From Niabella yanshanensis (GTDB lineage: Bacteria; Bacteroidota; Bacteroidia; Chitinophagales; Chitinophagaceae): 64,000 nucleotides of DNA. The notes beneath the pieces were generated by a model. That model had not been told where the DNA came from. It made no database searches and saw nothing but the letters and a program-made list of their open reading frames with translations. The position numbers were made by a program, and so were the translations under genes. This document shows, piece by piece, positions 1 to 64,000 of this stretch. The stretch covers positions 2,976,001 through 3,040,000 of the forward strand of contig NZ_CP139960.1 in assembly GCF_034424215.1 (NCBI RefSeq), written 5' to 3'. Each line of letters starts with the position of its first letter. Within the stretch, counting starts at the first letter, position 1.

Positions 1-2
1 GG

Positions 3-953
3 GTAGGCTTAAATAATGACGCGTCTAACGCCTATACCTTACCTATTCAATTTGATTGGGTGGAAAACAAAGTGATTGTTGACAAGGTTTTTGATAAAAA
101 TGCAGGAGACGTTCAGCCCGGCGATATCGTAGATAAAATAGATGGCCAAAGCGCCGCTGCTGTTTATAAAGATAAAATGAGCTTGATTTCCGGCTCACCC
201 CAATGGAAATCTTACAGGGCAATGAGCAACTTTGCGGCCGGTTCTCAAAACAGCCCGGTTAAACTAACGCTATTGCGTGGCGATAAAACTATCGAACTGC
301 CATTAAACAGAGACTTACCAGTTGGGCAATATGGAACAGCCGTAAATAATCTCCGAAAAAAAAGCGGGAAAGTGACAGACGGTATTTATTACCTGGACCT
401 CAATACGCTATCTAAAGACACTATCGATAGTTGGATCCATGATCTGGCCGGGGCAAAAGGTATTATTTGTGACCTTCGTGGATATCCCAACAGCAACCAC
501 AACCTCATTAATCACCTGCTGAAAACGGGTGAAGATACCAAGTGGATGTTTGTTGCCAAGACAGCTCACCCCGATCAGCAGAAAATTGAGTTTAAAGATT
601 TTGGATGGAATATGCAACCTCAGCAACCTGCTATTAAGGGCAAAGTAATCTTCATAACAGACGGCAGGGCGATCAGCTATGCCGAAAGCTATATGGGTTT
701 TGTTAAAGACTTCAAACTGGCTACCATCATAGGCCAACCTACGGCAGGCACCAATGGCAATGTCAATCCTTTTACGCTACCGGGCGGGTACACTATATCG
801 TGGACCGGTATGCTGGTTAAAAACCACGATGGCAGCGCCCATCACATAAAAGGCATTATACCAGACATTCCGTTGCAGAGAACCTTAAAAGGTGTTGCGG
901 AAGGAAGAGACGAATTTTATGAAAAAGCAGTTCAGCTTATACAGGCAGAATAG
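3..953 (+). CDS. S41 family peptidase with PDZ domain (5' partial)
   Basis: The reading frame is open from the left window edge, so the true start lies upstream; a GTG at 60 is an internal codon rather than a convincing start. The first third reads as a PDZ domain (motif DVQPGDIVDKIDGQ). The rest resembles a C-terminal-processing (tail-specific) S41 serine protease core, with KVIFITDGRAISYAES as the probable nucleophile segment (Ser in SYAES) and QPTAGTNGNV after it. S41 enzymes of this kind act outside the cytoplasm on protein substrates. The N-terminus, including any signal peptide, is not visible. Family call is firm; substrate is unknown. Confidence 0.85.
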   Translation, partial: VGLNNDASNAYTLPIQFDWVENKVIVDKVFDKNAGDVQPGDIVDKIDGQSAAAVYKDKMSLISGSPQWKSYRAMSNFAAGSQNSPVKLTLLRGDKTIELPLNRDLPVGQYGTAVNNLRKKSGKVTDGIYYLDLNTLSKDTIDSWIHDLAGAKGIICDLRGYPNSNHNLINHLLKTGEDTKWMFVAKTAHPDQQKIEFKDFGWNMQPQQPAIKGKVIFITDGRAISYAESYMGFVKDFKLATIIGQPTAGTNGNVNPFTLPGGYTISWTGMLVKNHDGSAHHIKGIIPDIPLQRTLKGVAEGRDEFYEKAVQLIQAE

Positions 954-1054
954 CTTGGGTTGTCCGTTTCATAACAGCCTTTTCAAAGTTTAACCCAATG
1001 GGGGATATGTATAGGTTTTGACGGTTTTGGGGTGCCAGTTTTAAAATTGATTAA

Positions 1055-1087
1055 TAAAAAACGGGGGCTGGAACCATCCAACCCCGC
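1055..1087 (-). terminator. Rho-independent terminator of the YugP-type peptidase gene
   Basis: Read on the minus strand, a GC-rich stem (CGGGG..TGG against CCA..CCCCG, one internal mismatch) is followed by TTTTTTATT. It sits 26 bases beyond the stop codon of the minus-strand gene. Confidence 0.7.
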
Positions 1088-1112
1088 TTTGAAAACACTT
1101 GTTTCTTCTGTA

Positions 1113-1802
1113 TTAATCTCTTCTGCCTCCCAAATAGATCATAATGTACTGAACCAACGTAACCACTGCTGCCAGCGCAGCAACCACATAGGTTGTAGCA
1201 GCCCATTTTAAGGCGTCCTTGGCTTGAGGATACTCATTATTATTGGTGACATTGGTAGTTTGCAGCCACGCTAATGCCCTTTTGCTGGCATCAAATTCTA
1301 CCGGCAAGGTAATTAAGCTAAAAACAACAGTAATAGCCATTAATATGATACCTATTAATAAAAGTGTAGTACTTCCTGAATATGCCATTACAACTCCTGC
1401 CAGTAACACCCAATTCACGATAGTAGAGCTGAATTGTACTGCAGGCACAAGTTTACTACGCATTTCCAGGGGGCCATATGCCGTAGCGTGCTGCACTGCA
1501 TGGCCGCACTCATGAGCTGCCACTGCTGCGGCCGAAATGCTTCTGCCTTCGTAAACGTCAGGGCTTAAATTCACTGTTTTTTTAGTCGGATCGTAGTGAT
1601 CAGATAAAAAACCGGGAGTAGATATCACCCGCACATCATAAATACCATTTTCCCTGAGCATTTTTTCGGCTACTTCTTTGCCACTCATTCCATTAGCTAA
1701 AGGGATCTGGGCATATTTCTTAAACTTACTTTTCAGCACCATCGACACCAGCATACTGATGCCCACAAAAATCATCGAAACTAAAAAAATGGATGAAGTC
1801 AT
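1113..1802 (-). CDS. YugP-type membrane zinc metallopeptidase
   Basis: A 229-residue protein with an N-terminal membrane segment (about residues 2-22), a zinc motif HECGHAVQHA at about 97-106 and two further hydrophobic segments in the C-terminal half. This is the layout of the neutral zinc metallopeptidase family typified by Bacillus YugP (Zn_peptidase_2). Length fits the family. The substrate is not known for the family. It is monocistronic, with its own terminator, and faces away from radA. Confidence 0.85.
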   Translation of the reverse strand: MTSSIFLVSMIFVGISMLVSMVLKSKFKKYAQIPLANGMSGKEVAEKMLRENGIYDVRVISTPGFLSDHYDPTKKTVNLSPDVYEGRSISAAAVAAHECGHAVQHATAYGPLEMRSKLVPAVQFSSTIVNWVLLAGVVMAYSGSTTLLLIGIILMAITVVFSLITLPVEFDASKRALAWLQTTNVTNNNEYPQAKDALKWAATTYVVAALAAVVTLVQYIMIYLGGRRD

Positions 1803-2283
1803 TTATAAATATAATTTGTTTATGAAAATCAATCAAATCCGGAACCAAAGGCAAATTAGTCTAAAAAACCGACTTTTTGTCATGTAGAAAAATATTTGAG
1901 GGTTTTTTAACCATGGCATGAATTTTATTATATACTTATTATCAAGTAGTTATAAAAAAACCTCTTAATCTGCCAGCCGGATTTTATAATTTGTTAACCT
2001 GCCGCGTCAATAATTTCATTTTTTAATGTTAATCTCAATTTGTACCTTAGTACCAGAATTTAATGGGTTAGTAAGTAAAAGGGCCGAGCGTAAGCAAGGC
2101 CTTTTTGCTTTATATACCTGTTTACTCCCGCTGTACAATGAAACATTTGCAGCGGGTGGTTTATCTTATCTGATTGCTTTAAATCTATCTCAATTCAGGG
2201 CCCGTCGTTAATTGTTTTTCTTTTGTATTAAACATTGCCCCTTAACCGGTAACCCTGTAAATTTCATTACTTAACTTTACCCA
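1803..2283. other. Intergenic region upstream of radA with one hairpin
   Basis: This 481-base gap separates the divergent YugP-type gene and radA. A small hairpin at 2077-2106 (AAAAGGGCC, 12-base loop, GGCCTTTTT) looks terminator-like in both directions and could end a short leader or small RNA. A 61-codon ORF at 2026-2211 has no recognisable features and is not called as a gene. A near-match to the TAnnTTTG element (TAACTTTA, 2272-2279) lies directly before the radA start. Confidence 0.4.
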
Positions 2284-3672
2284 ATGAGTAAAGTGAAAAA
2301 GTCTTTTTTCTGCCAGAACTGTGGTTATGAAAGTGTAAAATGGATCGGACAATGTCCATCTTGCAGCCAGTGGAACAGTTTTGTAGAAGAAGTGATTGAG
2401 AAAGACAATGGCAAACAAAACTGGAATGATTATACCACCAACGACAAGAGAATATCGAAAGCGGTGGCGCTATCTCAGGTAAAAAGTGGGGAAGAGAAAA
2501 GAATAACGACCACAGACGCAGAACTCAACAGGGTTTTAGGAGGCGGTATTGTTAGTGGAAGCATCATATTAGTTGCCGGCGAGCCAGGTATTGGCAAAAG
2601 CACTTTATTTCTTCAAAGCGGCTTACAGTTGCAGGATCAGCGGGTTTTGTATATCAGTGGAGAAGAAAGCGAGCAACAAATTAAAATGCGCGCTGACAGA
2701 TTATACAACAACGGTGCGTCGATCAATAATGATAATTTCTTCCTGCTAACAGAAACCTCTACTCAAACTATTTTCCAGGAAATAAAGAAACTAAAGCCGG
2801 ATGTAGTGATTGTAGACTCTGTTCAGACATTACAGTCCAACCTGATAGATGCCTCCCAGGGAAGTATTTCACAGATCAAAGAATGTGCAGGGGAGTTTCA
2901 GCGTTACGCCAAAGAAACCAATACCCCCGTATTCCTCATCGGACACATTACCAAAGAAGGAGGTATTGCGGGCCCTAAGATACTGGAACACATGGTAGAT
3001 GTGGTACTGCAGTTTGAGGGTGACCGGCATTATGCATATCGCATATTACGCACGCTAAAGAACCGCTTTGGCAGCACCAGCGAGCTGGGTATTTATGAAA
3101 TGACCGATAAAGGCATGCGTGGTGTAGCCAATCCCAGCGAAATACTCATTACTCAAAAAGAAGAGCAGCTTAGTGGTATTGCCATTGCAGCTACACTCGA
3201 AGGTGTACGCCCCTTATTGATAGAGGTACAATCGCTGGTAACACAATCCGTGTATGGCACACCTCAAAGAACGGTAAGCGGATTCGATCTGAGACGTTTG
3301 CAGCTATTGCTCGCTGTGCTGGAAAAAAGAGGCGGATTTCATTTTGGTGTAAAAGATGTGTTCCTGAATATCGCCGGGGGTATTAAAGTAGAAGACCCTT
3401 CTATTGACCTGGCCGTTCTTTGCGCCCTGCTCTCATCGTATGAAGATGTGCCTTTGCCCCAAAGTATTTGTTTTGCCGGTGAGATTGGTTTAAGTGGTGA
3501 AATACGCGCTGTCAATAAAATTGATCAACGTATAGCCGAAGCCGAGAAACTGGGCTTTGAAAAGATAATCGTATCAAAATACAATCAATCGGTAAAGCAG
3601 AGCCGGCAAAAGTTTAATATAGAAGTGATCACCATGGCCCGGGTTGAAGAAGTATATCAATATTTATTTTAA
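2284..3672 (+). CDS. radA: DNA repair protein RadA
   Basis: A 462-residue cytoplasmic ATPase that promotes branch migration of recombination intermediates. The order is an N-terminal four-cysteine zinc finger (CQNCGYE...CPSCSQW, about 10-30), a RecA-like core with Walker A GEPGIGKST (about 98-106), the RadA-specific KNRFGSTSE motif (about 259-267), and a Lon-protease-like C-terminal domain without the usual catalytic role. Length is standard. The ATG at 2284 is preceded by a near-consensus -7 element. comF follows in the same direction after a 120-base gap. Confidence 0.96.
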   Translation: MSKVKKSFFCQNCGYESVKWIGQCPSCSQWNSFVEEVIEKDNGKQNWNDYTTNDKRISKAVALSQVKSGEEKRITTTDAELNRVLGGGIVSGSIILVAGEPGIGKSTLFLQSGLQLQDQRVLYISGEESEQQIKMRADRLYNNGASINNDNFFLLTETSTQTIFQEIKKLKPDVVIVDSVQTLQSNLIDASQGSISQIKECAGEFQRYAKETNTPVFLIGHITKEGGIAGPKILEHMVDVVLQFEGDRHYAYRILRTLKNRFGSTSELGIYEMTDKGMRGVANPSEILITQKEEQLSGIAIAATLEGVRPLLIEVQSLVTQSVYGTPQRTVSGFDLRRLQLLLAVLEKRGGFHFGVKDVFLNIAGGIKVEDPSIDLAVLCALLSSYEDVPLPQSICFAGEIGLSGEIRAVNKIDQRIAEAEKLGFEKIIVSKYNQSVKQSRQKFNIEVITMARVEEVYQYLF

Positions 3673-3792
3673 CTTTATAGGAAAGGCGGGTAAGAATTAG
3701 CACTTGCCTGTTGATCAGATCAGTATACGCCCCTGCAAATGGCCCGGGTTATTTGCCAGGTACAACCTATTATTAAACGCAAACATCTAACC

Positions 3793-4497
3793 ATGAGCAC
3801 CCTTACGTTAATTAAAGAGTCTCTTTTGCAGCTCTTTTACCCGCATTTATGCGCGGGTTGTGGCTCAGATACCCTACCCGTCAGTAGTCAGCTCTGCATA
3901 AAATGCATTCATGGTTTGCCTTTAAGCCACTTTGAAAAGCAGGCTGATAACCCAGTAGAAAAAATATTAGCAGGTAGAATTGAATTTGAAAAAGCAACTG
4001 CCCAGTTATATTTCACCAAGCATTCTGCCTTACAACATATCATGCACGCATTTAAATATAAGGACAATAAGGACCTGGGGCATCAATTGGGTTTGATCAT
4101 GGGTAACCAACTGTTGGAAAGCCACCGCTTTAAAGACATAAATGCTTTGATACCTCTGCCATTGCACGAAAGTAAGCAACAAAAAAGGGGATACAACCAG
4201 GCAGAAATCTTGTGCAATGGTATCGCCGAAATCATGAAAATTCCAGTTATCACAGGAGCTGTTATAAGACCGGATGCCACTGAAACCCAAACAAAGAAAA
4301 ACCGTACCGAGCGCTGGAAAAATATGGAAGGCAAGTTTGCCTTAACCAACGAAAACCTAATTGAAAACAAACACGTACTTTTAGTGGACGATGTAATTAC
4401 TACGGGAGCAACACTGGAAGCCTGCGGACAAGAACTTTTACAGGCTCCGGGGGTTAAGCTAAGTATAGCAACATTGTGTTACGCGTCTAAAATTTAA
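3793..4497 (+). CDS. comF: ComF family phosphoribosyltransferase-like protein
   Basis: A 234-residue protein with an N-terminal zinc-binding section (CAGCG...CIKC) and a C-terminal PRPP-binding motif VLLVDDVITTGAT, the standard ComF layout. ComF proteins are linked to DNA uptake and late DNA processing. The frame is open back to an ATG at 3739, but the family normally begins just before the LFYPHLC segment, so the ATG at 3793 (MSTLTLIKES) is preferred. dprA, another uptake gene, is elsewhere in this window at 52.3 kb. Confidence 0.88.
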   Translation: MSTLTLIKESLLQLFYPHLCAGCGSDTLPVSSQLCIKCIHGLPLSHFEKQADNPVEKILAGRIEFEKATAQLYFTKHSALQHIMHAFKYKDNKDLGHQLGLIMGNQLLESHRFKDINALIPLPLHESKQQKRGYNQAEILCNGIAEIMKIPVITGAVIRPDATETQTKKNRTERWKNMEGKFALTNENLIENKHVLLVDDVITTGATLEACGQELLQAPGVKLSIATLCYASKI

Positions 4498-4523
4498 TTT
4501 ATTAAACAGTTAATCATTCTACA

Positions 4524-5045
4524 ATGAAAACTTTATTTCTTACCTTATTATTATCATCGACATTATTCTTCGCCGGCAATATTTACCAGTTTAAAGTAAA
4601 TGGGCTAAGTGGCGGCAGCATCAACTTCAACGACTTTAAAGGTAAAAAAATACTGGTGGTGAACACGGCCAGCAAATGCGGACTGACGCCTCAATATGAA
4701 GGACTGGAAGCTCTCTACAAAAAATATAAGGGCAAACTGGTGATCGTAGGATTTCCTGCCAACAACTTTAAAGGCCAGGAACCCGGAAGTAATGAAGAAA
4801 TATCCGAGTTCTGCCAAAAAAATTATGGCGTAACATTCCCAATGGCTTCAAAAGTTTCTGTATCCGGAGATGATGTGGCGCCTATTTACAAATACCTCTC
4901 TGAGGAAGCGCAAAAGAAAGGCTTAGAAAATCCATTAACCTGGAATTTTGGAAAATTCCTGATTAATGAGAAAGGAGAACTGATTGCAACTTTCTCTCCG
5001 AAGACTCAACCAATGAGCGATGATATTCTGAAGTATTTGAATTAA
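4524..5045 (+). CDS. Exported glutathione peroxidase family protein
   Basis: A 173-residue thiol peroxidase with an N-terminal signal peptide (about 1-18), so it probably acts in the periplasm. The peroxidatic cysteine is C52 in the motif NTASKCGLTPQYEGL; the WNFGKFLI segment supplies the conserved Trp and Asn. The second motif reads GFPANNFKGQEPG where the classical form is GFPCNQF, so the tetrad Gln is replaced by Asn and the adjacent Cys by Ala. From memory this variant occurs in other Bacteroidota. Such enzymes probably use thioredoxin-like donors rather than glutathione. Confidence 0.9.
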   Translation: MKTLFLTLLLSSTLFFAGNIYQFKVNGLSGGSINFNDFKGKKILVVNTASKCGLTPQYEGLEALYKKYKGKLVIVGFPANNFKGQEPGSNEEISEFCQKNYGVTFPMASKVSVSGDDVAPIYKYLSEEAQKKGLENPLTWNFGKFLINEKGELIATFSPKTQPMSDDILKYLN

Positions 5046-5060
5046 TAGTAAGCATTTAAA

Positions 5061-5100
5061 ATAAATGCCGTTCACCCGAGATGAACGGCATTTATTTTTT
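5061..5100. terminator. Shared bidirectional terminator
   Basis: A perfect 14-bp stem (ATAAATGCCGTTCA at 5061-5074 against 5082-5095) with a 7-base loop is followed by TTTTTT on the plus strand. It lies between the convergent peroxidase and gnd genes and can serve both. Confidence 0.9.
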
Positions 5101-5120
5101 ATAAGAAACTTACATATTAT

Positions 5121-6575
5121 CTACACATCATAAGTAGTTGATGCAGTATCACCGCCGCGGCCCGTCCAGTTAGTATGGAAGAACCTGCCTCTTGGCTCAT
5201 CTATCTTTTCATAAGTATGGGCACCGAAGTAATCACGTTGCGCCTGAAGCAGGTTGGCCGGTAATCTTTCGGTACGATAACCATCATAATAATTAATAGC
5301 CGCACTCAAACAAGGCGCCGGTATGCCGTTTAAAATAGCGGTTGCTGTTACCTTTCTTAAGCCTTCCTGGCAAGCCTGTATCTTTTCTGCAAAAAAAGGA
5401 TCCAATAACAGATTTACCAGTTCGGGGTTGGTATCAAACGCCTCTTTGATATTACCCAGGAAGCGCGAACGGATGATACAACCACCTCTCCACATTAAAG
5501 CAATATTGCCATAGTTCAATTCCCAGCCATACTCTTTGGCAGCGGCGCGCATCATCTGGTAACCTTGTGCATAAGAGATCACTTTGGCCGCATATAATGC
5601 ATCTCTTAACTGGTCTATAAACTGTTTTTTATCACCATTGAAAGAAATTGCCGGAGCTGCAGTTAATACTTTAGAGGCGGCCACGCGCTCATCCTTAACC
5701 GCGGATAGACATCTTGAGAAAACCGACTCTGTAATTAATGTAAGCGGGATACCCAACTCCAGCGCAACCGTACCAGTCCACTTGCCTGTACCTTTTTGAC
5801 CAGCAGTATCCAGGATCTTGTCTATAGTAGGCACCCCATCTTCTTTATGTGCCAGTATATCCCTCGTAATTTCAATCAGGTAGCTATCCAGCTCGCCTTC
5901 ATTCCACTCTTTAAATACTTCGTGCATTTCATCTGCAGACATACCTAATACATCTTTCATGATCTGGTATACTTCGCAAATCAATTGCATATCGCCATAT
6001 TCAATACCGTTGTGCACCATTTTTACAAAATGACCAGCGCCACCGTCGCCTACCCAATCACAACAGGGAGACCCGTCGGCAACTTTAGCAGCAATGCCCT
6101 GGAAAATAGGTTTCACTTCAGGCCATGCAGACTTAGAACCGCCCGGCATAATAGAGGGGCCCAGTAATGCGCCTTCTTCACCACCCGACACTCCGGTACC
6201 AATATAACGGAGGCCTTTACTTTCCACGTATTTTACTCTTCTTTCCGTATCAGGAAAATGAGAGTTGCCTCCATCTATAATAATATCTCCTTCCTGCAGG
6301 TGGGGCAATAATGTTTCAATAAAATCGTCTACAGGCTTTCCTGCCTTCACCATCAACATCACTTTACGTGGCGACTTAAGTGAACCCACCAACTCTTCTA
6401 TCGAATGGGCTCCTGTTATATTTTTTCCTTTAGCCCGTCCGTTGATAAAGTTGTCCACCTTATCTACCGTGCGGTTATAAGCCGTTACGCGAAAGCCTTT
6501 GCTTTCCATATTTAGAATAAGATTTTCGCCCATTACGGCCAGGCCTATAACACCTATATCTGATAATTCTGCCAT
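5121..6575 (-). CDS. gnd: 6-phosphogluconate dehydrogenase, decarboxylating
   Basis: A 484-residue cytoplasmic enzyme of the oxidative pentose phosphate pathway that converts 6-phosphogluconate to ribulose 5-phosphate with NADP reduction. Visible features are the Rossmann motif GLAVMG (11-16), the substrate-binding segment GGEEGALLGPSIMPGG, the catalytic KMVHNGIEYGDMQ motif (about 185) and the C-terminal GRGGDTAST tail of the long dimeric form. Length is typical. It is monocistronic here; the usual partner zwf is not in the window. Confidence 0.97.
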   Translation of the reverse strand: MAELSDIGVIGLAVMGENLILNMESKGFRVTAYNRTVDKVDNFINGRAKGKNITGAHSIEELVGSLKSPRKVMLMVKAGKPVDDFIETLLPHLQEGDIIIDGGNSHFPDTERRVKYVESKGLRYIGTGVSGGEEGALLGPSIMPGGSKSAWPEVKPIFQGIAAKVADGSPCCDWVGDGGAGHFVKMVHNGIEYGDMQLICEVYQIMKDVLGMSADEMHEVFKEWNEGELDSYLIEITRDILAHKEDGVPTIDKILDTAGQKGTGKWTGTVALELGIPLTLITESVFSRCLSAVKDERVAASKVLTAAPAISFNGDKKQFIDQLRDALYAAKVISYAQGYQMMRAAAKEYGWELNYGNIALMWRGGCIIRSRFLGNIKEAFDTNPELVNLLLDPFFAEKIQACQEGLRKVTATAILNGIPAPCLSAAINYYDGYRTERLPANLLQAQRDYFGAHTYEKIDEPRGRFFHTNWTGRGGDTASTTYDV

Positions 6576-6728
6576 TTTATTTTATTGGTTTAATCGTTAG
6601 AAAATGTTTGATTTAAAAACAGAGTGCCAAATTTAAACCGCTTCTGCTTTACAACCAATTAAATCTGTAGACTATAATAAAGCGGCAGGAACCAGGGCTA
6701 TTTTTTATATTCGTTTCAAATTGATTTT

Positions 6729-8366
6729 ATGCGTACGCCGCTGCTCTTCTTGGTCTTTGCTATTCTCACCGCCAGTTGTCAATCAAAGAAAACCGCAGAC
6801 CTGCTCATTTACAATGCCACTATTTACACCGTGGATTCGCAATTCAGCAAAGCGGAGGCAATGGCTATCCAGGACGGGAAGATACTTGCTACCGGAACAA
6901 AGGCTGAACTTACCAATACCTACAGCTTTAAAGATAGCCTTAATGCCGAAGGCAAATATATTTACCCGGGCTTCATTGATGCACATGCCCATTTTGCGGG
7001 TTATGCTCAATCCCTTACGGAAATCAACCTTTTTAATACAAGCAGCTGGGATAGCATTATAGAGCGTGTTGTACAACATCAATCCCCTACTGGAGATACC
7101 AGCGGCTGGATTGTAGGCCGGGGCTGGGATCAAAATGACTGGCCTGTAAAAGCTTTTCCCACTAATGAGCGGCTTAATGCCCGTTTTCCGGATCGACCTG
7201 TGTACCTGGTTCGTATCGACGGGCACGCGGCTATTGCCAATAACAAGGCATTGGAACTGGCTGGTATTAAAGCCGGCGACACTATTAGCGGCGGCGAATT
7301 TGTAATACAAAACGGCAGGTTAACCGGAGTTTTGGTGGATAATGCGATGGACAGAGTAGCAGCCCGCATACCATTCCCCACAGACCAGGAATTTGAAAAA
7401 TCGCTGCAACTGGCCCAGCAAAACTGTTTTGCAACCGGGCTCACCACCATTCATGATTGCGGGTTAAATTATGAGCTGGTTGAAAAGATACAATTCTTCC
7501 AGGAGAAAGGCTCCCTGAAAATGCGGTTGTTTGTTTTACTAAGCGATGCTAAAAAGAACTACGACTATCTAACTAAAAGAGGATCTATTAAAACGGATCG
7601 GTTGAAGGTCAGCGGCTTTAAATTATATGGTGATGGTGCATTGGGCTCCAGGGGCGCCTGCCTATTAAAAGACTACTCCGATAAGCCCGGCTGGAAAGGA
7701 TTTTTACTAAGTGATGCGGCCCATTTCGACTCTATGGCAGCCCTTATTATAAAAAACAAATGGCAGATGTGTACCCATGCCATCGGGGATAGCGGCAACC
7801 GTGTAGTACTCAATATCTACGCTAAATATTTAAACGGCAAAAACGATCTTCGCTGGCGTATAGAGCATGCGCAGGTGGTAAACGAAAGCGATTTTCATTA
7901 CTTCAAAGATCACAGCATCCTACCTTCGGTACAGCCTACGCATGCCACTTCTGATATGCATTGGGCGGGAGACCGGTTAGGAAATGACCGCCTGAAGGGA
8001 GCTTATGCGTACCAACAGCTGCTGCAGCAAAATGGCTGGATATCCCTGGGCACCGACTTCCCCGTTGAAGACATTTCTCCTTTTAAAACCTTTTATGCGG
8101 CGGTAATCCGTAAAGATGAAAAGGGATTTCCTGCCGGCGGCTTTCAAATGGAAAATGCATTAACCCGTGAGCAGGCTTTACGGGGCATGACGATATGGGC
8201 TGCCCGTTCGGCTTTCGAAGAGTTAGAGAAAGGAAGCCTGGAAGCAGGAAAACTGGCAGACTTTATTGTGCTGGACCAGGATATTATGACGGCACCTGAG
8301 CAAGCTCTATTGAAAACAAAGGTAATAAAGACCTTTCTCAACGGGGAAATGGTGTATAAAAATTAA
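6729..8366 (+). CDS. Amidohydrolase (YtcJ-like), lipoprotein
   Basis: A 545-residue amidohydrolase of the Amidohydro_3/YtcJ type. The N-terminus is a lipoprotein signal with a lipobox ending at Cys18 (LTASC), which places the enzyme in the cell envelope. Metal-site motifs are DAHAHF (HxH, about 83-85), THAIGDSGNR, RIEHAQ and the late GTDFPVED with the catalytic Asp. Family members hydrolyse amide-type bonds; the substrate cannot be told from sequence. It converges on the deformylase-like gene with a 13-base gap. Confidence 0.9.
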   Translation: MRTPLLFLVFAILTASCQSKKTADLLIYNATIYTVDSQFSKAEAMAIQDGKILATGTKAELTNTYSFKDSLNAEGKYIYPGFIDAHAHFAGYAQSLTEINLFNTSSWDSIIERVVQHQSPTGDTSGWIVGRGWDQNDWPVKAFPTNERLNARFPDRPVYLVRIDGHAAIANNKALELAGIKAGDTISGGEFVIQNGRLTGVLVDNAMDRVAARIPFPTDQEFEKSLQLAQQNCFATGLTTIHDCGLNYELVEKIQFFQEKGSLKMRLFVLLSDAKKNYDYLTKRGSIKTDRLKVSGFKLYGDGALGSRGACLLKDYSDKPGWKGFLLSDAAHFDSMAALIIKNKWQMCTHAIGDSGNRVVLNIYAKYLNGKNDLRWRIEHAQVVNESDFHYFKDHSILPSVQPTHATSDMHWAGDRLGNDRLKGAYAYQQLLQQNGWISLGTDFPVEDISPFKTFYAAVIRKDEKGFPAGGFQMENALTREQALRGMTIWAARSAFEELEKGSLEAGKLADFIVLDQDIMTAPEQALLKTKVIKTFLNGEMVYKN

Positions 8367-8379
8367 TACGGTACCTGTG

Positions 8380-9033
8380 TTACTGTGTTAACTCTTTTAA
8401 TAAGGTTGTAGCCCGTACCGGTTTAAAAGGAACATACTTTTTCGTTTTCTGTTCTTCCATCCTGTCGGTAAATAAAGTACCAAACAAATGATCGGTTTCA
8501 TGTTGGAAGATAATCGCTGAAAAATCTTCCAGCACTTCCAAGTGTTGGAGCCCCTGGATGTCTGTATAGGATACCATGATCGAAAAATTACGTACAACCT
8601 CTCCCCGGCCGTCGAAGGAGAGGTCCCCTTCAGGTCCCTGGCAAAGGATGGACGAACGCCATACTATTTTGGGGTTGATATAAAATTCAAAAGGCTGACC
8701 CGGCTTATCAAACCGTTGTACCCAAATGAGATTACGGTTAATTCCTACCTGCGGGGCGGCGATACCTACACCCCGGCGACTGCTATCCAGTACCGACTTC
8801 AGCATCCTGTTTTTTAATAAGGGCAGTAACGGATCATTATATGCAATGTCCTTCGACAGCGCTTTTAAAGCTTTGGCTCCTGCTGGTTCGGTAAGCGGTG
8901 TTACCCTCAGCATGGAGCTGGTATCCCCGCCGAGAATAACTTTTCTTTCCGTTTCGGTAAAATTTTGGGCACTGCTGCTTAGTAGCACCATCTGAAAAAA
9001 TCCACCCAAAATAATTCGCAGCTTGTCTACCAT
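8380..9033 (-). CDS. Exported peptide-deformylase-like protein lacking the metal cysteine
   Basis: A 217-residue protein with a signal-like N-terminus (hydrophobic 7-18, SSSAQ) followed by a peptide deformylase fold. Motif 1 GVGIAAPQ (88-95) and motif 3 QHETDH (177-182, zinc ligands H178 and H182, catalytic E179) are intact. Motif 2, normally EGCLS, reads EGDLS: the zinc-binding cysteine is Asp137 (codon GAC at 8623-8625, two base changes from Cys). A cytoplasmic deformylase acting on nascent chains is therefore unlikely. The ATG at 9033 is preferred over a GTG at 9054. It follows polA by 24 bases, so co-transcription is likely. Confidence 0.85.
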   Translation of the reverse strand: MVDKLRIILGGFFQMVLLSSSAQNFTETERKVILGGDTSSMLRVTPLTEPAGAKALKALSKDIAYNDPLLPLLKNRMLKSVLDSSRRGVGIAAPQVGINRNLIWVQRFDKPGQPFEFYINPKIVWRSSILCQGPEGDLSFDGRGEVVRNFSIMVSYTDIQGLQHLEVLEDFSAIIFQHETDHLFGTLFTDRMEEQKTKKYVPFKPVRATTLLKELTQ

Positions 9034-9057
9034 TCTTACATTTATATTTATCACTCA

Positions 9058-11913
9058 TTAATGCGCTTCCAGCCAGTTTTCTCCCTGGCCGCACTCTGCA
9101 ATCACCGGCACGCCAAAAGGCAGTGGCAGCGCGGCTTCCATGTTCTCCAGTATTAATGGTTTTAATTCGTTTACCTCTTCGCGCAAAGTGTCAAATATTA
9201 ATTCATCGTGCACCTGCAGAATCATTTTACTCTTCATACCGGCTTTTTTCATAGCTGCATGCACTTTTTGCATGGCCAGTTTGATCATGTCGGCAGCAGT
9301 ACCTTGAATGGGAGAATTAATGGCGTTTCGCTCAGCAAATCCCCTTACGGTAAAGTTTCCCGAATTGATATCTTTTAACCAACGCTTGCGGCCCATCAAT
9401 GTCTGCACATAGCCATGCTCGCGCGCAAAATTGATGGTATCATCCATATAGCGCTGTATACCTGAAAACTCTTTTTTATAACTATCAATGATCGCTTTGG
9501 CCTCTGTTCGTGAAATGCCCAGGTTATCGGCCAGCCCGAAAGCCCCCTGTCCATAAATGATACCGAAGTTGACGCTCTTGGCTTTATAGCGCATTTCTTT
9601 GGTTACGTCTTCCACGGCTACATTAAACACCTGCGCCGCCGTTGCTGTATGAATGTCCACGCCGCTTTTAAATGCGTTCACCATATTTTCATCGCCGCTG
9701 ATACCGGCCACAATTCTTAGTTCGATCTGCGAATAATCCGCCGATAATAATATATGATTGGCATCGCGAGGTACAAAGGCCTTTCTTATTTCTTTACCCC
9801 GATCGGTTCTTACAGGTATATTCTGGAGGTTGGGATTATTACTAGCCAGCCTGCCCGTAACAGCTACCGCCTGTCCGTATGTGGTATGCACCCTGCCGGT
9901 TCTAGGGTTGATCAGCTGGGGTAATGCATCTACATAAGTAGATTTTAACTTGGTCAGTTCCCTGAAAGTAATGATCGCATCTGCAATGGCATGACCTTTG
10001 GCGGCCAGTTTCAATAAAACATCTTCCCCTGTCTGGTATTGACCCGTCTTTGTTTTGCGGGCCGAAGCATCGAGTTTTAGTTTATCAAACAAAACCTCGC
10101 CCAGCTGTTTTGGTGAAGCCAGGTTAAAACGAACGCCGGCAATCTCAAACACTTTTTTTTCCGCTTCTATTGCGTCCTTTTCCAGCTCCTGTGAATAGGC
10201 CTTCAGAAAACCCTCATCTATTCGCACGCCTTCAAACTCCATATCAGTAAGTACACGCAGTAAAGGATTTTCTACTTCATCAAAAACACGCTGCACTTCT
10301 TTCTTCGCTAAAAGAGGCGTAAAAGCTTCTTTGAGCTGCAGGGTAATATCAGCATCTTCAGCTGCATAATCGGTGATCTTTTCAAGCGCCACATCACGCA
10401 TGGTTCCCTGGCTTTTTCCCTTCTTACCAATCAGCTCGTCGATAGGGATAGGCTCATAACCCAGGTATTTGGCGCTTAGCTGGTCCATGCTGCGTTTACC
10501 ATCAGGCTCTATCACATAGTGCGCCAGCATTGTGTCAAACAGCTTGCCTCTAAATTCAACGCCATACCATTTCATCACCAATAAATCATACTTGAGGTTT
10601 TGCCCGATCCATGTTTTAGAGGGATCATCAAACAGCCGGCGAAAAGCCGCCAGTATGGTATCTGTTTCTGCACGCTCGGCCGGACAGGGAACCCAATAAG
10701 CTTCACCCGGTTTTACCGAAAAGCTCATGCCTACCAGCTCTGCCAGGTTGGCGTCGATATTAGTGGTTTCTGTATCAAAACAAATTTCATCAAATGAAGA
10801 CAGCTGCTGCACCAGGTTGTTAACAGCATCTGCACCTGTAATGGCAGAGTACTCGTGGGGTACATCGCTTAACTTTTTCAAGGTTGAAAAAGAAGGAGCA
10901 TCATCTTCCGCTTCAATCACGGGAGTGGGTTGCGCTTCTTCTTCACCTCCTATTACATTACCAAAAAGATCAATCTGCAAGGTTTTACCAGCAGCAGCCT
11001 TCTTATCAGCCGGAGACGCGGCGCCTGCAACTGCTTCCACGTCCTCGCCCAGCAACCTTTTAGCAAGGGTTCTGAATTCCAGTTCGCCGAATATCTCTTT
11101 TAATGCTTCTTTGTTCCAGTCTTTTACCTTAAAATCTTCTTCATGAAATTCCACCGGCACATCAGTGATGATGGTTGCCAGCTTTTTGGAAAGAATGGCC
11201 AGGTCTCTGCCTTCCACGACCTTTTTTCCTAATGCACCTTTAATATTTTCAGCATTAGCTACCACGTTTTCCAGGGTCTCATACTCCGCTAATAATTTGG
11301 CCGCCGTTTTTTCGCCCACTCCGGCAATGCCCGGGATATTGTCCACTGCATCACCCATGAGCCCGAGCACATCAATTACCTGTGAAACATTTTTAATATT
11401 CCACTTGTCACATACTTCTTCGGGTCCCATTATTTCTACATCGCCACCCTGGTAACCCGGTTTGTAGATCTTTATTTTCTCGGATACCAATTGGCCATAA
11501 TCTTTATCCGGCGTAACCATATATACTTCATACCCTTCTGCGGCAGCTTTTTTAGCGAGTGTGCCGATCACATCATCCGCTTCATAACCATCAGTTTCTA
11601 CACAGGGAATATTAAAGCCCTTGATGATGCGCTTGATATCAGGCACAGCAATTAATATATCTTCAGGCGTCTCCTGGCGATTAGCCTTATACTCAGCATA
11701 ATCGGTATGGCGCTCAGTAGGTTCATGCGTATCGAAGCAAACGGCCATATGGGTTGGCTTTTGTTTGTTCAGTAAATCCACCAGGGTATTGGTAAATCCG
11801 AACTGGGCATTGGTATTTTTGTTTTTACTGGTAATACGCGGACTACGAATTAATGCATAGTACGCACGAAAAACCAGGGCATAAGCATCTAACAGAAACA
11901 ACTTCTTTTCCAT
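9058..11913 (-). CDS. polA: DNA polymerase I
   Basis: A 951-residue polymerase for gap filling and primer removal. The order is a 5'-3' exonuclease/FEN domain (about 1-290), a linker rich in Ala and Glu, a 3'-5' proofreading domain with its exo I motif intact (CFDTETTNID), and a family A polymerase domain with motif A DYSQIELR and motif C VHDEL. All three activities look complete, unlike Pol I proteins with a dead proofreading domain. It is the upstream partner of the deformylase-like gene. Confidence 0.97.
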   Translation of the reverse strand: MEKKLFLLDAYALVFRAYYALIRSPRITSKNKNTNAQFGFTNTLVDLLNKQKPTHMAVCFDTHEPTERHTDYAEYKANRQETPEDILIAVPDIKRIIKGFNIPCVETDGYEADDVIGTLAKKAAAEGYEVYMVTPDKDYGQLVSEKIKIYKPGYQGGDVEIMGPEEVCDKWNIKNVSQVIDVLGLMGDAVDNIPGIAGVGEKTAAKLLAEYETLENVVANAENIKGALGKKVVEGRDLAILSKKLATIITDVPVEFHEEDFKVKDWNKEALKEIFGELEFRTLAKRLLGEDVEAVAGAASPADKKAAAGKTLQIDLFGNVIGGEEEAQPTPVIEAEDDAPSFSTLKKLSDVPHEYSAITGADAVNNLVQQLSSFDEICFDTETTNIDANLAELVGMSFSVKPGEAYWVPCPAERAETDTILAAFRRLFDDPSKTWIGQNLKYDLLVMKWYGVEFRGKLFDTMLAHYVIEPDGKRSMDQLSAKYLGYEPIPIDELIGKKGKSQGTMRDVALEKITDYAAEDADITLQLKEAFTPLLAKKEVQRVFDEVENPLLRVLTDMEFEGVRIDEGFLKAYSQELEKDAIEAEKKVFEIAGVRFNLASPKQLGEVLFDKLKLDASARKTKTGQYQTGEDVLLKLAAKGHAIADAIITFRELTKLKSTYVDALPQLINPRTGRVHTTYGQAVAVTGRLASNNPNLQNIPVRTDRGKEIRKAFVPRDANHILLSADYSQIELRIVAGISGDENMVNAFKSGVDIHTATAAQVFNVAVEDVTKEMRYKAKSVNFGIIYGQGAFGLADNLGISRTEAKAIIDSYKKEFSGIQRYMDDTINFAREHGYVQTLMGRKRWLKDINSGNFTVRGFAERNAINSPIQGTAADMIKLAMQKVHAAMKKAGMKSKMILQVHDELIFDTLREEVNELKPLILENMEAALPLPFGVPVIAECGQGENWLEAH

Positions 11914-11929
11914 AAATGCTAAGGTAGGA

Positions 11930-11976
11930 GATTTACGATTGATGATTTCGGATTTATGATTTAAGATTTATGAATA
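11930..11976. repeat. Degenerate GATTTA(C/T)GATT simple repeat
   Basis: About 47 bases built from imperfect copies of a GATTTAnGATT-like unit just upstream of polA. Similar word-like degenerate repeats occur between genes in other Bacteroidota, from memory. It may contribute to the polA leader; no function is claimed. Confidence 0.5.
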
Positions 11977-12087
11977 GGCCGCTTATTTCCAACAGGCTAC
12001 CATAGTCTCCCGCTACATTATGTGCTATATTTTACAAACTGGTTTTTGCTTATTTTTATGGAGGACAATTGCAAAACCGAGTGAAAT

Positions 12088-12885
12088 ATGACCTTTATCA
12101 AGAACTTCTCCGTCAACACCACAAAAACGCATCCCTTTCCTTATAATATACCTGCCGTTCGCAATGCGAGGCAATTAAGTTTAAATCAGCCGGTGACTAT
12201 ACTGGTAGGCGACAACGGATGCGGTAAATCGACCTTGCTGGAAACTATAGGGCTTTATATGAATCTGCCATTAATCGGAGGATATAGCAAAAATTCCAGT
12301 TCTTTTGAAGCAGCACAGATACTGCTCCCTTATATTGACATTGAATGGCGAAGAAGTACTCAAATGGGTTTCTTTTTCAGGGCTGAGGATTTCAGCGATT
12401 TTTTAAAATCTGCCGAGAGGGACCGGAACCGTATACACAACGATATATCAGACCTTGAAGGTCGTGTAAGTGAACAAACGATCAGGGAAATGAGTAACGG
12501 GAGCATGAATTATAGCCTGAACAATATGTATCGCGAATATGGTACCGATATGGAGGGGTTTTCACACGGAGAAGCTTATCTGAAAATACTGGAGACCCGT
12601 ATTGGCGATAAAGGAGTATTTTTACTGGACGAGCCTGAAGCTGCTTTGTCGCCCCTTAAACAGCTATCCCTGATCTTCCTGATCATGCAAAAGCTCGAAA
12701 AACCCAATGCACAATTTATTATTTCCACGCATTCGCCTATATTAATGGGTATCCCTAATGCTGTGCTATACGAAATAGATGACCATGCAATCACGAAAAC
12801 GCCTTATGATGATACGGAACATTACCGGATCACCAGGCAATTCCTACAAAATCCGCAGTATTATTTAAGATTGTATGAAGAATAG
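12088..12885 (+). CDS. Orphan AAA family (ABC-type) ATPase
   Basis: A 265-residue soluble ATPase with Walker A GDNGCGKST (about 42-50), an ABC signature-like FSHGEAYLKIL, Walker B GVFLLDEPEAALSP and the H-loop IISTHSP. This is the compact AAA_21/RecF-like ATPase layout. Such proteins can act alone or pair with nucleases, but no TOPRIM or nuclease partner is adjacent: neighbours are polA (divergent) and serS. No membrane segment is present, so a transporter role is unlikely. The cellular role is unknown. Confidence 0.8.
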   Translation: MTFIKNFSVNTTKTHPFPYNIPAVRNARQLSLNQPVTILVGDNGCGKSTLLETIGLYMNLPLIGGYSKNSSSFEAAQILLPYIDIEWRRSTQMGFFFRAEDFSDFLKSAERDRNRIHNDISDLEGRVSEQTIREMSNGSMNYSLNNMYREYGTDMEGFSHGEAYLKILETRIGDKGVFLLDEPEAALSPLKQLSLIFLIMQKLEKPNAQFIISTHSPILMGIPNAVLYEIDDHAITKTPYDDTEHYRITRQFLQNPQYYLRLYEE

Positions 12886-12957
12886 TCGGTCAACCGGCTA
12901 ATAGCGTAATCGCCACCGGCAATCCATAAAAATTACCGCCGTACCGGCCCGAGTGTT

Positions 12958-12965
12958 TATTTTTG
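12958..12965 (+). promoter_or_regulatory. Candidate -7 element of serS (TATTTTTG)
   Basis: Exact match to the Bacteroidota -7 consensus TAnnTTTG, 17 bases before the serS ATG. No clear -33 TTTG was found. Confidence 0.5.
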
Positions 12966-12982
12966 CGCAAAACTGATTCATA

Positions 12983-14257
12983 ATGTTACCAATAAATGTG
13001 ATTAGGCAAAATGTGCAGGAAGTGAAAGAACGCCTGGCCGTAAAAAACTTTAAAAATCCCGAGCTGGTGGATTCGGTGATCGAATTGGACGATCGGCGTA
13101 AAAAGCTACAACTGGAATTTGATACAACCCAGGCTTCAGTAAACAGCGCTTCGAAAGAAATTGGTGGCCTGATGGCAAAGGGAGAAAAGGAGGCCGCAGA
13201 AGCCAAGAAAAAAGAAGTGGCAGAACTGAAGAATAAATTACAGCCCATCCAGGAGCAGCTCTCTTCAACCGAAGAAGAACTACAGCAAACACTGGTGCAG
13301 TTGCCCAATCTTCCGTCCACTTTGGTACCGAAAGGAACGAGCCCGGAAGACAATGAAGTGGTACGTGAAGGCGGGGTAAGGCCAACCTTACATGCTGGAG
13401 CAAAGCCTCATTGGGATTTGATTAAAGAGTATGATATCGTAGATTTTGAAACGGGAGCTAAGCTTACCGGTAGCGGGTTTCCTTTGTACAAAGGACGCGG
13501 TGCCAAACTGCAGCGAGCACTGGTACAATATTTCCTGGATTACAATATTGAAGCCGGTTATACCGAATACCTGCCTCCGTTTATGGTTAATGAAGCCTCT
13601 GCCTATGGTACGGGGCAATTACCCGATAAAGAAGGTCAGATGTACCATATGCAGGCAGATAACTTTTACATGATTCCAACATCCGAAGTGCCGGTGACCA
13701 ATATCTACCGTGATGAAATTGTAAAAGCGGAGCAGCTACCGGTCAAAATGACGGCTTATTCTCCTTGTTTCAGAAGAGAGGCGGGCAGCTTTGGTAAAGA
13801 TGTGCGGGGTTTAAACCGGGTGCACCAATTCGAAAAAGTAGAGATCGTTCAGCTGGTGCATCCTACCAAAAGTTATGAGGCATTGGAAGAAATGGTAGCC
13901 CATGTAGAAAGGCTACTGACATCGCTGGAGCTGCCTTATCGGATTTTAAGACTTTGCGGAGGAGACATGAGCTTTACATCAGCATTAACCTACGATTTCG
14001 AAGTATACAGCGCTGCCCAGGAACGCTGGCTGGAGGTTAGCTCTGTTTCCAATTTTGAAGGTTATCAAACCAATCGTATGAAGATCCGCTTTAAGGATGA
14101 AACTGGTAAAACCCAGCTGGTGCACTCCCTCAACGGCAGCTCGCTGGCTTTACCCCGTATAGTGGCCTGCCTGCTGGAAAATAATCAGACAGATACAGGC
14201 ATTCAATTACCAAAAGCGTTACATTCATATTTCGGAAAAGAAACTATTATAAAATAA
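12983..14257 (+). CDS. serS: Seryl-tRNA synthetase
   Basis: A 424-residue class II aminoacyl-tRNA synthetase that charges tRNA-Ser. The N-terminal arm (about 25-110) is a Lys/Glu-rich coiled coil, as expected for tRNA binding. Motif 2 is FRREAGSFGKDVRG and motif 3 is near LNGSSLALPRIV. Length and start match the family. A cytochrome c lipoprotein gene begins 12 bases after the stop and is probably co-transcribed. Confidence 0.97.
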   Translation: MLPINVIRQNVQEVKERLAVKNFKNPELVDSVIELDDRRKKLQLEFDTTQASVNSASKEIGGLMAKGEKEAAEAKKKEVAELKNKLQPIQEQLSSTEEELQQTLVQLPNLPSTLVPKGTSPEDNEVVREGGVRPTLHAGAKPHWDLIKEYDIVDFETGAKLTGSGFPLYKGRGAKLQRALVQYFLDYNIEAGYTEYLPPFMVNEASAYGTGQLPDKEGQMYHMQADNFYMIPTSEVPVTNIYRDEIVKAEQLPVKMTAYSPCFRREAGSFGKDVRGLNRVHQFEKVEIVQLVHPTKSYEALEEMVAHVERLLTSLELPYRILRLCGGDMSFTSALTYDFEVYSAAQERWLEVSSVSNFEGYQTNRMKIRFKDETGKTQLVHSLNGSSLALPRIVACLLENNQTDTGIQLPKALHSYFGKETIIK

Positions 14258-14269
14258 CTCATTTTCAAT

Positions 14270-14593
14270 ATGAAGAAAACTATTCTCGCAATGGCCATCC
14301 TGGCTTCTGTAGTAGTGGCTTGTACGCCAAAAGCATCTAAAACACCGGCACCTCCGGCAACGCCGCCCACACCTGAAGTGGCCGCGGCGATTACAGGTTC
14401 TGTAGAGGCGGGTGGTGTGATTATGGCCTCTGCCAAGTGTACCAAATGCCATGGCGATGAAACCGGGCATGTACCGAAGCATACATTTGCAGAGCAGGAC
14501 AAGCTGATGCAGGCAATGGCTAAAAAAGCTAAGCTTTCGGAGCAGGAAACTGCCGACCTGATGGCTTATGTAAAAGCGAAAGCGAAGCAATAG
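14270..14593 (+). CDS. Small monoheme cytochrome c-like lipoprotein
   Basis: A 107-residue protein with a lipoprotein signal (lipobox VVAC, Cys18), a Pro/Ala-rich spacer (about 24-40) and a single heme c attachment motif CTKCH at about 62-66. This suggests a membrane-tethered periplasmic electron carrier. The distal heme ligand is not obvious; M53 and M85 are near candidates. It sits 12 bases behind serS with a strong terminator after it. Confidence 0.8.
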   Translation: MKKTILAMAILASVVVACTPKASKTPAPPATPPTPEVAAAITGSVEAGGVIMASAKCTKCHGDETGHVPKHTFAEQDKLMQAMAKKAKLSEQETADLMAYVKAKAKQ

Positions 14594-14616
14594 TTACTAT
14601 ACAACTTCGTTATATA

Positions 14617-14642
14617 GGGCCTGCTATACGCGGCCCTTTTTT
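14617..14642 (+). terminator. Rho-independent terminator after the cytochrome gene
   Basis: GGGCC at 14617-14621 pairs with GGCCC at 14632-14636, followed by TTTTTT. Confidence 0.8.
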
Positions 14643-14760
14643 AATGCAGGTATTCCTATAAACCTCTGTTAATAAATAAAAGCTCCATGTTTTTTGTACG
14701 ATTATTGAACCACTTGTTAAACCTTCTGTAACTGTTAAGGTCCTATAAAAAACTGTTGGT

Positions 14761-16224
14761 ATGGAAATTTCTAACCAGTTAAAAAATCAGCATTTGCTAT
14801 GGCGTGCGGGCTTCGGGCCTGCAGTTGAACAATTGAATGAGCTTTCAAAATATTCTCCCGACAGGTATTACAAGGCTTTGGTAAAGGCTTCCGCTAAAGA
14901 GCCACAATATATCAATGTGGCCAATTCGCAATTGATAGACCTTTATGAACAACAACAGGATGCCGGGAAGCGCAAAAATATGGACGAAATGCAGCGGAGG
15001 GAGATCAACCGTATGCAGCAGGCGGCCGTTCGCAACCTGAGCCTCTACTGGTTAAAAGAAATGGTTGCTACTTCGGCACAGCTGCGTGAAAAGATGGCTT
15101 TTTTCTGGCATGGCCATTTCGCCAGCAGAAATGGTAATATATTTTACAACCAGCTTTTGCTGAATGTATTCAGGAAGCATGGCCTGAGTGATTTTGGCAC
15201 CTTATTGAAAGAAGTGTCCCAGTCTGCCTCTATGCTCTATTTTTTAAACAACCAGCAAAACAGAAAGGGCAGGCCTAATGAAAATTTCGCCCGCGAGGTG
15301 ATGGAGCTTTTTACATTAGGCCGCGGCAATTACACTGAAAAAGATATAAAAGAAGCGGCCCGCGCTTTTACAGGCTGGACGGCTACCGGCAAAGGGGAGT
15401 TCGTATTTCGTGAGAACAATCATGATACCGGTGAAAAAACCATACTCGGTAAAACGGGTAATTTTAATGGCGATGATGTGCTGAATATTATTTTAGAGAA
15501 TAAGCAGACGGCACTATTCATTACACAAAAAGTATATGCTTTTTTTGTAAACGAAAAAATCGACAAAGCAACGGTCGCTAAGCTGGCCGATCAGTTCTAT
15601 AACAGCAAGTATGATATTGCAGCGCTGATGGAAACTATTTTTACCAGCGACTGGTTTTATCAACCTCAAAATATCGGGGCAAGAATTAAATCACCCATAG
15701 AATTGTTGGTAGGCATTCAGCGTATGCTACCTATGAAACTGGATAACGACTATGCACTGTTTAATATGCAAAAAATACTAGGGCAGCAGTTACTTTATCC
15801 TCCAAATGTTGCGGGCTGGGCCGGTGGTCGCGCCTGGATTGACAGCAGCACCCTGATGATGCGTCTGCGTATTCCACAGATGTTTTATGATCGTGATGAA
15901 CTCAATGTAACGCCCAAGCAGGATGACGATGTGATGATGGGACGTAAAACGGATGGGACGGCTGCCGTGCCCGTTAAATCTGCTCCGCAAAAAAAGCCAT
16001 ACGGCGCAGTGGACGCCCGGATTGACTGGTCGCAGTACATCAACAAATATGAAAAAACGAAGCGGGAACAACTTTTAGCTACCATAAAAAACAACCTGCT
16101 ACAGATCCACTCACCCAGGGTACAGGAAGTAATTAATAAGAATATCGATGAATCATCCCGGGAAGCATTTATACGATCGGCTACTGTGCAGCTGATGAGC
16201 ACACCGGAGTATCAGTTGTGTTAA
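14761..16224 (+). CDS. DUF1800 domain-containing protein
   Basis: A 487-residue protein beginning with LLWRAGFGP and carrying FFWHGHFASRNGN, EVMELFTLGRGNYTEKD and AGWAGGRAWID, all typical of DUF1800. No clear signal peptide is present. DUF1800 genes almost always precede a DUF1501 gene, as here. The biochemical role is not established. Pairs are common in Bacteroidota, Planctomycetes and Proteobacteria. Confidence 0.9.
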   Translation: MEISNQLKNQHLLWRAGFGPAVEQLNELSKYSPDRYYKALVKASAKEPQYINVANSQLIDLYEQQQDAGKRKNMDEMQRREINRMQQAAVRNLSLYWLKEMVATSAQLREKMAFFWHGHFASRNGNIFYNQLLLNVFRKHGLSDFGTLLKEVSQSASMLYFLNNQQNRKGRPNENFAREVMELFTLGRGNYTEKDIKEAARAFTGWTATGKGEFVFRENNHDTGEKTILGKTGNFNGDDVLNIILENKQTALFITQKVYAFFVNEKIDKATVAKLADQFYNSKYDIAALMETIFTSDWFYQPQNIGARIKSPIELLVGIQRMLPMKLDNDYALFNMQKILGQQLLYPPNVAGWAGGRAWIDSSTLMMRLRIPQMFYDRDELNVTPKQDDDVMMGRKTDGTAAVPVKSAPQKKPYGAVDARIDWSQYINKYEKTKREQLLATIKNNLLQIHSPRVQEVINKNIDESSREAFIRSATVQLMSTPEYQLC

Positions 16225-16227
16225 TAA

Positions 16228-16344
16228 AGTGAATGGGAAATAGTAAGTAGCTAGTAGGGCAGAGAATAATTATCACTGCGAATTACCGGTGTCAACAAAT
16301 AAGTATAACCATTAGCACTCCCTATTTTCTACTTGCTATTCACT
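16228..16344. repeat. Imperfect inverted repeat between DUF1800 and DUF1501 genes
   Basis: The left arm (16228-16259) and the right arm (16320-16344) share, in inverted orientation, AGTGAAT, AG(T/C)AAGTAG and TAGGG, with a 60-base spacer between. The arms are made of short AGTGAAT/AGTAAGTAG words of the type scattered between genes in several Bacteroidota. It fills nearly the whole gap inside what is otherwise a two-gene operon. Confidence 0.55.
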
Positions 16345-16363
16345 ACTCGCAAAAAATATTATT

Positions 16364-17566
16364 ATGTTAATCAAGCGTAAAGAGTTTTTACAGATCGGAT
16401 CATTAGCCACCGCATCTATGATGATGCCTAAATTTCTCAAGGCTTTTGAGTCGCAGGCCCTGGTGCCACCGGGCAACAAGGTGGTGGTGGTTTTACAGCT
16501 GAGTGGCGGCAACGACGGATTGAATACGGTCATTCCCGTTCGTAATGATATTTATTACAAATTAAGGCCCGGACTTGGAATAAAAATGGACAAAGCGGCA
16601 ACGCTTACCGATGAAGTAAGCCTGCACCCCGCTCTTACGGCTTTTAAAGGTTTGTACGACGAAGGGAATATGGCCATTCTTAATAATGTAGGCTACCCTA
16701 ATCCTGACCGCTCCCATTTCAGGAGTATGGACATCTGGCACTCGGCCAGTAAAAGCAACGAATACTGGAACACCGGTTGGATCGGCCGCTACCTGGACGC
16801 ACAATGTGCAGGCTGCGATAAACCAACCCAGGCATTGGAGGTGGATGACGTATTAAGCCTGGCCCTTAAAGGAGACCAGGCCAATGCGATTGCAGTTAAA
16901 GATCCGAAAAGACTGTTTGGCACTTCCAACGAAAAGTTTTTTAAAGAGGTGATGAAGCACCATGCCAGCGATCATCACGACGAAGAGCCGGTGGAATATT
17001 TATACAAAACCATGGCACAAACCCTTTCATCGGCTGATTATATTTTTAAACAAAGCCGCCTGCATCCTACGGGGGCCACCTATCCAAACACAGACCTGGG
17101 AAACGGATTTAAAACTATTGCATCATTGATCTATTCAGAGATCAACACCAAAGTATACTATATCTCCCTGGGAAGTTTTGATACCCATGTGGGACAGGAA
17201 GCCCAGCAATCCCGTTTATTTACCCAGATGAACGATGCGGTAAAGGCATTTACCGACGACTTAAAGAGGAACGGACGCATGAACGATGTGCTGCTTTTTA
17301 CTTTTTCAGAATTTGGCCGCCGGGTAGCACAAAATGCCAGTAATGGAACCGATCATGGAACCGCTAATAATATGTTTTTGATCAGTGGAGGATTAAAACA
17401 AAAAGGCATGCTTAATGCTATGCCCGATCTGGCAAACCTGAATGAAGGAGACTTAAAATACAATGTAGATTTTAAGGATGTGTATGCGACTGTTTTAAAG
17501 AACTGGTTAAGTGCCGATGCCGGTAAAATTTTGGGAGGTCAGTACAATGCCTTGGGGTTTGTATAA
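16364..17566 (+). CDS. DUF1501 domain-containing protein
   Basis: A 400-residue protein of the DUF1501 family (alkaline-phosphatase-like fold). The N-terminus (KRKEFLQIGSLATASMMM) resembles a Tat-type signal with Lys-Arg instead of the strict twin Arg, suggesting export. Motifs include LQLSGGNDGLNTVIP, SFDTHVGQ, FSEFGRRVAQN and GTDHGTANNMF, the last two being probable metal-binding parts. It partners the upstream DUF1800 gene. Function is not established. Confidence 0.9.
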   Translation: MLIKRKEFLQIGSLATASMMMPKFLKAFESQALVPPGNKVVVVLQLSGGNDGLNTVIPVRNDIYYKLRPGLGIKMDKAATLTDEVSLHPALTAFKGLYDEGNMAILNNVGYPNPDRSHFRSMDIWHSASKSNEYWNTGWIGRYLDAQCAGCDKPTQALEVDDVLSLALKGDQANAIAVKDPKRLFGTSNEKFFKEVMKHHASDHHDEEPVEYLYKTMAQTLSSADYIFKQSRLHPTGATYPNTDLGNGFKTIASLIYSEINTKVYYISLGSFDTHVGQEAQQSRLFTQMNDAVKAFTDDLKRNGRMNDVLLFTFSEFGRRVAQNASNGTDHGTANNMFLISGGLKQKGMLNAMPDLANLNEGDLKYNVDFKDVYATVLKNWLSADAGKILGGQYNALGFV

Positions 17567-17602
17567 ACCGGAATTTGAATATCCCGCACTTTATGCAATA
17601 AT

Positions 17603-17632
17603 AAACCCACTGCTTCATCAACAGTGGGTTTT
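17603..17632. terminator. Terminator between the DUF1501 gene and the collar operon
   Basis: A perfect 10-bp stem (AAACCCACTG at 17603-17612 against 17622-17631) with a 9-base loop. The T run is short on the plus strand and the sequence is A/T-rich on the other side, so it may serve both converging units. Confidence 0.75.
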
Positions 17633-17666
17633 AGGTTTAAGGACTCAATGGTTGGTCTTAGGGATA

Positions 17667-18497
17667 TTACTCCCCGTTAACACGAACAATTTTTGAGTAA
17701 GTTTTGGTTCCGTCTTTATCGATCTGTGCAATACGTATATAATAATTTTCAGCGTTAGTAATACTATCCTTGTCTTTGTTACAGCTTATTTGTACAAACG
17801 CAACAAAGCTAATAGCAACAGTGGTCCGCAATATTGTCTTTTTACGGCGCACTAAAAGGAGTAAGATCAAAACTAAGGCAAAGTAGGGTAGCACAGACAA
17901 ACTAATGCCCGCTTTGCCCGTCCACTCATAGCTTAGGGCAACATCACTATTACCATTCTCTGCTTTTGATTTTAGAGTGCCAATAGTAACAAATTGTTCC
18001 CCATCGGTAGACGCTTCAATTTCGAAATGACCATTATTCACCTCTTTTTCGGTGGTCCAGTTTACATGTAAGTTATTCCCCTTTATATACGCATCAATGC
18101 TGCCGAAGATTACCCAGAGGGCTACATCACCGGTAACGCTTAAAGGAGCCGGGGAAGCGCAGGGCGCGGTCTCCTCTGTTTGCCAGGAAAATACAGTGCT
18201 GGCAGTACCGGGAGGTTGGATAGTATTTGCAGTGCTTGAAAAGAGGGTGAATCCTCCATTAAGAGTAAGAAGCCAGAGGTTCTGTTCACTATCCCAGGCT
18301 ATGGCTATCGGAATATCTGGATTTCCGGCTACCGTCCCAACTCCTTCGTAATAAGGTTTGCCGTCCCCCACTTCGGGGTCGGTGCCTAGCGTTAATGTTA
18401 CCGGACCGGCAATACAAGCCCCGTTTACAGTAATCGTTTGAGCGTAGATAGCTCCATAAAACAGTAGCGCTATAATGAGGGTGAAAAGACTTTTCAT
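17667..18497 (-). CDS. Secreted protein with an adhesion-like domain interrupted by a hydrophobic hairpin
   Basis: A 276-residue protein with a clear signal peptide (about 1-19, ending YAQ). Residues about 135-190 resemble the Ig/fibronectin-like module often found before sorting tails in Bacteroidota (VNWTTEKEVNNGHFEIEAS). The end of that module (YYIRIAQIDKDGTKTYSKI) appears only at about 250-276. In between are two hydrophobic stretches (about 199-215 and 222-238) around a basic RRKK turn, ending in ISCNKDKD, a lipobox-like cysteine. It is the last gene of the collar operon. Role unknown. Confidence 0.7.
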   Translation of the reverse strand: MKSLFTLIIALLFYGAIYAQTITVNGACIAGPVTLTLGTDPEVGDGKPYYEGVGTVAGNPDIPIAIAWDSEQNLWLLTLNGGFTLFSSTANTIQPPGTASTVFSWQTEETAPCASPAPLSVTGDVALWVIFGSIDAYIKGNNLHVNWTTEKEVNNGHFEIEASTDGEQFVTIGTLKSKAENGNSDVALSYEWTGKAGISLSVLPYFALVLILLLLVRRKKTILRTTVAISFVAFVQISCNKDKDSITNAENYYIRIAQIDKDGTKTYSKIVRVNGE

Positions 18498-18541
18498 ATT
18501 GTGGTTCTTTAGGGTTTAGTGTGTTTTATCATTTATTTACC

Positions 18542-19117
18542 TTAAATGCTCCTGCATTTGATCCCCAGCTGGTTTTCGGCATAAATTATTTCTTTCTGCT
18601 TTAATGCTTCATTGGGTTTGCAGAAAAAGGCTTCCAGTGTATCCGCATGTGCCTCGGTCAGGCCCTCCAGCGAGGCAATTAAATTATTGTTGACATACAC
18701 TTCTTTCAAACGGGTCAGCTGTTGAAGGGGCTTTAAAGAACTGATCTTGTTGGACTGAACATATAGTTGCTCAAGCTCAGCGAGCTCTTCAATTCCCTCC
18801 AGGCTTTCTATTTCATTATTAAAAAGAAAAAGTGACTTTATATTCTTAAGCGCTCTTAATGGCGTTATATTTTTGATTTGGTGATGGGTTACCACCAGGA
18901 TTTCTAAATCGTGAAAATATTGCAACCCTGAAAGATTGGTCAACTCGAAAGTCATGTTTGGGTAGGGTGCACGCGGTCCAGCCATCCTTAAAACCTTTGA
19001 CGAAAAAAGTTGCCTGACTTCCGTGTCACTGGGAGGGTTTAAATGACCCAATACAGTAATACCCAACGCATCTTTCCATTGTTGCTCTAATTCGTTCCAC
19101 CGGTTTATTTCTGGCAT
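18542..19117 (-). CDS. Leucine-rich repeat protein
   Basis: A 191-residue protein with about five 22-residue leucine-rich repeats (LKNIKSLFLFNNEIESLEG, LAELEQLYVQSNKISSLKP, LTRLKEVYVNNNLIASLEG), of the SDS22/internalin spacing. No signal peptide is visible from the chosen ATG at 19117 (MPEINRWNEL); a longer frame to 19249 would overlap the upstream collar gene and is rejected. LRRs bind proteins. It lies 16 bases behind the third collar gene, so it is probably part of the same operon. Confidence 0.75.
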   Translation of the reverse strand: MPEINRWNELEQQWKDALGITVLGHLNPPSDTEVRQLFSSKVLRMAGPRAPYPNMTFELTNLSGLQYFHDLEILVVTHHQIKNITPLRALKNIKSLFLFNNEIESLEGIEELAELEQLYVQSNKISSLKPLQQLTRLKEVYVNNNLIASLEGLTEAHADTLEAFFCKPNEALKQKEIIYAENQLGIKCRSI

Positions 19118-19133
19118 AGTTTGATGTCTTATC

Positions 19134-19664
19134 TTAATTCGTCGAAGGGAATATTCCATATAGCGAAATACAAAAATTGATCGCGAGTATAGGCTGAACA
19201 ATTGAGAAAGGCGAAGGCGTACCACCCGCAAGAGCCACTGTTGCAGCATTCATCTGCACCGTTTCTGATGCGGTTAATGTGACCTTATATTCTTTATCCA
19301 AACCGCTGGTATGGGCCAGGTAAGTCCCTGCCGGTGCGCTGGTATCTCCTTCATCTGACACCGCTATTACAGAATGGTTATGTACAGGCAACTGTGACGT
19401 TATTAACGTAACGGCTTCAGTACCCGCCTTCTCTCCAAGAGTGCGTGGGGAAAGTCCTGGACCAGTACCCTGGTGTATAGGTACTCTCCCGCGTAAATCA
19501 GGTACCGCAAATGTTGATTGTCCATCGCCGCCATAGGTAGTGCCTATTAATGTAAAAAGCGCTTCATACTCCGCAATAGACAGCAGCTGGCCATTACATA
19601 GCGCCCATCCTACAGGTATCCTGTTAAAAGCAAACATGGCAATCATTCCTAATAAAGGGTTCAT
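19134..19664 (-). CDS. Phage tail collar domain protein (MdpB-like), copy 3
   Basis: A 176-residue protein with the tail-collar signature: GWALCNGQLLSI near the N-terminus, then GTTYGGDGQSTFAVPDLRGR and a His pair LPVHNHSV. It is the third of three tandem paralogues. Such proteins are called microcystin-dependent protein-like or tail fibre proteins, but no other phage structural gene is nearby. There is no signal peptide, so export, if any, would need another route. Confidence 0.88.
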   Translation of the reverse strand: MNPLLGMIAMFAFNRIPVGWALCNGQLLSIAEYEALFTLIGTTYGGDGQSTFAVPDLRGRVPIHQGTGPGLSPRTLGEKAGTEAVTLITSQLPVHNHSVIAVSDEGDTSAPAGTYLAHTSGLDKEYKVTLTASETVQMNAATVALAGGTPSPFSIVQPILAINFCISLYGIFPSTN

Positions 19665-19720
19665 CGGTTATTTTTTAAGTTTATATATCCTTTGGTACCT
19701 CCCACGCAAGTGTATCTTCA

Positions 19721-20239
19721 CTAATCAAATTGAGGGAAAACACCCTCCATTGCTATACAATAATTAAGGGCCAGGGAAGGTTGCATGATAGAAAAAGCCG
19801 TGTTAGAACCGGTATAGCTCACCATTGATGCATTCATTTGCACGGTAGCGGGAGCTGTTACAGTGGTTTTATACTCTTTATCAAAAACCCCGGTGTTAGC
19901 CCTAAAAGCGCCCGCAGGAACGGCTGTATCACCTGCCGCAGATGATGCATTGACCAAATGATTATGCGCCGGGAGGTTTGACAATAACAAAGTGCCGTTT
20001 GGCACTCCCTCTTGCATACCCACCGCGCCAGAGGCATTTTCCTGCGAAACCGGTGCTCTTCCCCTCAGGTCCGGAAGAGCAAATGTAGTTTGTCCGTCCC
20101 CGCCATATTGCGTTCCTATCAACGCAAACAACTGTGTATTTTGTTGCAAACTTAAGATCTGACCATTGCAATAAGCCCATCCGCGGGGAGGAAAATTAAA
20201 GCCAAATATGCAAATCATTCCTACAAAAGGCACAAGCAT
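19721..20239 (-). CDS. Phage tail collar domain protein (MdpB-like), copy 2
   Basis: A 172-residue paralogue: GWAYCNGQILSL, GTQYGGDGQTTFALPDLRGR, LPAHNHLV. It is co-directional with its neighbours, 56 bases from copy 3 and 49 from copy 1. Compared with copies 1 and 3 it lacks the LGEKAG/LGEIAG stretch between the two signature blocks and has a shorter Gly-rich link. The central ASSAAGDTAVPAG part matches the ASSEAGDAASPAG part of copy 1. Confidence 0.88.
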   Translation of the reverse strand: MLVPFVGMICIFGFNFPPRGWAYCNGQILSLQQNTQLFALIGTQYGGDGQTTFALPDLRGRAPVSQENASGAVGMQEGVPNGTLLLSNLPAHNHLVNASSAAGDTAVPAGAFRANTGVFDKEYKTTVTAPATVQMNASMVSYTGSNTAFSIMQPSLALNYCIAMEGVFPQFD

Positions 20240-20288
20240 AATATATTGATTTAAATCTTCTTTGAAAATTAGTTTTAAACGCTGTAGT

Positions 20289-20807
20289 CTAGTTGCGTGA
20301 AGGAAAAGTTCCCACCAGTGCTATACAATAGTTCACAACCAAATAGGGTTGCATAAGCGAAACTGCCGAACCGCTACCCGCATTGGCTATCATTGCAGCA
20401 TTCATTGCTACCTGGGCACCCGAGGTTTTATACTCTCCATCTTTTAGGCCGGTGTTGGCAAAAAATGCTCCGGCCGGACTGGCCGCATCACCTGCCTCGG
20501 ATGAAGCATTAATAAGATGCCGGTGTTGCGGCATATTGGCTATGGTCAGGTTCACAGATTCTTTCCCAGCGATCTCTCCAAGAGTATAGTCAGGAAGGCC
20601 TAAACCCTGTCCAAAACCAATAGCAGTCCTTCCTCTGAGATCGGGCAGGGCAAAAGTGGTCGTCCCATTGCCCCCGTAACTGGTTCCTAACAGCGCAAAC
20701 AATGCCTGATTTTGGGCGATAGACATTATCTGGCCGCTGCATGTTGCCCAGCCCTTAGGGGCAAAGCCGAACGCAAACTGTATTATAGTAGCAAGGTAGG
20801 TTTCCAT
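20289..20807 (-). CDS. Phage tail collar domain protein (MdpB-like), copy 1
   Basis: A 172-residue paralogue: GWATCSGQIMSI, GTSYGGNGTTTFALPDLRGR, MPQHRHLI. It is the first of the triplet in the direction of transcription and starts 21 bases after the Tat-signal gene. All three copies end with a similar MQPxLxxNYCI-like strand before the C-terminus, so they probably form the same fold or a mixed trimer. Confidence 0.88.
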   Translation of the reverse strand: METYLATIIQFAFGFAPKGWATCSGQIMSIAQNQALFALLGTSYGGNGTTTFALPDLRGRTAIGFGQGLGLPDYTLGEIAGKESVNLTIANMPQHRHLINASSEAGDAASPAGAFFANTGLKDGEYKTSGAQVAMNAAMIANAGSGSAVSLMQPYLVVNYCIALVGTFPSRN

Positions 20808-20828
20808 AAAAATATACTTAATGATTAA

Positions 20829-21368
20829 TTATACCAGCATACTTGCCGATTTCAAAACTTTAAATTGAGTAGTAATGTGATTGTGAGTACCGATAGTGGT
20901 TTGGGCAGAATATAACCGGGCTCCGTCATTATTTACCTGAAAAAAGGCAGCTAAGCAATTAGACAACTCTTTTGTTTCACAGAGAGCCTTCATTTCAAAT
21001 TGATTCAGCGTACCCATCGCAACACCTTCTTTGTACAAGTTTATAATTACGTCTGAAGGTTTGTTTTTGTTAGCAGCCCAATAGATCCATATCGGTTCTG
21101 CAACTATATTATCTTCGGGAAAGTATACTAATTGCCCTTCACGAGGCTGATGCCCCTGACAGGCTACAATTTCCTTTTTTGCTTTTAACATACCCGGGTA
21201 GGCTTTGGCGGATCGGCGCCGGCAGAAGTCCTCCCAGTGCCTTTTTAAATCTGAGACAAAGCTATTATCGGTAAACAGACCGGCAGCATTACTCCCGAGG
21301 GCTACCCCTGCTGTTAGAATGGCCAGGTTACCTAAAAAACCTCTCCGGCTTGCTTGCAGTGCACTCAC
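20829..21368 (-). CDS. Tat-signal protein of unknown function, first gene of the collar operon
   Basis: A 179-residue protein with a twin-arginine signal (SRRGFLGNL at about 7-15, then a hydrophobic run), so a folded exported product is likely. The mature part has no motif that I recognise; it contains three cysteines and a late GTHNHITTQF stretch that recalls the HNH-like loops of the collar proteins behind it. It leads a six-gene minus-strand unit with 16-56 base gaps. No TAnnTTTG element was found in the 168 bases upstream. Confidence 0.75.
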   Translation of the reverse strand: MSALQASRRGFLGNLAILTAGVALGSNAAGLFTDNSFVSDLKRHWEDFCRRRSAKAYPGMLKAKKEIVACQGHQPREGQLVYFPEDNIVAEPIWIYWAANKNKPSDVIINLYKEGVAMGTLNQFEMKALCETKELSNCLAAFFQVNNDGARLYSAQTTIGTHNHITTQFKVLKSASMLV

Positions 21369-21536
21369 GTTTATTGTGGTTTAGTCATTATAAAGTCATC
21401 AATGGAAGTAAGAATGGTTTGGGCTTTTTCCTTTGAGGGCATTTTCGCCATGAAGGTAGAACTATTTTAACTAAAAATTAAACCTTGAGTAAACTTTTTC
21501 GAGCGAGGCTTGTTTTGCTTTTAACCATTTGTAATT

Positions 21537-21851
21537 ATGAGCGCAGCACTAAAGGATCTTAAGATCTTCATGAAAATTGCTTTCCTGGAAGGCATTTCTT
21601 ATCTGTTATTATTGTTAATAGCCATGCCTTTGAAATACCTGGCTGATATTCCGGAAGGTGTAAAATATATAGGCTGGGCGCATGGTGTTCTGTTTGTTCT
21701 TTTTTGCATCTACCTGCTGAAAGTATGGATTGGCTTAAAATGGAGCTTTGGTAAAGCTTTCTTAGCCTTCGTAGCATCGCTGCTTCCTTTCGGCACTTTT
21801 ATTTTAGATGCCCGTTTAAAAAAGGAGTACCCACAGGTAAACGCGCAATAA
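21537..21851 (+). CDS. DUF3817 integral membrane protein
   Basis: A 104-residue protein with about three membrane segments and the family pattern: LEGISYLLLLLIAMPLKY, then GWAHGVLFVLFCIYL and a late hydrophobic segment. DUF3817 proteins are small inner-membrane proteins without a settled function. The gene is divergent from the collar operon and converges on BatD with a 7-base gap. Confidence 0.88.
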   Translation: MSAALKDLKIFMKIAFLEGISYLLLLLIAMPLKYLADIPEGVKYIGWAHGVLFVLFCIYLLKVWIGLKWSFGKAFLAFVASLLPFGTFILDARLKKEYPQVNAQ

Positions 21852-21858
21852 GGCCGGT

Positions 21859-23271
21859 CTATACTTGATGTAGTAACCGGTTTGCCTCATTTAACAGACC
21901 CTGCCGGTCGGTATCGGTTCCTCCTCCGCTGTAAATATTCATATCTATAGTTGCCAGTAGTTGTAGCAACTCTGTTTGAAAGGTGGCAGGAAGATTATTG
22001 TTAACCATCGCCTCTTGCAAATACCCACTGCTATACCCGTTTTCCGGTAAGTTCCACCGCGCCTGCAGGTATCGTATTATACCCCGCTTCAATGATTCGC
22101 TAAAGCCACTTCCCGTTTCCCTCATTTTTTCGGTAGCTGGTTGCAGCGCTTCTTCTATTGAAATAGAGCTGTTAATAGCCGGCCTGTATTCAATGGCCGG
22201 CCCGGGCTTATCCGGGGCAGATTGAACCGGTTTTCTTTTATTCTTTGACCGACTACTCCATATAACGACAAAAACAACCAATACCAATAACGGTATACCT
22301 ATCCAAAGGTATAAGGGGCGGCCATGCTCACTGGAAACGTCTACAATATTGCCTGTAGTGTTTCCCTCGCTCACCACACTCAGCTCGATTGGTATATTGG
22401 TAATCGTTTTATAACGGCCACCCTGTGCATCAAAAAATGAAAAACGGATAGAAGGGATGGTATATTTACCCGGCGCATTTATTGTAAAAGGGATAACAAA
22501 TGATTTATAGCCGCTTCCATCCTGCTTCTGCGTTTTATCCTCATCCACTTTAGCCGCCAACACATCAGCCGCATCGGGCCACTTGATTTCGGGTTGTTCT
22601 ATGTTGCTGAAATCTCCCCTGCCGGTAAGCATAATGGTTAATTGCGCCTGCTCTCCCGGCGCTAATAATTTTTTAGAAAGCTGTACATCCAATTTAAAGT
22701 CTCCTACCAAACCATTGGGCTGAGATGATGTACGGGGTTTCGCAGTTCCCGGCAAAGCGGTTACCAGCACTGTAATAGGCACTGACGATACGGGCAATGT
22801 AAAATAGCCATTATTCAGGGTATATCCTTCTTCTACACCATCCAGTATAGGATCTTCGTTGCCACGGCTATCTATCAGTTTCACCCGGTTTCTTACAGTC
22901 AGCGCACCCAGGGTCAATTTGCCGGCTCTTCTTGGCGTTAATTGAAGCTTCAGTAAAGTATGTACATCAAATCGTACGCCATCTACTGTTTCCCTGGACG
23001 CAATATGATCTGAGCTGCCTTTGAGATCTCTCACATCAAACCCATCAAAGTAAGGGTTCTTAATGATGTTCGATTCCGTCGCCAATGCGCTGTAGAGCTT
23101 ATAGATTACAATGATCGGCTCTCCTACAAAGCAATCCGTATTGCTGGCCTCCACCTTTAAAAAGATATTACTCTTTAACCGGTCCTGTAGCGATACATAT
23201 TCCTCATCCTGCGCATGGGCAACAGAAAAAAACAAGATCCATATAAAGAAAATAAGGTACTTCATCACCAA
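21859..23271 (-). CDS. BatD-like (oxygen tolerance) protein
   Basis: A 470-residue protein: signal peptide (about 1-20), two or more beta-sandwich repeats in the exported part (segments with FVGEPIIVIYKLYS and LLAPGEQAQLTIMLTGRGDF), one membrane segment near 325-345, then a basic cytoplasmic tail of about 120 residues. This is the BatD layout. BatA, BatB, BatC and BatE and the MoxR ATPase are not adjacent, so this is an isolated copy. It lies 21 bases behind an SDR gene on the same strand. Confidence 0.82.
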   Translation of the reverse strand: MVMKYLIFFIWILFFSVAHAQDEEYVSLQDRLKSNIFLKVEASNTDCFVGEPIIVIYKLYSALATESNIIKNPYFDGFDVRDLKGSSDHIASRETVDGVRFDVHTLLKLQLTPRRAGKLTLGALTVRNRVKLIDSRGNEDPILDGVEEGYTLNNGYFTLPVSSVPITVLVTALPGTAKPRTSSQPNGLVGDFKLDVQLSKKLLAPGEQAQLTIMLTGRGDFSNIEQPEIKWPDAADVLAAKVDEDKTQKQDGSGYKSFVIPFTINAPGKYTIPSIRFSFFDAQGGRYKTITNIPIELSVVSEGNTTGNIVDVSSEHGRPLYLWIGIPLLVLVVFVVIWSSRSKNKRKPVQSAPDKPGPAIEYRPAINSSISIEEALQPATEKMRETGSGFSESLKRGIIRYLQARWNLPENGYSSGYLQEAMVNNNLPATFQTELLQLLATIDMNIYSGGGTDTDRQGLLNEANRLLHQV

Positions 23272-23292
23272 AATATTTTAATATTGAATGCG

Positions 23293-23994
23293 CTACAGGT
23301 CTCCCAGCTGAGGTCGTAACATAATATCTTCCACGCAGGCAGCAAACGAAAGTTTAGATGCTGCCCATATCATTTCTGCAACATCGGTGACTTCCATAAT
23401 GCGCCTGGCGCTATTGTCAAATCCCTCCCAGGAGTCTGTTAATACAGCGCCGGGAAATACCGATGTTACTTTAATGCCTTCAGTCTTTAACTCTTCCCGG
23501 AGATTAGTGCTAAAACCATGCAGCGCATATTTACTAATGCTGTAAGCGCCTCCGTTAGGATAGGCTTTCAAAGATGCAATCGAACAGATATTAAAGATAT
23601 GTCCTCTTTTTTCTTCTTTCATGGCTGGTAATAATGCCCGGGTTACATGGTAGGCGCTATACAGATTGGTGGCTATCTGTCTCTCCAATGCCCCATCTGC
23701 TTCATCGCCAATATTGCCGGGCTCAAAATTGCCGGTATTGTTTACTAATATTTGGGGAGTTGCATGTTGCAGGCACCAGGCTCCAAAAGCGGAGGCCTGT
23801 TCTTTTACAGATAAATCAAACGCTTTCGCCCTGATCTCGATGGTATCATATTTTGTCTGCAACTTTTCCATTGCCTTATATAAATTCATATCACTGCGCG
23901 AAGTAAGCAGGAGGTTGTATCCGTTTTGGGCAAATATTTCAGCAATGGCAAAGCCTATTCCCCTTGATGCTCCGGTAATTACTACAGTCTTCAT
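23293..23994 (-). CDS. Short-chain dehydrogenase/reductase
   Basis: A 233-residue classical SDR with cofactor motif TGASRGIG (about 7-14), NNTG in place of the usual NNAG, a catalytic Ser near ICSIAS and the YxxxK pair in GGAYSISKYALHGF. It is an NAD(P)H-dependent oxidoreductase of unknown substrate. It is upstream of BatD in the same unit. Confidence 0.9.
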   Translation of the reverse strand: MKTVVITGASRGIGFAIAEIFAQNGYNLLLTSRSDMNLYKAMEKLQTKYDTIEIRAKAFDLSVKEQASAFGAWCLQHATPQILVNNTGNFEPGNIGDEADGALERQIATNLYSAYHVTRALLPAMKEEKRGHIFNICSIASLKAYPNGGAYSISKYALHGFSTNLREELKTEGIKVTSVFPGAVLTDSWEGFDNSARRIMEVTDVAEMIWAASKLSFAACVEDIMLRPQLGDL

Positions 23995-24097
23995 AATATT
24001 ATCTTTTCTTTATTTGCAATAAACATACCGCATAAAGTTCTGTATTTAAGTTTTAGTATTTTATTTTTACAGCTTATCGGGCCAAATACGATACACA

Positions 24098-24793
24098 ATG
24101 AAGTATAAGCATTTATTTTTTGATCTGGATCATACACTTTGGGATTTTGACGCTAACGCTAAACTTACTTTGCTGGATCTTTATGAAACCCTTGAGCTGA
24201 AACGCAGGGGGGTAGACGATTTTGAATTGTTTTACCGCAATTACCTCGCGCACAATTTGAAGCTTTGGGCCCGGTACCGGAGCGGATTCATCAAACAGGC
24301 AGAACTGCGTGTAAAAAGAATGCGGTTAGCATTACTGGACTTCAAAATTGCCGATGAAGTACTTGCAGAGACCATGAGCGTGCGGTTTCTGGACATGCTG
24401 CCTACCCGCAACGTGTTATTTCCCTATGCAGCAGAAGTACTGGAATACCTGCATAATAAAAACTATAAGCTACACCTCATCACCAACGGTTTTGAAGAAG
24501 TGCAGCATCATAAGATCAATAACTCTAAGATCAATCATTACTTCGACCAGGTCATTACCTCAGAAGGCAGCAATAGCCTTAAACCCAATAAAGCAATATT
24601 TGATTACGCATTAAACGTATCCAAAGCCAGGCTTGAAGAAAGTATTATGCTGGGAGACGACCTGGAGGCGGATATTTTAGGTGCACATAAGGCAGGCATG
24701 GACCAGGTGTTTATCAACCATATTGATGCAGTGCATGAATTTAAGCCTACTTATATGGTGCGATCGCTAAAGGAGCTGGAGGCGATATTTTAA
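24098..24793 (+). CDS. YjjG-family HAD nucleotidase
   Basis: A 231-residue HAD hydrolase with motif I FFDLDHTLWDFD (nucleophile Asp in DLD), a helical cap, motif II LITNGF, motif III Lys in LKPNKAIF and motif IV MLGDDLEADI. The WDFDANA run and length match the YjjG noncanonical pyrimidine nucleotidase group, which cleans up modified nucleotides. It stands alone. Confidence 0.88.
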   Translation: MKYKHLFFDLDHTLWDFDANAKLTLLDLYETLELKRRGVDDFELFYRNYLAHNLKLWARYRSGFIKQAELRVKRMRLALLDFKIADEVLAETMSVRFLDMLPTRNVLFPYAAEVLEYLHNKNYKLHLITNGFEEVQHHKINNSKINHYFDQVITSEGSNSLKPNKAIFDYALNVSKARLEESIMLGDDLEADILGAHKAGMDQVFINHIDAVHEFKPTYMVRSLKELEAIF

Positions 24794-24794
24794 A

Positions 24795-25486
24795 TTATAG
24801 TTTTAAACCAACTCTTAATCCCAGCATCATACTAATTGAAGCCATGCCTTTTGCAGGCTTTCTCCCCAGGAGATTGTCAATGCTGGCATCATGCGGAGTA
24901 CTGGCTTTATATCCTTCAGGTATGAAGCTCTCCTTTTCGTATTCTTTTAAAGAAAATACACCACCGCCTAGCCCCGCCATACAGGTCGTAGAAGACCTTC
25001 CCCTTTTTAAAGCGCCCCTGGTAGCCGGCAAGCGCATTGGCACTTGCAAAGCTTCTGCGTACGCCGTAAGTATCGGTATAGCTATCACTATAATTATCGG
25101 TATGGCGGTAAAGCATCTCATCGCTGTATTGATATCGCCTGGCGTTAATACTAATCGCGGTATATAACCCTGTAAGCGGCTCTCGTTCTTCTCCCTGTTC
25201 TGTGCAGAAAATATCTTCGCAATACTATATTCGCTCTTAATCCCTTAGGCTGTATTACAGTCACAGTAGACCTTTTTAACAAATCGAAGGCCTGTATTCC
25301 TGCTTCCGCTGTGATACTGTAATGAGTTGAAATACTTCTTTCCACCGCAAATTGTAACGCAGGGAATGACGAAACTTCTATGGCCGACGTAACATTCCAT
25401 TTCAATAAAGCATTGGATATATTGTTTTGAGCTTTAACCATACCGGTTAATATCACCATCGATGATATAAAAAGAGTTCTACGCAT
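24795..25486 (-). pseudogene. Frameshifted outer-membrane barrel gene (DUF3575-like)
   Basis: Three frames together give one signal-peptide protein of about 229 residues. It begins MRRTLFISS with a signal ending VKAQ. The first frame is lost near 25193-25195 (removing one base of a GGG run continues as EEREPLTGLYTAIS). The second frame is lost at 24972-24975 (removing one base of a GGGG run gives DLYGGLGGGVFSLKEY). It ends with the beta-strand-like MLGLRVGLKL. Both changes are single-base gains in G runs, so decay, phase variation or an assembly error are all possible. Confidence 0.75.
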
Positions 25487-25498
25487 TTCTTATTCCGG

Positions 25499-25912
25499 TT
25501 AAATACAATACCCTACCCTGAGGTTAACAACCAAACTCGGTCTGAATCCGGAGTTTTCGGATAATCCTGATCCTGGATAAGCATCGTAAATATTGGGATG
25601 GCGGGGCCTATTCCTTTCAAACAGGTCGTTGTTAAATTCTCTATTTTCATTTACTACATTACGGTAAAAAAACCAAGTCCTAAAGAGCCATCTATAAAAA
25701 CACGGGGGAAAACCTTTTTAGGCTTTGCGGAATTTAGAGGAATTTTCAGATTGAATTGTTTGCCGGCTATAAGGTGAAGTCGTGAAATAGATTTTATCAC
25801 AATAAAATCGTCCCCGGCCATTTCTGCACAGCCTGTTTTGGCTTTACTCCTAAAAACGTGCAGACGGAGGCGTTCGCAACAATATGCGTGCACTGAAAGT
25901 AAACAAATAAAG
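25499..25912 (-). pseudogene. Second degraded outer-membrane protein gene
   Basis: Two frames join at a T7 run (25666-25672): the upstream frame reads VFPRVFIDGSLGLGFF and stops soon after, while adding one T continues as YRNVVNENREFNNDLFERN to a stop at 25499-25501, ending in the strand-like SLVVNLRVGYCI. No start codon or signal peptide is visible; the 5' end runs into the DUF72 gene, so it is also truncated. It lies 12 bases before the other frameshifted gene in the same direction. Confidence 0.65.
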
Positions 25913-26821
25913 TCAGAACAACTTCCCCTGTCCTTTACCCTTATCATTATCCGGCATCTGAGGAATGTGCAGGTTCAGATCCAGGATCTTATTCAGCTTT
26001 TCAATAAAATAGGCAGATAGCAGGGGAGAGGAGAGCTCTACATTCTGGTGTACGAAAAAGTATAGTTTTTTTAACCCTTCTTCCTGCCATTTTTTAATCC
26101 GCTTCAGCCAGTCGTCCAAACGCTTTTTATCAATGGCATCATCATTACAGCCTACAAAGCGAATGAAGGCCTCGGGGCTGGTTAGCCTCATATGTACCAT
26201 ATCTCTTCGTCCTGCTGTATCTACAATAATATTGGCCATTTTCTTTTTCTGCAGCAGATCGCAAAAGGCTGACCAGTGCAGGGGATCGGCAAACCAGTTC
26301 TCATTCCTGACTTCGACAGCCAATGGAATACCCTTTGGGAAGTGTTCAATGAAGTTAGTGAGCTTTTCAAACTCTTTAGGCGAAAATTTATCATGTAGCT
26401 GCAGGAAAGCCATCCCTAATTTTTCTTCGAAGTTGGCGATGGCATTACAAAAGGTTTCGGCAACCGGCAGGCTGTCAGGAGTGAGCCTTTTAACGTGACT
26501 GATTGAGTTGGTAAGCTTGGGGAAAAACTTAAACCCTTTAGGAGTTTTCTCCTTCCATTTGATAACCTGGTCTGCCGTAGGCATATTGTAAAAAGTAGCA
26601 TTCAGCTCAATAGAGTTGAACTGTCCCGCATAATATTCCAGTTCATCCTTTACTCCTTTGGGATAAAAGCCTTTTAGATCTGTCTTGTTCCATTTGGCAC
26701 ACCCCACAGACACTTCAAAACCTTTGCCTTTGGCTTTAGATAATAGTTCAGTAGTAGCTGCTGGGTCTTTAGGCAGCTTGAAATTAATACCGCCGGGGTC
26801 GGCTACCTGTCCGAATTTCAT
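25913..26821 (-). CDS. DUF72 (YecE-like) protein
   Basis: A 302-residue cytoplasmic protein of the DUF72 family (TIM-barrel-like): VGCAKWNKTDLKGFYP near the start, YYAGQFNSIELNATFYNMP, FFPKLTNSISH and AVEVRNENWF. The function of the family is not firmly known. It follows lpxD by 8 bases on the same strand, so the two are probably co-transcribed. The degraded barrel gene begins where it stops. Confidence 0.9.
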   Translation of the reverse strand: MKFGQVADPGGINFKLPKDPAATTELLSKAKGKGFEVSVGCAKWNKTDLKGFYPKGVKDELEYYAGQFNSIELNATFYNMPTADQVIKWKEKTPKGFKFFPKLTNSISHVKRLTPDSLPVAETFCNAIANFEEKLGMAFLQLHDKFSPKEFEKLTNFIEHFPKGIPLAVEVRNENWFADPLHWSAFCDLLQKKKMANIIVDTAGRRDMVHMRLTSPEAFIRFVGCNDDAIDKKRLDDWLKRIKKWQEEGLKKLYFFVHQNVELSSPLLSAYFIEKLNKILDLNLHIPQMPDNDKGKGQGKLF

Positions 26822-26829
26822 ACAACGTT

Positions 26830-27777
26830 TTATTTAATGTTTTTCACCTTCTCCCAAATTTCGGGAATACGTTTGATCCAGGCTACTTCTTTTAATTTTT
26901 CACGCGCCTCACCCACAGGGTATCCAAAGTATATTTTACCCCCGGCCAGAGATGACGGCACCCCGCTTTGGGCATTGACTACTGCACCTCGTCCAATAGT
27001 GAGTGTTTTACTAATGCCGACCTGACCCCAGAGAATTACTTCATCTTCAATCACCGCAGCGCCTGCAATACCTACCTGAGCAGCGAACAGGCAATTTTTA
27101 CCGATTACCGTATCATGGCCTATATGCACCTGGTTGTCCATCTTGGTGCCTTCACCAATAATCGTATCACCGGTTACACCCCGGTCAACCGTACAACCGG
27201 CACCTATTTCAACACCATCTTTAATGACCACCCGCCCGCAACTCGTCATCTTTTTGTAGTGAATATCTCTATTGGTTTTCTTATTATAATAAAATGCATC
27301 ACTACCAATAACAGTGCCGCTTTGTATTACCACATTATCTCCTATAACACAATGATCTAAAATGGTTACGTTGGGGAAGATCGTACAGTTCTTACCCACT
27401 GTTACATTGTTACCCAAATAAGCATTAGGCATTATAACCGAGCCTTCACCTACCACTGCCGATGCCGCCACTACATCCATGGAAGGCTGAAAAGGCCGGT
27501 AACGGGCTACTATTTTCAAATATGCTTCAAAAGGCTCGTCTGTAACCAATAAAGCTTTGCCTTTGGGAAAATCAGTTTCCTTATTTATAATAATAAAACT
27601 GGCGGACGAGTTAATGCATTTATCATAATACTTGGGATGGTCTACAAATACCAGGTCGCCTTCTTCTACTACATGGATTTCATTAATGCCTGTAGCACTG
27701 GCACCCTTATTACCTAAAAGTTTTGCATCAATAAGCGTGGCGATTTCCGTGAGAAGAACGGGATGATCAAACTTCAT
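26830..27777 (-). CDS. lpxD: LpxD-like UDP-3-O-acylglucosamine N-acyltransferase
   Basis: A 315-residue left-handed beta-helix acyltransferase. The N-terminal LpxD-type uridine-binding domain (about 1-100, [18 protein letters not shown]) precedes many hexapeptide repeats (about 105-290, for example [18 protein letters not shown]). LpxD adds the third acyl chain of lipid A in the cytoplasm. Bacteroidota often carry more than one LpxD-like gene, so this may be a second copy; the rest of the lpx genes are not nearby. Confidence 0.85.
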
Positions 27778-27790
27778 AAAAACATTTTAT

Positions 27791-27798
27791 CAAACGTA
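27791..27798 (-). promoter_or_regulatory. Candidate -7 element of lpxD (TACGTTTG)
   Basis: Exact TAnnTTTG match on the minus strand, 13 bases before the lpxD start codon. No good -33 element is visible at the right distance. Confidence 0.5.
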
Positions 27799-28179
27799 CA
27801 TGAAATTATTGATCTGTAAGCATAGTTGTATCGCGACTGATTAGAACATACGAGCACAATACAACAGTAACAAGCATTCTCATCATGTATCTTCTTTATA
27901 AAACCAGATATTTTTTTGATTATAAAAGTATGTTACAGCCAACTGGACAAAGAGTATACGTATCACTCCTTACTCATGTATTGAAAGCATTCTTATCTAA
28001 AATGAATTGCCTGAAACCCTTTATTCATCATTGTTTGAGCGAATAGCTTCAGGCCGGATAAAAAAAGCAATTGCGGCTATGTCATTGATAAACGGCTTAT
28101 AAATATTGTAATAGCCTATGGATATCCACAAGCAAAATTATTATTTGTTAATAAAATTTTTTGTAAATAATTTTTGTAT

Positions 28180-28277
28180 CGTTGAAATAATATTTAATAT
28201 TGTGTCAGGAAATTTATTTCCTGTACTTACTAACCCATCTATATAAAATATCCCTTCTTCATTTGAAGGGATTTTTT
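28180..28277 (+). ncRNA. Candidate small RNA
   Basis: A possible promoter (TTTG at 28144-28147, 20 bases, then TAATTTTTG at 28168-28176, one base longer than consensus) is followed by a palindrome CAGGAAAT-TT-ATTTCCTG (28206-28223) and a clean terminator at 28250-28277. There is no ATG in between, so a transcript of about 95 bases would be non-coding. No known RNA family was recognised. Confidence 0.35.
28250..28277 (+). terminator. Rho-independent terminator
   Basis: ATCCCTTC pairs with GAAGGGAT around a 7-base loop and is followed by TTTTT. No annotated gene lies upstream on this strand, which is why a small RNA is proposed. Confidence 0.8.
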
Positions 28278-28519
28278 GTTTCAAGAACCTCAATCTCTTC
28301 CTCTTTACTTTTCTTATTTCATTAATGATAGTAACGCTTTTAAGATCAACCCTGGTTGGCTTAAAGGTTGGATGCCTGTGTTAGAGATGCCCGGGTTGCA
28401 CCATTAAAAGCATGTGCCTCTTAATTTGTGATAACCCGTTGCAAACACAAAAAAATAAGCAAGTATAAAAATATACCCGGCAGCGGTTTGCAAATATTAT
28501 CTTTACACAAAACAGGTAT

Positions 28520-29395
28520 ATGCTCAAATCAATGACAGGCTTTGGCAGGGCGGAAAAAATCATCGGCCGTAAAACTTTTTTGATTGATATAAAATCATTG
28601 AACGGAAAGCAGTTTGACTTATCGTTAAGACTGCCTGCTATAGTTAAGCCCTTTGAGTTTGATATACGCAAAGTGTTAGCTGAAGGACTGAACAGGGGTA
28701 GCGTAGATTGTACCATTAGCCTGAAAGATACAGGAGATGCCAAGCCTGTTGTTATCAATACCGATCTTGCCAAAGCTTATTACCATTCTTTGGTGAATCT
28801 TTCAAATGAACTGGGCATTGATACTTCCAATATCCTGAATGCTTTGATCAAACTACCGGAAGTTATTACCCCCAGCAGTGAATCATTGTCGGATGAAGAC
28901 TGGGCACAGTTAAAACTGCTCATCGGAGAAGCCATTACTGATTTAAATAAGCACAGGGCCAATGAAGGCAATATCTTAAGAGAGGAATTAGAAAAACGTA
29001 TTGACAATATTGCCCGCCTGCAAACAGAAATCAACCCTCTTGACACTTTAAGGCAGGAAACCATGCGTGAAGGCCTGGTTAAACTGCTGGAAGAAAAAGT
29101 AGGAAAAGATAATTATGATGTAAACCGCCTGGAGCAGGAGCTGATCTATTACATAGAGAAAATAGATATTACTGAAGAAATGGTAAGATTAGATAACCAC
29201 TGCAATTACTTTAAGGAGATTCTCAACGAAGATGGAGACAGCAAAGGCAAAAAGCTTTCTTTCATTTTACAGGAAGTAGGTCGCGAGATAAACACTACCG
29301 GGTCCAAGGCTTATGATGCTGCTATACAAAAAATTGTGGTGATGATGAAAGATGAGCTGGAAAAAGCAAAGGAGCAGGTATTAAACGTATTGTAA
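28520..29395 (+). CDS. yicC: YicC family endoribonuclease-like protein
   Basis: A 291-residue cytoplasmic protein with the YicC N-terminal domain (MLKSMTGFGRAEK start, SLNGKQFDLSLRLP) and the DUF1732 C-terminal domain ending in the conserved RDE-type helix (QKIVVMMKDELEKAKEQVLNV). E. coli YicC is a ribonuclease involved in small-RNA turnover. It leads a plus-strand run yicC-gldH-kinase-regulator with gaps of 22-30 bases. Confidence 0.93.
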   Translation: MLKSMTGFGRAEKIIGRKTFLIDIKSLNGKQFDLSLRLPAIVKPFEFDIRKVLAEGLNRGSVDCTISLKDTGDAKPVVINTDLAKAYYHSLVNLSNELGIDTSNILNALIKLPEVITPSSESLSDEDWAQLKLLIGEAITDLNKHRANEGNILREELEKRIDNIARLQTEINPLDTLRQETMREGLVKLLEEKVGKDNYDVNRLEQELIYYIEKIDITEEMVRLDNHCNYFKEILNEDGDSKGKKLSFILQEVGREINTTGSKAYDAAIQKIVVMMKDELEKAKEQVLNVL

Positions 29396-29397
29396 CT

Positions 29398-29405
29398 TAC
29401 TTTTG
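29398..29405 (+). promoter_or_regulatory. Candidate -7 element before gldH (TACTTTTG)
   Basis: Exact TAnnTTTG match in the 26-base gap between yicC and gldH, 16 bases before the GTG start. It may give gldH and the two-component genes their own promoter. No clear -33 match was found. Confidence 0.45.
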
Positions 29406-29421
29406 CAGCAAAGATGTAAGA

Positions 29422-29874
29422 GTGCGTTACTTTGTAATTTTTATTTTCGTTATCTCGGTCGCGGTTTCCTGTAAACATATCGATGTATATGAGAAACACG
29501 TAGACCTGCCCCGGCATGAATGGAAAAAAAACCAGAATGCCGTAATCAGGTTTGATATTAAAGACAGTTCCAGCCATCAGCTATACCTTGTAGTAAGACA
29601 TACGCAGGAATATCCTTTTAATAAACTTTTAGTGCGATTGCTCATACAGGACAGTGCGAAAAAAACTATTGGTTCCATGCACCTTAATGCGCCTTTAACC
29701 AATAGCAGCGGCAACTGGGCAGGCGCTTCAATGGATGATATTTACTATAGCAGGATTAAGATCAATCCCCCTGTTTTTCTGCGCCCGGGATCCTACCGAT
29801 TTGTCTTGCAACATGCCATGAAAGAAGAAACGATTCCTTATATCTTAAATGTGGGTATAGCATTGAACCAATAG
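29422..29874 (+). CDS. gldH: Gliding motility lipoprotein GldH
   Basis: A 150-residue lipoprotein with a lipobox VAVSC (Cys17). The mature part (FDIKDSSSHQLYLVVRHT, YPFNKLLVRLLIQD, GASMDDIYYSRI, FLRPGSYRFVLQHAM) matches GldH, needed for gliding in Flavobacterium. It starts at GTG; the ATG at 29414 is out of frame and followed by a stop. GldH-like proteins also occur in non-gliding Bacteroidota, so motility is not proven. Other gld genes are not in the window. Confidence 0.85.
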   Translation: MRYFVIFIFVISVAVSCKHIDVYEKHVDLPRHEWKKNQNAVIRFDIKDSSSHQLYLVVRHTQEYPFNKLLVRLLIQDSAKKTIGSMHLNAPLTNSSGNWAGASMDDIYYSRIKINPPVFLRPGSYRFVLQHAMKEETIPYILNVGIALNQ

Positions 29875-29896
29875 CTTCAAAGTATAATCGGCAGTT

Positions 29897-30892
29897 ATGG
29901 AAGAAAAATTAAAAGCCCGTTTAAAAAGAACTACTGTAAAGTTCTGGATATTGCTGTTTTACATCGTAGCTGCATTAGTATGGTGGTTCATTTCTTTAGA
30001 AAGGCAAAGTAAAGAAATGTATAACTACCAGATCAACCACTTAAACACGACCATCGATAAAGAAAAAGACCCAGTCCAATACCAGGCCGAATTGAAAAAA
30101 ACCAAGGAAGACTATCATAGCAACGCCATTAAATACGGAGGTGAGGGGATTGTGTTTTTAGGCCTGATTATTTTGGGAGCCACTTTTGTATACCGCTCTA
30201 TGCGCCAGCAAAAGCAGATACAGGAGCAGCAACAGAATTTCATGATGGCGGTTACTCATGAACTGAAAACGCCCATTGCTATCGCCAAACTGAACCTTGA
30301 AACACTGATCAGGCATCAAAAGCTGGACGAGCAGAGGCAGAAGAAACTCATTCATGCTTCGCTGGAAGAAACCAAAAGACTCGATTTTTTAACCAACAAT
30401 ATATTAATGTCCTCTCAATTAGAGGGAAAATGGTATAAAATGAACAAGGAGGAGCTCGACTTCTCCAACCTGCTGGAAGCCCGGGTAGCTGAATTCACAC
30501 AGCGATTTCCAGACCGAATGATATACAGCGACATTAAAGAAGGTATCGATATTGAAGGCGACCCGCTTTTACTGGAAATACTGGTCAATAACCTCCTGGA
30601 GAATGCGCTGAAATACTCTGAGAAAGACGAGTCCGTGAAAGTAACTTTAGTTAGAAACGAGGAGGATATTACCTTACAGGTAATTGACGAAGGACCCGGA
30701 ATTGCAGCTGAAGAGCGGAAAAAGATTTTTTCGAAGTTTTACCGGATTGGCAACGAAGCCACCCGAAAAAAGAAAGGCACGGGCCTGGGTCTCTACCTCT
30801 GCCGTAAGATTGCAAAAGATCATAATGCAGACATTTTAATGACAAATAACAATGTAAAGGGAAGTATTTTTGCCGTTAGATTTTTTCTTTGA
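29897..30892 (+). CDS. Membrane sensor histidine kinase
   Basis: A 331-residue kinase with two membrane segments (about 14-34 and 82-100), a short periplasmic loop of about 45 residues, a HisKA domain with the phospho-acceptor His in VTHELKTPI (about 120) and a HATPase domain (N-box LLENALKYS, G1 DEGPGI, G2 GTGLGLYLC). The small loop leaves little room for a classical sensor domain. The response regulator gene follows after 30 bases and is its probable partner. Confidence 0.93.
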   Translation: MEEKLKARLKRTTVKFWILLFYIVAALVWWFISLERQSKEMYNYQINHLNTTIDKEKDPVQYQAELKKTKEDYHSNAIKYGGEGIVFLGLIILGATFVYRSMRQQKQIQEQQQNFMMAVTHELKTPIAIAKLNLETLIRHQKLDEQRQKKLIHASLEETKRLDFLTNNILMSSQLEGKWYKMNKEELDFSNLLEARVAEFTQRFPDRMIYSDIKEGIDIEGDPLLLEILVNNLLENALKYSEKDESVKVTLVRNEEDITLQVIDEGPGIAAEERKKIFSKFYRIGNEATRKKKGTGLGLYLCRKIAKDHNADILMTNNNVKGSIFAVRFFL

Positions 30893-30922
30893 TACGTTAT
30901 AACTTGATGAACCTGTATTAGA

Positions 30923-31627
30923 ATGGAAGAAAGAGCTGTAAATATACTATTGGTTGAAGATGAAGAGAGCCTTCATGAAACATTAAAGTTAAATCTTGAA
31001 TTAGAGAACTACCAGGTTACATCGGCCTATGATGGCAATGAAGCAATAAAAGCCGTTAAAAACGAATATTTTGATCTGATCATACTGGATGTAATGCTAC
31101 CGGAGGTAGATGGCATTGCAGTAGCCGAAACCATTCGCATCAGTAATAACGAAGTACCCATTTTAATGCTCAGCGCTAAAAATACCAGCGCCGACAAAGT
31201 ATTAGGGTTAAAAAAAGGCGCTGATGATTATTTGACCAAGCCCTTTAACCTTGAAGAGCTTTTGATAAGGGTTCATAAGCTGATTGAAAAGAATTTAAAG
31301 CTACAGGATAAAAGTACCCTCGGCAACTCTTATACATTTGGGGGCAACGTGATCGATTTTAAGGCCCAGGAAGCCAGCACTAAATACGCAGGTAAAGTGC
31401 AGCTGAGTAAAAAAGAAGCGATGCTCCTGAAGCTGCTGATTGAAAATAAAAACGAAGTAGTTACCCGCGAGAAGATTCTTCAATATGTTTGGGGCTACAA
31501 CGTTTACCCTACAACGAGAACCATTGACAACTTTATCCTGAACTTCAGGAAATATTTCGAAAAAGACAGCCGTAACCCTAAGTTCTTTCACTCGGTAAGA
31601 GGTGTTGGGTACAAGTATGCCGAATAA
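30923..31627 (+). CDS. OmpR-family response regulator
   Basis: A 234-residue regulator: receiver domain with the acidic pocket LLVEDEE (about 12-17), phospho-acceptor Asp in IILDVMLPEVDG (about 56) and the conserved Lys in DYLTKPF; then a winged-helix DNA-binding domain with VVTREKILQYVWG and RTIDNFILNFRKYF. It is the partner of the upstream kinase. Target genes cannot be told from sequence. Confidence 0.94.
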   Translation: MEERAVNILLVEDEESLHETLKLNLELENYQVTSAYDGNEAIKAVKNEYFDLIILDVMLPEVDGIAVAETIRISNNEVPILMLSAKNTSADKVLGLKKGADDYLTKPFNLEELLIRVHKLIEKNLKLQDKSTLGNSYTFGGNVIDFKAQEASTKYAGKVQLSKKEAMLLKLLIENKNEVVTREKILQYVWGYNVYPTTRTIDNFILNFRKYFEKDSRNPKFFHSVRGVGYKYAE

Positions 31628-31660
31628 GAATCCGCTTAACTATACGACTTGCATCCCTAA

Positions 31661-32239
31661 TTATATTTTCCTGGAGAATTCTGAAAAATGCTTCCTGTTT
31701 CGCGGTTGCATTTCGCTTTGTTTGTTCTTTTCATCGAGCATTTCAGGGTTGCTCGGGTATCCCCACGCAATCATACAAACTGGCTTTTCATCATCCGGTA
31801 AGGATAATGCCTCCTGCACTTTATCAGGGAAAAAGCCGCCCATTGGGTGTGGGTAAATATCCATAGATACCGCTTGTAAAAACATGCTGGCATTACTCAT
31901 GCCCAGATCATGTTCTGCATGAACATTATCCTTACCATTTCTTGTAAACTTCTTGCGGGCAATCGCCACCATTAAGACTGCTGCATGTTTGGTCCAGCCC
32001 TGGTTGCCTTCCATCAGGCAGTTCCATAAAGTTTCAAAACCTGGTGTACCTTTCATCGCATATACATACTTCCACGGCTGTTCATTGCTTGAACTGGCAG
32101 CCCAGGATCCGGCCTCCAATATCGTATGTATGTCCGTTTCACTTACAGGCTGATCAGCGAAAGCACGGGGACTCCAACGCTGCTGTATGAGTTCCAGCAC
32201 CGGGAATTCGGTTTGAGCTGTTTTTATATGATTTTTCAT
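31661..32239 (-). CDS. Nitroreductase family protein
   Basis: A 192-residue FMN-dependent oxidoreductase with the RWSPRAF FMN-binding segment near the N-terminus and the SWAASSSNEQPWKYV motif. The frame is open to 32302, but the ATG at 32239 (MKNHIKTAQT) fits the family better than the hydrophobic extension. Such enzymes reduce nitro groups, quinones or enones; the natural substrate is unknown. Convergent with the response regulator gene. Confidence 0.9.
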   Translation of the reverse strand: MKNHIKTAQTEFPVLELIQQRWSPRAFADQPVSETDIHTILEAGSWAASSSNEQPWKYVYAMKGTPGFETLWNCLMEGNQGWTKHAAVLMVAIARKKFTRNGKDNVHAEHDLGMSNASMFLQAVSMDIYPHPMGGFFPDKVQEALSLPDDEKPVCMIAWGYPSNPEMLDEKNKQSEMQPRNRKHFSEFSRKI

Positions 32240-32432
32240 CTTGCTAATTTTCAACAATAATAGCAGCAAAAATTTCACCGTAATCAATTTTTTGTCATCC
32301 AACCATCATATGATCTTTTTATTGCAATTATTGATTAAATTGTATACAGTTTGCTTTGCTATCCGATCAGGATCATAACCTGAAACCGGATTTTTTTATT
32401 TAAACCAATTTATAATCACTCAAGTATCAGTT

Positions 32433-33230
32433 ATGAAAAAACTTAACCTTGCTGTATTAACAGCGTTCGCCGTGCTATGCTTTACCGCCTGCCAGAAAAG
32501 TGACGGGATAGATTCAACACCTTTGGAAGAGCCAGAAGCTGAAGTTATGGCGATCTCACCGCGCTTCGCCAACCTGCATGTTTGCACAGAATTATATCCT
32601 GAGGGTACTGTTGCGCGAGGAGCTACCATAAAAACCAAGCAATGGCCCAATGGCACTACACTCACTGTTAGCCTTAACGGAGGTACCGCCTTTGTACGTA
32701 ACAAGGTAATTGCCTTTGCCAAACAATGGGAGTCTTACGCAAATATTAAATTCAACTTTGTCACCAACGACCGGAAAGCAACGATCAGGGTTAGCTTCTC
32801 ACCCGGAGGATCCTGGTCCTACATTGGCAACGATGCCAACTCCATAAAAGGAGGCAAAGCCACTATGAACTTTGGCTGGTTTGATAACACCACCCCCGAC
32901 GAAGAGTTCAGCCGTACTACCATTCACGAATTTGGACATGCATTGGGAATGATTCACGAACACCAACATCCTTTGGCAGATATCCCCTGGGATAAACCTG
33001 CCGTATATGACTATTACAGGCAAACGCAGGGATGGACGACGCAACAGGTGGATGTTAATTTGTTTCAAAAATACTCCACATCTCAAACCAACTTCAGTGC
33101 TTACGACCAGGCGTCCATTATGCACTACCCGGTCGAAGAGCAATTAACTATTGGTAATTTTTCAGTGGGATGGAATACAGTACTATCGTCAACGGATAAA
33201 TCTTTTATCGGTACGGTTTATCCAAAATAA
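32433..33230 (+). CDS. Astacin-like (metzincin) zinc protease, lipoprotein
   Basis: A 265-residue protein with a lipoprotein signal (lipobox FTAC, Cys20) and a metzincin zinc site HEFGHALGMIHEH (about 165-177), followed by the Met-turn SIMHYP. This matches the M12A/astacin-like group. It should act on proteins at the cell surface or in the periplasm. It stands alone and ends with a strong hairpin shared with the convergent gene. Confidence 0.9.
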   Translation: MKKLNLAVLTAFAVLCFTACQKSDGIDSTPLEEPEAEVMAISPRFANLHVCTELYPEGTVARGATIKTKQWPNGTTLTVSLNGGTAFVRNKVIAFAKQWESYANIKFNFVTNDRKATIRVSFSPGGSWSYIGNDANSIKGGKATMNFGWFDNTTPDEEFSRTTIHEFGHALGMIHEHQHPLADIPWDKPAVYDYYRQTQGWTTQQVDVNLFQKYSTSQTNFSAYDQASIMHYPVEEQLTIGNFSVGWNTVLSSTDKSFIGTVYPK

Positions 33231-33240
33231 AAATTAAAAT

Positions 33241-33275
33241 AAATAGCACCTGGTCTAATTTCCCAGGTGCTATTT
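33241..33275. terminator. Bidirectional terminator between protease and C45 genes
   Basis: A perfect 13-bp stem (AAATAGCACCTGG at 33241-33253 against 33263-33275). On the minus strand it is followed by a long T-rich run; the minus-strand stop codon (33270-33272) lies inside the stem. Confidence 0.85.
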
Positions 33276-34928
33276 ACTGTCCTGTATTTTTTTAATCCGG
33301 TTTTCAATATGATCTTTTTCTCCAACAGTTGCTATTTCAAGCGTTAAAGCCCTTTGATAATAAGGCAAAGCCTTTTTATACTCCTTCTTTTTGAAGTAAT
33401 AGTCCCCTGCGGCTACATAGCTATTATAGTAATTAGGATTTTCAGCAACCAGGCTATCTGGTATGATCGTAGCGCCATCCATTGCCAGCTGCTTATTCGC
33501 CCTGAATTGCTCAAACCGCTTAAACGCGGGCGTATAAATAAAGCTATCTGCTTGTATGTTGAGATCCGCCTCATATACTTCGCGGTTATTCTTCATTCCT
33601 TTAAGGGCAAATACTTTATTCAGGTCGTAACATACAAACTGGCCCATTTGCCAGGGAGAAGTAGAGACCCACACCTTTAATTTCTGCGGTTCAAATACAA
33701 TAGCATGATGGGCGATAAACTGGTTAACCGCTTTTTCATTGCCCAAACCTATGTCGGTATTGTTAACGCCCCTGTAATCACGTAGTATATTGACGGTCTT
33801 CTGCACTGTGTTGGGCCCATTTTGTTGAAGCAGCTGGGTTAGCCGCTGATAGCGATATACAGAAGCGCTGTTTGCTCTCTGCTCCACATTAGGTTCGCTG
33901 TTCCAGAAATCATTGCTTTGAAAATGATTGGTACAAAGGATCTCATTCTTATTAGGATCGTATACAGAAAGAGAGTCGGGTGTTTTTTCAATAACCACCG
34001 CTTTATTATCGAGTGCAGAGCCCACTAAAAAAGATTCACTTACAAACATCTTCCGTTTCTGCGCAATAGCAATCGCTTCTTTTATATTTTTTGCATACTG
34101 AACAATCTCACGGGCTACCAGGCTTACCGGGGTTGCAGAACCGCCGGGAATACTGCTTTTAGCCGCATTAATAGTAACCGTCAACCCTTTTTCGTTCATA
34201 CCCGATACCACACCAACAAAGCCGCCCCAGGTAACACTCATGAATTTATACCCTGCTGAAGGGTTAACAAATTCGACTATTTTGTTCTTAGCAAAATTAT
34301 CCCCCACCCAAAAGTCGAAATTGCGCCCGATGATCATAGTGCTATCCTGAGAAGCGCTACCCCAGGTACCAAAAGAAGTGCAGCCCACCAGCATCATGTT
34401 CTGCAAAGCATGGCCAATATCATGTGCTGAATGATAATTTAAAATACGCGAGTATTTAGTACCAATGTAAGTATACCCTTCTGACGCCGATTGCGAAACG
34501 CCGTAGATTTCCTGCTTATATTCGTCCGTTACATTTTTAGGCAGATCGCGGTTAAACCAACCAATAAAGTATTTTAAAAAATGCAGGTAAGATCTGGACG
34601 GTATCATTTTATTGATCTGCTCACTGAAATAATCCTCCTGCTTTTTAACCAGCTCTTCGCTTAGTTTGCCATTTACAGTACCCAGCTCATACGGGGTTCC
34701 TTCTACATACATTTCATACAAACCGGAATTGCTTTTCCGGAACCAGCTGTTTTTAATGACATATAAACCCTTGTCCGGCTCTTCCCGTTGCAGTTGAAAA
34801 GCAGATAAATCGCTGACCTTAGGCGGGTTGATCTTTGAAACCCAGGCCAGGTAGGCAAATAATAATCCAAAGAGCAATACCATCACTCCTATCACCCGTA
34901 AAAATCTTCTCCAGAATCTTTTGCTCAT
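33270..34928 (-). CDS. C45-type autoproteolytic acyltransferase/hydrolase
   Basis: A 552-residue protein: one N-terminal membrane anchor (about 12-30), then an Ntn-hydrolase domain of the penicillin acyltransferase (C45) type with the probable self-cleavage Cys at about 182 (GCTSFGTWG) and IIGRNFDFWVGD behind it. A C-terminal tetratricopeptide-like pair (YYFKKKEYKKALPYYQRA) follows. C45 proteins of this length occur in flexirubin gene clusters, where an acyl transfer or hydrolysis step is proposed; its exact role is not known. It is transcribed after the FAD oxidoreductase gene. Confidence 0.85.
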   Translation of the reverse strand: MSKRFWRRFLRVIGVMVLLFGLLFAYLAWVSKINPPKVSDLSAFQLQREEPDKGLYVIKNSWFRKSNSGLYEMYVEGTPYELGTVNGKLSEELVKKQEDYFSEQINKMIPSRSYLHFLKYFIGWFNRDLPKNVTDEYKQEIYGVSQSASEGYTYIGTKYSRILNYHSAHDIGHALQNMMLVGCTSFGTWGSASQDSTMIIGRNFDFWVGDNFAKNKIVEFVNPSAGYKFMSVTWGGFVGVVSGMNEKGLTVTINAAKSSIPGGSATPVSLVAREIVQYAKNIKEAIAIAQKRKMFVSESFLVGSALDNKAVVIEKTPDSLSVYDPNKNEILCTNHFQSNDFWNSEPNVEQRANSASVYRYQRLTQLLQQNGPNTVQKTVNILRDYRGVNNTDIGLGNEKAVNQFIAHHAIVFEPQKLKVWVSTSPWQMGQFVCYDLNKVFALKGMKNNREVYEADLNIQADSFIYTPAFKRFEQFRANKQLAMDGATIIPDSLVAENPNYYNSYVAAGDYYFKKKEYKKALPYYQRALTLEIATVGEKDHIENRIKKIQDSK

Positions 34929-34989
34929 TTATTGCGTATAATGCTCTTTAAAATATCTAACAGTTAACATTCGCAGATCGTACATTCCA

Positions 34990-36507
34990 TCATGCTTCCC
35001 TGATCCTGTCCACCAGTCCCTCATCTCCTGTCAACATAACACAGGTTAGTACAGCGCTTAACGAAGTACCTAAAATGCCATGCAAATTTAAATTTTGCCC
35101 TGTTAAAAACAGGTTAGGAATTTTTGTTCTCGGGCTGATCATTGTTTGTAATGGATCATGATAGTCTTTTTGAATACCATACATGCTGCCTTCTGCGTCG
35201 CCGATATAATCCCTGTTGGAGAGTGGTGTAGAAATATAAAAACTTTTAATATTATCTGTCACTAAAGGGAACCGCTTTGCTATTAACCCCAACAGCGTCC
35301 GGGCTTTATCTTCTTTAAACTGTTCATAAGCCCTCCCCCTGCTACTTTCCCTGCCCACCCTGTTATAGGTATTGGCCCACTCGCTCACTTCTTCGTATCG
35401 CATCGGCGTCAATACAGAAACCGTAGCCGAGAAACCCGGATGCAGTTTATCCTCCGTAAAATACAGGCCATAACCCAGCGGCCAGTTTTCTTTGGTGTAA
35501 TGGTTTATTTGCCACACTTGTCCCTCTTTGTGGAAATAGTAATTACAATTTTCGAAGGGAACCGTCTCTTTTTCCAAAACGATGTGAAGAGAAAAAGATG
35601 AGACCGTTTGCGGAAGGCCATTTATTCTTTTTCTGTAAAGCCCCTTTAATAAAGACGATTGGGTTAACCCAATTGTTGTTGCCGGGTGAACATTGGAGAT
35701 GAAATAATCGGCGGCTACCTGCTGACCATCTTCTGTAAGCACATGGGTTATTTTACCCTCGTCTTCCTTAATGGCTGTTACCGCATTATTCCTGAAAATC
35801 TCCCCACCATTTTTCCGGATAGCGGCCACCAGTATTTTCGCGATCTGCGATCCGCCACCAATACATTTCCAGCTACTTTCTATGTAGCTATTAACAATTA
35901 ATGCATGAACATGAAAAGGAGTTGTATCGATATCACCTGCATATAACAGGTTATTACCTGCCAGTACCGCCTGCAACTTTTCATTTTGCGTATAAAAAGC
36001 AATTACCGATGCGGCACTCTCGTTATTACCTTTATACAATTCGTCGGTTTGAGGCTTTAAATAAAGGTTGTATAAAGGGAAAGAGCTACATATGTCTTTA
36101 ATTTTCAGGCAATAGGAGATAATACCATCCTTCTCTTCTGGAAACGCTTTAATGAGGTGGTTTTGAAAAGCTTCATATCCCTGTGACTGGCAATAAACTT
36201 TATCATCATCTTCAATAAGAACTTTATCAAAGCATTCGTCCATTTTTTCGACCTTCAGGTGGCCCATCAACCCTACATATTTAAATAGCTGATAAAGTGT
36301 CTGCCCCTTTTCAAGCCCGCCGATATAATGTACCCCCGTATCAAAGATCTGTTTATCGCGGGAAAAAGTTTGCAGGTTACCACCAAATTGCCTGTTTTTT
36401 TCCAGTAAACAAACCTTCATTCCACGCATTGCCAGCAAGTTAGCACACAGCAAACCACCCAGGCCACTGCCTATTATCACTACATCATATTTTTTGCTAC
36501 CTGCCAT
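34990..36507 (-). CDS. FAD-dependent oxidoreductase (phytoene desaturase-like)
   Basis: A 505-residue flavoprotein with an N-terminal dinucleotide-binding motif VVIIGSGLGGLLCAN (about 9-23), the GGNLQTF segment and a C-terminal GQNLNLHGILG flavin contact, as in phytoene desaturase/CrtI-like enzymes. Members occur in flexirubin and aryl-polyene clusters. The frame extends to 36795, but the ATG at 36507 precedes the FAD motif directly and avoids overlap with the divergent HYC gene. Confidence 0.88.
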   Translation of the reverse strand: MAGSKKYDVVIIGSGLGGLLCANLLAMRGMKVCLLEKNRQFGGNLQTFSRDKQIFDTGVHYIGGLEKGQTLYQLFKYVGLMGHLKVEKMDECFDKVLIEDDDKVYCQSQGYEAFQNHLIKAFPEEKDGIISYCLKIKDICSSFPLYNLYLKPQTDELYKGNNESAASVIAFYTQNEKLQAVLAGNNLLYAGDIDTTPFHVHALIVNSYIESSWKCIGGGSQIAKILVAAIRKNGGEIFRNNAVTAIKEDEGKITHVLTEDGQQVAADYFISNVHPATTIGLTQSSLLKGLYRKRINGLPQTVSSFSLHIVLEKETVPFENCNYYFHKEGQVWQINHYTKENWPLGYGLYFTEDKLHPGFSATVSVLTPMRYEEVSEWANTYNRVGRESSRGRAYEQFKEDKARTLLGLIAKRFPLVTDNIKSFYISTPLSNRDYIGDAEGSMYGIQKDYHDPLQTMISPRTKIPNLFLTGQNLNLHGILGTSLSAVLTCVMLTGDEGLVDRIREA

Positions 36508-36569
36508 GGAACATGCAAAATTCGTAGAAAACAAATGGTTTTTTAACAAAAACAGAAAAGGAATGTTAC

Positions 36570-36577
36570 TAACTTTG
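36570..36577 (+). promoter_or_regulatory. Candidate -7 element of the metal module (TAACTTTG)
   Basis: Exact TAnnTTTG match 8 bases before the ATG at 36586. It lies in the 78-base divergent gap to the FAD oxidoreductase gene. Confidence 0.5.
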
Positions 36578-36585
36578 CTGTGCGG

Positions 36586-36972
36586 ATGAAGAAAATCACA
36601 TTGTTCATATTGATTTCCTGCTATATGCTGATGACCACGGGAGTGGTTGCAGTATCGCATTACTGTATGGACCGTTTGGCATCGGTTAGCCTTTTTGCTG
36701 CCAAAGAAAAACAATGCGGTAAGTGTGGAATGGAGAAAGAGCAGCATAGCTGCTGCAACGACGAGGAAACCTTGGTAAAAGGAGATACGGACCACAATAA
36801 AACCCCTTTATACGTATATAATCTCCCGGCACTGGATGAAATGCCGGTAATTATAACCGACTTTTTGCTGACCACCCTTTTAAATGGCAACAATCATTTA
36901 GACAATCAAAGACATTCACCTCCCCTGCCGGATAATGATCTTTATCTGGCTAATAATGTTTTCAGAATATAG
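36586..36972 (+). CDS. HYC_CC_PP family protein
   Basis: A 128-residue protein with an N-terminal membrane or signal segment and three short motifs in order: HYC (SHYCMDRLAS), CC (EQHSCCNDEE, with CGKCGMEKE before it) and PP (RHSPPLPDN). These name the HYC_CC_PP family of Bacteroidota. The Cys/His content and the HMA neighbours suggest metal, probably copper, binding in the envelope. The ATG at 36586 is preferred over GTG at 36580. Confidence 0.8.
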   Translation: MKKITLFILISCYMLMTTGVVAVSHYCMDRLASVSLFAAKEKQCGKCGMEKEQHSCCNDEETLVKGDTDHNKTPLYVYNLPALDEMPVIITDFLLTTLLNGNNHLDNQRHSPPLPDNDLYLANNVFRI

Positions 36973-37057
36973 AATAATAAGTCCCACACACTTAAAGTGT
37001 ATCCGGATTATTGTGTTTGGTCATTACCAGCCAGGTAATAATGACTCTTATTATTCT
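36971..37057. repeat. Inverted repeat A in the metal module
   Basis: AGAATAATAAG at 36971-36981 pairs perfectly with CTTATTATTCT at 37047-37057. Inside are two smaller hairpins: ACACTTAAAGTGT and ATTACC-AGCCA-GGTAAT. The left arm overlaps the HYC stop codon region; the right arm ends 24 bases before the first HMA gene. Confidence 0.7.
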
Positions 37058-37081
37058 ACTTAAAATCAAAATTTTTATACA

Positions 37082-37513
37082 ATGAAAACATTACAATTAT
37101 TTCTTTTAGCATGTCTTTTCACCATCGTTTCCAATAACGAAGCACTGGCTCAATCTAAAAAAACTGAAACTTTTGATGTTGCGGGTAACTGCGGTATGTG
37201 CAAATCAAACATAGAGAAAGCTGCGAAATCTGCAGGTGCGTCTTATGCCGCATGGGATGTAGACTCAAAAAAGCTGACTATTAAATTTGCAAACAATACA
37301 AGCGCCGCCAAAATTCAGGAAAAAATTGCCGAAGCCGGTTACGATAATGCAGGCGCTAAGGCTTCTGATGAATCTTATAATAAATTACACGGATGTTGTC
37401 AATATGAAAGAAAGGCTGTAAGTGCCAACAAAAAAATGGACTGCTGCAGCAACCCTGCAGAACAGGCTTGTTGCAAAGAGTCTCAGGCTAAAGATTGCTG
37501 CAAAAAATCATAA
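37082..37513 (+). CDS. Exported HMA-domain protein with Cys-rich tail
   Basis: A 143-residue protein: signal peptide (about 1-23, ending ALAQ), one heavy-metal-associated domain (about 28-95) with the metal loop GNCGMCKSN, and a cysteine-rich tail holding CC pairs (DCCSNP, QACCKES, KDCCKKS) after HGCCQYE. HMA domains bind Cu(I) or similar soft metals; the tail could be a second storage site. It is likely a periplasmic metallochaperone or sink. Confidence 0.85.
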   Translation: MKTLQLFLLACLFTIVSNNEALAQSKKTETFDVAGNCGMCKSNIEKAAKSAGASYAAWDVDSKKLTIKFANNTSAAKIQEKIAEAGYDNAGAKASDESYNKLHGCCQYERKAVSANKKMDCCSNPAEQACCKESQAKDCCKKS

Positions 37514-37527
37514 CGTATAACAATTCC

Positions 37528-37618
37528 ATGTCATTAATTTAAGGGAGCCTTGTTTTGTGTACCCTGGGTTTAAGCTCAAAAAGAGAAAACGAAAGCGGCT
37601 TTCTTAAGTTAATGACAT
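37528..37618. repeat. Inverted repeat B in the metal module
   Basis: A 22-base arm at 37528-37549 pairs with 37597-37618 in 19 of 22 positions, around a 47-base loop. Conserved parts of the arm are ATGTCATTAA, TTAAG and AGCC. It begins 15 bases after the first HMA stop codon. Confidence 0.7.
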
Positions 37619-37632
37619 TAAAATTATTCACT

Positions 37633-37713
37633 ATCGTTATTCAGTAAGCAGGCGAATATCCTCCGGGAGCAGTTGCTTCTTTCCCGGATTGATGCCTTTT
37701 ACCGAATAACGAT
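37633..37713. repeat. Inverted repeat C in the metal module
   Basis: ATCGTTATTC (37633-37642) pairs perfectly with GAATAACGAT (37704-37713). The pairing continues inward through GTAA/TTAC, GGC/GCC and TCCGGGA/TCCCGGA, giving one long interrupted stem of about 34 bases per arm. It ends 17 bases before the second HMA gene start. Confidence 0.7.
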
Positions 37714-37730
37714 TACTAAAATATTGAACA

Positions 37731-38270
37731 ATGAAAAAACTCATCTTTTTTCTGATTATTGCCGTAAGCATGATACAGGCAAATGCACAATTTTCAAAAG
37801 CTACGTTACAGGCCAACGGGCTTACCTGCGCCTTATGTAGCAACGCCATTAATAAATCGCTTCAGAAAGTAGGCTTTGTTGAATCGGTAAAGTCGGATAT
37901 TAAGAATACCGCTTTTAATATTCAATTCAAACAGGGCAGCGAAGTAAACGTAGACCAGATCCGGAAGGCAGTGGAAGAAGCAGGGTTTTCGGTAGGCAGC
38001 TTAAAGCTGACCGGCGATTTTAATAACCTGAAGGTGGAAAATGACCAACATCACAAAATAGGTAACGCTAATTTCCACTTTGTGAAGGTTAAAGACCAGG
38101 TGTTGAATGGCGAGCAAACTATCACCATTGTTGATAAAAACTTTGTGAGCGACAAAACATTTAAAGCCATGAAAGCCGCTACCCAAAAAGATTGCATCAA
38201 CACTGGGAAAGCGTCTCATTGCTGCAGCGATGTAGCTCAAGGCGCGCGGATTTATCATACCACCATTTAA
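37731..38270 (+). CDS. Exported HMA-domain protein, second copy
   Basis: A 179-residue protein with a signal peptide (about 1-19, ending ANAQ) and an HMA domain (about 22-92) with metal loop GLTCALCSN. The C-terminal half is unlike the first copy: it has DQHHKIGNANFHFVKV and a late HCC pair (ASHCCSD) but no Cys-rich tail. The role is probably envelope metal binding, with the HYC, first HMA and outer-membrane genes as partners. Confidence 0.82.
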   Translation: MKKLIFFLIIAVSMIQANAQFSKATLQANGLTCALCSNAINKSLQKVGFVESVKSDIKNTAFNIQFKQGSEVNVDQIRKAVEEAGFSVGSLKLTGDFNNLKVENDQHHKIGNANFHFVKVKDQVLNGEQTITIVDKNFVSDKTFKAMKAATQKDCINTGKASHCCSDVAQGARIYHTTI

Positions 38271-38351
38271 CGGAGACAGATCTTTAAATGCCGGTTTCAC
38301 TACGACCCGGATAGCACTCTTATTATAACAAACAAAGTACTTTATATAATG

Positions 38352-38378
38352 CCTGTGGTAGTGTCTTCACTACCCAGG
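38352..38378. repeat. Hairpin before the metal-module outer-membrane gene
   Basis: GGTAGTG-TCTT-CACTACC (38357-38374) with extra outer pairing CCTG/CAGG. No T run follows on either side, so it is not a simple terminator. Confidence 0.55.
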
Positions 38379-38442
38379 GGTTATTGATGTGTCTTTTTAT
38401 GGCTGGTAGCCAACCAGGATCTAAAAACTTTAAATTGAACAA

Positions 38443-39258
38443 GTGAAATATTTTCTTTTATGCATGTTGCTACTACCTGTTATGAGGTCAGAAGCGCAGG
38501 AGTTATACATTTATACCGAACCCGCATCTAATATACCTGCGAAATCCATCAGTGCAAAGTTGAGTGCCAATTATGCAGAAGGCATGCGCGGGGAAAGTAA
38601 GGGGCTTGTGCAACGTTACCGGCCTGAAATGTATATGGGGCTCTCCAAAAACTTTATGCTAAGGGCGTCAGGAACATTTGCCAATATGCATACCAGTGCC
38701 TTTAAATTTGAATCCGCGTCTTTATACGGCAAGTACAGGTTCTTATCGAAAGATGAGGCACATCGTCATTTCAGAATGGCAGCTTTTGCTGATGCTTCTG
38801 TCAGCAAAGCGCCCTTTAGATATGATGAAATTGCCTTAATGGGCAATAAAACAGGCGCCGAAGCAGGAGTAATAGCTACGCAGCTGATCAATAAACTAGC
38901 CATAAGCGGCACCGTGAGCCATGTACAGGTTTTAGACAAATCAAGATTTGAAGATGCCCCGCTAAACCTGCCTTACCAGGCAATGAACTATTTTTTATCT
39001 GCCGGCTACCTGTTGTTTCCCCGGAAATATGAAGATTACCGGCAGACCAATTTCAATATCTATACCGAAATACTGGCGCAACAAACACTGGACACAAAAA
39101 GGTATTATGTTGATATGGCTCCGGGCGTTCAGTTTATTTTTAACAGCAATTCCAAACTCAACCTCGGCTACCGTTTCCAGTTAGGCAGCGACATGAACAG
39201 AATGGCGCGCAGCAGCGTACAGCTTAGTTTTGAACGGACATTTTTTGGAGCACTTTAA
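38443..39258 (+). CDS. Outer-membrane beta-barrel protein of the metal module
   Basis: A 271-residue protein with a signal peptide (about 1-18, ending SEAQ) and many alternating strands, such as MYMGLSKNFMLRASGTF and FIFNSNSKLNLGYRFQL, ending with a strand and aromatic residue. It starts at GTG. The family was not recognised beyond outer-membrane barrel. Its place behind the HMA genes suggests a part in metal transport or resistance. It converges on the MMPL fusion gene with a 1-base gap. Confidence 0.7.
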   Translation: MKYFLLCMLLLPVMRSEAQELYIYTEPASNIPAKSISAKLSANYAEGMRGESKGLVQRYRPEMYMGLSKNFMLRASGTFANMHTSAFKFESASLYGKYRFLSKDEAHRHFRMAAFADASVSKAPFRYDEIALMGNKTGAEAGVIATQLINKLAISGTVSHVQVLDKSRFEDAPLNLPYQAMNYFLSAGYLLFPRKYEDYRQTNFNIYTEILAQQTLDTKRYYVDMAPGVQFIFNSNSKLNLGYRFQLGSDMNRMARSSVQLSFERTFFGAL

Positions 39259-39259
39259 G

Positions 39260-42200
39260 CTATTTCCTGATAACCCAGATAACATTAGAAGTGTACTTTG
39301 TATGATCTATTCTCTGCAAAGTCACTTCTTTTTTTATGGCGAGCGCTTCAATCATTTTACCCGAAAGAAAATGAAGCTGATTAGTGGTCTTATTGAACGA
39401 GAATATTTTCGTAGACAGTAGCTCAGTGAATTTTGTGCCTTTATGCTTTTCTTTCAGGTCGGCATCTCCATCCCGGATAATGAGTATACCTCGCGGAAGC
39501 AGGCTATCGATCGCCTGCGCTATTACCTGCTCCTGGGCTATAGGTTGTAAATAATGCAGTACGTCGCTGATGATAATACCATTATATTTTTCTAAGGGGT
39601 GGGTTGCGATATCTCCCCGTACAAATTGGAGGGCTTCTGTCCTGCTAAAACAATGCTGTGCGGTGGCTATTTTATCTTCATCATAGTCCACCCCTGTAAA
39701 TAATCGCCTTCCCTGGCTGGCCCAATGCAGGGTATAGCACATAAAGCCATAACCACAGCCGAGGTCTAAAAACCGGCCTTCGTTTGGTAGCAACTCATGA
39801 AAGGGCTGGTAGTAGTTTTCCAGCTTCAGCTTTATTTTTAAATACCATTCCAGTACGGGCCCTTTATAGATATAATTAAAAAACAGATGTTCTTTAAAAT
39901 AAGCCGGCTGCTCCAGCTCTTTTGTTAACGCTTCATGCTGCTCTTTAAAATACCTGGAAATATTTTTCGTCCTTTCCTGGTAGGTAGTTCCCCAGCTTGC
40001 ATCATCCGCTTTTATCCTCGGCAAATATTTTGCAGTAACCGGTCCGTTCTTCAGTAAGAAATCACCCTTCGTCATCGTATATCCTAACCCATGAAATAGC
40101 ACCGGTACCATATCCAGCTTTAATTGTTCGGCCAAATAGAATGCGCCTTTATGAAAGCGCTTCATAGGGGGTTGAGAAGTCCGGGTACCTTCAGGGAAAA
40201 CCGATATGGAATATCCCTGTTGTACCTGTGTATTCAATAAGTCCACGCTGTTTTCAACTCCATTGGCAACAGGATAAAAGTCCGCCATCTTAATGGCCCA
40301 ACCAAAAACGGGGGAGTTCCAAACCCAACGATTGGTTAATAAGATCAGGCGTGGATTTAACATGGCCATTTGCAATATGTCCAGGAAGGATTGGTGATTG
40401 GCAATTACCACAGCCGGCTTGTCGAAATTTTCGCCTTGCAAATTGATCTGCCGCTTTTTAAAATTGCCCATAATGTATAATACGGACATGCAAAATTTGG
40501 ACAAGAGGTAATGGTAAATAAACTTACCTTTTTTATATCCGACAACTTTAAGCTTTATCAGGAACAAACCTAAAATGGTGAGCAATACACTTACAAAGCC
40601 AAAGTAGAAGAAAGAGAATACAGACCGGCTCCAGCTCCAGAGTGTCCAGGGATGAAAGCCTTTGTCTATTCTTTTCTTAATCACCATGGAAAAGAAGAAT
40701 GGGATCAGGATCTGCGACATGATCACCACACAAAGAATACCGGTAACCGATATAAATGCAATAGATCTAAGGGCCGGATGTTTAGCAAAGATCAATACTC
40801 CTAAACCGGCTACAGTAGTAATAGCGGACAGCAGAATAGAAGATTTGTAGGATGCCAGGTTCTTCTTTCCTGTTTTGTATTCGTTCAGCAATCCGTCCAT
40901 TACAAACAAACTATAGTCATCTCCCAAACCAAAGATCAAAGCCGAAATAATGATATTAACGATATTGAACTGGATACCACAAACTGACATGATACCCAAT
41001 ATCCAGATCCAGCTGATGGCCATTGGTATAAAAGACATCAACATCAGCTCAATTCGCCCATAGGTCAACAGCAGCATCGTAGCTACTATAATGGAGATGA
41101 TCCAGGCAATCCTATTGAAATCATCATTAACCATTTGGGTAAGCCGGGAGGTAAGGTATTGCCGGTCCAGCACTATTGCATCTGGTCGGCGCTCCAATTC
41201 AGCTAACACCCGGGGTTTATGTTGCTCGGGCACTTTGATCAATGTTACAACCGAAGCCTTGTTATTTTGCTCCGTGAGGTAGTCATCCAGGAAGCTACTA
41301 CGTAGCGGCTGTAGCTTTTGCGTAGTAACCGGCTCGTAGGGCCGGTTCAATAATGCCCTGAAATTTTCGAGGCCATCTACGGTGAATCCCGAAGCGGGGG
41401 CTAATAGGGTAGCAAGAGAGAGTACCTGTTGCTTTTTCTCTGGTGTCCAGTAGGCATTCCACCTGTTAATTCTCAACCGCTGCAAACTATCAGACATAAA
41501 AAGATCGGACACGCCAGAACTGGTATTGATTAACCCTTTTGCTTTAAGGCCGGCTACCTGGCTTTGCAATGATTCATTTTTCTCTAAAGCATCGTCAAGG
41601 TTGTTACCCTCACTTACAATGTATACCGATTTTAAGGCCGCTCCGCTGATGCTGTTCATTGTAGCTTCTGCCTGCTTCAGCTTGGGCGACATATAATTCA
41701 ACTGCATCATATCGGGCTCAAAACCTACCTTTTTTGCAAAAGGATAGAGCACGATAGTAATGACAATAATGCCGGCTACCAACCATTTATTAGACTCCAG
41801 CCTGATAGAAGAGATTTGATCCAGCCAGGATGTTTTTACGATACGGGTTTTGTCGGAACGGATAAAATGAGGTAAGAACACCAGCGAACACACCGCCGCG
41901 CCTATCAGACTGAAACCTGCAAACAGGCCCAGGTCTTTCAACATATCGGATGCTGCATATTGCAAGCTGAGAAAGCCCAATATAGTAGTGATGCTTCCAA
42001 TAGTAAGCGGAAAGGAGAGGTCCCTGATCACTTCTTTAATGTCGGGATGATGACGGCTATGGTTGAATACATGTAAGGAATAATTAACCGCAATACCCAG
42101 TACAATAGATCCCGTACCCAATGCAATCACAGAAATACTTCCTTTAATAAAATAAATAGCAGCTAATGAAAAAGCAGCACCGTAAATTACAGGCATTAAT

Positions 42201-43096
42201 ATGAGTAATGGTGCGCGCTTCTTTCTAAAGTAAATGCCCAGGAATACTATTAAAAAAAGTACGGTTACACCCTGTGTTAGTAAAGTATCTTTTCGCAGCT
42301 GAGCGGCATTACTTTGCGACACCACTGCTCCTCCAAAGTACTGGGTTTGGATATCAGCAAAGCCCGCCTTATTCAAGCTATCAACAGTATGATCTATAAT
42401 ACGGAAGAATTGCTGGTTCTTACCCGTATTACCAGCCGCAAAAGAAGGCGCCAGGAAAAGAAGCAGTGTCTTTTTATCTTTTGTTACAAAATGATTGTTG
42501 TGTAATGTAAAATTATCCTCATATTGTAATTGCTGTAGCTTTTTTAAAGCCAGGAATGAAATGCCCGAAGGATCATTCAACACGATATTCTTAATAGGAT
42601 TGGAAGCAGGAATACCCAGAATAGAGCTGCTGCGGCTCATGGATTTACTTAACTCAGCCGGCTGCAACAGCGTATCTATTTTCTTATAATCAGCTTCCGT
42701 TAAAAATACCGGTAAGTGTTGTTGTATGCTTTCAAAAAGTGAGTAGGTAAATGCTTCATCAATTTTGTACCGTATATTTTTGATAAACGGTTCTGCCCTT
42801 TGCCTGAGCGCTTCAGCAAATACATCTGCATACTTTACTAATTGATCGGGCTTTGCTGTACTGCTGTCTTTCAACGACACCATTACTACCAGTTTGTCGG
42901 CAAATTTTGAATTGCCAAATACCTCGGTGAGCTTTTCTGTTTTCGCATCTTTCGGAATGATCGCGTAAACATCTTCTTCAAACTTTACCCGCAAAGCAAA
43001 AAATGCAAACAACGCCAATGTACTAACGAATACAATATACAGGGCGGCTTTGTTCCTGCAGAAGAAGTTGTATATGGATAAAAAGATATTTTGCAT
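39260..43096 (-). CDS. MMPL transporter-acyltransferase-methyltransferase fusion (flexirubin cluster)
   Basis: A 1278-residue protein with three parts. Residues about 1-830 form an MMPL/RND exporter: one membrane segment, a periplasmic domain, five segments, a second domain and five more. Residues about 890-1060 are a PlsC-like acyltransferase (NHQSFLD at 899, FPEGTR at 965). Residues about 1090-1278 are a SAM methyltransferase (FLDLGCGYGF at 1109). Such fusions are known from flexirubin clusters, where they could make and export the pigment. The ATG at 43096 is preferred over a TTG at 43102. Confidence 0.88.
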   Translation of the reverse strand: MQNIFLSIYNFFCRNKAALYIVFVSTLALFAFFALRVKFEEDVYAIIPKDAKTEKLTEVFGNSKFADKLVVMVSLKDSSTAKPDQLVKYADVFAEALRQRAEPFIKNIRYKIDEAFTYSLFESIQQHLPVFLTEADYKKIDTLLQPAELSKSMSRSSSILGIPASNPIKNIVLNDPSGISFLALKKLQQLQYEDNFTLHNNHFVTKDKKTLLLFLAPSFAAGNTGKNQQFFRIIDHTVDSLNKAGFADIQTQYFGGAVVSQSNAAQLRKDTLLTQGVTVLFLIVFLGIYFRKKRAPLLILMPVIYGAAFSLAAIYFIKGSISVIALGTGSIVLGIAVNYSLHVFNHSRHHPDIKEVIRDLSFPLTIGSITTILGFLSLQYAASDMLKDLGLFAGFSLIGAAVCSLVFLPHFIRSDKTRIVKTSWLDQISSIRLESNKWLVAGIIVITIVLYPFAKKVGFEPDMMQLNYMSPKLKQAEATMNSISGAALKSVYIVSEGNNLDDALEKNESLQSQVAGLKAKGLINTSSGVSDLFMSDSLQRLRINRWNAYWTPEKKQQVLSLATLLAPASGFTVDGLENFRALLNRPYEPVTTQKLQPLRSSFLDDYLTEQNNKASVVTLIKVPEQHKPRVLAELERRPDAIVLDRQYLTSRLTQMVNDDFNRIAWIISIIVATMLLLTYGRIELMLMSFIPMAISWIWILGIMSVCGIQFNIVNIIISALIFGLGDDYSLFVMDGLLNEYKTGKKNLASYKSSILLSAITTVAGLGVLIFAKHPALRSIAFISVTGILCVVIMSQILIPFFFSMVIKKRIDKGFHPWTLWSWSRSVFSFFYFGFVSVLLTILGLFLIKLKVVGYKKGKFIYHYLLSKFCMSVLYIMGNFKKRQINLQGENFDKPAVVIANHQSFLDILQMAMLNPRLILLTNRWVWNSPVFGWAIKMADFYPVANGVENSVDLLNTQVQQGYSISVFPEGTRTSQPPMKRFHKGAFYLAEQLKLDMVPVLFHGLGYTMTKGDFLLKNGPVTAKYLPRIKADDASWGTTYQERTKNISRYFKEQHEALTKELEQPAYFKEHLFFNYIYKGPVLEWYLKIKLKLENYYQPFHELLPNEGRFLDLGCGYGFMCYTLHWASQGRRLFTGVDYDEDKIATAQHCFSRTEALQFVRGDIATHPLEKYNGIIISDVLHYLQPIAQEQVIAQAIDSLLPRGILIIRDGDADLKEKHKGTKFTELLSTKIFSFNKTTNQLHFLSGKMIEALAIKKEVTLQRIDHTKYTSNVIWVIRK

Positions 43097-43110
43097 GCTC
43101 AAAACAGCGG

Positions 43111-43118
43111 CAAAAATA
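43111..43118 (-). promoter_or_regulatory. Candidate -7 element of the MMPL fusion gene (TATTTTTG)
   Basis: Exact TAnnTTTG match on the minus strand, 14 bases before the ATG at 43096. A TTG lies about 22 bases further upstream, slightly too far for the -33 consensus. Confidence 0.5.
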
Positions 43119-43297
43119 TTGAATGTAGTTGGTTTAAGCGCAAGGTTAACTTATTGATTACAGGTACCCAAAATACCGTTCTTAACCGGAGGGGAAAATA
43201 CCGGGAATTGTTACTGCTGTATTGTAGCACCCTTTCATATTGCACCCACATACTTTTACTGCAGGTCCGGTGGCATATGGTGGTGATGCATCGCTTT

Positions 43298-44506
43298 CTA
43301 TGAGTTTTTGGCGCTTCGGTACACCTTCAATAAAATAAAAGTAAGCAGCCAGAAAACCACTGCAACAATTATAGCAAGCAACAAACTACCATAGATATAT
43401 TGCTCCAGGTTTTGGCCAATTTTAGAAAGTGTAAGCTGTTTGTTCAGCGATATATCCACCGCCCGGCTACCCATAAAAGGCTTACCCATTTTGTAGCTTA
43501 AAAAAACTATTACCGGGATCATAGGCGCAAAACTGATGTGCGCAGCCAGCACAAAAAGCGCTTTGTTCAATTTAAACAAGTGGGCTAAGAAAACTCCTAC
43601 GAGCAACTGAAACCCCCAAATTGGAATAATGCCCATAAAGCCCCCGAACGCGATGGCATTCGCCTTTTTAATATCGGTTTCCCCGGGTTTTAGCAGTATT
43701 TGCCTTAGCTCCCGTTTCCAGTTCTTGTTTTTATAAAACTTCCTGATAAAATCCCGTGGCCAGATATAAAAAAAACAGATGGTCACCAACACAGTATTAA
43801 CGATGCTGATCCGGGTAAAATCTTTAAACGGTCTGAAATGGCTGATTCGTTCTTCTTTGGGCGGATAATAAACCGTTATGGGAATTGAGCTCACCTTTAC
43901 GCCTGCCCATGCCAGTCTTACAATTACTTCTATTTCAAACTCGTACTTACGGGTAAAAAACTTCATTTTACTGATAGGACTCAAAGGGTACAGCCGGTAG
44001 CCGGTTTGTGTATCAGGTAATTCAATACCAGTTTCAACCTTATACCAGAAATTACTGAATTGATTGCCAAAACTGCTTTTCCCCGGTACGTTATCCGCCG
44101 TATCCATGTTGCGGGCGCCCATAACCAGGGCCGGGCCCTCTGTTTTTAGTTTTTCAATAAAAAGAGGCAGGTCTTTGGCGAAGTGCTGCCCATCGGAGTC
44201 AATAGTAATAGCGTGCTCATAACCAAGTTCTACAGCTTTTTTAAACCCGGTTCTTAGCGCCATCCCCTTCCCCTGGTTAGGCAGGTAGGACACAACGGTA
44301 ATAGCCTCAAACCCTTCGACAATATTTGCGGTATCGTCGGTGGAGCCATCATTTACCACAATTATATGATTCGTATACTGTAAAGTATCTGAAATAACTG
44401 TGGCAATTGTAGCCGCATTATTATAGGTTGGTATGACTACACACACCCTAAGGTCTGTAAAAGCCCGGGATACCTCATCCGTTGCTATTTTTGATTCATT
44501 GCCCAC
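43298..44506 (-). CDS. Glycosyltransferase family 2 with DUF2062 (flexirubin cluster)
   Basis: A 402-residue fusion. The first about 240 residues are a GT2 domain (VVIPTYNNAATIATV, VVNDGSTDDT, TIDSDGQH with the DxD-type metal site). The C-terminal part (about 265-395) is DUF2062 with two or three membrane segments (IAFGGFMGIIPIWGFQL). This fusion is a regular member of flexirubin and aryl-polyene clusters in Bacteroidota. The acceptor of any sugar is unknown. Confidence 0.9.
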   Translation of the reverse strand: MGNESKIATDEVSRAFTDLRVCVVIPTYNNAATIATVISDTLQYTNHIIVVNDGSTDDTANIVEGFEAITVVSYLPNQGKGMALRTGFKKAVELGYEHAITIDSDGQHFAKDLPLFIEKLKTEGPALVMGARNMDTADNVPGKSSFGNQFSNFWYKVETGIELPDTQTGYRLYPLSPISKMKFFTRKYEFEIEVIVRLAWAGVKVSSIPITVYYPPKEERISHFRPFKDFTRISIVNTVLVTICFFYIWPRDFIRKFYKNKNWKRELRQILLKPGETDIKKANAIAFGGFMGIIPIWGFQLLVGVFLAHLFKLNKALFVLAAHISFAPMIPVIVFLSYKMGKPFMGSRAVDISLNKQLTLSKIGQNLEQYIYGSLLLAIIVAVVFWLLTFILLKVYRSAKNS

Positions 44507-44540
44507 AAGGCATCAAAAATAAACTATGCCGCGAAATAAA

Positions 44541-45080
44541 CTAAAAAGTATACCTTACAGCCAAACCCAACGTACCGATCTGGATAGGTAAAAATGCTGA
44601 AGGAGCAGAAATATAAACAGTCGGTCTCCAATCTGCCGTTACATTTATAGGAGATGTTTTAAATTTATAATCAATGCCCGCCGTACCAAATATGCCGGTT
44701 CCAAACCCATTATAACCGTTATTTTTTGAAGATATATTGAAGAAATTAAGACCGCCGCCTGCAAACCAGTGCAAATTTTCATTGGTAGCAGTTTCAATTA
44801 ATTCATGGTATTGGTAAGATCCTGACACACTATAACCAGGAGAGTAACTGGTTGTTCCCCCGGTATTGGGAACTATATAGCTTTTTCCCCCGTAACCGAG
44901 GTTCAATTCCAATGCACTATGGTCAGAAACAAATGATTTGTAAGACAGGGCCACCACATCAAATGTGGTATGTGAAGTAAACCTAAGTCCAATTGCCTGT
45001 TTATAACCACTTTGCGCGTTAACTAAAAATTGGCAATACAATAAAGCAACCACCAAAACGATTTTTTTCATCTTGATCAT
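44541..45080 (-). CDS. Small outer-membrane beta-barrel protein
   Basis: A 179-residue protein with a signal peptide (MKKIVLVVALLYCQFLVNAQ, start at 45080 or at the second Met 45071), then eight or so amphipathic strands rich in Gly, Tyr and Phe, ending in GLAVRYTF with a C-terminal Phe. Not clearly tied to pigment synthesis, though it sits between the GT2 and darA genes. The gene follows a 5' leader of about 90 bases. Confidence 0.75.
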   Translation of the reverse strand: MIKMKKIVLVVALLYCQFLVNAQSGYKQAIGLRFTSHTTFDVVALSYKSFVSDHSALELNLGYGGKSYIVPNTGGTTSYSPGYSVSGSYQYHELIETATNENLHWFAGGGLNFFNISSKNNGYNGFGTGIFGTAGIDYKFKTSPINVTADWRPTVYISAPSAFLPIQIGTLGLAVRYTF

Positions 45081-45167
45081 GATAAAGTCTTTTAAAGTAG
45101 AAGAATATCTAAAGACTTCATTGCAAATGAGAGTATTTAGAGGGCATTTATGTTATTAACGGTTGGA

Positions 45168-45175
45168 CAAAAATA
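45168..45175 (-). promoter_or_regulatory. Candidate -7 element of the small barrel gene (TATTTTTG)
   Basis: Exact TAnnTTTG match on the minus strand, 87 bases upstream of the start. A T-rich stretch lies near the -33 position but lacks TTG. Confidence 0.45.
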
Positions 45176-45237
45176 GTACCGAAGTAAACATAAAATGTAT
45201 TGTTTCACTTTATTCAGTATAAAAAGGGTATATTCTA

Positions 45238-45245
45238 TAAATTTG
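45238..45245 (+). promoter_or_regulatory. Candidate -7 element of the dar genes (TAAATTTG)
   Basis: Exact TAnnTTTG match. It supports a start at 45257 or 45269 for the next gene and argues against the upstream ATG at 45200. Confidence 0.55.
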
Positions 45246-45268
45246 CAGACTTCTATATGAGGGTATCA

Positions 45269-45745
45269 ATGAAATTAATAATCGGTTGTCTTATTGCTTT
45301 TGCAATAATGTCTTTTGCAGCGCATGCTCAAACGGGATCTGGCAAGCAGGCTTTTTATCAGGCAATGGCATCTAACAGTGCTTCCGTTTGGAATAAGCAG
45401 CTGGAGGCTGTCAATACATTAGCAGGAAATGACAGGAGTGCCTTCCACGGAGCATTACTAATGCGGAAATCGGGAGCTCAGAAAACACCCGGACAAAAAC
45501 TTTCGATGTTTAAGCAGGGACATAAACTGCTGGAAGGGGCTATTAACCAGGAAGTAAAGAACCCTGAATATAGGTTTCTGCGACTGATGATACAGGAGAA
45601 TGCCCCAAAAATTGTTGGTTATAATAATAATATTACCGACGATGCCCGGTTAGTAAAAGCTTCCTATAAATCCTTCCCGGACGCTGTGCAGAAAGCCGTT
45701 CTATCATATAGCAAAACGTCCAAAGCGCTTAAGGGACTGCAATAG
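45269..45745 (+). CDS. Small exported protein before darA
   Basis: A 158-residue protein with a signal peptide (about 1-21, ending AHAQ). The mature part is helical and basic (QAFYQAMASNSASVWNKQL, GALLMRKSGAQ, YRFLRLMIQENAPKI) with no known catalytic motif. Genes of this sort stand beside darA/darB in flexirubin clusters, from memory. An ATG at 45257 would add four residues. It ends 8 bases before darA. Confidence 0.75.
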   Translation: MKLIIGCLIAFAIMSFAAHAQTGSGKQAFYQAMASNSASVWNKQLEAVNTLAGNDRSAFHGALLMRKSGAQKTPGQKLSMFKQGHKLLEGAINQEVKNPEYRFLRLMIQENAPKIVGYNNNITDDARLVKASYKSFPDAVQKAVLSYSKTSKALKGLQ

Positions 45746-45753
45746 TAATATTT

Positions 45754-46671
45754 ATGGGAAAGAAAATTTTAGCTGTATACTTTTCACAATCAGGGCAAAC
45801 CAGGGCCATTGTAGAGAGCTTTTTGCGACCAGTTGTTGCAGACGGTAATGAGGTAGAATACCTGCAAATAAAAACGGTTCATGAGTTTCCCTTTCCCTGG
45901 TCGATACCTGTTTTCTTTGATACAGTTCCTGAATCGGTAAATATTATCCCTACAGCGTTGGAACCCTGGCAAACAAAGCTTGAGAGGTACGACCTGGTGA
46001 TAATGGGCTGGCAGCCCTGGAATCTTTCGCCGAGCATTCCCTTTAGTTCGATTCTGCAGGATGAAAAATTCAAATCGCTAATTAAAGGCACACCGGTAAT
46101 TACGATCAGCGGGTGCCGGAACATGTGGATTAATGCACAGGAAAAGAACAAAAAACTGTTGCAGGCTGCAGGAGCACGACTGGTTGGCAATATTGCCTTA
46201 GTGGACCGGCATTTAAATCATTTAAGCTATTTTACCATTTTTCATTGGCTGGGAACTGGCCGGAAGGATAGAAAATGGGGTATATTCCCCAAACCAGGCG
46301 TATCTGAAAAAGATATCTCGGGGGCATCCCGGTTCGGGAATGTGGTGAAGGATTATTTACGTTTAAATAACTGGGAAGGTCTGCAACAGGACCTAAGCCA
46401 AATAGGTGCGACTCCGGTAAAGTATTCGTTGATGTTTATTGAAAGAAAAGCGGGAAAGATATTCCAGAAATGGGTGGATCTGATTAACAAGTTCCCTCAA
46501 AAAAGGAAAAATATACTTATTGTATATAAATATTATCTTGCCGTCGCACTGCTGGTAGCCTCCCCCCTGATTTTAGCAGTAGATTTAGTATTTTTCCGCC
46601 CCTTCTCGCAGAAGAAGATCAGGAGGCAAATACAGTATTACAGGGGAGTGGAGTACAAAGAACGTATCTGA
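45754..46671 (+). CDS. darA: Dialkylresorcinol biosynthesis protein DarA
   Basis: A 305-residue protein with a flavodoxin-like N-terminus (ILAVYFSQSGQTRAIVESF, FMN phosphate loop) and blocks typical of DarA: FPFPWSIPVFFDTVPES, WQPWNLSPSIP, ISGCRNMWINAQEK and IFPKPGVSEKDI. A membrane-like segment lies near the C-terminus (about 260-285). DarA is reported as the flavin-dependent aromatase that turns the cyclohexanedione made by DarB into a dialkylresorcinol, the alkyl part of flexirubins. Confidence 0.92.
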   Translation: MGKKILAVYFSQSGQTRAIVESFLRPVVADGNEVEYLQIKTVHEFPFPWSIPVFFDTVPESVNIIPTALEPWQTKLERYDLVIMGWQPWNLSPSIPFSSILQDEKFKSLIKGTPVITISGCRNMWINAQEKNKKLLQAAGARLVGNIALVDRHLNHLSYFTIFHWLGTGRKDRKWGIFPKPGVSEKDISGASRFGNVVKDYLRLNNWEGLQQDLSQIGATPVKYSLMFIERKAGKIFQKWVDLINKFPQKRKNILIVYKYYLAVALLVASPLILAVDLVFFRPFSQKKIRRQIQYYRGVEYKERI

Positions 46672-46780
46672 TAAGTTGGTTGGAAACAGGAAACGCCAAT
46701 TAGCCGGAACGATAAAAACAGGCGTGGCAAACTGGTGAGTCAAATTCATCAGCCAGGCTCATAAAAAGGATCAAAAAATT

Positions 46781-47929
46781 ATGTCATTGAACGAAGTTTA
46801 TATTAACCGTACCTCACATTATTTTCCCAATAATCCGGTGAGTAACGATGAGATGGAGGAATACCTTGGCTATATTAATGGCAAGCCATCTAAGTCGCGC
46901 AGAATTGTGTTAAGAAACAATGGTATTACCAATCGCTATTATGCATTGGAAAAAGGTGGTAAAACAACACATACCAATGCACAATTAACAGCGGAGGCCA
47001 TCAAAGAATTATTTAAAAATGATCCTGAAGGGATCAGGAATGTAGATGTGCTTTCCTGCGGTACGTCTTCACCCGACCAGATTATGCCCTCGCATGGTGT
47101 AATGACGCATGGCTGGTTGCCTGAATTAGGCAAGTTAGAGGTGGTGTCTCCCAGCGGCGTTTGCTGCGCCGGTATGCACGCGTTTAAATATGCGTATATG
47201 GCTGTTAAAACCGGGGATGCAGATATTGCCGTGGCTACAGGATCTGAAAGATTTTCTGCTTCGCTGGTAGCCAACCAGTTTGAAGATGAAGTACATAAAC
47301 TGGAGGAGCTGGAACAAAACCCTTATATCAGCTTTGATAAAGAATTTTTGCGCTGGATGTTATCGGATGGCGCGTCTGCTTTTTTGCTGAGTAACCAACC
47401 CAATACTGAAGGGTTGAGCCTCAAAGTAGAATGGGTGGAAGGCATTTCTTATGCTGATGATATGGAAAGCTGCATGTACTGCGGTGCGGAAAAACTGGAA
47501 GATGGTACATTGAAGAGCTACCTGGAATTTAGCCATGAAGAGCTAAATGAAAAATCCATCATGAGCATCAAGCAGGATGTTAAGCTGTTAAGTCCCAATA
47601 TTGTTCCGTTAGGGGGTAAACCACTGCCTGAGCTTTTTGAAAGAAGAGGCTTAAACCCTGATGATATTACCTGGTACTGCCCGCATATGAGCAGCAACTT
47701 CTTTAAAGATAAAATCTATGAAGAGCATATAAAGCTGGGGCACACCATTCCTTATGAAAAATGGTTTGTAAACCTCAGCTATGTAGGTAATGTAGGGGCG
47801 GCTTCGGTTTACTTTATGGTAGATGAGTTACTGAACAGCGGAAAGCTGAAAAAAGGCGACAAGGTATTTTTGTTGGTGCCTGAAAGCTCCCGGTTTAGCT
47901 ATATGTACGCTTTATTGACAGCTGTATAG
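46781..47929 (+). CDS. darB: Dialkylresorcinol ketosynthase DarB
   Basis: A 382-residue KAS III-like enzyme with the catalytic triad visible: Cys in SPSGVCCAGMHAFKY, His in WYCPHMSSNF and Asn in WFVNLSYVGNVG. DarB condenses two beta-oxoacyl or activated acyl chains to form the cyclohexanedione precursor of dialkylresorcinols. It follows darA by 109 bases and ends in a strong terminator, so it closes the pigment unit. Confidence 0.94.
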   Translation: MSLNEVYINRTSHYFPNNPVSNDEMEEYLGYINGKPSKSRRIVLRNNGITNRYYALEKGGKTTHTNAQLTAEAIKELFKNDPEGIRNVDVLSCGTSSPDQIMPSHGVMTHGWLPELGKLEVVSPSGVCCAGMHAFKYAYMAVKTGDADIAVATGSERFSASLVANQFEDEVHKLEELEQNPYISFDKEFLRWMLSDGASAFLLSNQPNTEGLSLKVEWVEGISYADDMESCMYCGAEKLEDGTLKSYLEFSHEELNEKSIMSIKQDVKLLSPNIVPLGGKPLPELFERRGLNPDDITWYCPHMSSNFFKDKIYEEHIKLGHTIPYEKWFVNLSYVGNVGAASVYFMVDELLNSGKLKKGDKVFLLVPESSRFSYMYALLTAV

Positions 47930-47954
47930 GATTATCGGGTAAAAAATCATATTG

Positions 47955-47986
47955 AAAGGCGGAGGAAGTAATTCCTTCGCCTTTTT
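47955..47986 (+). terminator. Rho-independent terminator after darB
   Basis: AAAGGCGGAGGAA (47955-47967) pairs with TTCCTTCGCCTTT (47972-47984) with one G-T pair, followed by TT. Confidence 0.85.
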
Positions 47987-48012
47987 GTTTGCTTTATGGT
48001 GCTGACATAAAG

Positions 48013-48049
48013 AAAAATCCTCCTTGCCCAAATGGTAAGGAGGATTTTT
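48013..48049. terminator. Terminator before the M16 peptidase gene end
   Basis: A perfect 13-bp stem (AAAAATCCTCCTT against 48037-48049) with an 11-base loop; T runs flank both sides, so it works in both directions, mainly for the minus-strand peptidase gene. Confidence 0.88.
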
Positions 48050-48068
48050 GAATCAATAACAATTGATA

Positions 48069-51008
48069 TTAATACCCGAACAGCTCTTCCAGATTCAGTA
48101 CTTTTAACGCACCGTATTTGGAGAGATCTTCCTGTTTGATATTTTTTTCGTTCCCGATAATAGTATAGCTATACTTTTTTCCTGAAAGCTCCTGGTTGTG
48201 TAAAGCCTGGATATCTTTAAAGCTCATCGCCTTTACCTGGTCATATTTTGCTTTCCGCGGATCGCCGGTTAAGCCCTTTTTCTGATTCGCAATATAGCTG
48301 TATATAATGCCCATTTTTTCAACCCGGTCTGTTTCCAGGTCTTTCAACAAGCTGCCCCTGGCCTGCTCAAACGCATTGGCCCTGTCAGGCAATATATTGA
48401 TCAACTCGTTCATTGCTGTTACAGCTTCGGGCAATTTATCTGCCTGGCTGCCTACATAGCCAATAAAGGAGAAGGGGTCTGTCTTTTTGGCTGGTGTACC
48501 TACAAATGCGTAAGTGGAGTAAGCCAGTGCTTTTGATTCCCGTATGGTTTGAAAAACCAGGGAGCCCATGCCGCCGCCAAAGTAATTATTAAACACATCT
48601 ACCACTGCCTCTTTTTTAAAGTCATAGGGCGCCAGGTTCCTGGCCCAGCTCATTTCTGCCTGCACCATATCATAATGGCTAAAGAATACTTTGTTCTCAT
48701 CCTGCACGACTCTTGTAAACTTCTGTGCGGCCGATATTGCCGCCCAGCTTGCCGGTGTTTTGTGTACTTTTTTAACAGCTGCACTCAAAGCTGCAGGACT
48801 CAAAGGACCATAGTAAAGAACCTGGTGCTTAAACGAAGGCATGGCGTGAATGATCGCTACCAACTCCTCTGCACTTATTGCATTTAATTCTGCATCACTC
48901 AGATTATAGTTAAATGGATTTTGGGGGCCATAAGTAGCCTGGTTAACCAGCCCCTGCATAATTGCACCTTTATTGGCTTTGGCATTAGCACGCGCTTTCT
49001 GCATCCGGTTCTTCAATCCTTCCAGCGCGGCGGCATCGGGTTTGCAGTTGCGTAATAAATGCTCTAACAATTCCAACGCCTGCGAAAAATTCTCGTTCAA
49101 TCCGTTTAATGAAATACTGCTCTCCTCGTTACCTGCACTGGCAGAAAAGCTGGCCGCCAGTTGATAAAATGCTTTACTGATCTCTTCTGAAGTATACTTA
49201 TCAGTTCCCAGGTATTGCAGGTATTCAAGCGCAAATGGCAGCTTTTTATCATTCCATTTGCCCATTTCATACCTGAAATTCAAATTGAACAGGCCATTTT
49301 GTTTGTTGGCTACCTGCATCACTTCAGCATTATCTATTTTGCCCTTCTGAATAGCCGTATTGTAATCCAGCCAAACCGGCTTAATAGCCGCCAATGGCAT
49401 TGCATTAATGTTTTTTACAAAAGGCGACTCCTTGCCCGCGTTGGTTTCAACCGGTGTGATAGCCGGCTTTTCAACTTTTGTAATGCTTTTATCTTCTCCC
49501 TTTCTTTTATAAACAACCGTGTAGTTATTGTCTTTAAAGAACTGGTTGGCGAACGCCAATACTTCGGCCTTCGTTACATTACCCATAGCATCCAGGAAAG
49601 CTACGTCCTCCTGCCAGGTTGCCGCCTTTGTTTTTATGAAATTGTCTACCATGGTATTTACACGCACGGTATTATTATCCTGGGAGCTCAGCTTGGATAA
49701 TTTATAATTAGCGGCAATGGCCTTGATGAGCTTATCATCAAAATTGCCTTTCTTTAATTCTTCAATCTGGCCTAATAAGAGCGCTTTTACGTCATCAAGG
49801 GTTTGCCCCTGCTTGGGAGAAGCTTTTAACTCAAAAATACCATAGTCCTTATATTGAGAAAGCGTTGAACCCGCCGAAAGCACTTTTTGCTGTTTATTCA
49901 GGTTCAGGTCTAATAAACCGGCTTTCCCATTGGCAAAAATACCATCTATTACATTGAGCATCAGCTTGTCTTTCGATGTCTCGGCACCGCTTCTGAATGC
50001 AATGGTAATATTTTCTGCACTGGGCCCGTATACCTCGGATATAACCGGGCTGGTGATGGGCTGTTCCGGAGCCGGATTATATTCTGCTACGGTTTTCGGC
50101 TGCATATAACTGAAGGCTGCATCAATTTTTTTCACCAGTACATCCGGATCAAAATCACCCGCCATGATCACAGCCATATTATTAGGCACATAATACTTGT
50201 GGTAGTAATCCCTGATTGCCGTAAGAGATGGATTTTTTAAATGCTCGATAGTACCGATTGTTGTTTGCTGACCATAATTATGCGTAGGAAACAGGTTGCG
50301 GTAGGTGGTTTCCAACACTTTCCAGCCGTCGTTATCCATAGAACGGTTCTTCTCCTCATAAACGGCTTCCAGCTCGGTATGAAAAATACGCAAAATAGGG
50401 TTGCGGAATCTTTCTGCCTGCACGGCCAGGAATTTGTCAACGGCATTGGAAGGAATATCTTCTTCATACACCGTTTCTTCCACCCAAGTATGGGCGTTGG
50501 TTGATTGTGCTCCCATTGCCGTCATCATTTTATCGTATTCATTGGCAATAGAATATTGAGAGGCACGCCCCGAAACGGCATCGATCTGCTTATAGATTTC
50601 TTTTCTTTTTTCAGGGTCGGTAGTTTTACCATACACTTCATAAAGTGCATCGATGGAATCAAGCTTGGGTTTTTCTTTTTCCCAGTCAAGACTGCCATAC
50701 TTATCAGTTCCTTTAAAAAGCAGGTGCTCCAGGTAATGGGCTAAACCGGTGTGATCTTTAGGATCGGTATTGCTGCCCGCCCTTACGGCCAGGCGATAAG
50801 CAATGCGCGGTTCTTTCTTGTTGGGACTTAACATAACGGTAAGCCCGTTTGAAAGCGTATAAATACGAACCCCCATCGGGTCGTTGGACACATATTTATA
50901 AGTGTAGCCGTTCGCTGATTGGGTTTCTTCCCACTGGTAGTTGTTTTGGAGCTTTGCTGTCTGGCATAATACACCTCCCAGCAAAAGCGTTAAAAATAGT
51001 TTCTTCAT
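48069..51008 (-). CDS. M16 family zinc metallopeptidase (two-domain)
   Basis: A 979-residue exported peptidase with a signal peptide (about 1-20) and the inverted zinc motif HYLEHLLFKGT (HxxEH) near residue 84, plus the third ligand Glu in ELEAVYEEKNRS. The C-terminal half repeats the M16 fold without the metal site. Pitrilysin/insulinase-like enzymes of this size degrade peptides in the periplasm. It is monocistronic. Confidence 0.93.
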   Translation of the reverse strand: MKKLFLTLLLGGVLCQTAKLQNNYQWEETQSANGYTYKYVSNDPMGVRIYTLSNGLTVMLSPNKKEPRIAYRLAVRAGSNTDPKDHTGLAHYLEHLLFKGTDKYGSLDWEKEKPKLDSIDALYEVYGKTTDPEKRKEIYKQIDAVSGRASQYSIANEYDKMMTAMGAQSTNAHTWVEETVYEEDIPSNAVDKFLAVQAERFRNPILRIFHTELEAVYEEKNRSMDNDGWKVLETTYRNLFPTHNYGQQTTIGTIEHLKNPSLTAIRDYYHKYYVPNNMAVIMAGDFDPDVLVKKIDAAFSYMQPKTVAEYNPAPEQPITSPVISEVYGPSAENITIAFRSGAETSKDKLMLNVIDGIFANGKAGLLDLNLNKQQKVLSAGSTLSQYKDYGIFELKASPKQGQTLDDVKALLLGQIEELKKGNFDDKLIKAIAANYKLSKLSSQDNNTVRVNTMVDNFIKTKAATWQEDVAFLDAMGNVTKAEVLAFANQFFKDNNYTVVYKRKGEDKSITKVEKPAITPVETNAGKESPFVKNINAMPLAAIKPVWLDYNTAIQKGKIDNAEVMQVANKQNGLFNLNFRYEMGKWNDKKLPFALEYLQYLGTDKYTSEEISKAFYQLAASFSASAGNEESSISLNGLNENFSQALELLEHLLRNCKPDAAALEGLKNRMQKARANAKANKGAIMQGLVNQATYGPQNPFNYNLSDAELNAISAEELVAIIHAMPSFKHQVLYYGPLSPAALSAAVKKVHKTPASWAAISAAQKFTRVVQDENKVFFSHYDMVQAEMSWARNLAPYDFKKEAVVDVFNNYFGGGMGSLVFQTIRESKALAYSTYAFVGTPAKKTDPFSFIGYVGSQADKLPEAVTAMNELINILPDRANAFEQARGSLLKDLETDRVEKMGIIYSYIANQKKGLTGDPRKAKYDQVKAMSFKDIQALHNQELSGKKYSYTIIGNEKNIKQEDLSKYGALKVLNLEELFGY

Positions 51009-51144
51009 TAAAATGAATATTGATTAGAATAAATATGATGTTAAATTTAATGATTATAGTTTTCTGTGAGCCTATTAATAGGATGAAAAGACAAAACAAT
51101 AGATGGATGGCATTTTAAACAGGTTTTTTTACTTTCGTGGCAGC

Positions 51145-51882
51145 ATGGATGCAGTACTTATAGAAAATCTTTCTTTCAAATACAAAGACCAGTCATCGTT
51201 GATTGAGGCGTTGAACCTGCAAATTGAGCCTGGTGAGCGGTTTGGCATTTTTGGTCCCAACGGCGCAGGGAAAACTACATTAATGAGCCTCATCACTGGC
51301 TTGCTTCCCTACAAAGAAGGAAGCATTAAAATATGGGGAAAGGAAATAGGTTCCCAAAAAGAAGAAGTAAAAAAAATGATCGGCCTGGTACCCCAGGATT
51401 TTTCTTTTTATGAAGACCTGAGCCCGGAAGAAAATATGGAATTTTTTGGCGCCTGGTATGGTCTGGATAAAGCCACTACCCGCCGGAAAAGTAAAGAGCT
51501 GTTGCAGGTGATGGGCTTAACTTCGGTAGCCCATAAACCGGTTAAAACTTTTTCGGGGGGAATGAAAAGAAGGGTGAACCTGGCTATAGGCGTCATGCAC
51601 AGCCCCAAAATATTGTTTTTAGACGAACCAACAGTTGGGGTAGACGTACAATCAAGAAATGCTATTATCGATTTTTTGAAGGGAATCAATAAAGACGGCA
51701 CTACCTTAGTGTACACTTCGCACCAGCTAAATGAGGCCGAAGATCTGTGTAATACGGTGGCCCTCTATGACCAGGGCGCTATTATTGTAAAAGACAGCTT
51801 GACGAACTTACTGCAAACACATCGCCAGGATGGGCTTGAGGGACTATTCCTGGAGCTGACGGGCCGTTCTTACCGGGATTAA
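51145..51882 (+). CDS. ABC transporter ATP-binding protein
   Basis: A 245-residue ATPase with Walker A GPNGAGKTT, signature FSGGMKRRVNLAIG, Walker B ILFLDEPTVGVD and an H-loop TSHQLNEAED, of the ABC-2 (CcmA-like) type. No permease gene is adjacent, so the partner must lie elsewhere. The start is set at 51145 (MDAVLIENLS); a near-consensus -7 element TACTTTCG at 51130-51137 excludes the earlier ATG at 51103. Confidence 0.93.
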   Translation: MDAVLIENLSFKYKDQSSLIEALNLQIEPGERFGIFGPNGAGKTTLMSLITGLLPYKEGSIKIWGKEIGSQKEEVKKMIGLVPQDFSFYEDLSPEENMEFFGAWYGLDKATTRRKSKELLQVMGLTSVAHKPVKTFSGGMKRRVNLAIGVMHSPKILFLDEPTVGVDVQSRNAIIDFLKGINKDGTTLVYTSHQLNEAEDLCNTVALYDQGAIIVKDSLTNLLQTHRQDGLEGLFLELTGRSYRD

Positions 51883-51910
51883 TTTTTTAAATAAATTTTA
51901 ATAATAGGGG

Positions 51911-51942
51911 TTTTGGCAAAAAATTTGTTGTAACTATATTTG
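51911..51942 (+). promoter_or_regulatory. Textbook Bacteroidota promoter of the YtxH gene
   Basis: -33 TTTTG (51911-51915), a 19-base spacer, then -7 TATATTTG (51935-51942), matching the sigma-ABfr consensus TTTG-N19-TAnnTTTG. The start codon follows 28 bases later. Confidence 0.8.
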
Positions 51943-51970
51943 AATTTTAATCACTGAAAAATAACATTTT

Positions 51971-52198
51971 ATGAATAAACTACTTACAGGTTTTGCCCTT
52001 GGATTGATAGTGGGCGTTTTATATGCTCCGGATAAAGGAACTTACACACGCAGAAGAATTAGCGATAAAGGCAACGACCTGAAAAACCAATTTGCAGATT
52101 TTATTGATAGTGTGGCGGGCAAATTTGAGCATACTGCAGATGAAATTGAAGACTACGCAAATATGAAAGCCGAGAATATTCGCTCTGAAGCTATTTAA
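51971..52198 (+). CDS. YtxH domain-containing small protein
   Basis: A 75-residue protein with an N-terminal hydrophobic segment (LLTGFALGLIVGVLYAPDKG), the hallmark of YtxH, then a charged amphipathic tail (RRRISDKGNDLKNQF). YtxH proteins are small membrane-linked stress proteins in many bacteria. It has its own promoter and terminator. Confidence 0.88.
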   Translation: MNKLLTGFALGLIVGVLYAPDKGTYTRRRISDKGNDLKNQFADFIDSVAGKFEHTADEIEDYANMKAENIRSEAI

Positions 52199-52235
52199 GC
52201 AAGAACTTAACTATTAAACCTTATATAAGTTAATG

Positions 52236-52266
52236 ATAGCCGCCCCTTCAGGGCGGCTATTCTTTT
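52236..52266. terminator. Terminator between the YtxH gene and dprA
   Basis: A perfect 10-bp stem (ATAGCCGCCC at 52236-52245 against 52251-52260) with a 5-base loop and TCTTTT after it on the plus strand. Confidence 0.88.
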
Positions 52267-53362
52267 AGTACAACCTGTACATCTTACCCGGCATACTTTG
52301 AATTACATTTTTCATTTCCAGGTTTAAGATGCTTACTGCAACCATACTGCTATTTAGGCCACATAGCAAGTTAATATCATCGATGCTAACCATTCCTTTT
52401 TCATTGAGTAATCCAACAATTACTTTTTCTTCCGGCGTAAGACTTATAAATAACTCCTTTGCAGCAGGCGGGTTTGGCTTCCTGGTACTGACCCAGCCCA
52501 TCGTTTCTAATAATTGTGAGGCATCGGTCAATAATATTGCTTTGTTGTTTTTGATAAGATGATTAGAACCGCTGCTTTTTTTGTCTGTTAGCTTACCAGG
52601 TATCGCAAATACATCTTTATTATAGCCATTGGCCAGCTCAGCGGTGATCATACTACCGCCCTTGATATCTGTTTCTATTACGATAGTCGCATCAGCCATG
52701 CCAGCTACAATACGGTTACGACTGGGAAAATTATGCCGGTCTGGCAATGACGTATGCCTGAACTCTGTAAGCAATCCTCCTTTCTGTATCATCTCCTTTG
52801 CCATCTCCTTATGGCTGTTGGGATAGATTTTGTTTAACCCATGTGCCAGCACACCTACTGTTGCCATATCATTTTTCAAACATGCTTTATGAGCAATCGA
52901 ATCGATGCCATAGGCCAGGCCACTCACCACCAGCACATTTTCGTTGGAAAGGGATGTTACCAGCGTTTCAGTAATAGATTTCCCATAATCGGTATGTGTG
53001 CGGCTGCCCACAATAGAAATGATTTTTGATTGATTCAGGTTGGCATTGCCCCGGTAATACAGCAATATGGGTGCGTCGTAGCAATTCAATAATCTTTTGG
53101 GATAAGCTTCATCCTCTATAAAAAGCGGCTGTATTTTATATTTTTCAACAAAGGCCAGTTCAGCTTCTGCGTCGGTAAAATTATTGAAGCTCTTAATACT
53201 CCTGACCCTTATTTCTCCCAGGCCGTCTATTTTTTCAAGTAATCGCTTAGGTGCCCTGAAGATTTCTTCAGCTTCAAAATGCTCGAGGAGGGCCCGGCTT
53301 TGCACGCAGCCAATATTGGGAACAAGCGTAAGTGCTATTTGGTATAATAGTGCGTTGTTCAT
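52265..53362 (-). CDS. dprA: DNA-processing protein DprA
   Basis: A 365-residue protein that loads RecA on incoming single-stranded DNA. The Rossmann-like core shows IVGSRTHTDYGKSI, VVSGLAYGIDSIAHK and the PSRNRIVAGMAD motif, with an N-terminal helix-hairpin-helix part (about 1-60) and a C-terminal winged-helix part. It follows cdsA by 73 bases on the same strand. With comF and radA in the window, it hints at natural uptake genes but a full competence set is not seen. Confidence 0.93.
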   Translation of the reverse strand: MNNALLYQIALTLVPNIGCVQSRALLEHFEAEEIFRAPKRLLEKIDGLGEIRVRSIKSFNNFTDAEAELAFVEKYKIQPLFIEDEAYPKRLLNCYDAPILLYYRGNANLNQSKIISIVGSRTHTDYGKSITETLVTSLSNENVLVVSGLAYGIDSIAHKACLKNDMATVGVLAHGLNKIYPNSHKEMAKEMIQKGGLLTEFRHTSLPDRHNFPSRNRIVAGMADATIVIETDIKGGSMITAELANGYNKDVFAIPGKLTDKKSSGSNHLIKNNKAILLTDASQLLETMGWVSTRKPNPPAAKELFISLTPEEKVIVGLLNEKGMVSIDDINLLCGLNSSMVAVSILNLEMKNVIQSMPGKMYRLY

Positions 53363-53435
53363 AGTGATTTAGCATACTAAACTTACGTAAAATATTTCAT
53401 ATATCAGCGCTAAACCAGGTTGCCGGCCCGTTTCG

Positions 53436-54311
53436 CTAACCGTAAAACGCTTTGATAAACAACCAAACAGCGGGAGCTGCAAATAATACAGAATCAAATC
53501 TGTCCAGGAAACCGCCATGTCCCGGCATAATGCGACCGCTGTCTTTTACACCTGCCATCCGCTTTAATTTTGATTCAAACAGGTCTCCAAATGTCCCGGA
53601 AATAGCAGTAATAGTGCTTATGATAATGCCAGGCACTGCCAGTTCCCATTCGATGTATTTTAAAAAAATAAGTGAAAACAGCAGCCATGTCAAACCAGCG
53701 CTTAATATAATACCGCTGACAGTTCCTTCCCAGGTTTTTTTGGGTGATATTTTACTCAGGGGTGTTTTGCCAATAGCAGAACCTGCGAGGTAGGCCATAG
53801 TGTCGTTGATCCACACACTGCCGATAATAAACACCACCATATAATTGCCGAGGTGTACGTGTTGGGCTGCCTGTTGCGGTGCCGACAAATTGAGTAAAAG
53901 GCCCAGGGGTAAAGCGGTATACAGCAAGCCCCCCGATAGCCATCCCATCACCTTCTTTGAAATGATCTTTGTTTTAAAAATACCCCAGACCAGCAAAATA
54001 AAACCGGCAATTAGAACAGGTAAACTAAAATTTTGCCTTATTTCATAGATGCCTAATTGAAGCGAGCCTGAGCCCAACAGCAGAATGATGTGATAACCTA
54101 TCAGGCTGATCCCTGACTTCAGATGAGCATGGATAGACTTCCCCGTTATTTTTTCGACCAGGCAACTATATTCCAGGGAACAACCAAAGTAGATCAGGGA
54201 AATCAGCAGGAACAGGCTCCATTGGTTAAACAATAGCCCAAACATCATTACCGCTACAAATATCAATGCGGTAAAAGCACGTGTCCAAAAGGTTGACCAG
54301 TTAAACGCCAT
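53436..54311 (-). CDS. cdsA: Phosphatidate cytidylyltransferase
   Basis: A 291-residue integral membrane enzyme that makes CDP-diacylglycerol from phosphatidic acid and CTP. About eight hydrophobic segments precede the family signature near the C-terminus (GTFGDLFESKLKRMAGVKD, then GHGGFLDRFDSVLF). It overlaps the upstream CPBP gene by 11 bases, a sign of translational coupling. Confidence 0.94.
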   Translation of the reverse strand: MAFNWSTFWTRAFTALIFVAVMMFGLLFNQWSLFLLISLIYFGCSLEYSCLVEKITGKSIHAHLKSGISLIGYHIILLLGSGSLQLGIYEIRQNFSLPVLIAGFILLVWGIFKTKIISKKVMGWLSGGLLYTALPLGLLLNLSAPQQAAQHVHLGNYMVVFIIGSVWINDTMAYLAGSAIGKTPLSKISPKKTWEGTVSGIILSAGLTWLLFSLIFLKYIEWELAVPGIIISTITAISGTFGDLFESKLKRMAGVKDSGRIMPGHGGFLDRFDSVLFAAPAVWLFIKAFYG

Positions 54312-55269
54312 CAGTCGCAGTTAGTGAGTTTTTGGTATTCTTCCTGTATTGTATAAAAAGAAAAATAATAACGGGAATAGATAGAAAACCCAGGTAACTC
54401 CCTTCTTTATCGCTTAGTACCGCCTGCATTGATTTTCCGTCCAACCTGGCTACATACATTACCAACACCGCCGTTGCATTATTAATAAAATGGGCTAAAA
54501 TACTGAGCCACAATCTACCACTATACTGGTACAGTAAACCCAGGATAATACCCAATGCCAGCCTCGACAAAAAGCCATACGCTGAAAAATGTACAGCGCT
54601 GAAAATCACGCTTACCACAATTACACTTACCCAAAGTCTTCCTGTATTGCGGTATAAATAATTCTGTAAACCACCTCTGAAGAAAGCCTCTTCGCAAACG
54701 GCAGGTACCAGCGCCAGCACAACAATAGAAATAAGCAATTCGGGGACAGAATCCAGGTTAATAATACCCGCTGCAGTTTCAGCATACCCCTTTTCCATTT
54801 TGTCAAAAGCGATACGCCAATCCACCGGGAAAGGAAGTTTATACGTAAAATAGCCCAAGGCACCACTTAAGGCAAGGGCTGCTACAGTAATAAAAACGGT
54901 TAGAAGCAGGTCCCTTCCGGCTATAACACCTTTAAATCCAGTCAGTTTCATCGGGCTCCAGCTCAGGCGGGACGCCGTGAACCAAGTAGGCAGCAAAAAG
55001 CCAAAAACCGCCGAAAAGGTCTGAATTACCTGCATTTCTCTCAAATAAGTCCTGTCACCCGCCAGCGTCGAGATGTTTTCGGTAATAAATGCTATGCTTT
55101 TGCCACTTATGGCTGCAGCAACCGGAATGCCCAGCAATCCTCCGATAAACATACCTCCTACACCAAAGGCAATCAGCATAAAAAAGCCCGCTAAATAAGA
55201 TATTCCTTTTTCGCCCATTCCCCTTCCTTGTGTATCATTCAACAAGGCGTTCCTGTTTTCGTCTGTCAT
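54301..55269 (-). CDS. CPBP family intramembrane metalloprotease
   Basis: A 322-residue membrane protein with the CPBP (Rce1-like, Abi) motifs: EEAFFRGGLQ (motif 1, EExxxR), a His in AVHFSAYGF (motif 2) and HFINNAT (motif 3). The frame is open to 55353; ATG codons at 55269 (MTDENRNALL) and 55314 (MSETFGRAKI) both fit the -7 element at 55329-55336, and the first is preferred on family grounds. Substrate unknown. Confidence 0.87.
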   Translation of the reverse strand: MTDENRNALLNDTQGRGMGEKGISYLAGFFMLIAFGVGGMFIGGLLGIPVAAAISGKSIAFITENISTLAGDRTYLREMQVIQTFSAVFGFLLPTWFTASRLSWSPMKLTGFKGVIAGRDLLLTVFITVAALALSGALGYFTYKLPFPVDWRIAFDKMEKGYAETAAGIINLDSVPELLISIVVLALVPAVCEEAFFRGGLQNYLYRNTGRLWVSVIVVSVIFSAVHFSAYGFLSRLALGIILGLLYQYSGRLWLSILAHFINNATAVLVMYVARLDGKSMQAVLSDKEGSYLGFLSIPVIIFLFIQYRKNTKNSLTATDGV

Positions 55270-55328
55270 TTTTAAAAAAGTGTGTATTTTTGCCCGCCCG
55301 AACGTTTCCGACATACTACCGGCAGGCG

Positions 55329-55336
55329 CAAAAATA
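55329..55336 (-). promoter_or_regulatory. Candidate -7 element of the CPBP-cdsA-dprA unit (TATTTTTG)
   Basis: Exact TAnnTTTG match on the minus strand, downstream of the longest ORF start, so the ATG at 55353 cannot be used from this promoter. Confidence 0.5.
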
Positions 55337-55474
55337 AGATTAAAAGTTTTCACGGGTTTTGATTAATTATTGTATGAGTGTAGGTTACAATTCCGGATGT
55401 CACAGGTCAAATTGGTCTTGGCACTCTCGCACGCAATATATGTGTCAACATATTGAAGCAAGTAAATTTAAAAT

Positions 55475-56518
55475 ATGGTAACTATAGGCGATAAAATTTC
55501 TCTTCCTGATTTTCCACTACTGCTGGCCCCAATGGAAGATGTAAGCGATCCTCCTTTTCGCGCTGTGTGTAAAGACAATGGTGCAGACCTGATGTATACA
55601 GAGTTTATCAGTAGTGAAGGCCTGATTCGTGATGCCATTAAGAGCCGCCGTAAGCTGGACATTTTCGACTACGAACGTCCTATTGGTATACAAATATTTG
55701 GAGGAGATGAGGAAAGCCTGGCGCTTGCTGCTAAAATTGTAGATGTTACCCAGCCCGATCTCCTGGATATCAATTTTGGTTGCCCGGTAAAAAAAGTGGC
55801 GCTGAAAGGTGCTGGAGCCGGCGTATTGAAAGACGTGGACCTGATGGTAAAGTTGACTGAAGCGGTGGTGAAAAGCACATCGTTACCGGTTACCGTAAAA
55901 ACTCGGCTGGGCTGGGATGAAGGCCTGTTGAATATCGAAGAAGTAGCTGAACGCCTGCAGGATGTAGGCATCAAAGCCCTGGCCATTCATGGACGCACCC
56001 GCGCCCAGATGTACAAAGGAGAAGCTGACTGGACGCTGATTGGCAAAGTGAAAAATAATCCGCGTATTCATATCCCTATTTTTGGAAACGGCGACATCGA
56101 CAGTCCTCAAAAAGCCGTTGAATATAAAAATCGTTATGGTGTAGATGGCATTATGATTGGCCGCGCTGCTATTGGCTACCCATGGATCTTCAGGGAAATA
56201 AAACATTTTGTTCAAACCGGCGAACTGCTGGCTCCGCCTACTGTAGAGGAGCGGGTGAACGTGGTGCGCAAGCATTTACGCAAAAGCCTGGAATGGAAAG
56301 GACCTGTTGTTGGCATTAATGAAATGCGCCGCCATTATGCTAATTACCTCAAAGGGCTACCGAATATCAAGGAATATCGCAGTAAACTGGTGACCTTAAA
56401 TAACGGCGATGACATTGAGGCCATACTGGATGAGATTATTGTTCGTTACTCCAATTATGAAATTGAAGCCTCACCCATTGAGCTGATCAATTACCACGAA
56501 AAATGCCCGGTGAACTAA
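55475..56518 (+). CDS. dusB: tRNA-dihydrouridine synthase (DusB-like)
   Basis: A 347-residue flavoenzyme that reduces uridine to dihydrouridine in tRNA. The TIM barrel starts with LLAPMEDVSDPPFRAVC, then DINFGCPVKKV with the catalytic Cys, TVKTRLGWD and ALAIHGRTRAQMYKG; a helical domain follows (about 250-340). Length and motifs match the DusB group. Monocistronic. Confidence 0.93.
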   Translation: MVTIGDKISLPDFPLLLAPMEDVSDPPFRAVCKDNGADLMYTEFISSEGLIRDAIKSRRKLDIFDYERPIGIQIFGGDEESLALAAKIVDVTQPDLLDINFGCPVKKVALKGAGAGVLKDVDLMVKLTEAVVKSTSLPVTVKTRLGWDEGLLNIEEVAERLQDVGIKALAIHGRTRAQMYKGEADWTLIGKVKNNPRIHIPIFGNGDIDSPQKAVEYKNRYGVDGIMIGRAAIGYPWIFREIKHFVQTGELLAPPTVEERVNVVRKHLRKSLEWKGPVVGINEMRRHYANYLKGLPNIKEYRSKLVTLNNGDDIEAILDEIIVRYSNYEIEASPIELINYHEKCPVN

Positions 56519-56626
56519 GGTCTGCCCACTTTTTTGAACAACTTTTCATCTTTTGTCTTATGAGTGTAACCTGAGGTCCCTGCATCTAAAGCCGGTAATC
56601 ACTCAGGAGCCAGTGCGAAATACCGG

Positions 56627-57355
56627 TTATTGCCGCCTTAACCGTATTACCCTTAGTTTGTGCAGTACTAATACAATAGGATAAGTAGGATCAAATTCAA
56701 ACCATTTTTTGGCAAAATTTACACTATTGGGGCTCTTGTGGTGATTATTTTGAAAAAGCTCGCCCATCAGTAAAAAGTCGAGGGGCAATGAGTTTTTACT
56801 ATGGTCATGGTTATCATAATTCGAATAACCATACTTATGCCCGCACCAGTTCACAATAGCCCCGTGTATAGGGCCCATAAAAAAATGAATCGGCAATAAT
56901 AAAAACATCCACCATTGGGTCGCGAAAAAAATGTAGAATAACAAATACCCGATTCCGAACAAGATTCTTACACTCCACATATTGCTGATTCTATCCATCA
57001 AAGGCCACTCAGGATAGTTTCCCTGGAATGGCTTTTCCGGTTCGACCTTATACTTTGCATAATTCAAATAAATGTCCTTTGTACGCATGGTCATCTGCCA
57101 AACATCTTTGAAAAAATGAGGGGAATGGGGATCTCTTTCGGTATCACTGTAGGCATGATGCATCCGGTGCATAATAGCATAAGCCCTGGGATTTAAAAAA
57201 GAAGAACCCTGCAATAAAATGGTAAATCCATAAAAAAAGCGTTCCCAAAAATGACTCATGGTAAACATTTTATGAGAAGCATACCGGTGTAGAAAAAACG
57301 TCTGGCAGAAAAGAGATAAGAACCAGTGAGCCAAAAAGAAAATTAAAACAGCCAT
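56627..57355 (-). CDS. Acyl-CoA/fatty acid desaturase
   Basis: A 242-residue membrane enzyme with the three His boxes: HRYASH (about 24-29), HRMHHAYSD (about 62-70) and QNNHHKS (about 203-209), as in short delta-9-type desaturases. Hydrophobic pairs flank the boxes. It likely puts a double bond in membrane fatty acids. The long family members have about 300-350 residues, so this is a short form. Confidence 0.9.
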   Translation of the reverse strand: MAVLIFFLAHWFLSLFCQTFFLHRYASHKMFTMSHFWERFFYGFTILLQGSSFLNPRAYAIMHRMHHAYSDTERDPHSPHFFKDVWQMTMRTKDIYLNYAKYKVEPEKPFQGNYPEWPLMDRISNMWSVRILFGIGYLLFYIFFATQWWMFLLLPIHFFMGPIHGAIVNWCGHKYGYSNYDNHDHSKNSLPLDFLLMGELFQNNHHKSPNSVNFAKKWFEFDPTYPIVLVLHKLRVIRLRRQ

Positions 57356-57780
57356 TAAATTTGTTTAAACCTCCAGTAATCACGCGTTGATTTTAAACCG
57401 TCGGCTGGCCCTGATATATTCAAAGGCCGGTTATTGCACCTTTTACCGGATCTTAAGAAAACGAACACGCTACTTTAAGCAAATTAAAAAAGTAAATAAA
57501 AAAACATACGCAGGGCTTTTAACGCCCGGTCTTATACGCGGGGCCGAATATACAAACATTCTTACCTTTATTCCTTTTATATCCGCGATTATTCACCGAT
57601 AATGGGTGCATAATATTTAAAACCGCATACACAACATTTAACAGGCATAAAAGGTTTGATTGAGTAGCAGAAAAAGACGTTGAGTAAGCCTCCACTTCAG
57701 TAGGAATGGTGTTACTGAAAACCGGAGTTGCCCCTATCAATCAAAACACCGACAATCTTTCATTACTTTTACTAAAAAAG
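57356..57780. other. Intergenic region, no gene seen
   Basis: This 425-base divergent gap separates the desaturase and the VF530-like gene. A 71-codon ORF at 57387-57602 and its minus-strand shadow have no signal, motif or usual codon pattern and are not called. No clean TAnnTTTG element was seen; TACTTTTA lies 11 bases before the VF530-like start. Confidence 0.45.
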
Positions 57781-58029
57781 ATGGAGCACAGTTCAAAAGA
57801 CCCTTTGCACGGGAAAAGGCTGGACACTATTCTTGAAGAGTTGATAGCTTATTACCAGGGTTTTGAAAAGTTAGGAGAACAAATACGTATCAAATGCTTT
57901 ACTGATAATCCGAGCATCAGCTCTTCTTTAAAATTCCTGCGAAAAACGCCCTGGGCAAGAACCAAAGTTGAAAGCCTGTACCTCTATGTATTAAGACAAC
58001 AAAAGAAAGCGGAGAAGGGGCTTCGATAA
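57781..58029 (+). CDS. VF530-like (DUF2132) DNA-binding protein
   Basis: An 82-residue protein with the family core KDPLHGKRLDTILEELIAYY, IRIKCFTDNPSISSS and LKFLRKTPWARTKVESLYL. VF530 proteins are small and conserved, with a proposed nucleic-acid-binding fold. The ATG at 57781 (MEHSSKDPLHG) fits; the open frame to 57706 is unsupported. Confidence 0.88.
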   Translation: MEHSSKDPLHGKRLDTILEELIAYYQGFEKLGEQIRIKCFTDNPSISSSLKFLRKTPWARTKVESLYLYVLRQQKKAEKGLR

Positions 58030-58149
58030 GCATTTTTACAACGCTTGTCCGTATTCACCCCCGTCCTGAGTCAGCTCCAAATCTGGTAAATGACTGGTTC
58101 TTATACTTGCCCTGTTTATTCTTACGTGCATTCTTTATTTTTACGGTAT

Positions 58150-59928
58150 ATGAGTCCGACTATTTACCAGGAGAAAGCTGCCCTATTTCACAAAAAGTTT
58201 AATGATCTCAAACAAAAGCTGGGTTGGTTAAGCTTTGTCCGATTGTTGAGTTTTCTATTATTTGTATACCTGATCTACTTGTTTGCTCAAACAGGTTCGG
58301 GTTTTACAGTAATAGGTGCCTTATTATTTTTCGCTGCTTTTTTATTGCTGGTAAGGCAATATGGGCGCGTGGAGCAGGAGAAGCAATTTTACCTGGCATT
58401 GGCTCAATGGAACGAACGGGAAGATGCATTTTTAAAAACCAATAGCCCGGGCTATGATACAGGTAATGAGTATGAAGACCCACATCATCCTTACTCTTAC
58501 GACCTGGATCTTTTTAGTGAAGGAGGGTTGTTCTCTTACCTGAACCGTTGCAGCACTTCGTTTGGCAAGGAAGCCCTGGCCAGTGATTTGCTGGATCCGG
58601 ATACTAAAGCTATTGGAGAAAAACAGGAAGCGATCAAAGAGCTGTCGGGGAAAATAGATTTCAGGCAGCAGCTGTATGCACACGGAAGCTTGCACGAGAC
58701 TAAAAAGAAAGAACTGGAGCGGCTGATGCAATGGATCGACTCCGATACCCGGCTGATCAGTACGCCCTGGTATTACGGATTAATGATCTTTCCACTGGCC
58801 ACCATGGGTAGCCTGTTTTATTATATAGCCACAGAAAATGAATCCGCCTTCTCTCTTTTTTCGAAGCTTTTTGTAGTTAACCTGATCATTGCTTTCTCCT
58901 TTTCAAGGAAAATAACGGCTCAATTATCTGTTTCAACCTCGGTGACCAAAATATTACAGAACTATAGTAACCAGCTAAAGCTAATTGAAAAGGAACATTT
59001 TCAATCTGCTCTGTTGCAACAATATCAGCAGCAATTAGCTAAAAACGGGTTAACGGCGTCAAAGCTTATTGGTCAGCTGGCTTCCTTATTCAATTACCTT
59101 GAAACGGTAGTAAACCTGGTCGTTAGCCTGCTGCTGAATGGACTTTTTCTTTTCCATGTGCATATTTTATACCGGCTGGGCATCTGGAAAAAACAGCACG
59201 CACACCATATTAAAGGCTGGCTACAGTTAATAGGAAAATTTGAAGCCCTGGGCAGTTTTGGCAACCTGTCCTATAATAATCCTGGATTTTGTACACCTCA
59301 ATTGAGTGATACAACAGCGTTCAGTGCGTCTGCCCTGGGTCATATTCTCGTTAAACCGCACAAAAGAGTTTGTAATGATGTGTTGTTTAACGATCAGAAG
59401 TTTGTTATTCTCACGGGGTCTAATATGAGTGGTAAAAGTACCTTTTTAAGAACCCTGGGTACCAACCTCGTCCTGGCCAAAGCGGGATCTGCTGTTTGTG
59501 CCACCCGGTTTGAATTTTATCCTTTCGACGTTTTTGTAAGCATGCGTATCACCGACTCTTTGCAGGATAGTGAATCTTTATTTTATGCTGAATTGAAGCG
59601 GCTGCAATCCATTATTAAGAGCCTGGAGAGCGGGCGGCGCCATTTTATAATACTTGACGAAATTTTAAGGGGCACCAATAGCAATGACAAACGCAACGGC
59701 ACCATCGGGCTTATTCGCAAAATGGCCGGCTTTGATACTTTCGGCATTATAGCCACTCATGATATTGTGGTAGCCGACCTGATAAAAGAATATCCCGGTT
59801 TCATTGCCAATAAAGCTTTTGAATCGGCCATCATTAACGATGAATTATTATTTGATTATCAACTGAAAGATGGCGTTTGTAATACTTTAAGTGCCAGTTA
59901 CCTGATGAAGAAGATGGAAATAATTTAG
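58150..59928 (+). CDS. Membrane-anchored MutS-family ATPase
   Basis: A 592-residue MutS relative without the mismatch-recognition domain. Two membrane segments near the N-terminus (about 30-70), a pair near 210-260 and another near 330-350 surround a MutS-type helical core; the ATPase has Walker A TGSNMSGKSTFLR, Walker B HFIILDEILRGTN and an H-loop IATHD. It may act at the membrane on DNA or another ligand; its function is unknown. The ATG at 58150 is preferred over 58090. Confidence 0.85.
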   Translation: MSPTIYQEKAALFHKKFNDLKQKLGWLSFVRLLSFLLFVYLIYLFAQTGSGFTVIGALLFFAAFLLLVRQYGRVEQEKQFYLALAQWNEREDAFLKTNSPGYDTGNEYEDPHHPYSYDLDLFSEGGLFSYLNRCSTSFGKEALASDLLDPDTKAIGEKQEAIKELSGKIDFRQQLYAHGSLHETKKKELERLMQWIDSDTRLISTPWYYGLMIFPLATMGSLFYYIATENESAFSLFSKLFVVNLIIAFSFSRKITAQLSVSTSVTKILQNYSNQLKLIEKEHFQSALLQQYQQQLAKNGLTASKLIGQLASLFNYLETVVNLVVSLLLNGLFLFHVHILYRLGIWKKQHAHHIKGWLQLIGKFEALGSFGNLSYNNPGFCTPQLSDTTAFSASALGHILVKPHKRVCNDVLFNDQKFVILTGSNMSGKSTFLRTLGTNLVLAKAGSAVCATRFEFYPFDVFVSMRITDSLQDSESLFYAELKRLQSIIKSLESGRRHFIILDEILRGTNSNDKRNGTIGLIRKMAGFDTFGIIATHDIVVADLIKEYPGFIANKAFESAIINDELLFDYQLKDGVCNTLSASYLMKKMEII

Positions 59929-59974
59929 AGGTCCCATTACAATTGGATATCTTAGCATATATAATTATTGTACT

Positions 59975-60733
59975 ATGAGGCCCCTGCTGCTCATCTGTTT
60001 TCTTGTATCAGGTATGTTACCGTCTGCTGCGCAGGAGGGAAATGCCTATTCAGGAAAAAACAGCCTGGTTAAACTAAATCTCACATCCCCGTTTCTAAAG
60101 AACTATTCCATACAGTATGAAAGGATCCTTAACAAGCGGGTATCTGTTGCCCTTTCGGGAAGGCTGATGCCGGCTTCTACGTTACCGTTTAAAAATGCCA
60201 TCCGGAAAGAAGTCATCAAAGAAGAAGATGCCCTTATTACCGACGCTTTCAACCAGGCCAAATTCAGTAACTATGCGATTACGCCTGAAGTAAGGTTTTA
60301 TTTAGGTAAGAAAGGGTACGGGCAAGGGTTTTATATAGCGCCTTACTATCGGTTTGCAAAGTATAATGTAGAAGAACTACATTACACTTATGAAGACTTT
60401 GATCAGGATATTTCGATTAAGCTTACCGGAAATTTGAAATCGCATACCGGTGGTTTTTTAATTGGTGCGCAATGGATGTTGAGTAATGCCATTGGCCTGG
60501 ACTGGTGGATACTCGGTCCTAATATTGGCGGCGGCAGAGGCCATATAACCGGGATTTCCAATCAACCTATCGATCCCGATGTTCAACAGGATATACGGGA
60601 GTCTCTGGAGAATGACCTGGATATACCTTTTACCAAAACAACCGTTGATGTAAATGCCAACGGGGCTAATTTAAAACTGAGCGGGCCATGGGCAGGGGTA
60701 AGAGCCGGGCTTTTATTAACGTTTAGATTTTAA
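59975..60733 (+). CDS. DUF3575-like outer-membrane protein
   Basis: A 252-residue protein with a signal peptide (about 1-19, ending SAAQ), then KLNLTSPFLKNYSIQYERIL and barrel-like strands ending GVRAGLLLTFRF with a C-terminal Phe. This fits the DUF3575 barrel family. It starts 46 bases behind the MutS-like gene and converges on the DinB gene with a 2-base gap. Role unknown; it may be compared with the two degraded barrel genes at 24.8-25.9 kb. Confidence 0.78.
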   Translation: MRPLLLICFLVSGMLPSAAQEGNAYSGKNSLVKLNLTSPFLKNYSIQYERILNKRVSVALSGRLMPASTLPFKNAIRKEVIKEEDALITDAFNQAKFSNYAITPEVRFYLGKKGYGQGFYIAPYYRFAKYNVEELHYTYEDFDQDISIKLTGNLKSHTGGFLIGAQWMLSNAIGLDWWILGPNIGGGRGHITGISNQPIDPDVQQDIRESLENDLDIPFTKTTVDVNANGANLKLSGPWAGVRAGLLLTFRF

Positions 60734-60735
60734 AA

Positions 60736-61377
60736 TTAATCGGCACTTGCTTTTGCCCCGGGCAGTCTGCTTTTTAGCCAGGCAATTTGCCCCCGGTGAT
60801 TGGATTCGTGTTCGCATACATGAAACCATTTCCAATAAGTATTAATGGATCTTTTTTCATTGGACCATTTTTTATCTATTTCCATTAACCATTTATCGTC
60901 TTTGTTCTTCAGCTCGCGCAATGTTTTCTCTCTCACTTCTGTTATCCGGTCGATATAATATTTCAGCTCATGCCCTTTAATATTTTTACGGCCGGCATCA
61001 CCCAGGTTCATGGCGTCATCCCATAATTTTTTTTCAGCCTCATTAAAATCATCCCTACCCTCAAAAGTATTGGCCTGGTAAAAAACTTCTGTTGCCCCCA
61101 GGTGCATAATCAGCGAGCCAATAGTATTTGCTTTGGCATCATGTAAGTAATCGAGCTGCCCTATATCAAGTCCTTTTGTGATACCGACAATAGTGGAACG
61201 ATTATAATTAAGCATGGAGACCAGCGTGCCCACCTGGGGAGAATAGCCTTCTTTGGGCCCTATCATCATGATTTCATCGGGAACGGTGAGTGAAGATGCC
61301 GTATGAGCAAAGAAAGGGAACGCGCTCAAACCACCAGCTGCCAGAGCCGTTTTTACCAGGAAGTTTCTGCGATGCAT
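60736..61377 (-). CDS. Tat-signal DinB-like protein
   Basis: A 213-residue protein with a twin-arginine-type signal (HRRNFLVKTALAAGG), then a DinB-type four-helix bundle with possible metal His residues in MHLGATEVF and HVCEHESNHRGQI. DinB-like enzymes often bind a metal and act on thiol or detox chemistry. The ATG at 61377 gives the Tat motif directly; the open frame to 61446 is unsupported. Confidence 0.85.
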   Translation of the reverse strand: MHRRNFLVKTALAAGGLSAFPFFAHTASSLTVPDEIMMIGPKEGYSPQVGTLVSMLNYNRSTIVGITKGLDIGQLDYLHDAKANTIGSLIMHLGATEVFYQANTFEGRDDFNEAEKKLWDDAMNLGDAGRKNIKGHELKYYIDRITEVREKTLRELKNKDDKWLMEIDKKWSNEKRSINTYWKWFHVCEHESNHRGQIAWLKSRLPGAKASAD

Positions 61378-61572
61378 AAAAAGGTGCTTTAATACTACTA
61401 ATATACTAAAAATACAACCATTCAGAGCTGTTAGTTTTCCCGGCACACACCCTTTTAATCCAGTACGGAGGGCTTAACCCCCAGGACACTATGACGCATA
61501 GAAAAACGAACATTACCCGAAAAAACATCGCGCCCTTGCGCCGTGGCGGTTAAATAAAAATTTTCTGTATTC

Positions 61573-62679
61573 TTAGTTCTCCTTTATTGCCTTTAAAATA
61601 TATTCATTAAAGTTCTCTTTGCTAAGGCCGATCAACTCGTGGGTAACTTTTAGAAAACCATCAACTGAATGCCCTGAACAAAGCAATTTTTTTATGCCCT
61701 CCATTCCAAATTTGTCTTTTACTTTTTTACAAATGAGCGCCCCGATAAAATATTTCATAGACAGTTTGCCATCTATTTGTGTATCATTCAATAAAGCCTC
61801 CAGGATATTTATACCGGGCTTTTCGGACAGATATTTCGCTATCATTTTTACACCGCTGGCATAAGAGATATTTCCACTTCCGCCAAACAACGTAGCGATC
61901 CCCTCGTTAGCAAATGAATTAACATTATTGCAAATCTTATCAGTGTATAAATGCACTATTTCATGGGTATACACTTCCGAATCATTACCACAATAAACAG
62001 CCTCCGTCGCATTGCTTCTCATACCTCCTGTGGTGTCTAAATACATGTTATAAATGTAATCGAAACCCAAACCGTTAAACAACTCTTTTGCATTTTTAAA
62101 TTTGTAGTAAACAAATTTTACAGGTTCCATTTTGAACCGGGCCGCCAGCTGGTTATTAATGGCATTCATTTCCTTACACCGGGCAATATTGAGGTTGCCT
62201 TTGTACCTGTACCTGATATTTCCTTCTGTATGCGTTTTCATTTGTAAGGTATTATAGTACAATCCCGGATAAAAAAAGAACAACCCGTTTTCTTTTTTAG
62301 CATATAGGTTGTAGATGAATTGCATTTTCATTCCTGCGGAGTCATTCCTTATATAGGCCAGCTTTATTAAATAGTTTCCTGTTCCCGCCTTCTCCGCTAT
62401 AAGCAGCAATGGCTTATAGTAATCATTGCGACCAGCACCATAAAAAAAACTAAAGTCGTAGCCATCATGCGCCGGATCGTACCTGATTACAGCCGAACGT
62501 GAAATGTCCCGCTTCATATCCAGCACAAAAGTGTCAAGCCGCTCTAAAAGCATTTTTCCGGTGGTTTGTTCAATACCGTACAATGCCATAGGATTAATCT
62601 CAAAACTATACTTTTTAACGGGTTGAGAACAACCAATTTTGTACAGAAGTAATAGGAGAACAAAGACAGGTGTTTTCAT
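61573..62679 (-). CDS. Exported gluzincin-like metallopeptidase (Peptidase_MA-like)
   Basis: A 368-residue protein with an N-terminal signal (about 1-18, a Cys at 17 could be a lipobox) and a zinc motif HEIVHLYTDK near residue 245, followed after about 20 residues by FANEGIATLFGG, the Glu ligand of gluzincins. The family is probably Peptidase_MA-like. It follows the aldehyde dehydrogenase gene by 10 bases. Substrate unknown. Confidence 0.75.
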   Translation of the reverse strand: MKTPVFVLLLLLYKIGCSQPVKKYSFEINPMALYGIEQTTGKMLLERLDTFVLDMKRDISRSAVIRYDPAHDGYDFSFFYGAGRNDYYKPLLLIAEKAGTGNYLIKLAYIRNDSAGMKMQFIYNLYAKKENGLFFFYPGLYYNTLQMKTHTEGNIRYRYKGNLNIARCKEMNAINNQLAARFKMEPVKFVYYKFKNAKELFNGLGFDYIYNMYLDTTGGMRSNATEAVYCGNDSEVYTHEIVHLYTDKICNNVNSFANEGIATLFGGSGNISYASGVKMIAKYLSEKPGINILEALLNDTQIDGKLSMKYFIGALICKKVKDKFGMEGIKKLLCSGHSVDGFLKVTHELIGLSKENFNEYILKAIKEN

Positions 62680-62689
62680 GTATTCACTT

Positions 62690-64000
62690 CTATTTAAAGA
62701 TCTTTTTGAGTAAGCCTAACCGTCCTTTAAAAGAAGGGTAGGCCATTGGCAGATCGGGCCAGGTAGCAGCTTTTAAAACAGCTTTGGGATGGCTAAAAGT
62801 TTCCATTGAAAATTTGCCATGATAACGACCAATTCCACTATTACCCCGTCCGCCAAACGGCAGGCTTTTATTCAGGTAATGCATGGCCACCGCATTAATA
62901 CAGGCGCCGCCGCCGGGTACTTTTCGCAGCCACCAATCCGCTTCTTTACTATCGTCTGTAAAAACATAAAAAGCCAAGGGATTAGGATTATGATGGATCA
63001 CATCCAACGCAAAAGCATCGTCTGTGTAGGTAAGAACAGGTAATAAGGGGCCAAAAATCTCTTCCTGCATAATAGGGTCATCCATCTTTGGTGAGTCGAT
63101 CAACGTAGGAGCTATATAAAGCAGTTCTTCGTTATGGGTACCGCCTGCCAGTACAATATTGCTTTGCAGGTAACCCATCAGCCGATCAAACTGCTTTTTG
63201 TTGATGATGCGCCCGTAATCATAGCTTTCAACGGGATGATCACCATAAAATTGGGTAATAGTTTGTTTTAATATTTCAACAAACGCTTCTTTAACCGATT
63301 GATGCACTAACAAATAGTCCGGTGTAATACACATCTGGCCTGCGTTAGAGAACTTTGCCATAGCAATCCTTTTGGCGGCCAGTTTAAGGTTGGCTTTTGC
63401 AGAGACAATACAGGGGCTTTTCCCTCCCAGTTCTAATGTTACGGGTACCAGCTGTTCTGCAGCCAGTTTATAAACCGCCCTGCCTACCGCAGTACTACCG
63501 GTATAAAAAATATGATCGAACCGGAAACGCTGCACCATATCCGGCACCACTACCGCTCCATCGCCCGAGGCGAAGCTGATATACTGGGGGGCAAATGTTT
63601 CAGCGAGTATTTTTCGAATAATGGCTTCGGTGGCCATCGCTGCTTCGCTGGGTTTTAGCACTGCGCAGTTGCCGGCGGCTATGGCGCCTATCAGAGGAAT
63701 TAGCGACAATTGGAAGGGATAATTCCAGGGTGCTATGATCAATACCACACCCAATGGTTCATACATGATATAACTTTTGCCTGGCAGGTTTAATAAATTG
63801 GTGGCTGTTCTTTGTGGTTCGGCCAGCTCATCAATATTTTTTAAAAAATAACTGATCTCCGAAAGCACTAATCCTGTTTCAGTAATCCACACTTCCTCTT
63901 TATTTTTCCTCAGATCTTTATATAGCGCTTCATTCAGCTCCTGTTCATATTTGATAATCGTTTCCTTAAGCTTTTTTAACTGTTCTTTTCTAAAACTCAA
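62690..64000 (-). CDS. Aldehyde dehydrogenase family protein (5' partial)
   Basis: 436 residues are visible; the gene continues past the right window edge, and the TTG at the edge is an internal Leu codon. Catalytic residues are present: Glu in TLELGGKSP and Cys in SNAGQMCITPDY; the oxyanion Asn lies in APWNYPFQL. The shape and the C-terminal KSLPFGGRGNSGIGRYHGK match the class 3/fatty aldehyde group. It probably oxidises medium or long-chain aldehydes with NAD(P). Confidence 0.92.
   Translation of the reverse strand: MSFRKEQLKKLKETIIKYEQELNEALYKDLRKNKEEVWITETGLVLSEISYFLKNIDELAEPQRTATNLLNLPGKSYIMYEPLGVVLIIAPWNYPFQLSLIPLIGAIAAGNCAVLKPSEAAMATEAIIRKILAETFAPQYISFASGDGAVVVPDMVQRFRFDHIFYTGSTAVGRAVYKLAAEQLVPVTLELGGKSPCIVSAKANLKLAAKRIAMAKFSNAGQMCITPDYLLVHQSVKEAFVEILKQTITQFYGDHPVESYDYGRIINKKQFDRLMGYLQSNIVLAGGTHNEELLYIAPTLIDSPKMDDPIMQEEIFGPLLPVLTYTDDAFALDVIHHNPNPLAFYVFTDDSKEADWWLRKVPGGGACINAVAMHYLNKSLPFGGRGNSGIGRYHGKFSMETFSHPKAVLKAATWPDLPMAYPSFKGRLGLLKKIFK

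What the first reader, a model, noticed from the sequence alone, without database searches (positions are those of the whole stretch)
17667..21368. Six-gene operon built around a phage-tail-collar triplet
A Tat-signal protein, three tandem MdpB-like collar paralogues, an LRR protein and an interrupted adhesion-like protein are co-directional with 16-56 base gaps. No other phage gene is nearby. The collar proteins lack signal peptides, while the flanking genes look exported. This could be a surface-display or contractile-injection-related module whose role is unknown. Tandem collar triplets are known in Bacteroidota; the full six-gene set is the part that may be undescribed.
Basis: partly seen in the sequence, partly recalled or inferred. 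Interest (0 to 1): 0.7.

Follow-up and report, generated by a model that had tools for sequence, protein, structure and literature searches.

The report
Lipid anchor splits a surface domain
The "interrupted" last gene of this small bacterial operon belongs to a family of exported proteins whose end domain seems to be built from two pieces, the second probably carrying its own fat anchor, in a genus where the usual surface-export machinery of its relatives was hardly found.

Summary
The six co-directional genes are real and lie in the same order in two Niabella records. The contractile-injection idea finds no support. The unusual part is the "interrupted" gene 6. Its C-terminal domain recurs in 120 distinct sequences held, 117 of them from the window's genus or Niabella records. 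It is a fibronectin-III-like (Fn3) fold whose E-F loop holds TM1, a basic loop, TM2 and a lipobox-like Cys (119 of 120). AlphaFold builds one Fn3 from the parts before and after the hairpin. In 3 of 4 genomes of another genus the domain is split over two adjacent genes: a secreted protein ending after strand E, then a 57-64-residue lipoprotein with strands F-G only. Best reading: Lgt/LspA cut the fused chain at the internal lipobox, giving a passenger and a lipidated F-G hairpin that rejoin. Twelve genomes of the genus have 0 or 1 T9SS tail domains; SprA was not found in the four tested. NCBIfam NF058595 ("lipo-invert") matches weakly below cut-off, so a similar architecture has been noticed. 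Processing, location and the fate of TM1 are untested.

The parts
20829..21368 (-). gene 1, Tat-signal protein of unknown fold (179 aa, GTG start)
   Evidence: TIGR01409 over cut-off; partial homologues at the edges of L085 and L086; 1 of 195 family genomes, its own; AF2 model unusable (mean pLDDT 42.1)
20289..20807 (-). gene 2, collar protein 1 (172 aa)
   Evidence: PF07484 E 2.2e-26
19721..20239 (-). gene 3, collar protein 2 (172 aa)
   Evidence: PF07484 E 7.4e-29
19134..19664 (-). gene 4, collar protein 3 (176 aa)
   Evidence: PF07484 E 1.5e-28
18542..19117 (-). gene 5, leucine-rich-repeat protein, no signal peptide seen (191 aa)
   Evidence: LRR_4 E 1.6e-18 (run on 18542-19120); homologues in L085 and L086
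17667..18497 (-). gene 6, exported protein ending in the split Fn3 domain (276 aa)
18438..18497 (-). gene 6 N-terminal signal peptide (about residues 1-20)
   Evidence: read from the sequence; helix 2-13 in the model
17913..18110 (-). Fn3 strands A-E (residues 130-195)
   Evidence: AF2 block means 91-96 for residues 131-190; aligned to Fn3 and Fn3-like domains
17844..17900 (-). TM1 inside the E-F loop (residues 200-218), followed by a basic loop
   Evidence: helix in the model; basic pair between the two hydrophobic stretches in 119 of 120 sequences
17784..17837 (-). TM2, lipoprotein-signal-like (residues 221-238)
   Evidence: helix ends one residue before Cys239
17781..17783 (-). lipobox-like Cys239
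   Evidence: Cys in 119 of 120 distinct sequences, -1 S/G/A in 117 of 119; invariant in alignments A1, A2, A3
17673..17741 (-). Fn3 strands F-G, on the proposed lipidated piece (residues 253-275)
   Evidence: AF2 block means 89-94 for residues 251-276; stand-alone lipoproteins with a like hairpin in L205-L207

Best explanation
Gene 6 ends in a split Fn3 anchor. Sec exports the chain through its N-terminal signal. Strands A-E reach the periplasm, TM1 stops transfer, the basic loop stays inside, and TM2 restarts transfer as an internal type II signal. Lgt lipidates Cys239 and LspA cuts before it. The freed lipidated F-G hairpin (38 residues) pairs with strands A-E to rebuild one Fn3 domain, so the passenger carries a lipid on a separate, non-covalently bound chain. 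Shown here: the conserved sequence pattern, the predicted fold from both parts, and a natural two-gene form. Inferred: lipidation, cleavage, pairing after cleavage, final membrane, and what becomes of TM1. For the operon: the collars and the LRR protein probably serve or ride with this anchored protein, as collar triplets in relatives often sit near large ORFs, several with T9SS-type tails; how collars without signal peptides would get out is unknown.
Against: No experiment. In the fused form TM1 would still hold the passenger in the inner membrane after LspA cuts, a problem the two-gene form does not have. One of 120 sequences lacks the Cys (L089). The -3 position is loose for a classic lipobox. 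The full Bacteroidetes surface signal C-x-K-(D/E)2 is in 2 of 119. A hydrophobic N-terminal stretch was seen in 94 of 120 ORFs, with uncurated starts. G189, of the same genus, has no match. Four non-Niabella records have the domain in genomes with 42-44 T9SS tails, so it is not simply a replacement for T9SS. The two-gene form was found in 3 of 4 genomes of genus g9 in the draw, the permuted one in 1 of 3 of genus g5, and the fused one in 1 of 6 of genus g35. Foldseek on the whole model gave no E under 0.001.
Confidence: 0.6

Rival explanations
1. The hairpin is a plain two-pass inner-membrane anchor. The chain is never cut, and the Cys is conserved for another reason.
For: AF2 folds the uncut chain into one Fn3 with a hairpin. 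It explains why TM1 exists.
Against: The residues around the Cys look like a lipoprotein start (-1 S/G/A, C-x-K), and the two-gene form has the F-G hairpin on a separate lipoprotein.
Confidence: 0.2
2. TM1 plus the basic loop is a sorting tag of the PEP-CTERM, GlyGly-CTERM or MYXO-CTERM kind, cut by its own intramembrane protease. The Cys part is a second step or a by-product.
For: TM1 followed by basic residues resembles those tags (recalled); weak sub-cut-off matches to LPXTG, PEP-CTERM and MYXO-CTERM models.
Against: Exosortase PF09721 in 0 of 6 genomes searched. No column of the stretch just before or inside TM1 is invariant in A1. Rhombosortase and myxosortase were not searched.
Confidence: 0.15
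3. The two-gene loci are broken copies of a fused gene and say nothing about processing.
For: Some copies elsewhere are frame-broken (L062/L210, L086, L158, L159). One of four g9 genomes in the draw gave no match.
Against: Three genomes of one genus share the arrangement, at 137 of 331 identity in gene 1 and 20 of 57 in gene 2 for L205 against L207. Gene 2 starts with its own signal-peptide-like stretch and shows dN 0.050, dS 1.40 between L205 and L206. Gene 1 shows no TM1 remnant when read.
Confidence: 0.07
4. The six genes form a contractile-injection or phage-derived display module.
For: Three collar proteins.
Against: No tail, sheath or baseplate gene among ten neighbours; genes 1 and 5 were not found in 20 of 20 other collar loci read.
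Confidence: 0.04

Closest known systems
NCBIfam NF058595 invert_tail, 'lipo-invert putative C-terminal anchoring domain'
   Same: Weak matches fall on TM1, loop, TM2 and Cys (profile ends at 72-75 of 113, most starts at 25-32). 33 of 70 members match at E up to 10, best 9.7e-05; individually 7 of 10 and 4 of 10 proteins at E up to 1. It is named as a C-terminal anchor.
   Different: Bit scores seen 11.8-16.9 against a cut-off of 37; the bits of the best member were not shown. The window copy has no match. Only its name line was seen, so whether its members split an Fn3 is unknown.
Bacterial lipoproteins (Lgt/LspA) and the Bacteroidetes lipoprotein export signal (PMC5080379, passages read)
   Same: Basic n-region, hydrophobic stretch, S/G/A-C, then C-x-K/R in 118 of 119; acidic at one of the next two places as well in 71 of 119.
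   Different: The signal is internal, behind another hydrophobic stretch. The full C-x-K-(D/E)2 motif is in 2 of 119.
T9SS type A sorting domain (PF18962)
   Same: In relatives held, the same Fn3 is followed by a further 77-96 residues, with an xPNP-like motif in 34 of 36 rows.
   Different: In the split form the chain ends 0-7 residues after strand G; 12 genomes of the genus have 0 or 1 PF18962 match.
MYXO-CTERM / myxosortase (PMC11980579, start of abstract seen in the listing)
   Same: C-terminal tag with an invariant Cys, found on dozens of proteins per genome; TM and basic residues are recalled.
   Different: There a Cys-containing motif comes first in the tag; here the Cys follows a second hydrophobic stretch and an Fn3 is split.

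Membership tests
Fn3 domain | Fn3 beta-sandwich | tested here: met
Lipoprotein (type II signal) | Basic n-region, hydrophobic core, small residue then Cys | tested here: met
   basic pair 119 of 120, Cys 119 of 120, -1 S/G/A 117 of 119
Lipoprotein (type II signal) | Signal at the N-terminus | tested here: not met
   Internal in the fused form; N-terminal in the two-gene form
Lipoprotein (type II signal) | Lipidation and LspA cleavage | not testable with these tools
   LspA gene present
NCBIfam NF058595 | Score over 37 bits | tested here: not met
   Scores seen 11.8-16.9 bits; window copy no match
T9SS cargo | PF18962 C-terminal domain | tested here: not met
   Gene 6 ends after strand G; window genome 0 PF18962 matches
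T9SS cargo | T9SS translocon SprA in the genome | tested here: not met
   0 of 4 genus genomes over cut-off, one weak 16.7-bit match in G022; 2 of 2 controls
PEP-CTERM/exosortase | Exosortase PF09721 | tested here: not met
   0 of 6 genomes
GlyGly-CTERM and MYXO-CTERM | Rhombosortase or myxosortase gene | not tested
Contractile injection system | Sheath, tube or baseplate genes nearby | tested here: not met
   None among ten neighbours; the rest of the genome was not searched for them

The most novel reading that the evidence does not exclude
A general way to tether exported proteins without a covalent bond: the passenger ends in an incomplete Fn3 and a small lipoprotein supplies the missing strands. 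It would exist in three genetic forms: fused with an internal lipobox (Niabella), as two genes (L205-L207), and circularly permuted with strand A left on the passenger (L204). In Niabella it would have spread to many proteins as T9SS was lost, with TM1 removed by a second protease so that the complex can reach the outer membrane or surface.
Probability: 0.35. Interest if true: 0.88.

Novelty: new variant of a known kind. Interest (0 to 1): 0.68.

Why it matters
If true, one folded domain is assembled from two chains made by signal peptidase cutting inside a protein, and the lipid sits on the small chain. That would be an unusual anchoring principle. It would also suggest how a genus in which the T9SS parts searched for were nearly absent could still anchor its exported proteins. 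The two-gene form makes it directly testable by co-expression.

Tried and rejected
Phage or contractile-injection remnant: no supporting neighbour among ten. Six-gene set as a widespread module: gene 1 found in 1 of 195 family genomes, its own; genes 1 and 5 in 0 of 20 other collar loci read. Extra LspA as a dedicated enzyme: one copy in each of three domain-bearing genomes, two in G189, which has no domain match. Exosortase: 0 of 6. Structure of gene 1: model unusable. Promoter and terminator scans gave nothing usable: two Bacteroidota-type promoter matches (pattern recalled) in the window, neither near the operon, 2.99 expected; 12 promoter-like and 8 terminator-like sites against 7.9 and 4.8 in shuffles. 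Foldseek on the whole model gave no E under 0.001; the VIA second look was used.

Paper searches: 0 papers for collar plus Bacteroidetes plus tandem, internal-lipobox terms, tail collar plus Chitinophaga, split Fn3 terms, and Fn3 plus strand complementation. MdpB terms gave 363 papers, 15 listed, none on this. Fn3 plus T9SS plus Chitinophaga gave one, not opened. Niabella plus type IX secretion gave five, listing only, none opened. One search gave 28, 10 listed, none opened. One search gave 18, 6 listed; one was read in passages.

Limits: the genome search scored at most 12 candidates per genome, 9 and 13, so copy numbers are lower bounds and a fused form could be missed in other genera. The VIA library held only Foldseek's own top matches. 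The 120 distinct sequences come from the best 80 of 103 relatives plus loci; 3 of the 77 loci gave no intact copy (L086, L158, L159: frame-broken). L165 and L242 are further copies outside that count. The 36 comparison rows come from 32 loci that were chosen by likeness to gene 6, A1 or collars; some of those loci overlap.
Full report
THE OBSERVATION. Six minus-strand ORFs lie at 21368-17667 as described. Three are collar proteins (PF07484, E 2.2e-26 to 7.4e-29) and one is an LRR protein; the first passes the Tat-signal model; the last has a signal peptide and an interrupted domain. The genome, 5.54 Mb in one contig, has three collar matches, all here.

IS THE OPERON CONSERVED? In the family, PF07484 rings in 61 of 195 genomes, but a gene-1 homologue only in the window's own (1 of 195). 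I read 20 collar loci, one from each of 20 of the 60 other genomes with a match. By script, 18 of 20 show three collars (one of the other two, L066, has a third), 16 of 20 have a gene like the Peripla_BP_6 protein of L082, 16 of 20 one like its formyltransferase, and 0 of 20 have gene 1 or gene 5 (Pfam names from the L082 pair). In 19 of 20 an ORF over 700 aa lies within four genes; this count is crude, since some are not exported. By contrast N. hibiscisoli (L085) and N. defluvii (L086) carry the window's own order beside like flanking genes. So the set is conserved in part of Niabella and was not seen beyond. Three other genomes of the window's genus (G022, G119, G189) have no collar match.

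THE INTERRUPTED GENE. Searching gene 6 in 195 family genomes gave matches in 141. Among the rows printed, matches running to residue 265 or beyond came only from the window genome, G022 and G119, 12 each (the scoring cap); the other printed rows stop by residue 211. Reading 20 loci showed 25 further ORFs with the same tail, one of them (L062) cut short after the Cys: LPVxFG..., a hydrophobic stretch, basic residues, a second hydrophobic stretch, [SAG]C, and xYxRIxQVDKDGxxxYSKVVxV. In alignment A1 of 25 members the only invariant residue between the two parts is the Cys. A genome scan with A1, selecting on a strand-F peptide, gave 103 relatives, of which the best 80 became 77 loci; the records are Niabella except L155, L156, L157 and L161. 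The window genome holds at least 14 copies (12, one more in L051, one in L242).

TWO CLASSES. I measured the distance between the two parts in the ORFs held (rechecked). 36 rows, from 32 loci, have 9-29 residues between them; 35 go on for another 77-96 residues, one is cut by the locus end, and 34 show an xPNP-like motif there. 127 rows have 55-71 residues between them and 0-7 after. These 127 are 120 distinct sequences: 92 from Niabella records, 25 from G000, G022 and G119, and 3 from other records. Cys is in 119 of 120; at -1 S/G/A in 117 of 119; two after it K/R in 118 of 119; a basic pair between the hydrophobic stretches in 119 of 120. N-terminal lipoprotein-like ends in 464 kb of the window genome are more mixed (-1 S/G/A 40 of 56, K/R two after the Cys 19 of 56; the rule was permissive and lets in false ones).

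THE TWO-GENE FORM. A search with the hairpin-to-end alignment A2 in 396 genomes of the order gave matches in 71 at E up to 1e-5. Matches from end to end came only from G000, G022, G119 and G441 (one copy); small open frames matched in G008, G466, G108 and G004, and in G000 and G119; most other rows cover only strands F-G inside long frames. In G466 (L206) a 336-aa exported protein ends after strand E; 27 bases on, a 63-aa lipoprotein carries only strands F-G. G008 (L205: 335 and 64 aa, 26 bases) and G108 (L207: 333 and 57 aa, 3 bases) are alike. These are 3 of the 4 genomes of genus g9 in the draw; G179 gave no match. Gene 1 is 229 of 335 identical between L205 and L206 and 137 of 331 between L205 and L207; gene 2 is 58 of 63 and 20 of 57. 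Gene 2 has dN 0.050 and dS 1.40 between L205 and L206; against L207 dS could not be computed. In G004 (L204) a protein ends in what looks like strand A and overlaps a lipoprotein that reads F-G-B-C-C'-E; this is one locus and a lead only.

T9SS. PF18962 has 0 matches in 4 of 4 genomes of the window's genus against 37 and 34 in two controls. In eight further Niabella records it has 0 in six and 1 in two (completeness not told). SprA is over cut-off in 0 of 4 genus genomes and 2 of 2 controls; G022 has one weak 16.7-bit match. The domain also occurs in genomes with many T9SS tails (those of L155, L156, L157 and L161: 44, 43, 43, 42; G441: 23), and the two-gene genomes have 24-29. So loss of T9SS goes with the expansion in Niabella but is not needed for the domain. 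G189 has neither. In 395 genomes of the phylum, end-to-end matches were seen only in G000 and G022.

ENZYMES. LspA: one in each of G000, G022 and G119, two in G189, one in each of two controls. Exosortase: 0 of 6.

HOW IT MOST LIKELY WORKS. See Best explanation. The two-gene form is the strongest pointer: what Niabella would have to do by cutting, other bacteria do by separate genes. TM1 is needed in the fused form to bring the chain back to the cytoplasm before a lipoprotein signal can act (inference). Its fate is the weak point.

WHAT IS KNOWN. No NCBIfam or Pfam model is over cut-off for the domain of the window copy. NCBIfam NF058595, 'lipo-invert putative C-terminal anchoring domain', matches 33 of 70 members at E up to 10, best 9.7e-05, over the hairpin and Cys, at 11.8-16.9 bits where bits were shown, against a cut-off of 37. 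NCBI's curators have thus modelled a similar architecture; I saw only the name line. The surface export signal of Bacteroidetes lipoproteins, C-X-K-(D/E)2 (PMC5080379, passages read), is met in full by 2 of 119; C-x-K/R with an acidic residue at one of the next two places by 71 of 119. Searches for earlier reports are listed under Tried and rejected; they cover an open-access library only.

VERDICT. The operon is of narrow range and its collar part is of a common kind. Its last gene is a member of a large, little-described family with a split, probably lipid-anchored Fn3 domain.

Noticed in passing
L204:3044-3361 (+), with the ORF 1563-3044 before it: Overlapping gene pair in G004: a protein ending in an LPVKF strand-A-like tail, then a lipoprotein reading F-G-B-C-C'-E, as if the Fn3 were circularly permuted and one strand short.
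   Followed up: partly
L065-L084: Collar triplets of other Chitinophagaceae often sit with a Peripla_BP_6-like gene and a formyltransferase-like gene, each in 16 of 20 loci read, and a large ORF; role unknown.
   Followed up: partly
G136:C4:489334-500177: 18 collar matches in one genome of the family, in tandem in the rows printed.
   Followed up: no
L202:3794-3979 (+): In the window genome, a stretch encoding TM2, lipobox Cys and strands F-G with no recognisable Fn3 part before it; remnant or stand-alone partner.
   Followed up: partly
L208:648-878 (+): Hairpin plus F-G open frame near a contig end of G119, with no Fn3 part found in front.
   Followed up: no
G189: Genome of the same genus with no match to gene 6, PF18962 or SprA, but two LspA genes.
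   Followed up: no
L062/L210, L086, L158, L159: Frame-broken copies of the split domain or its operon; described only.
   Followed up: no
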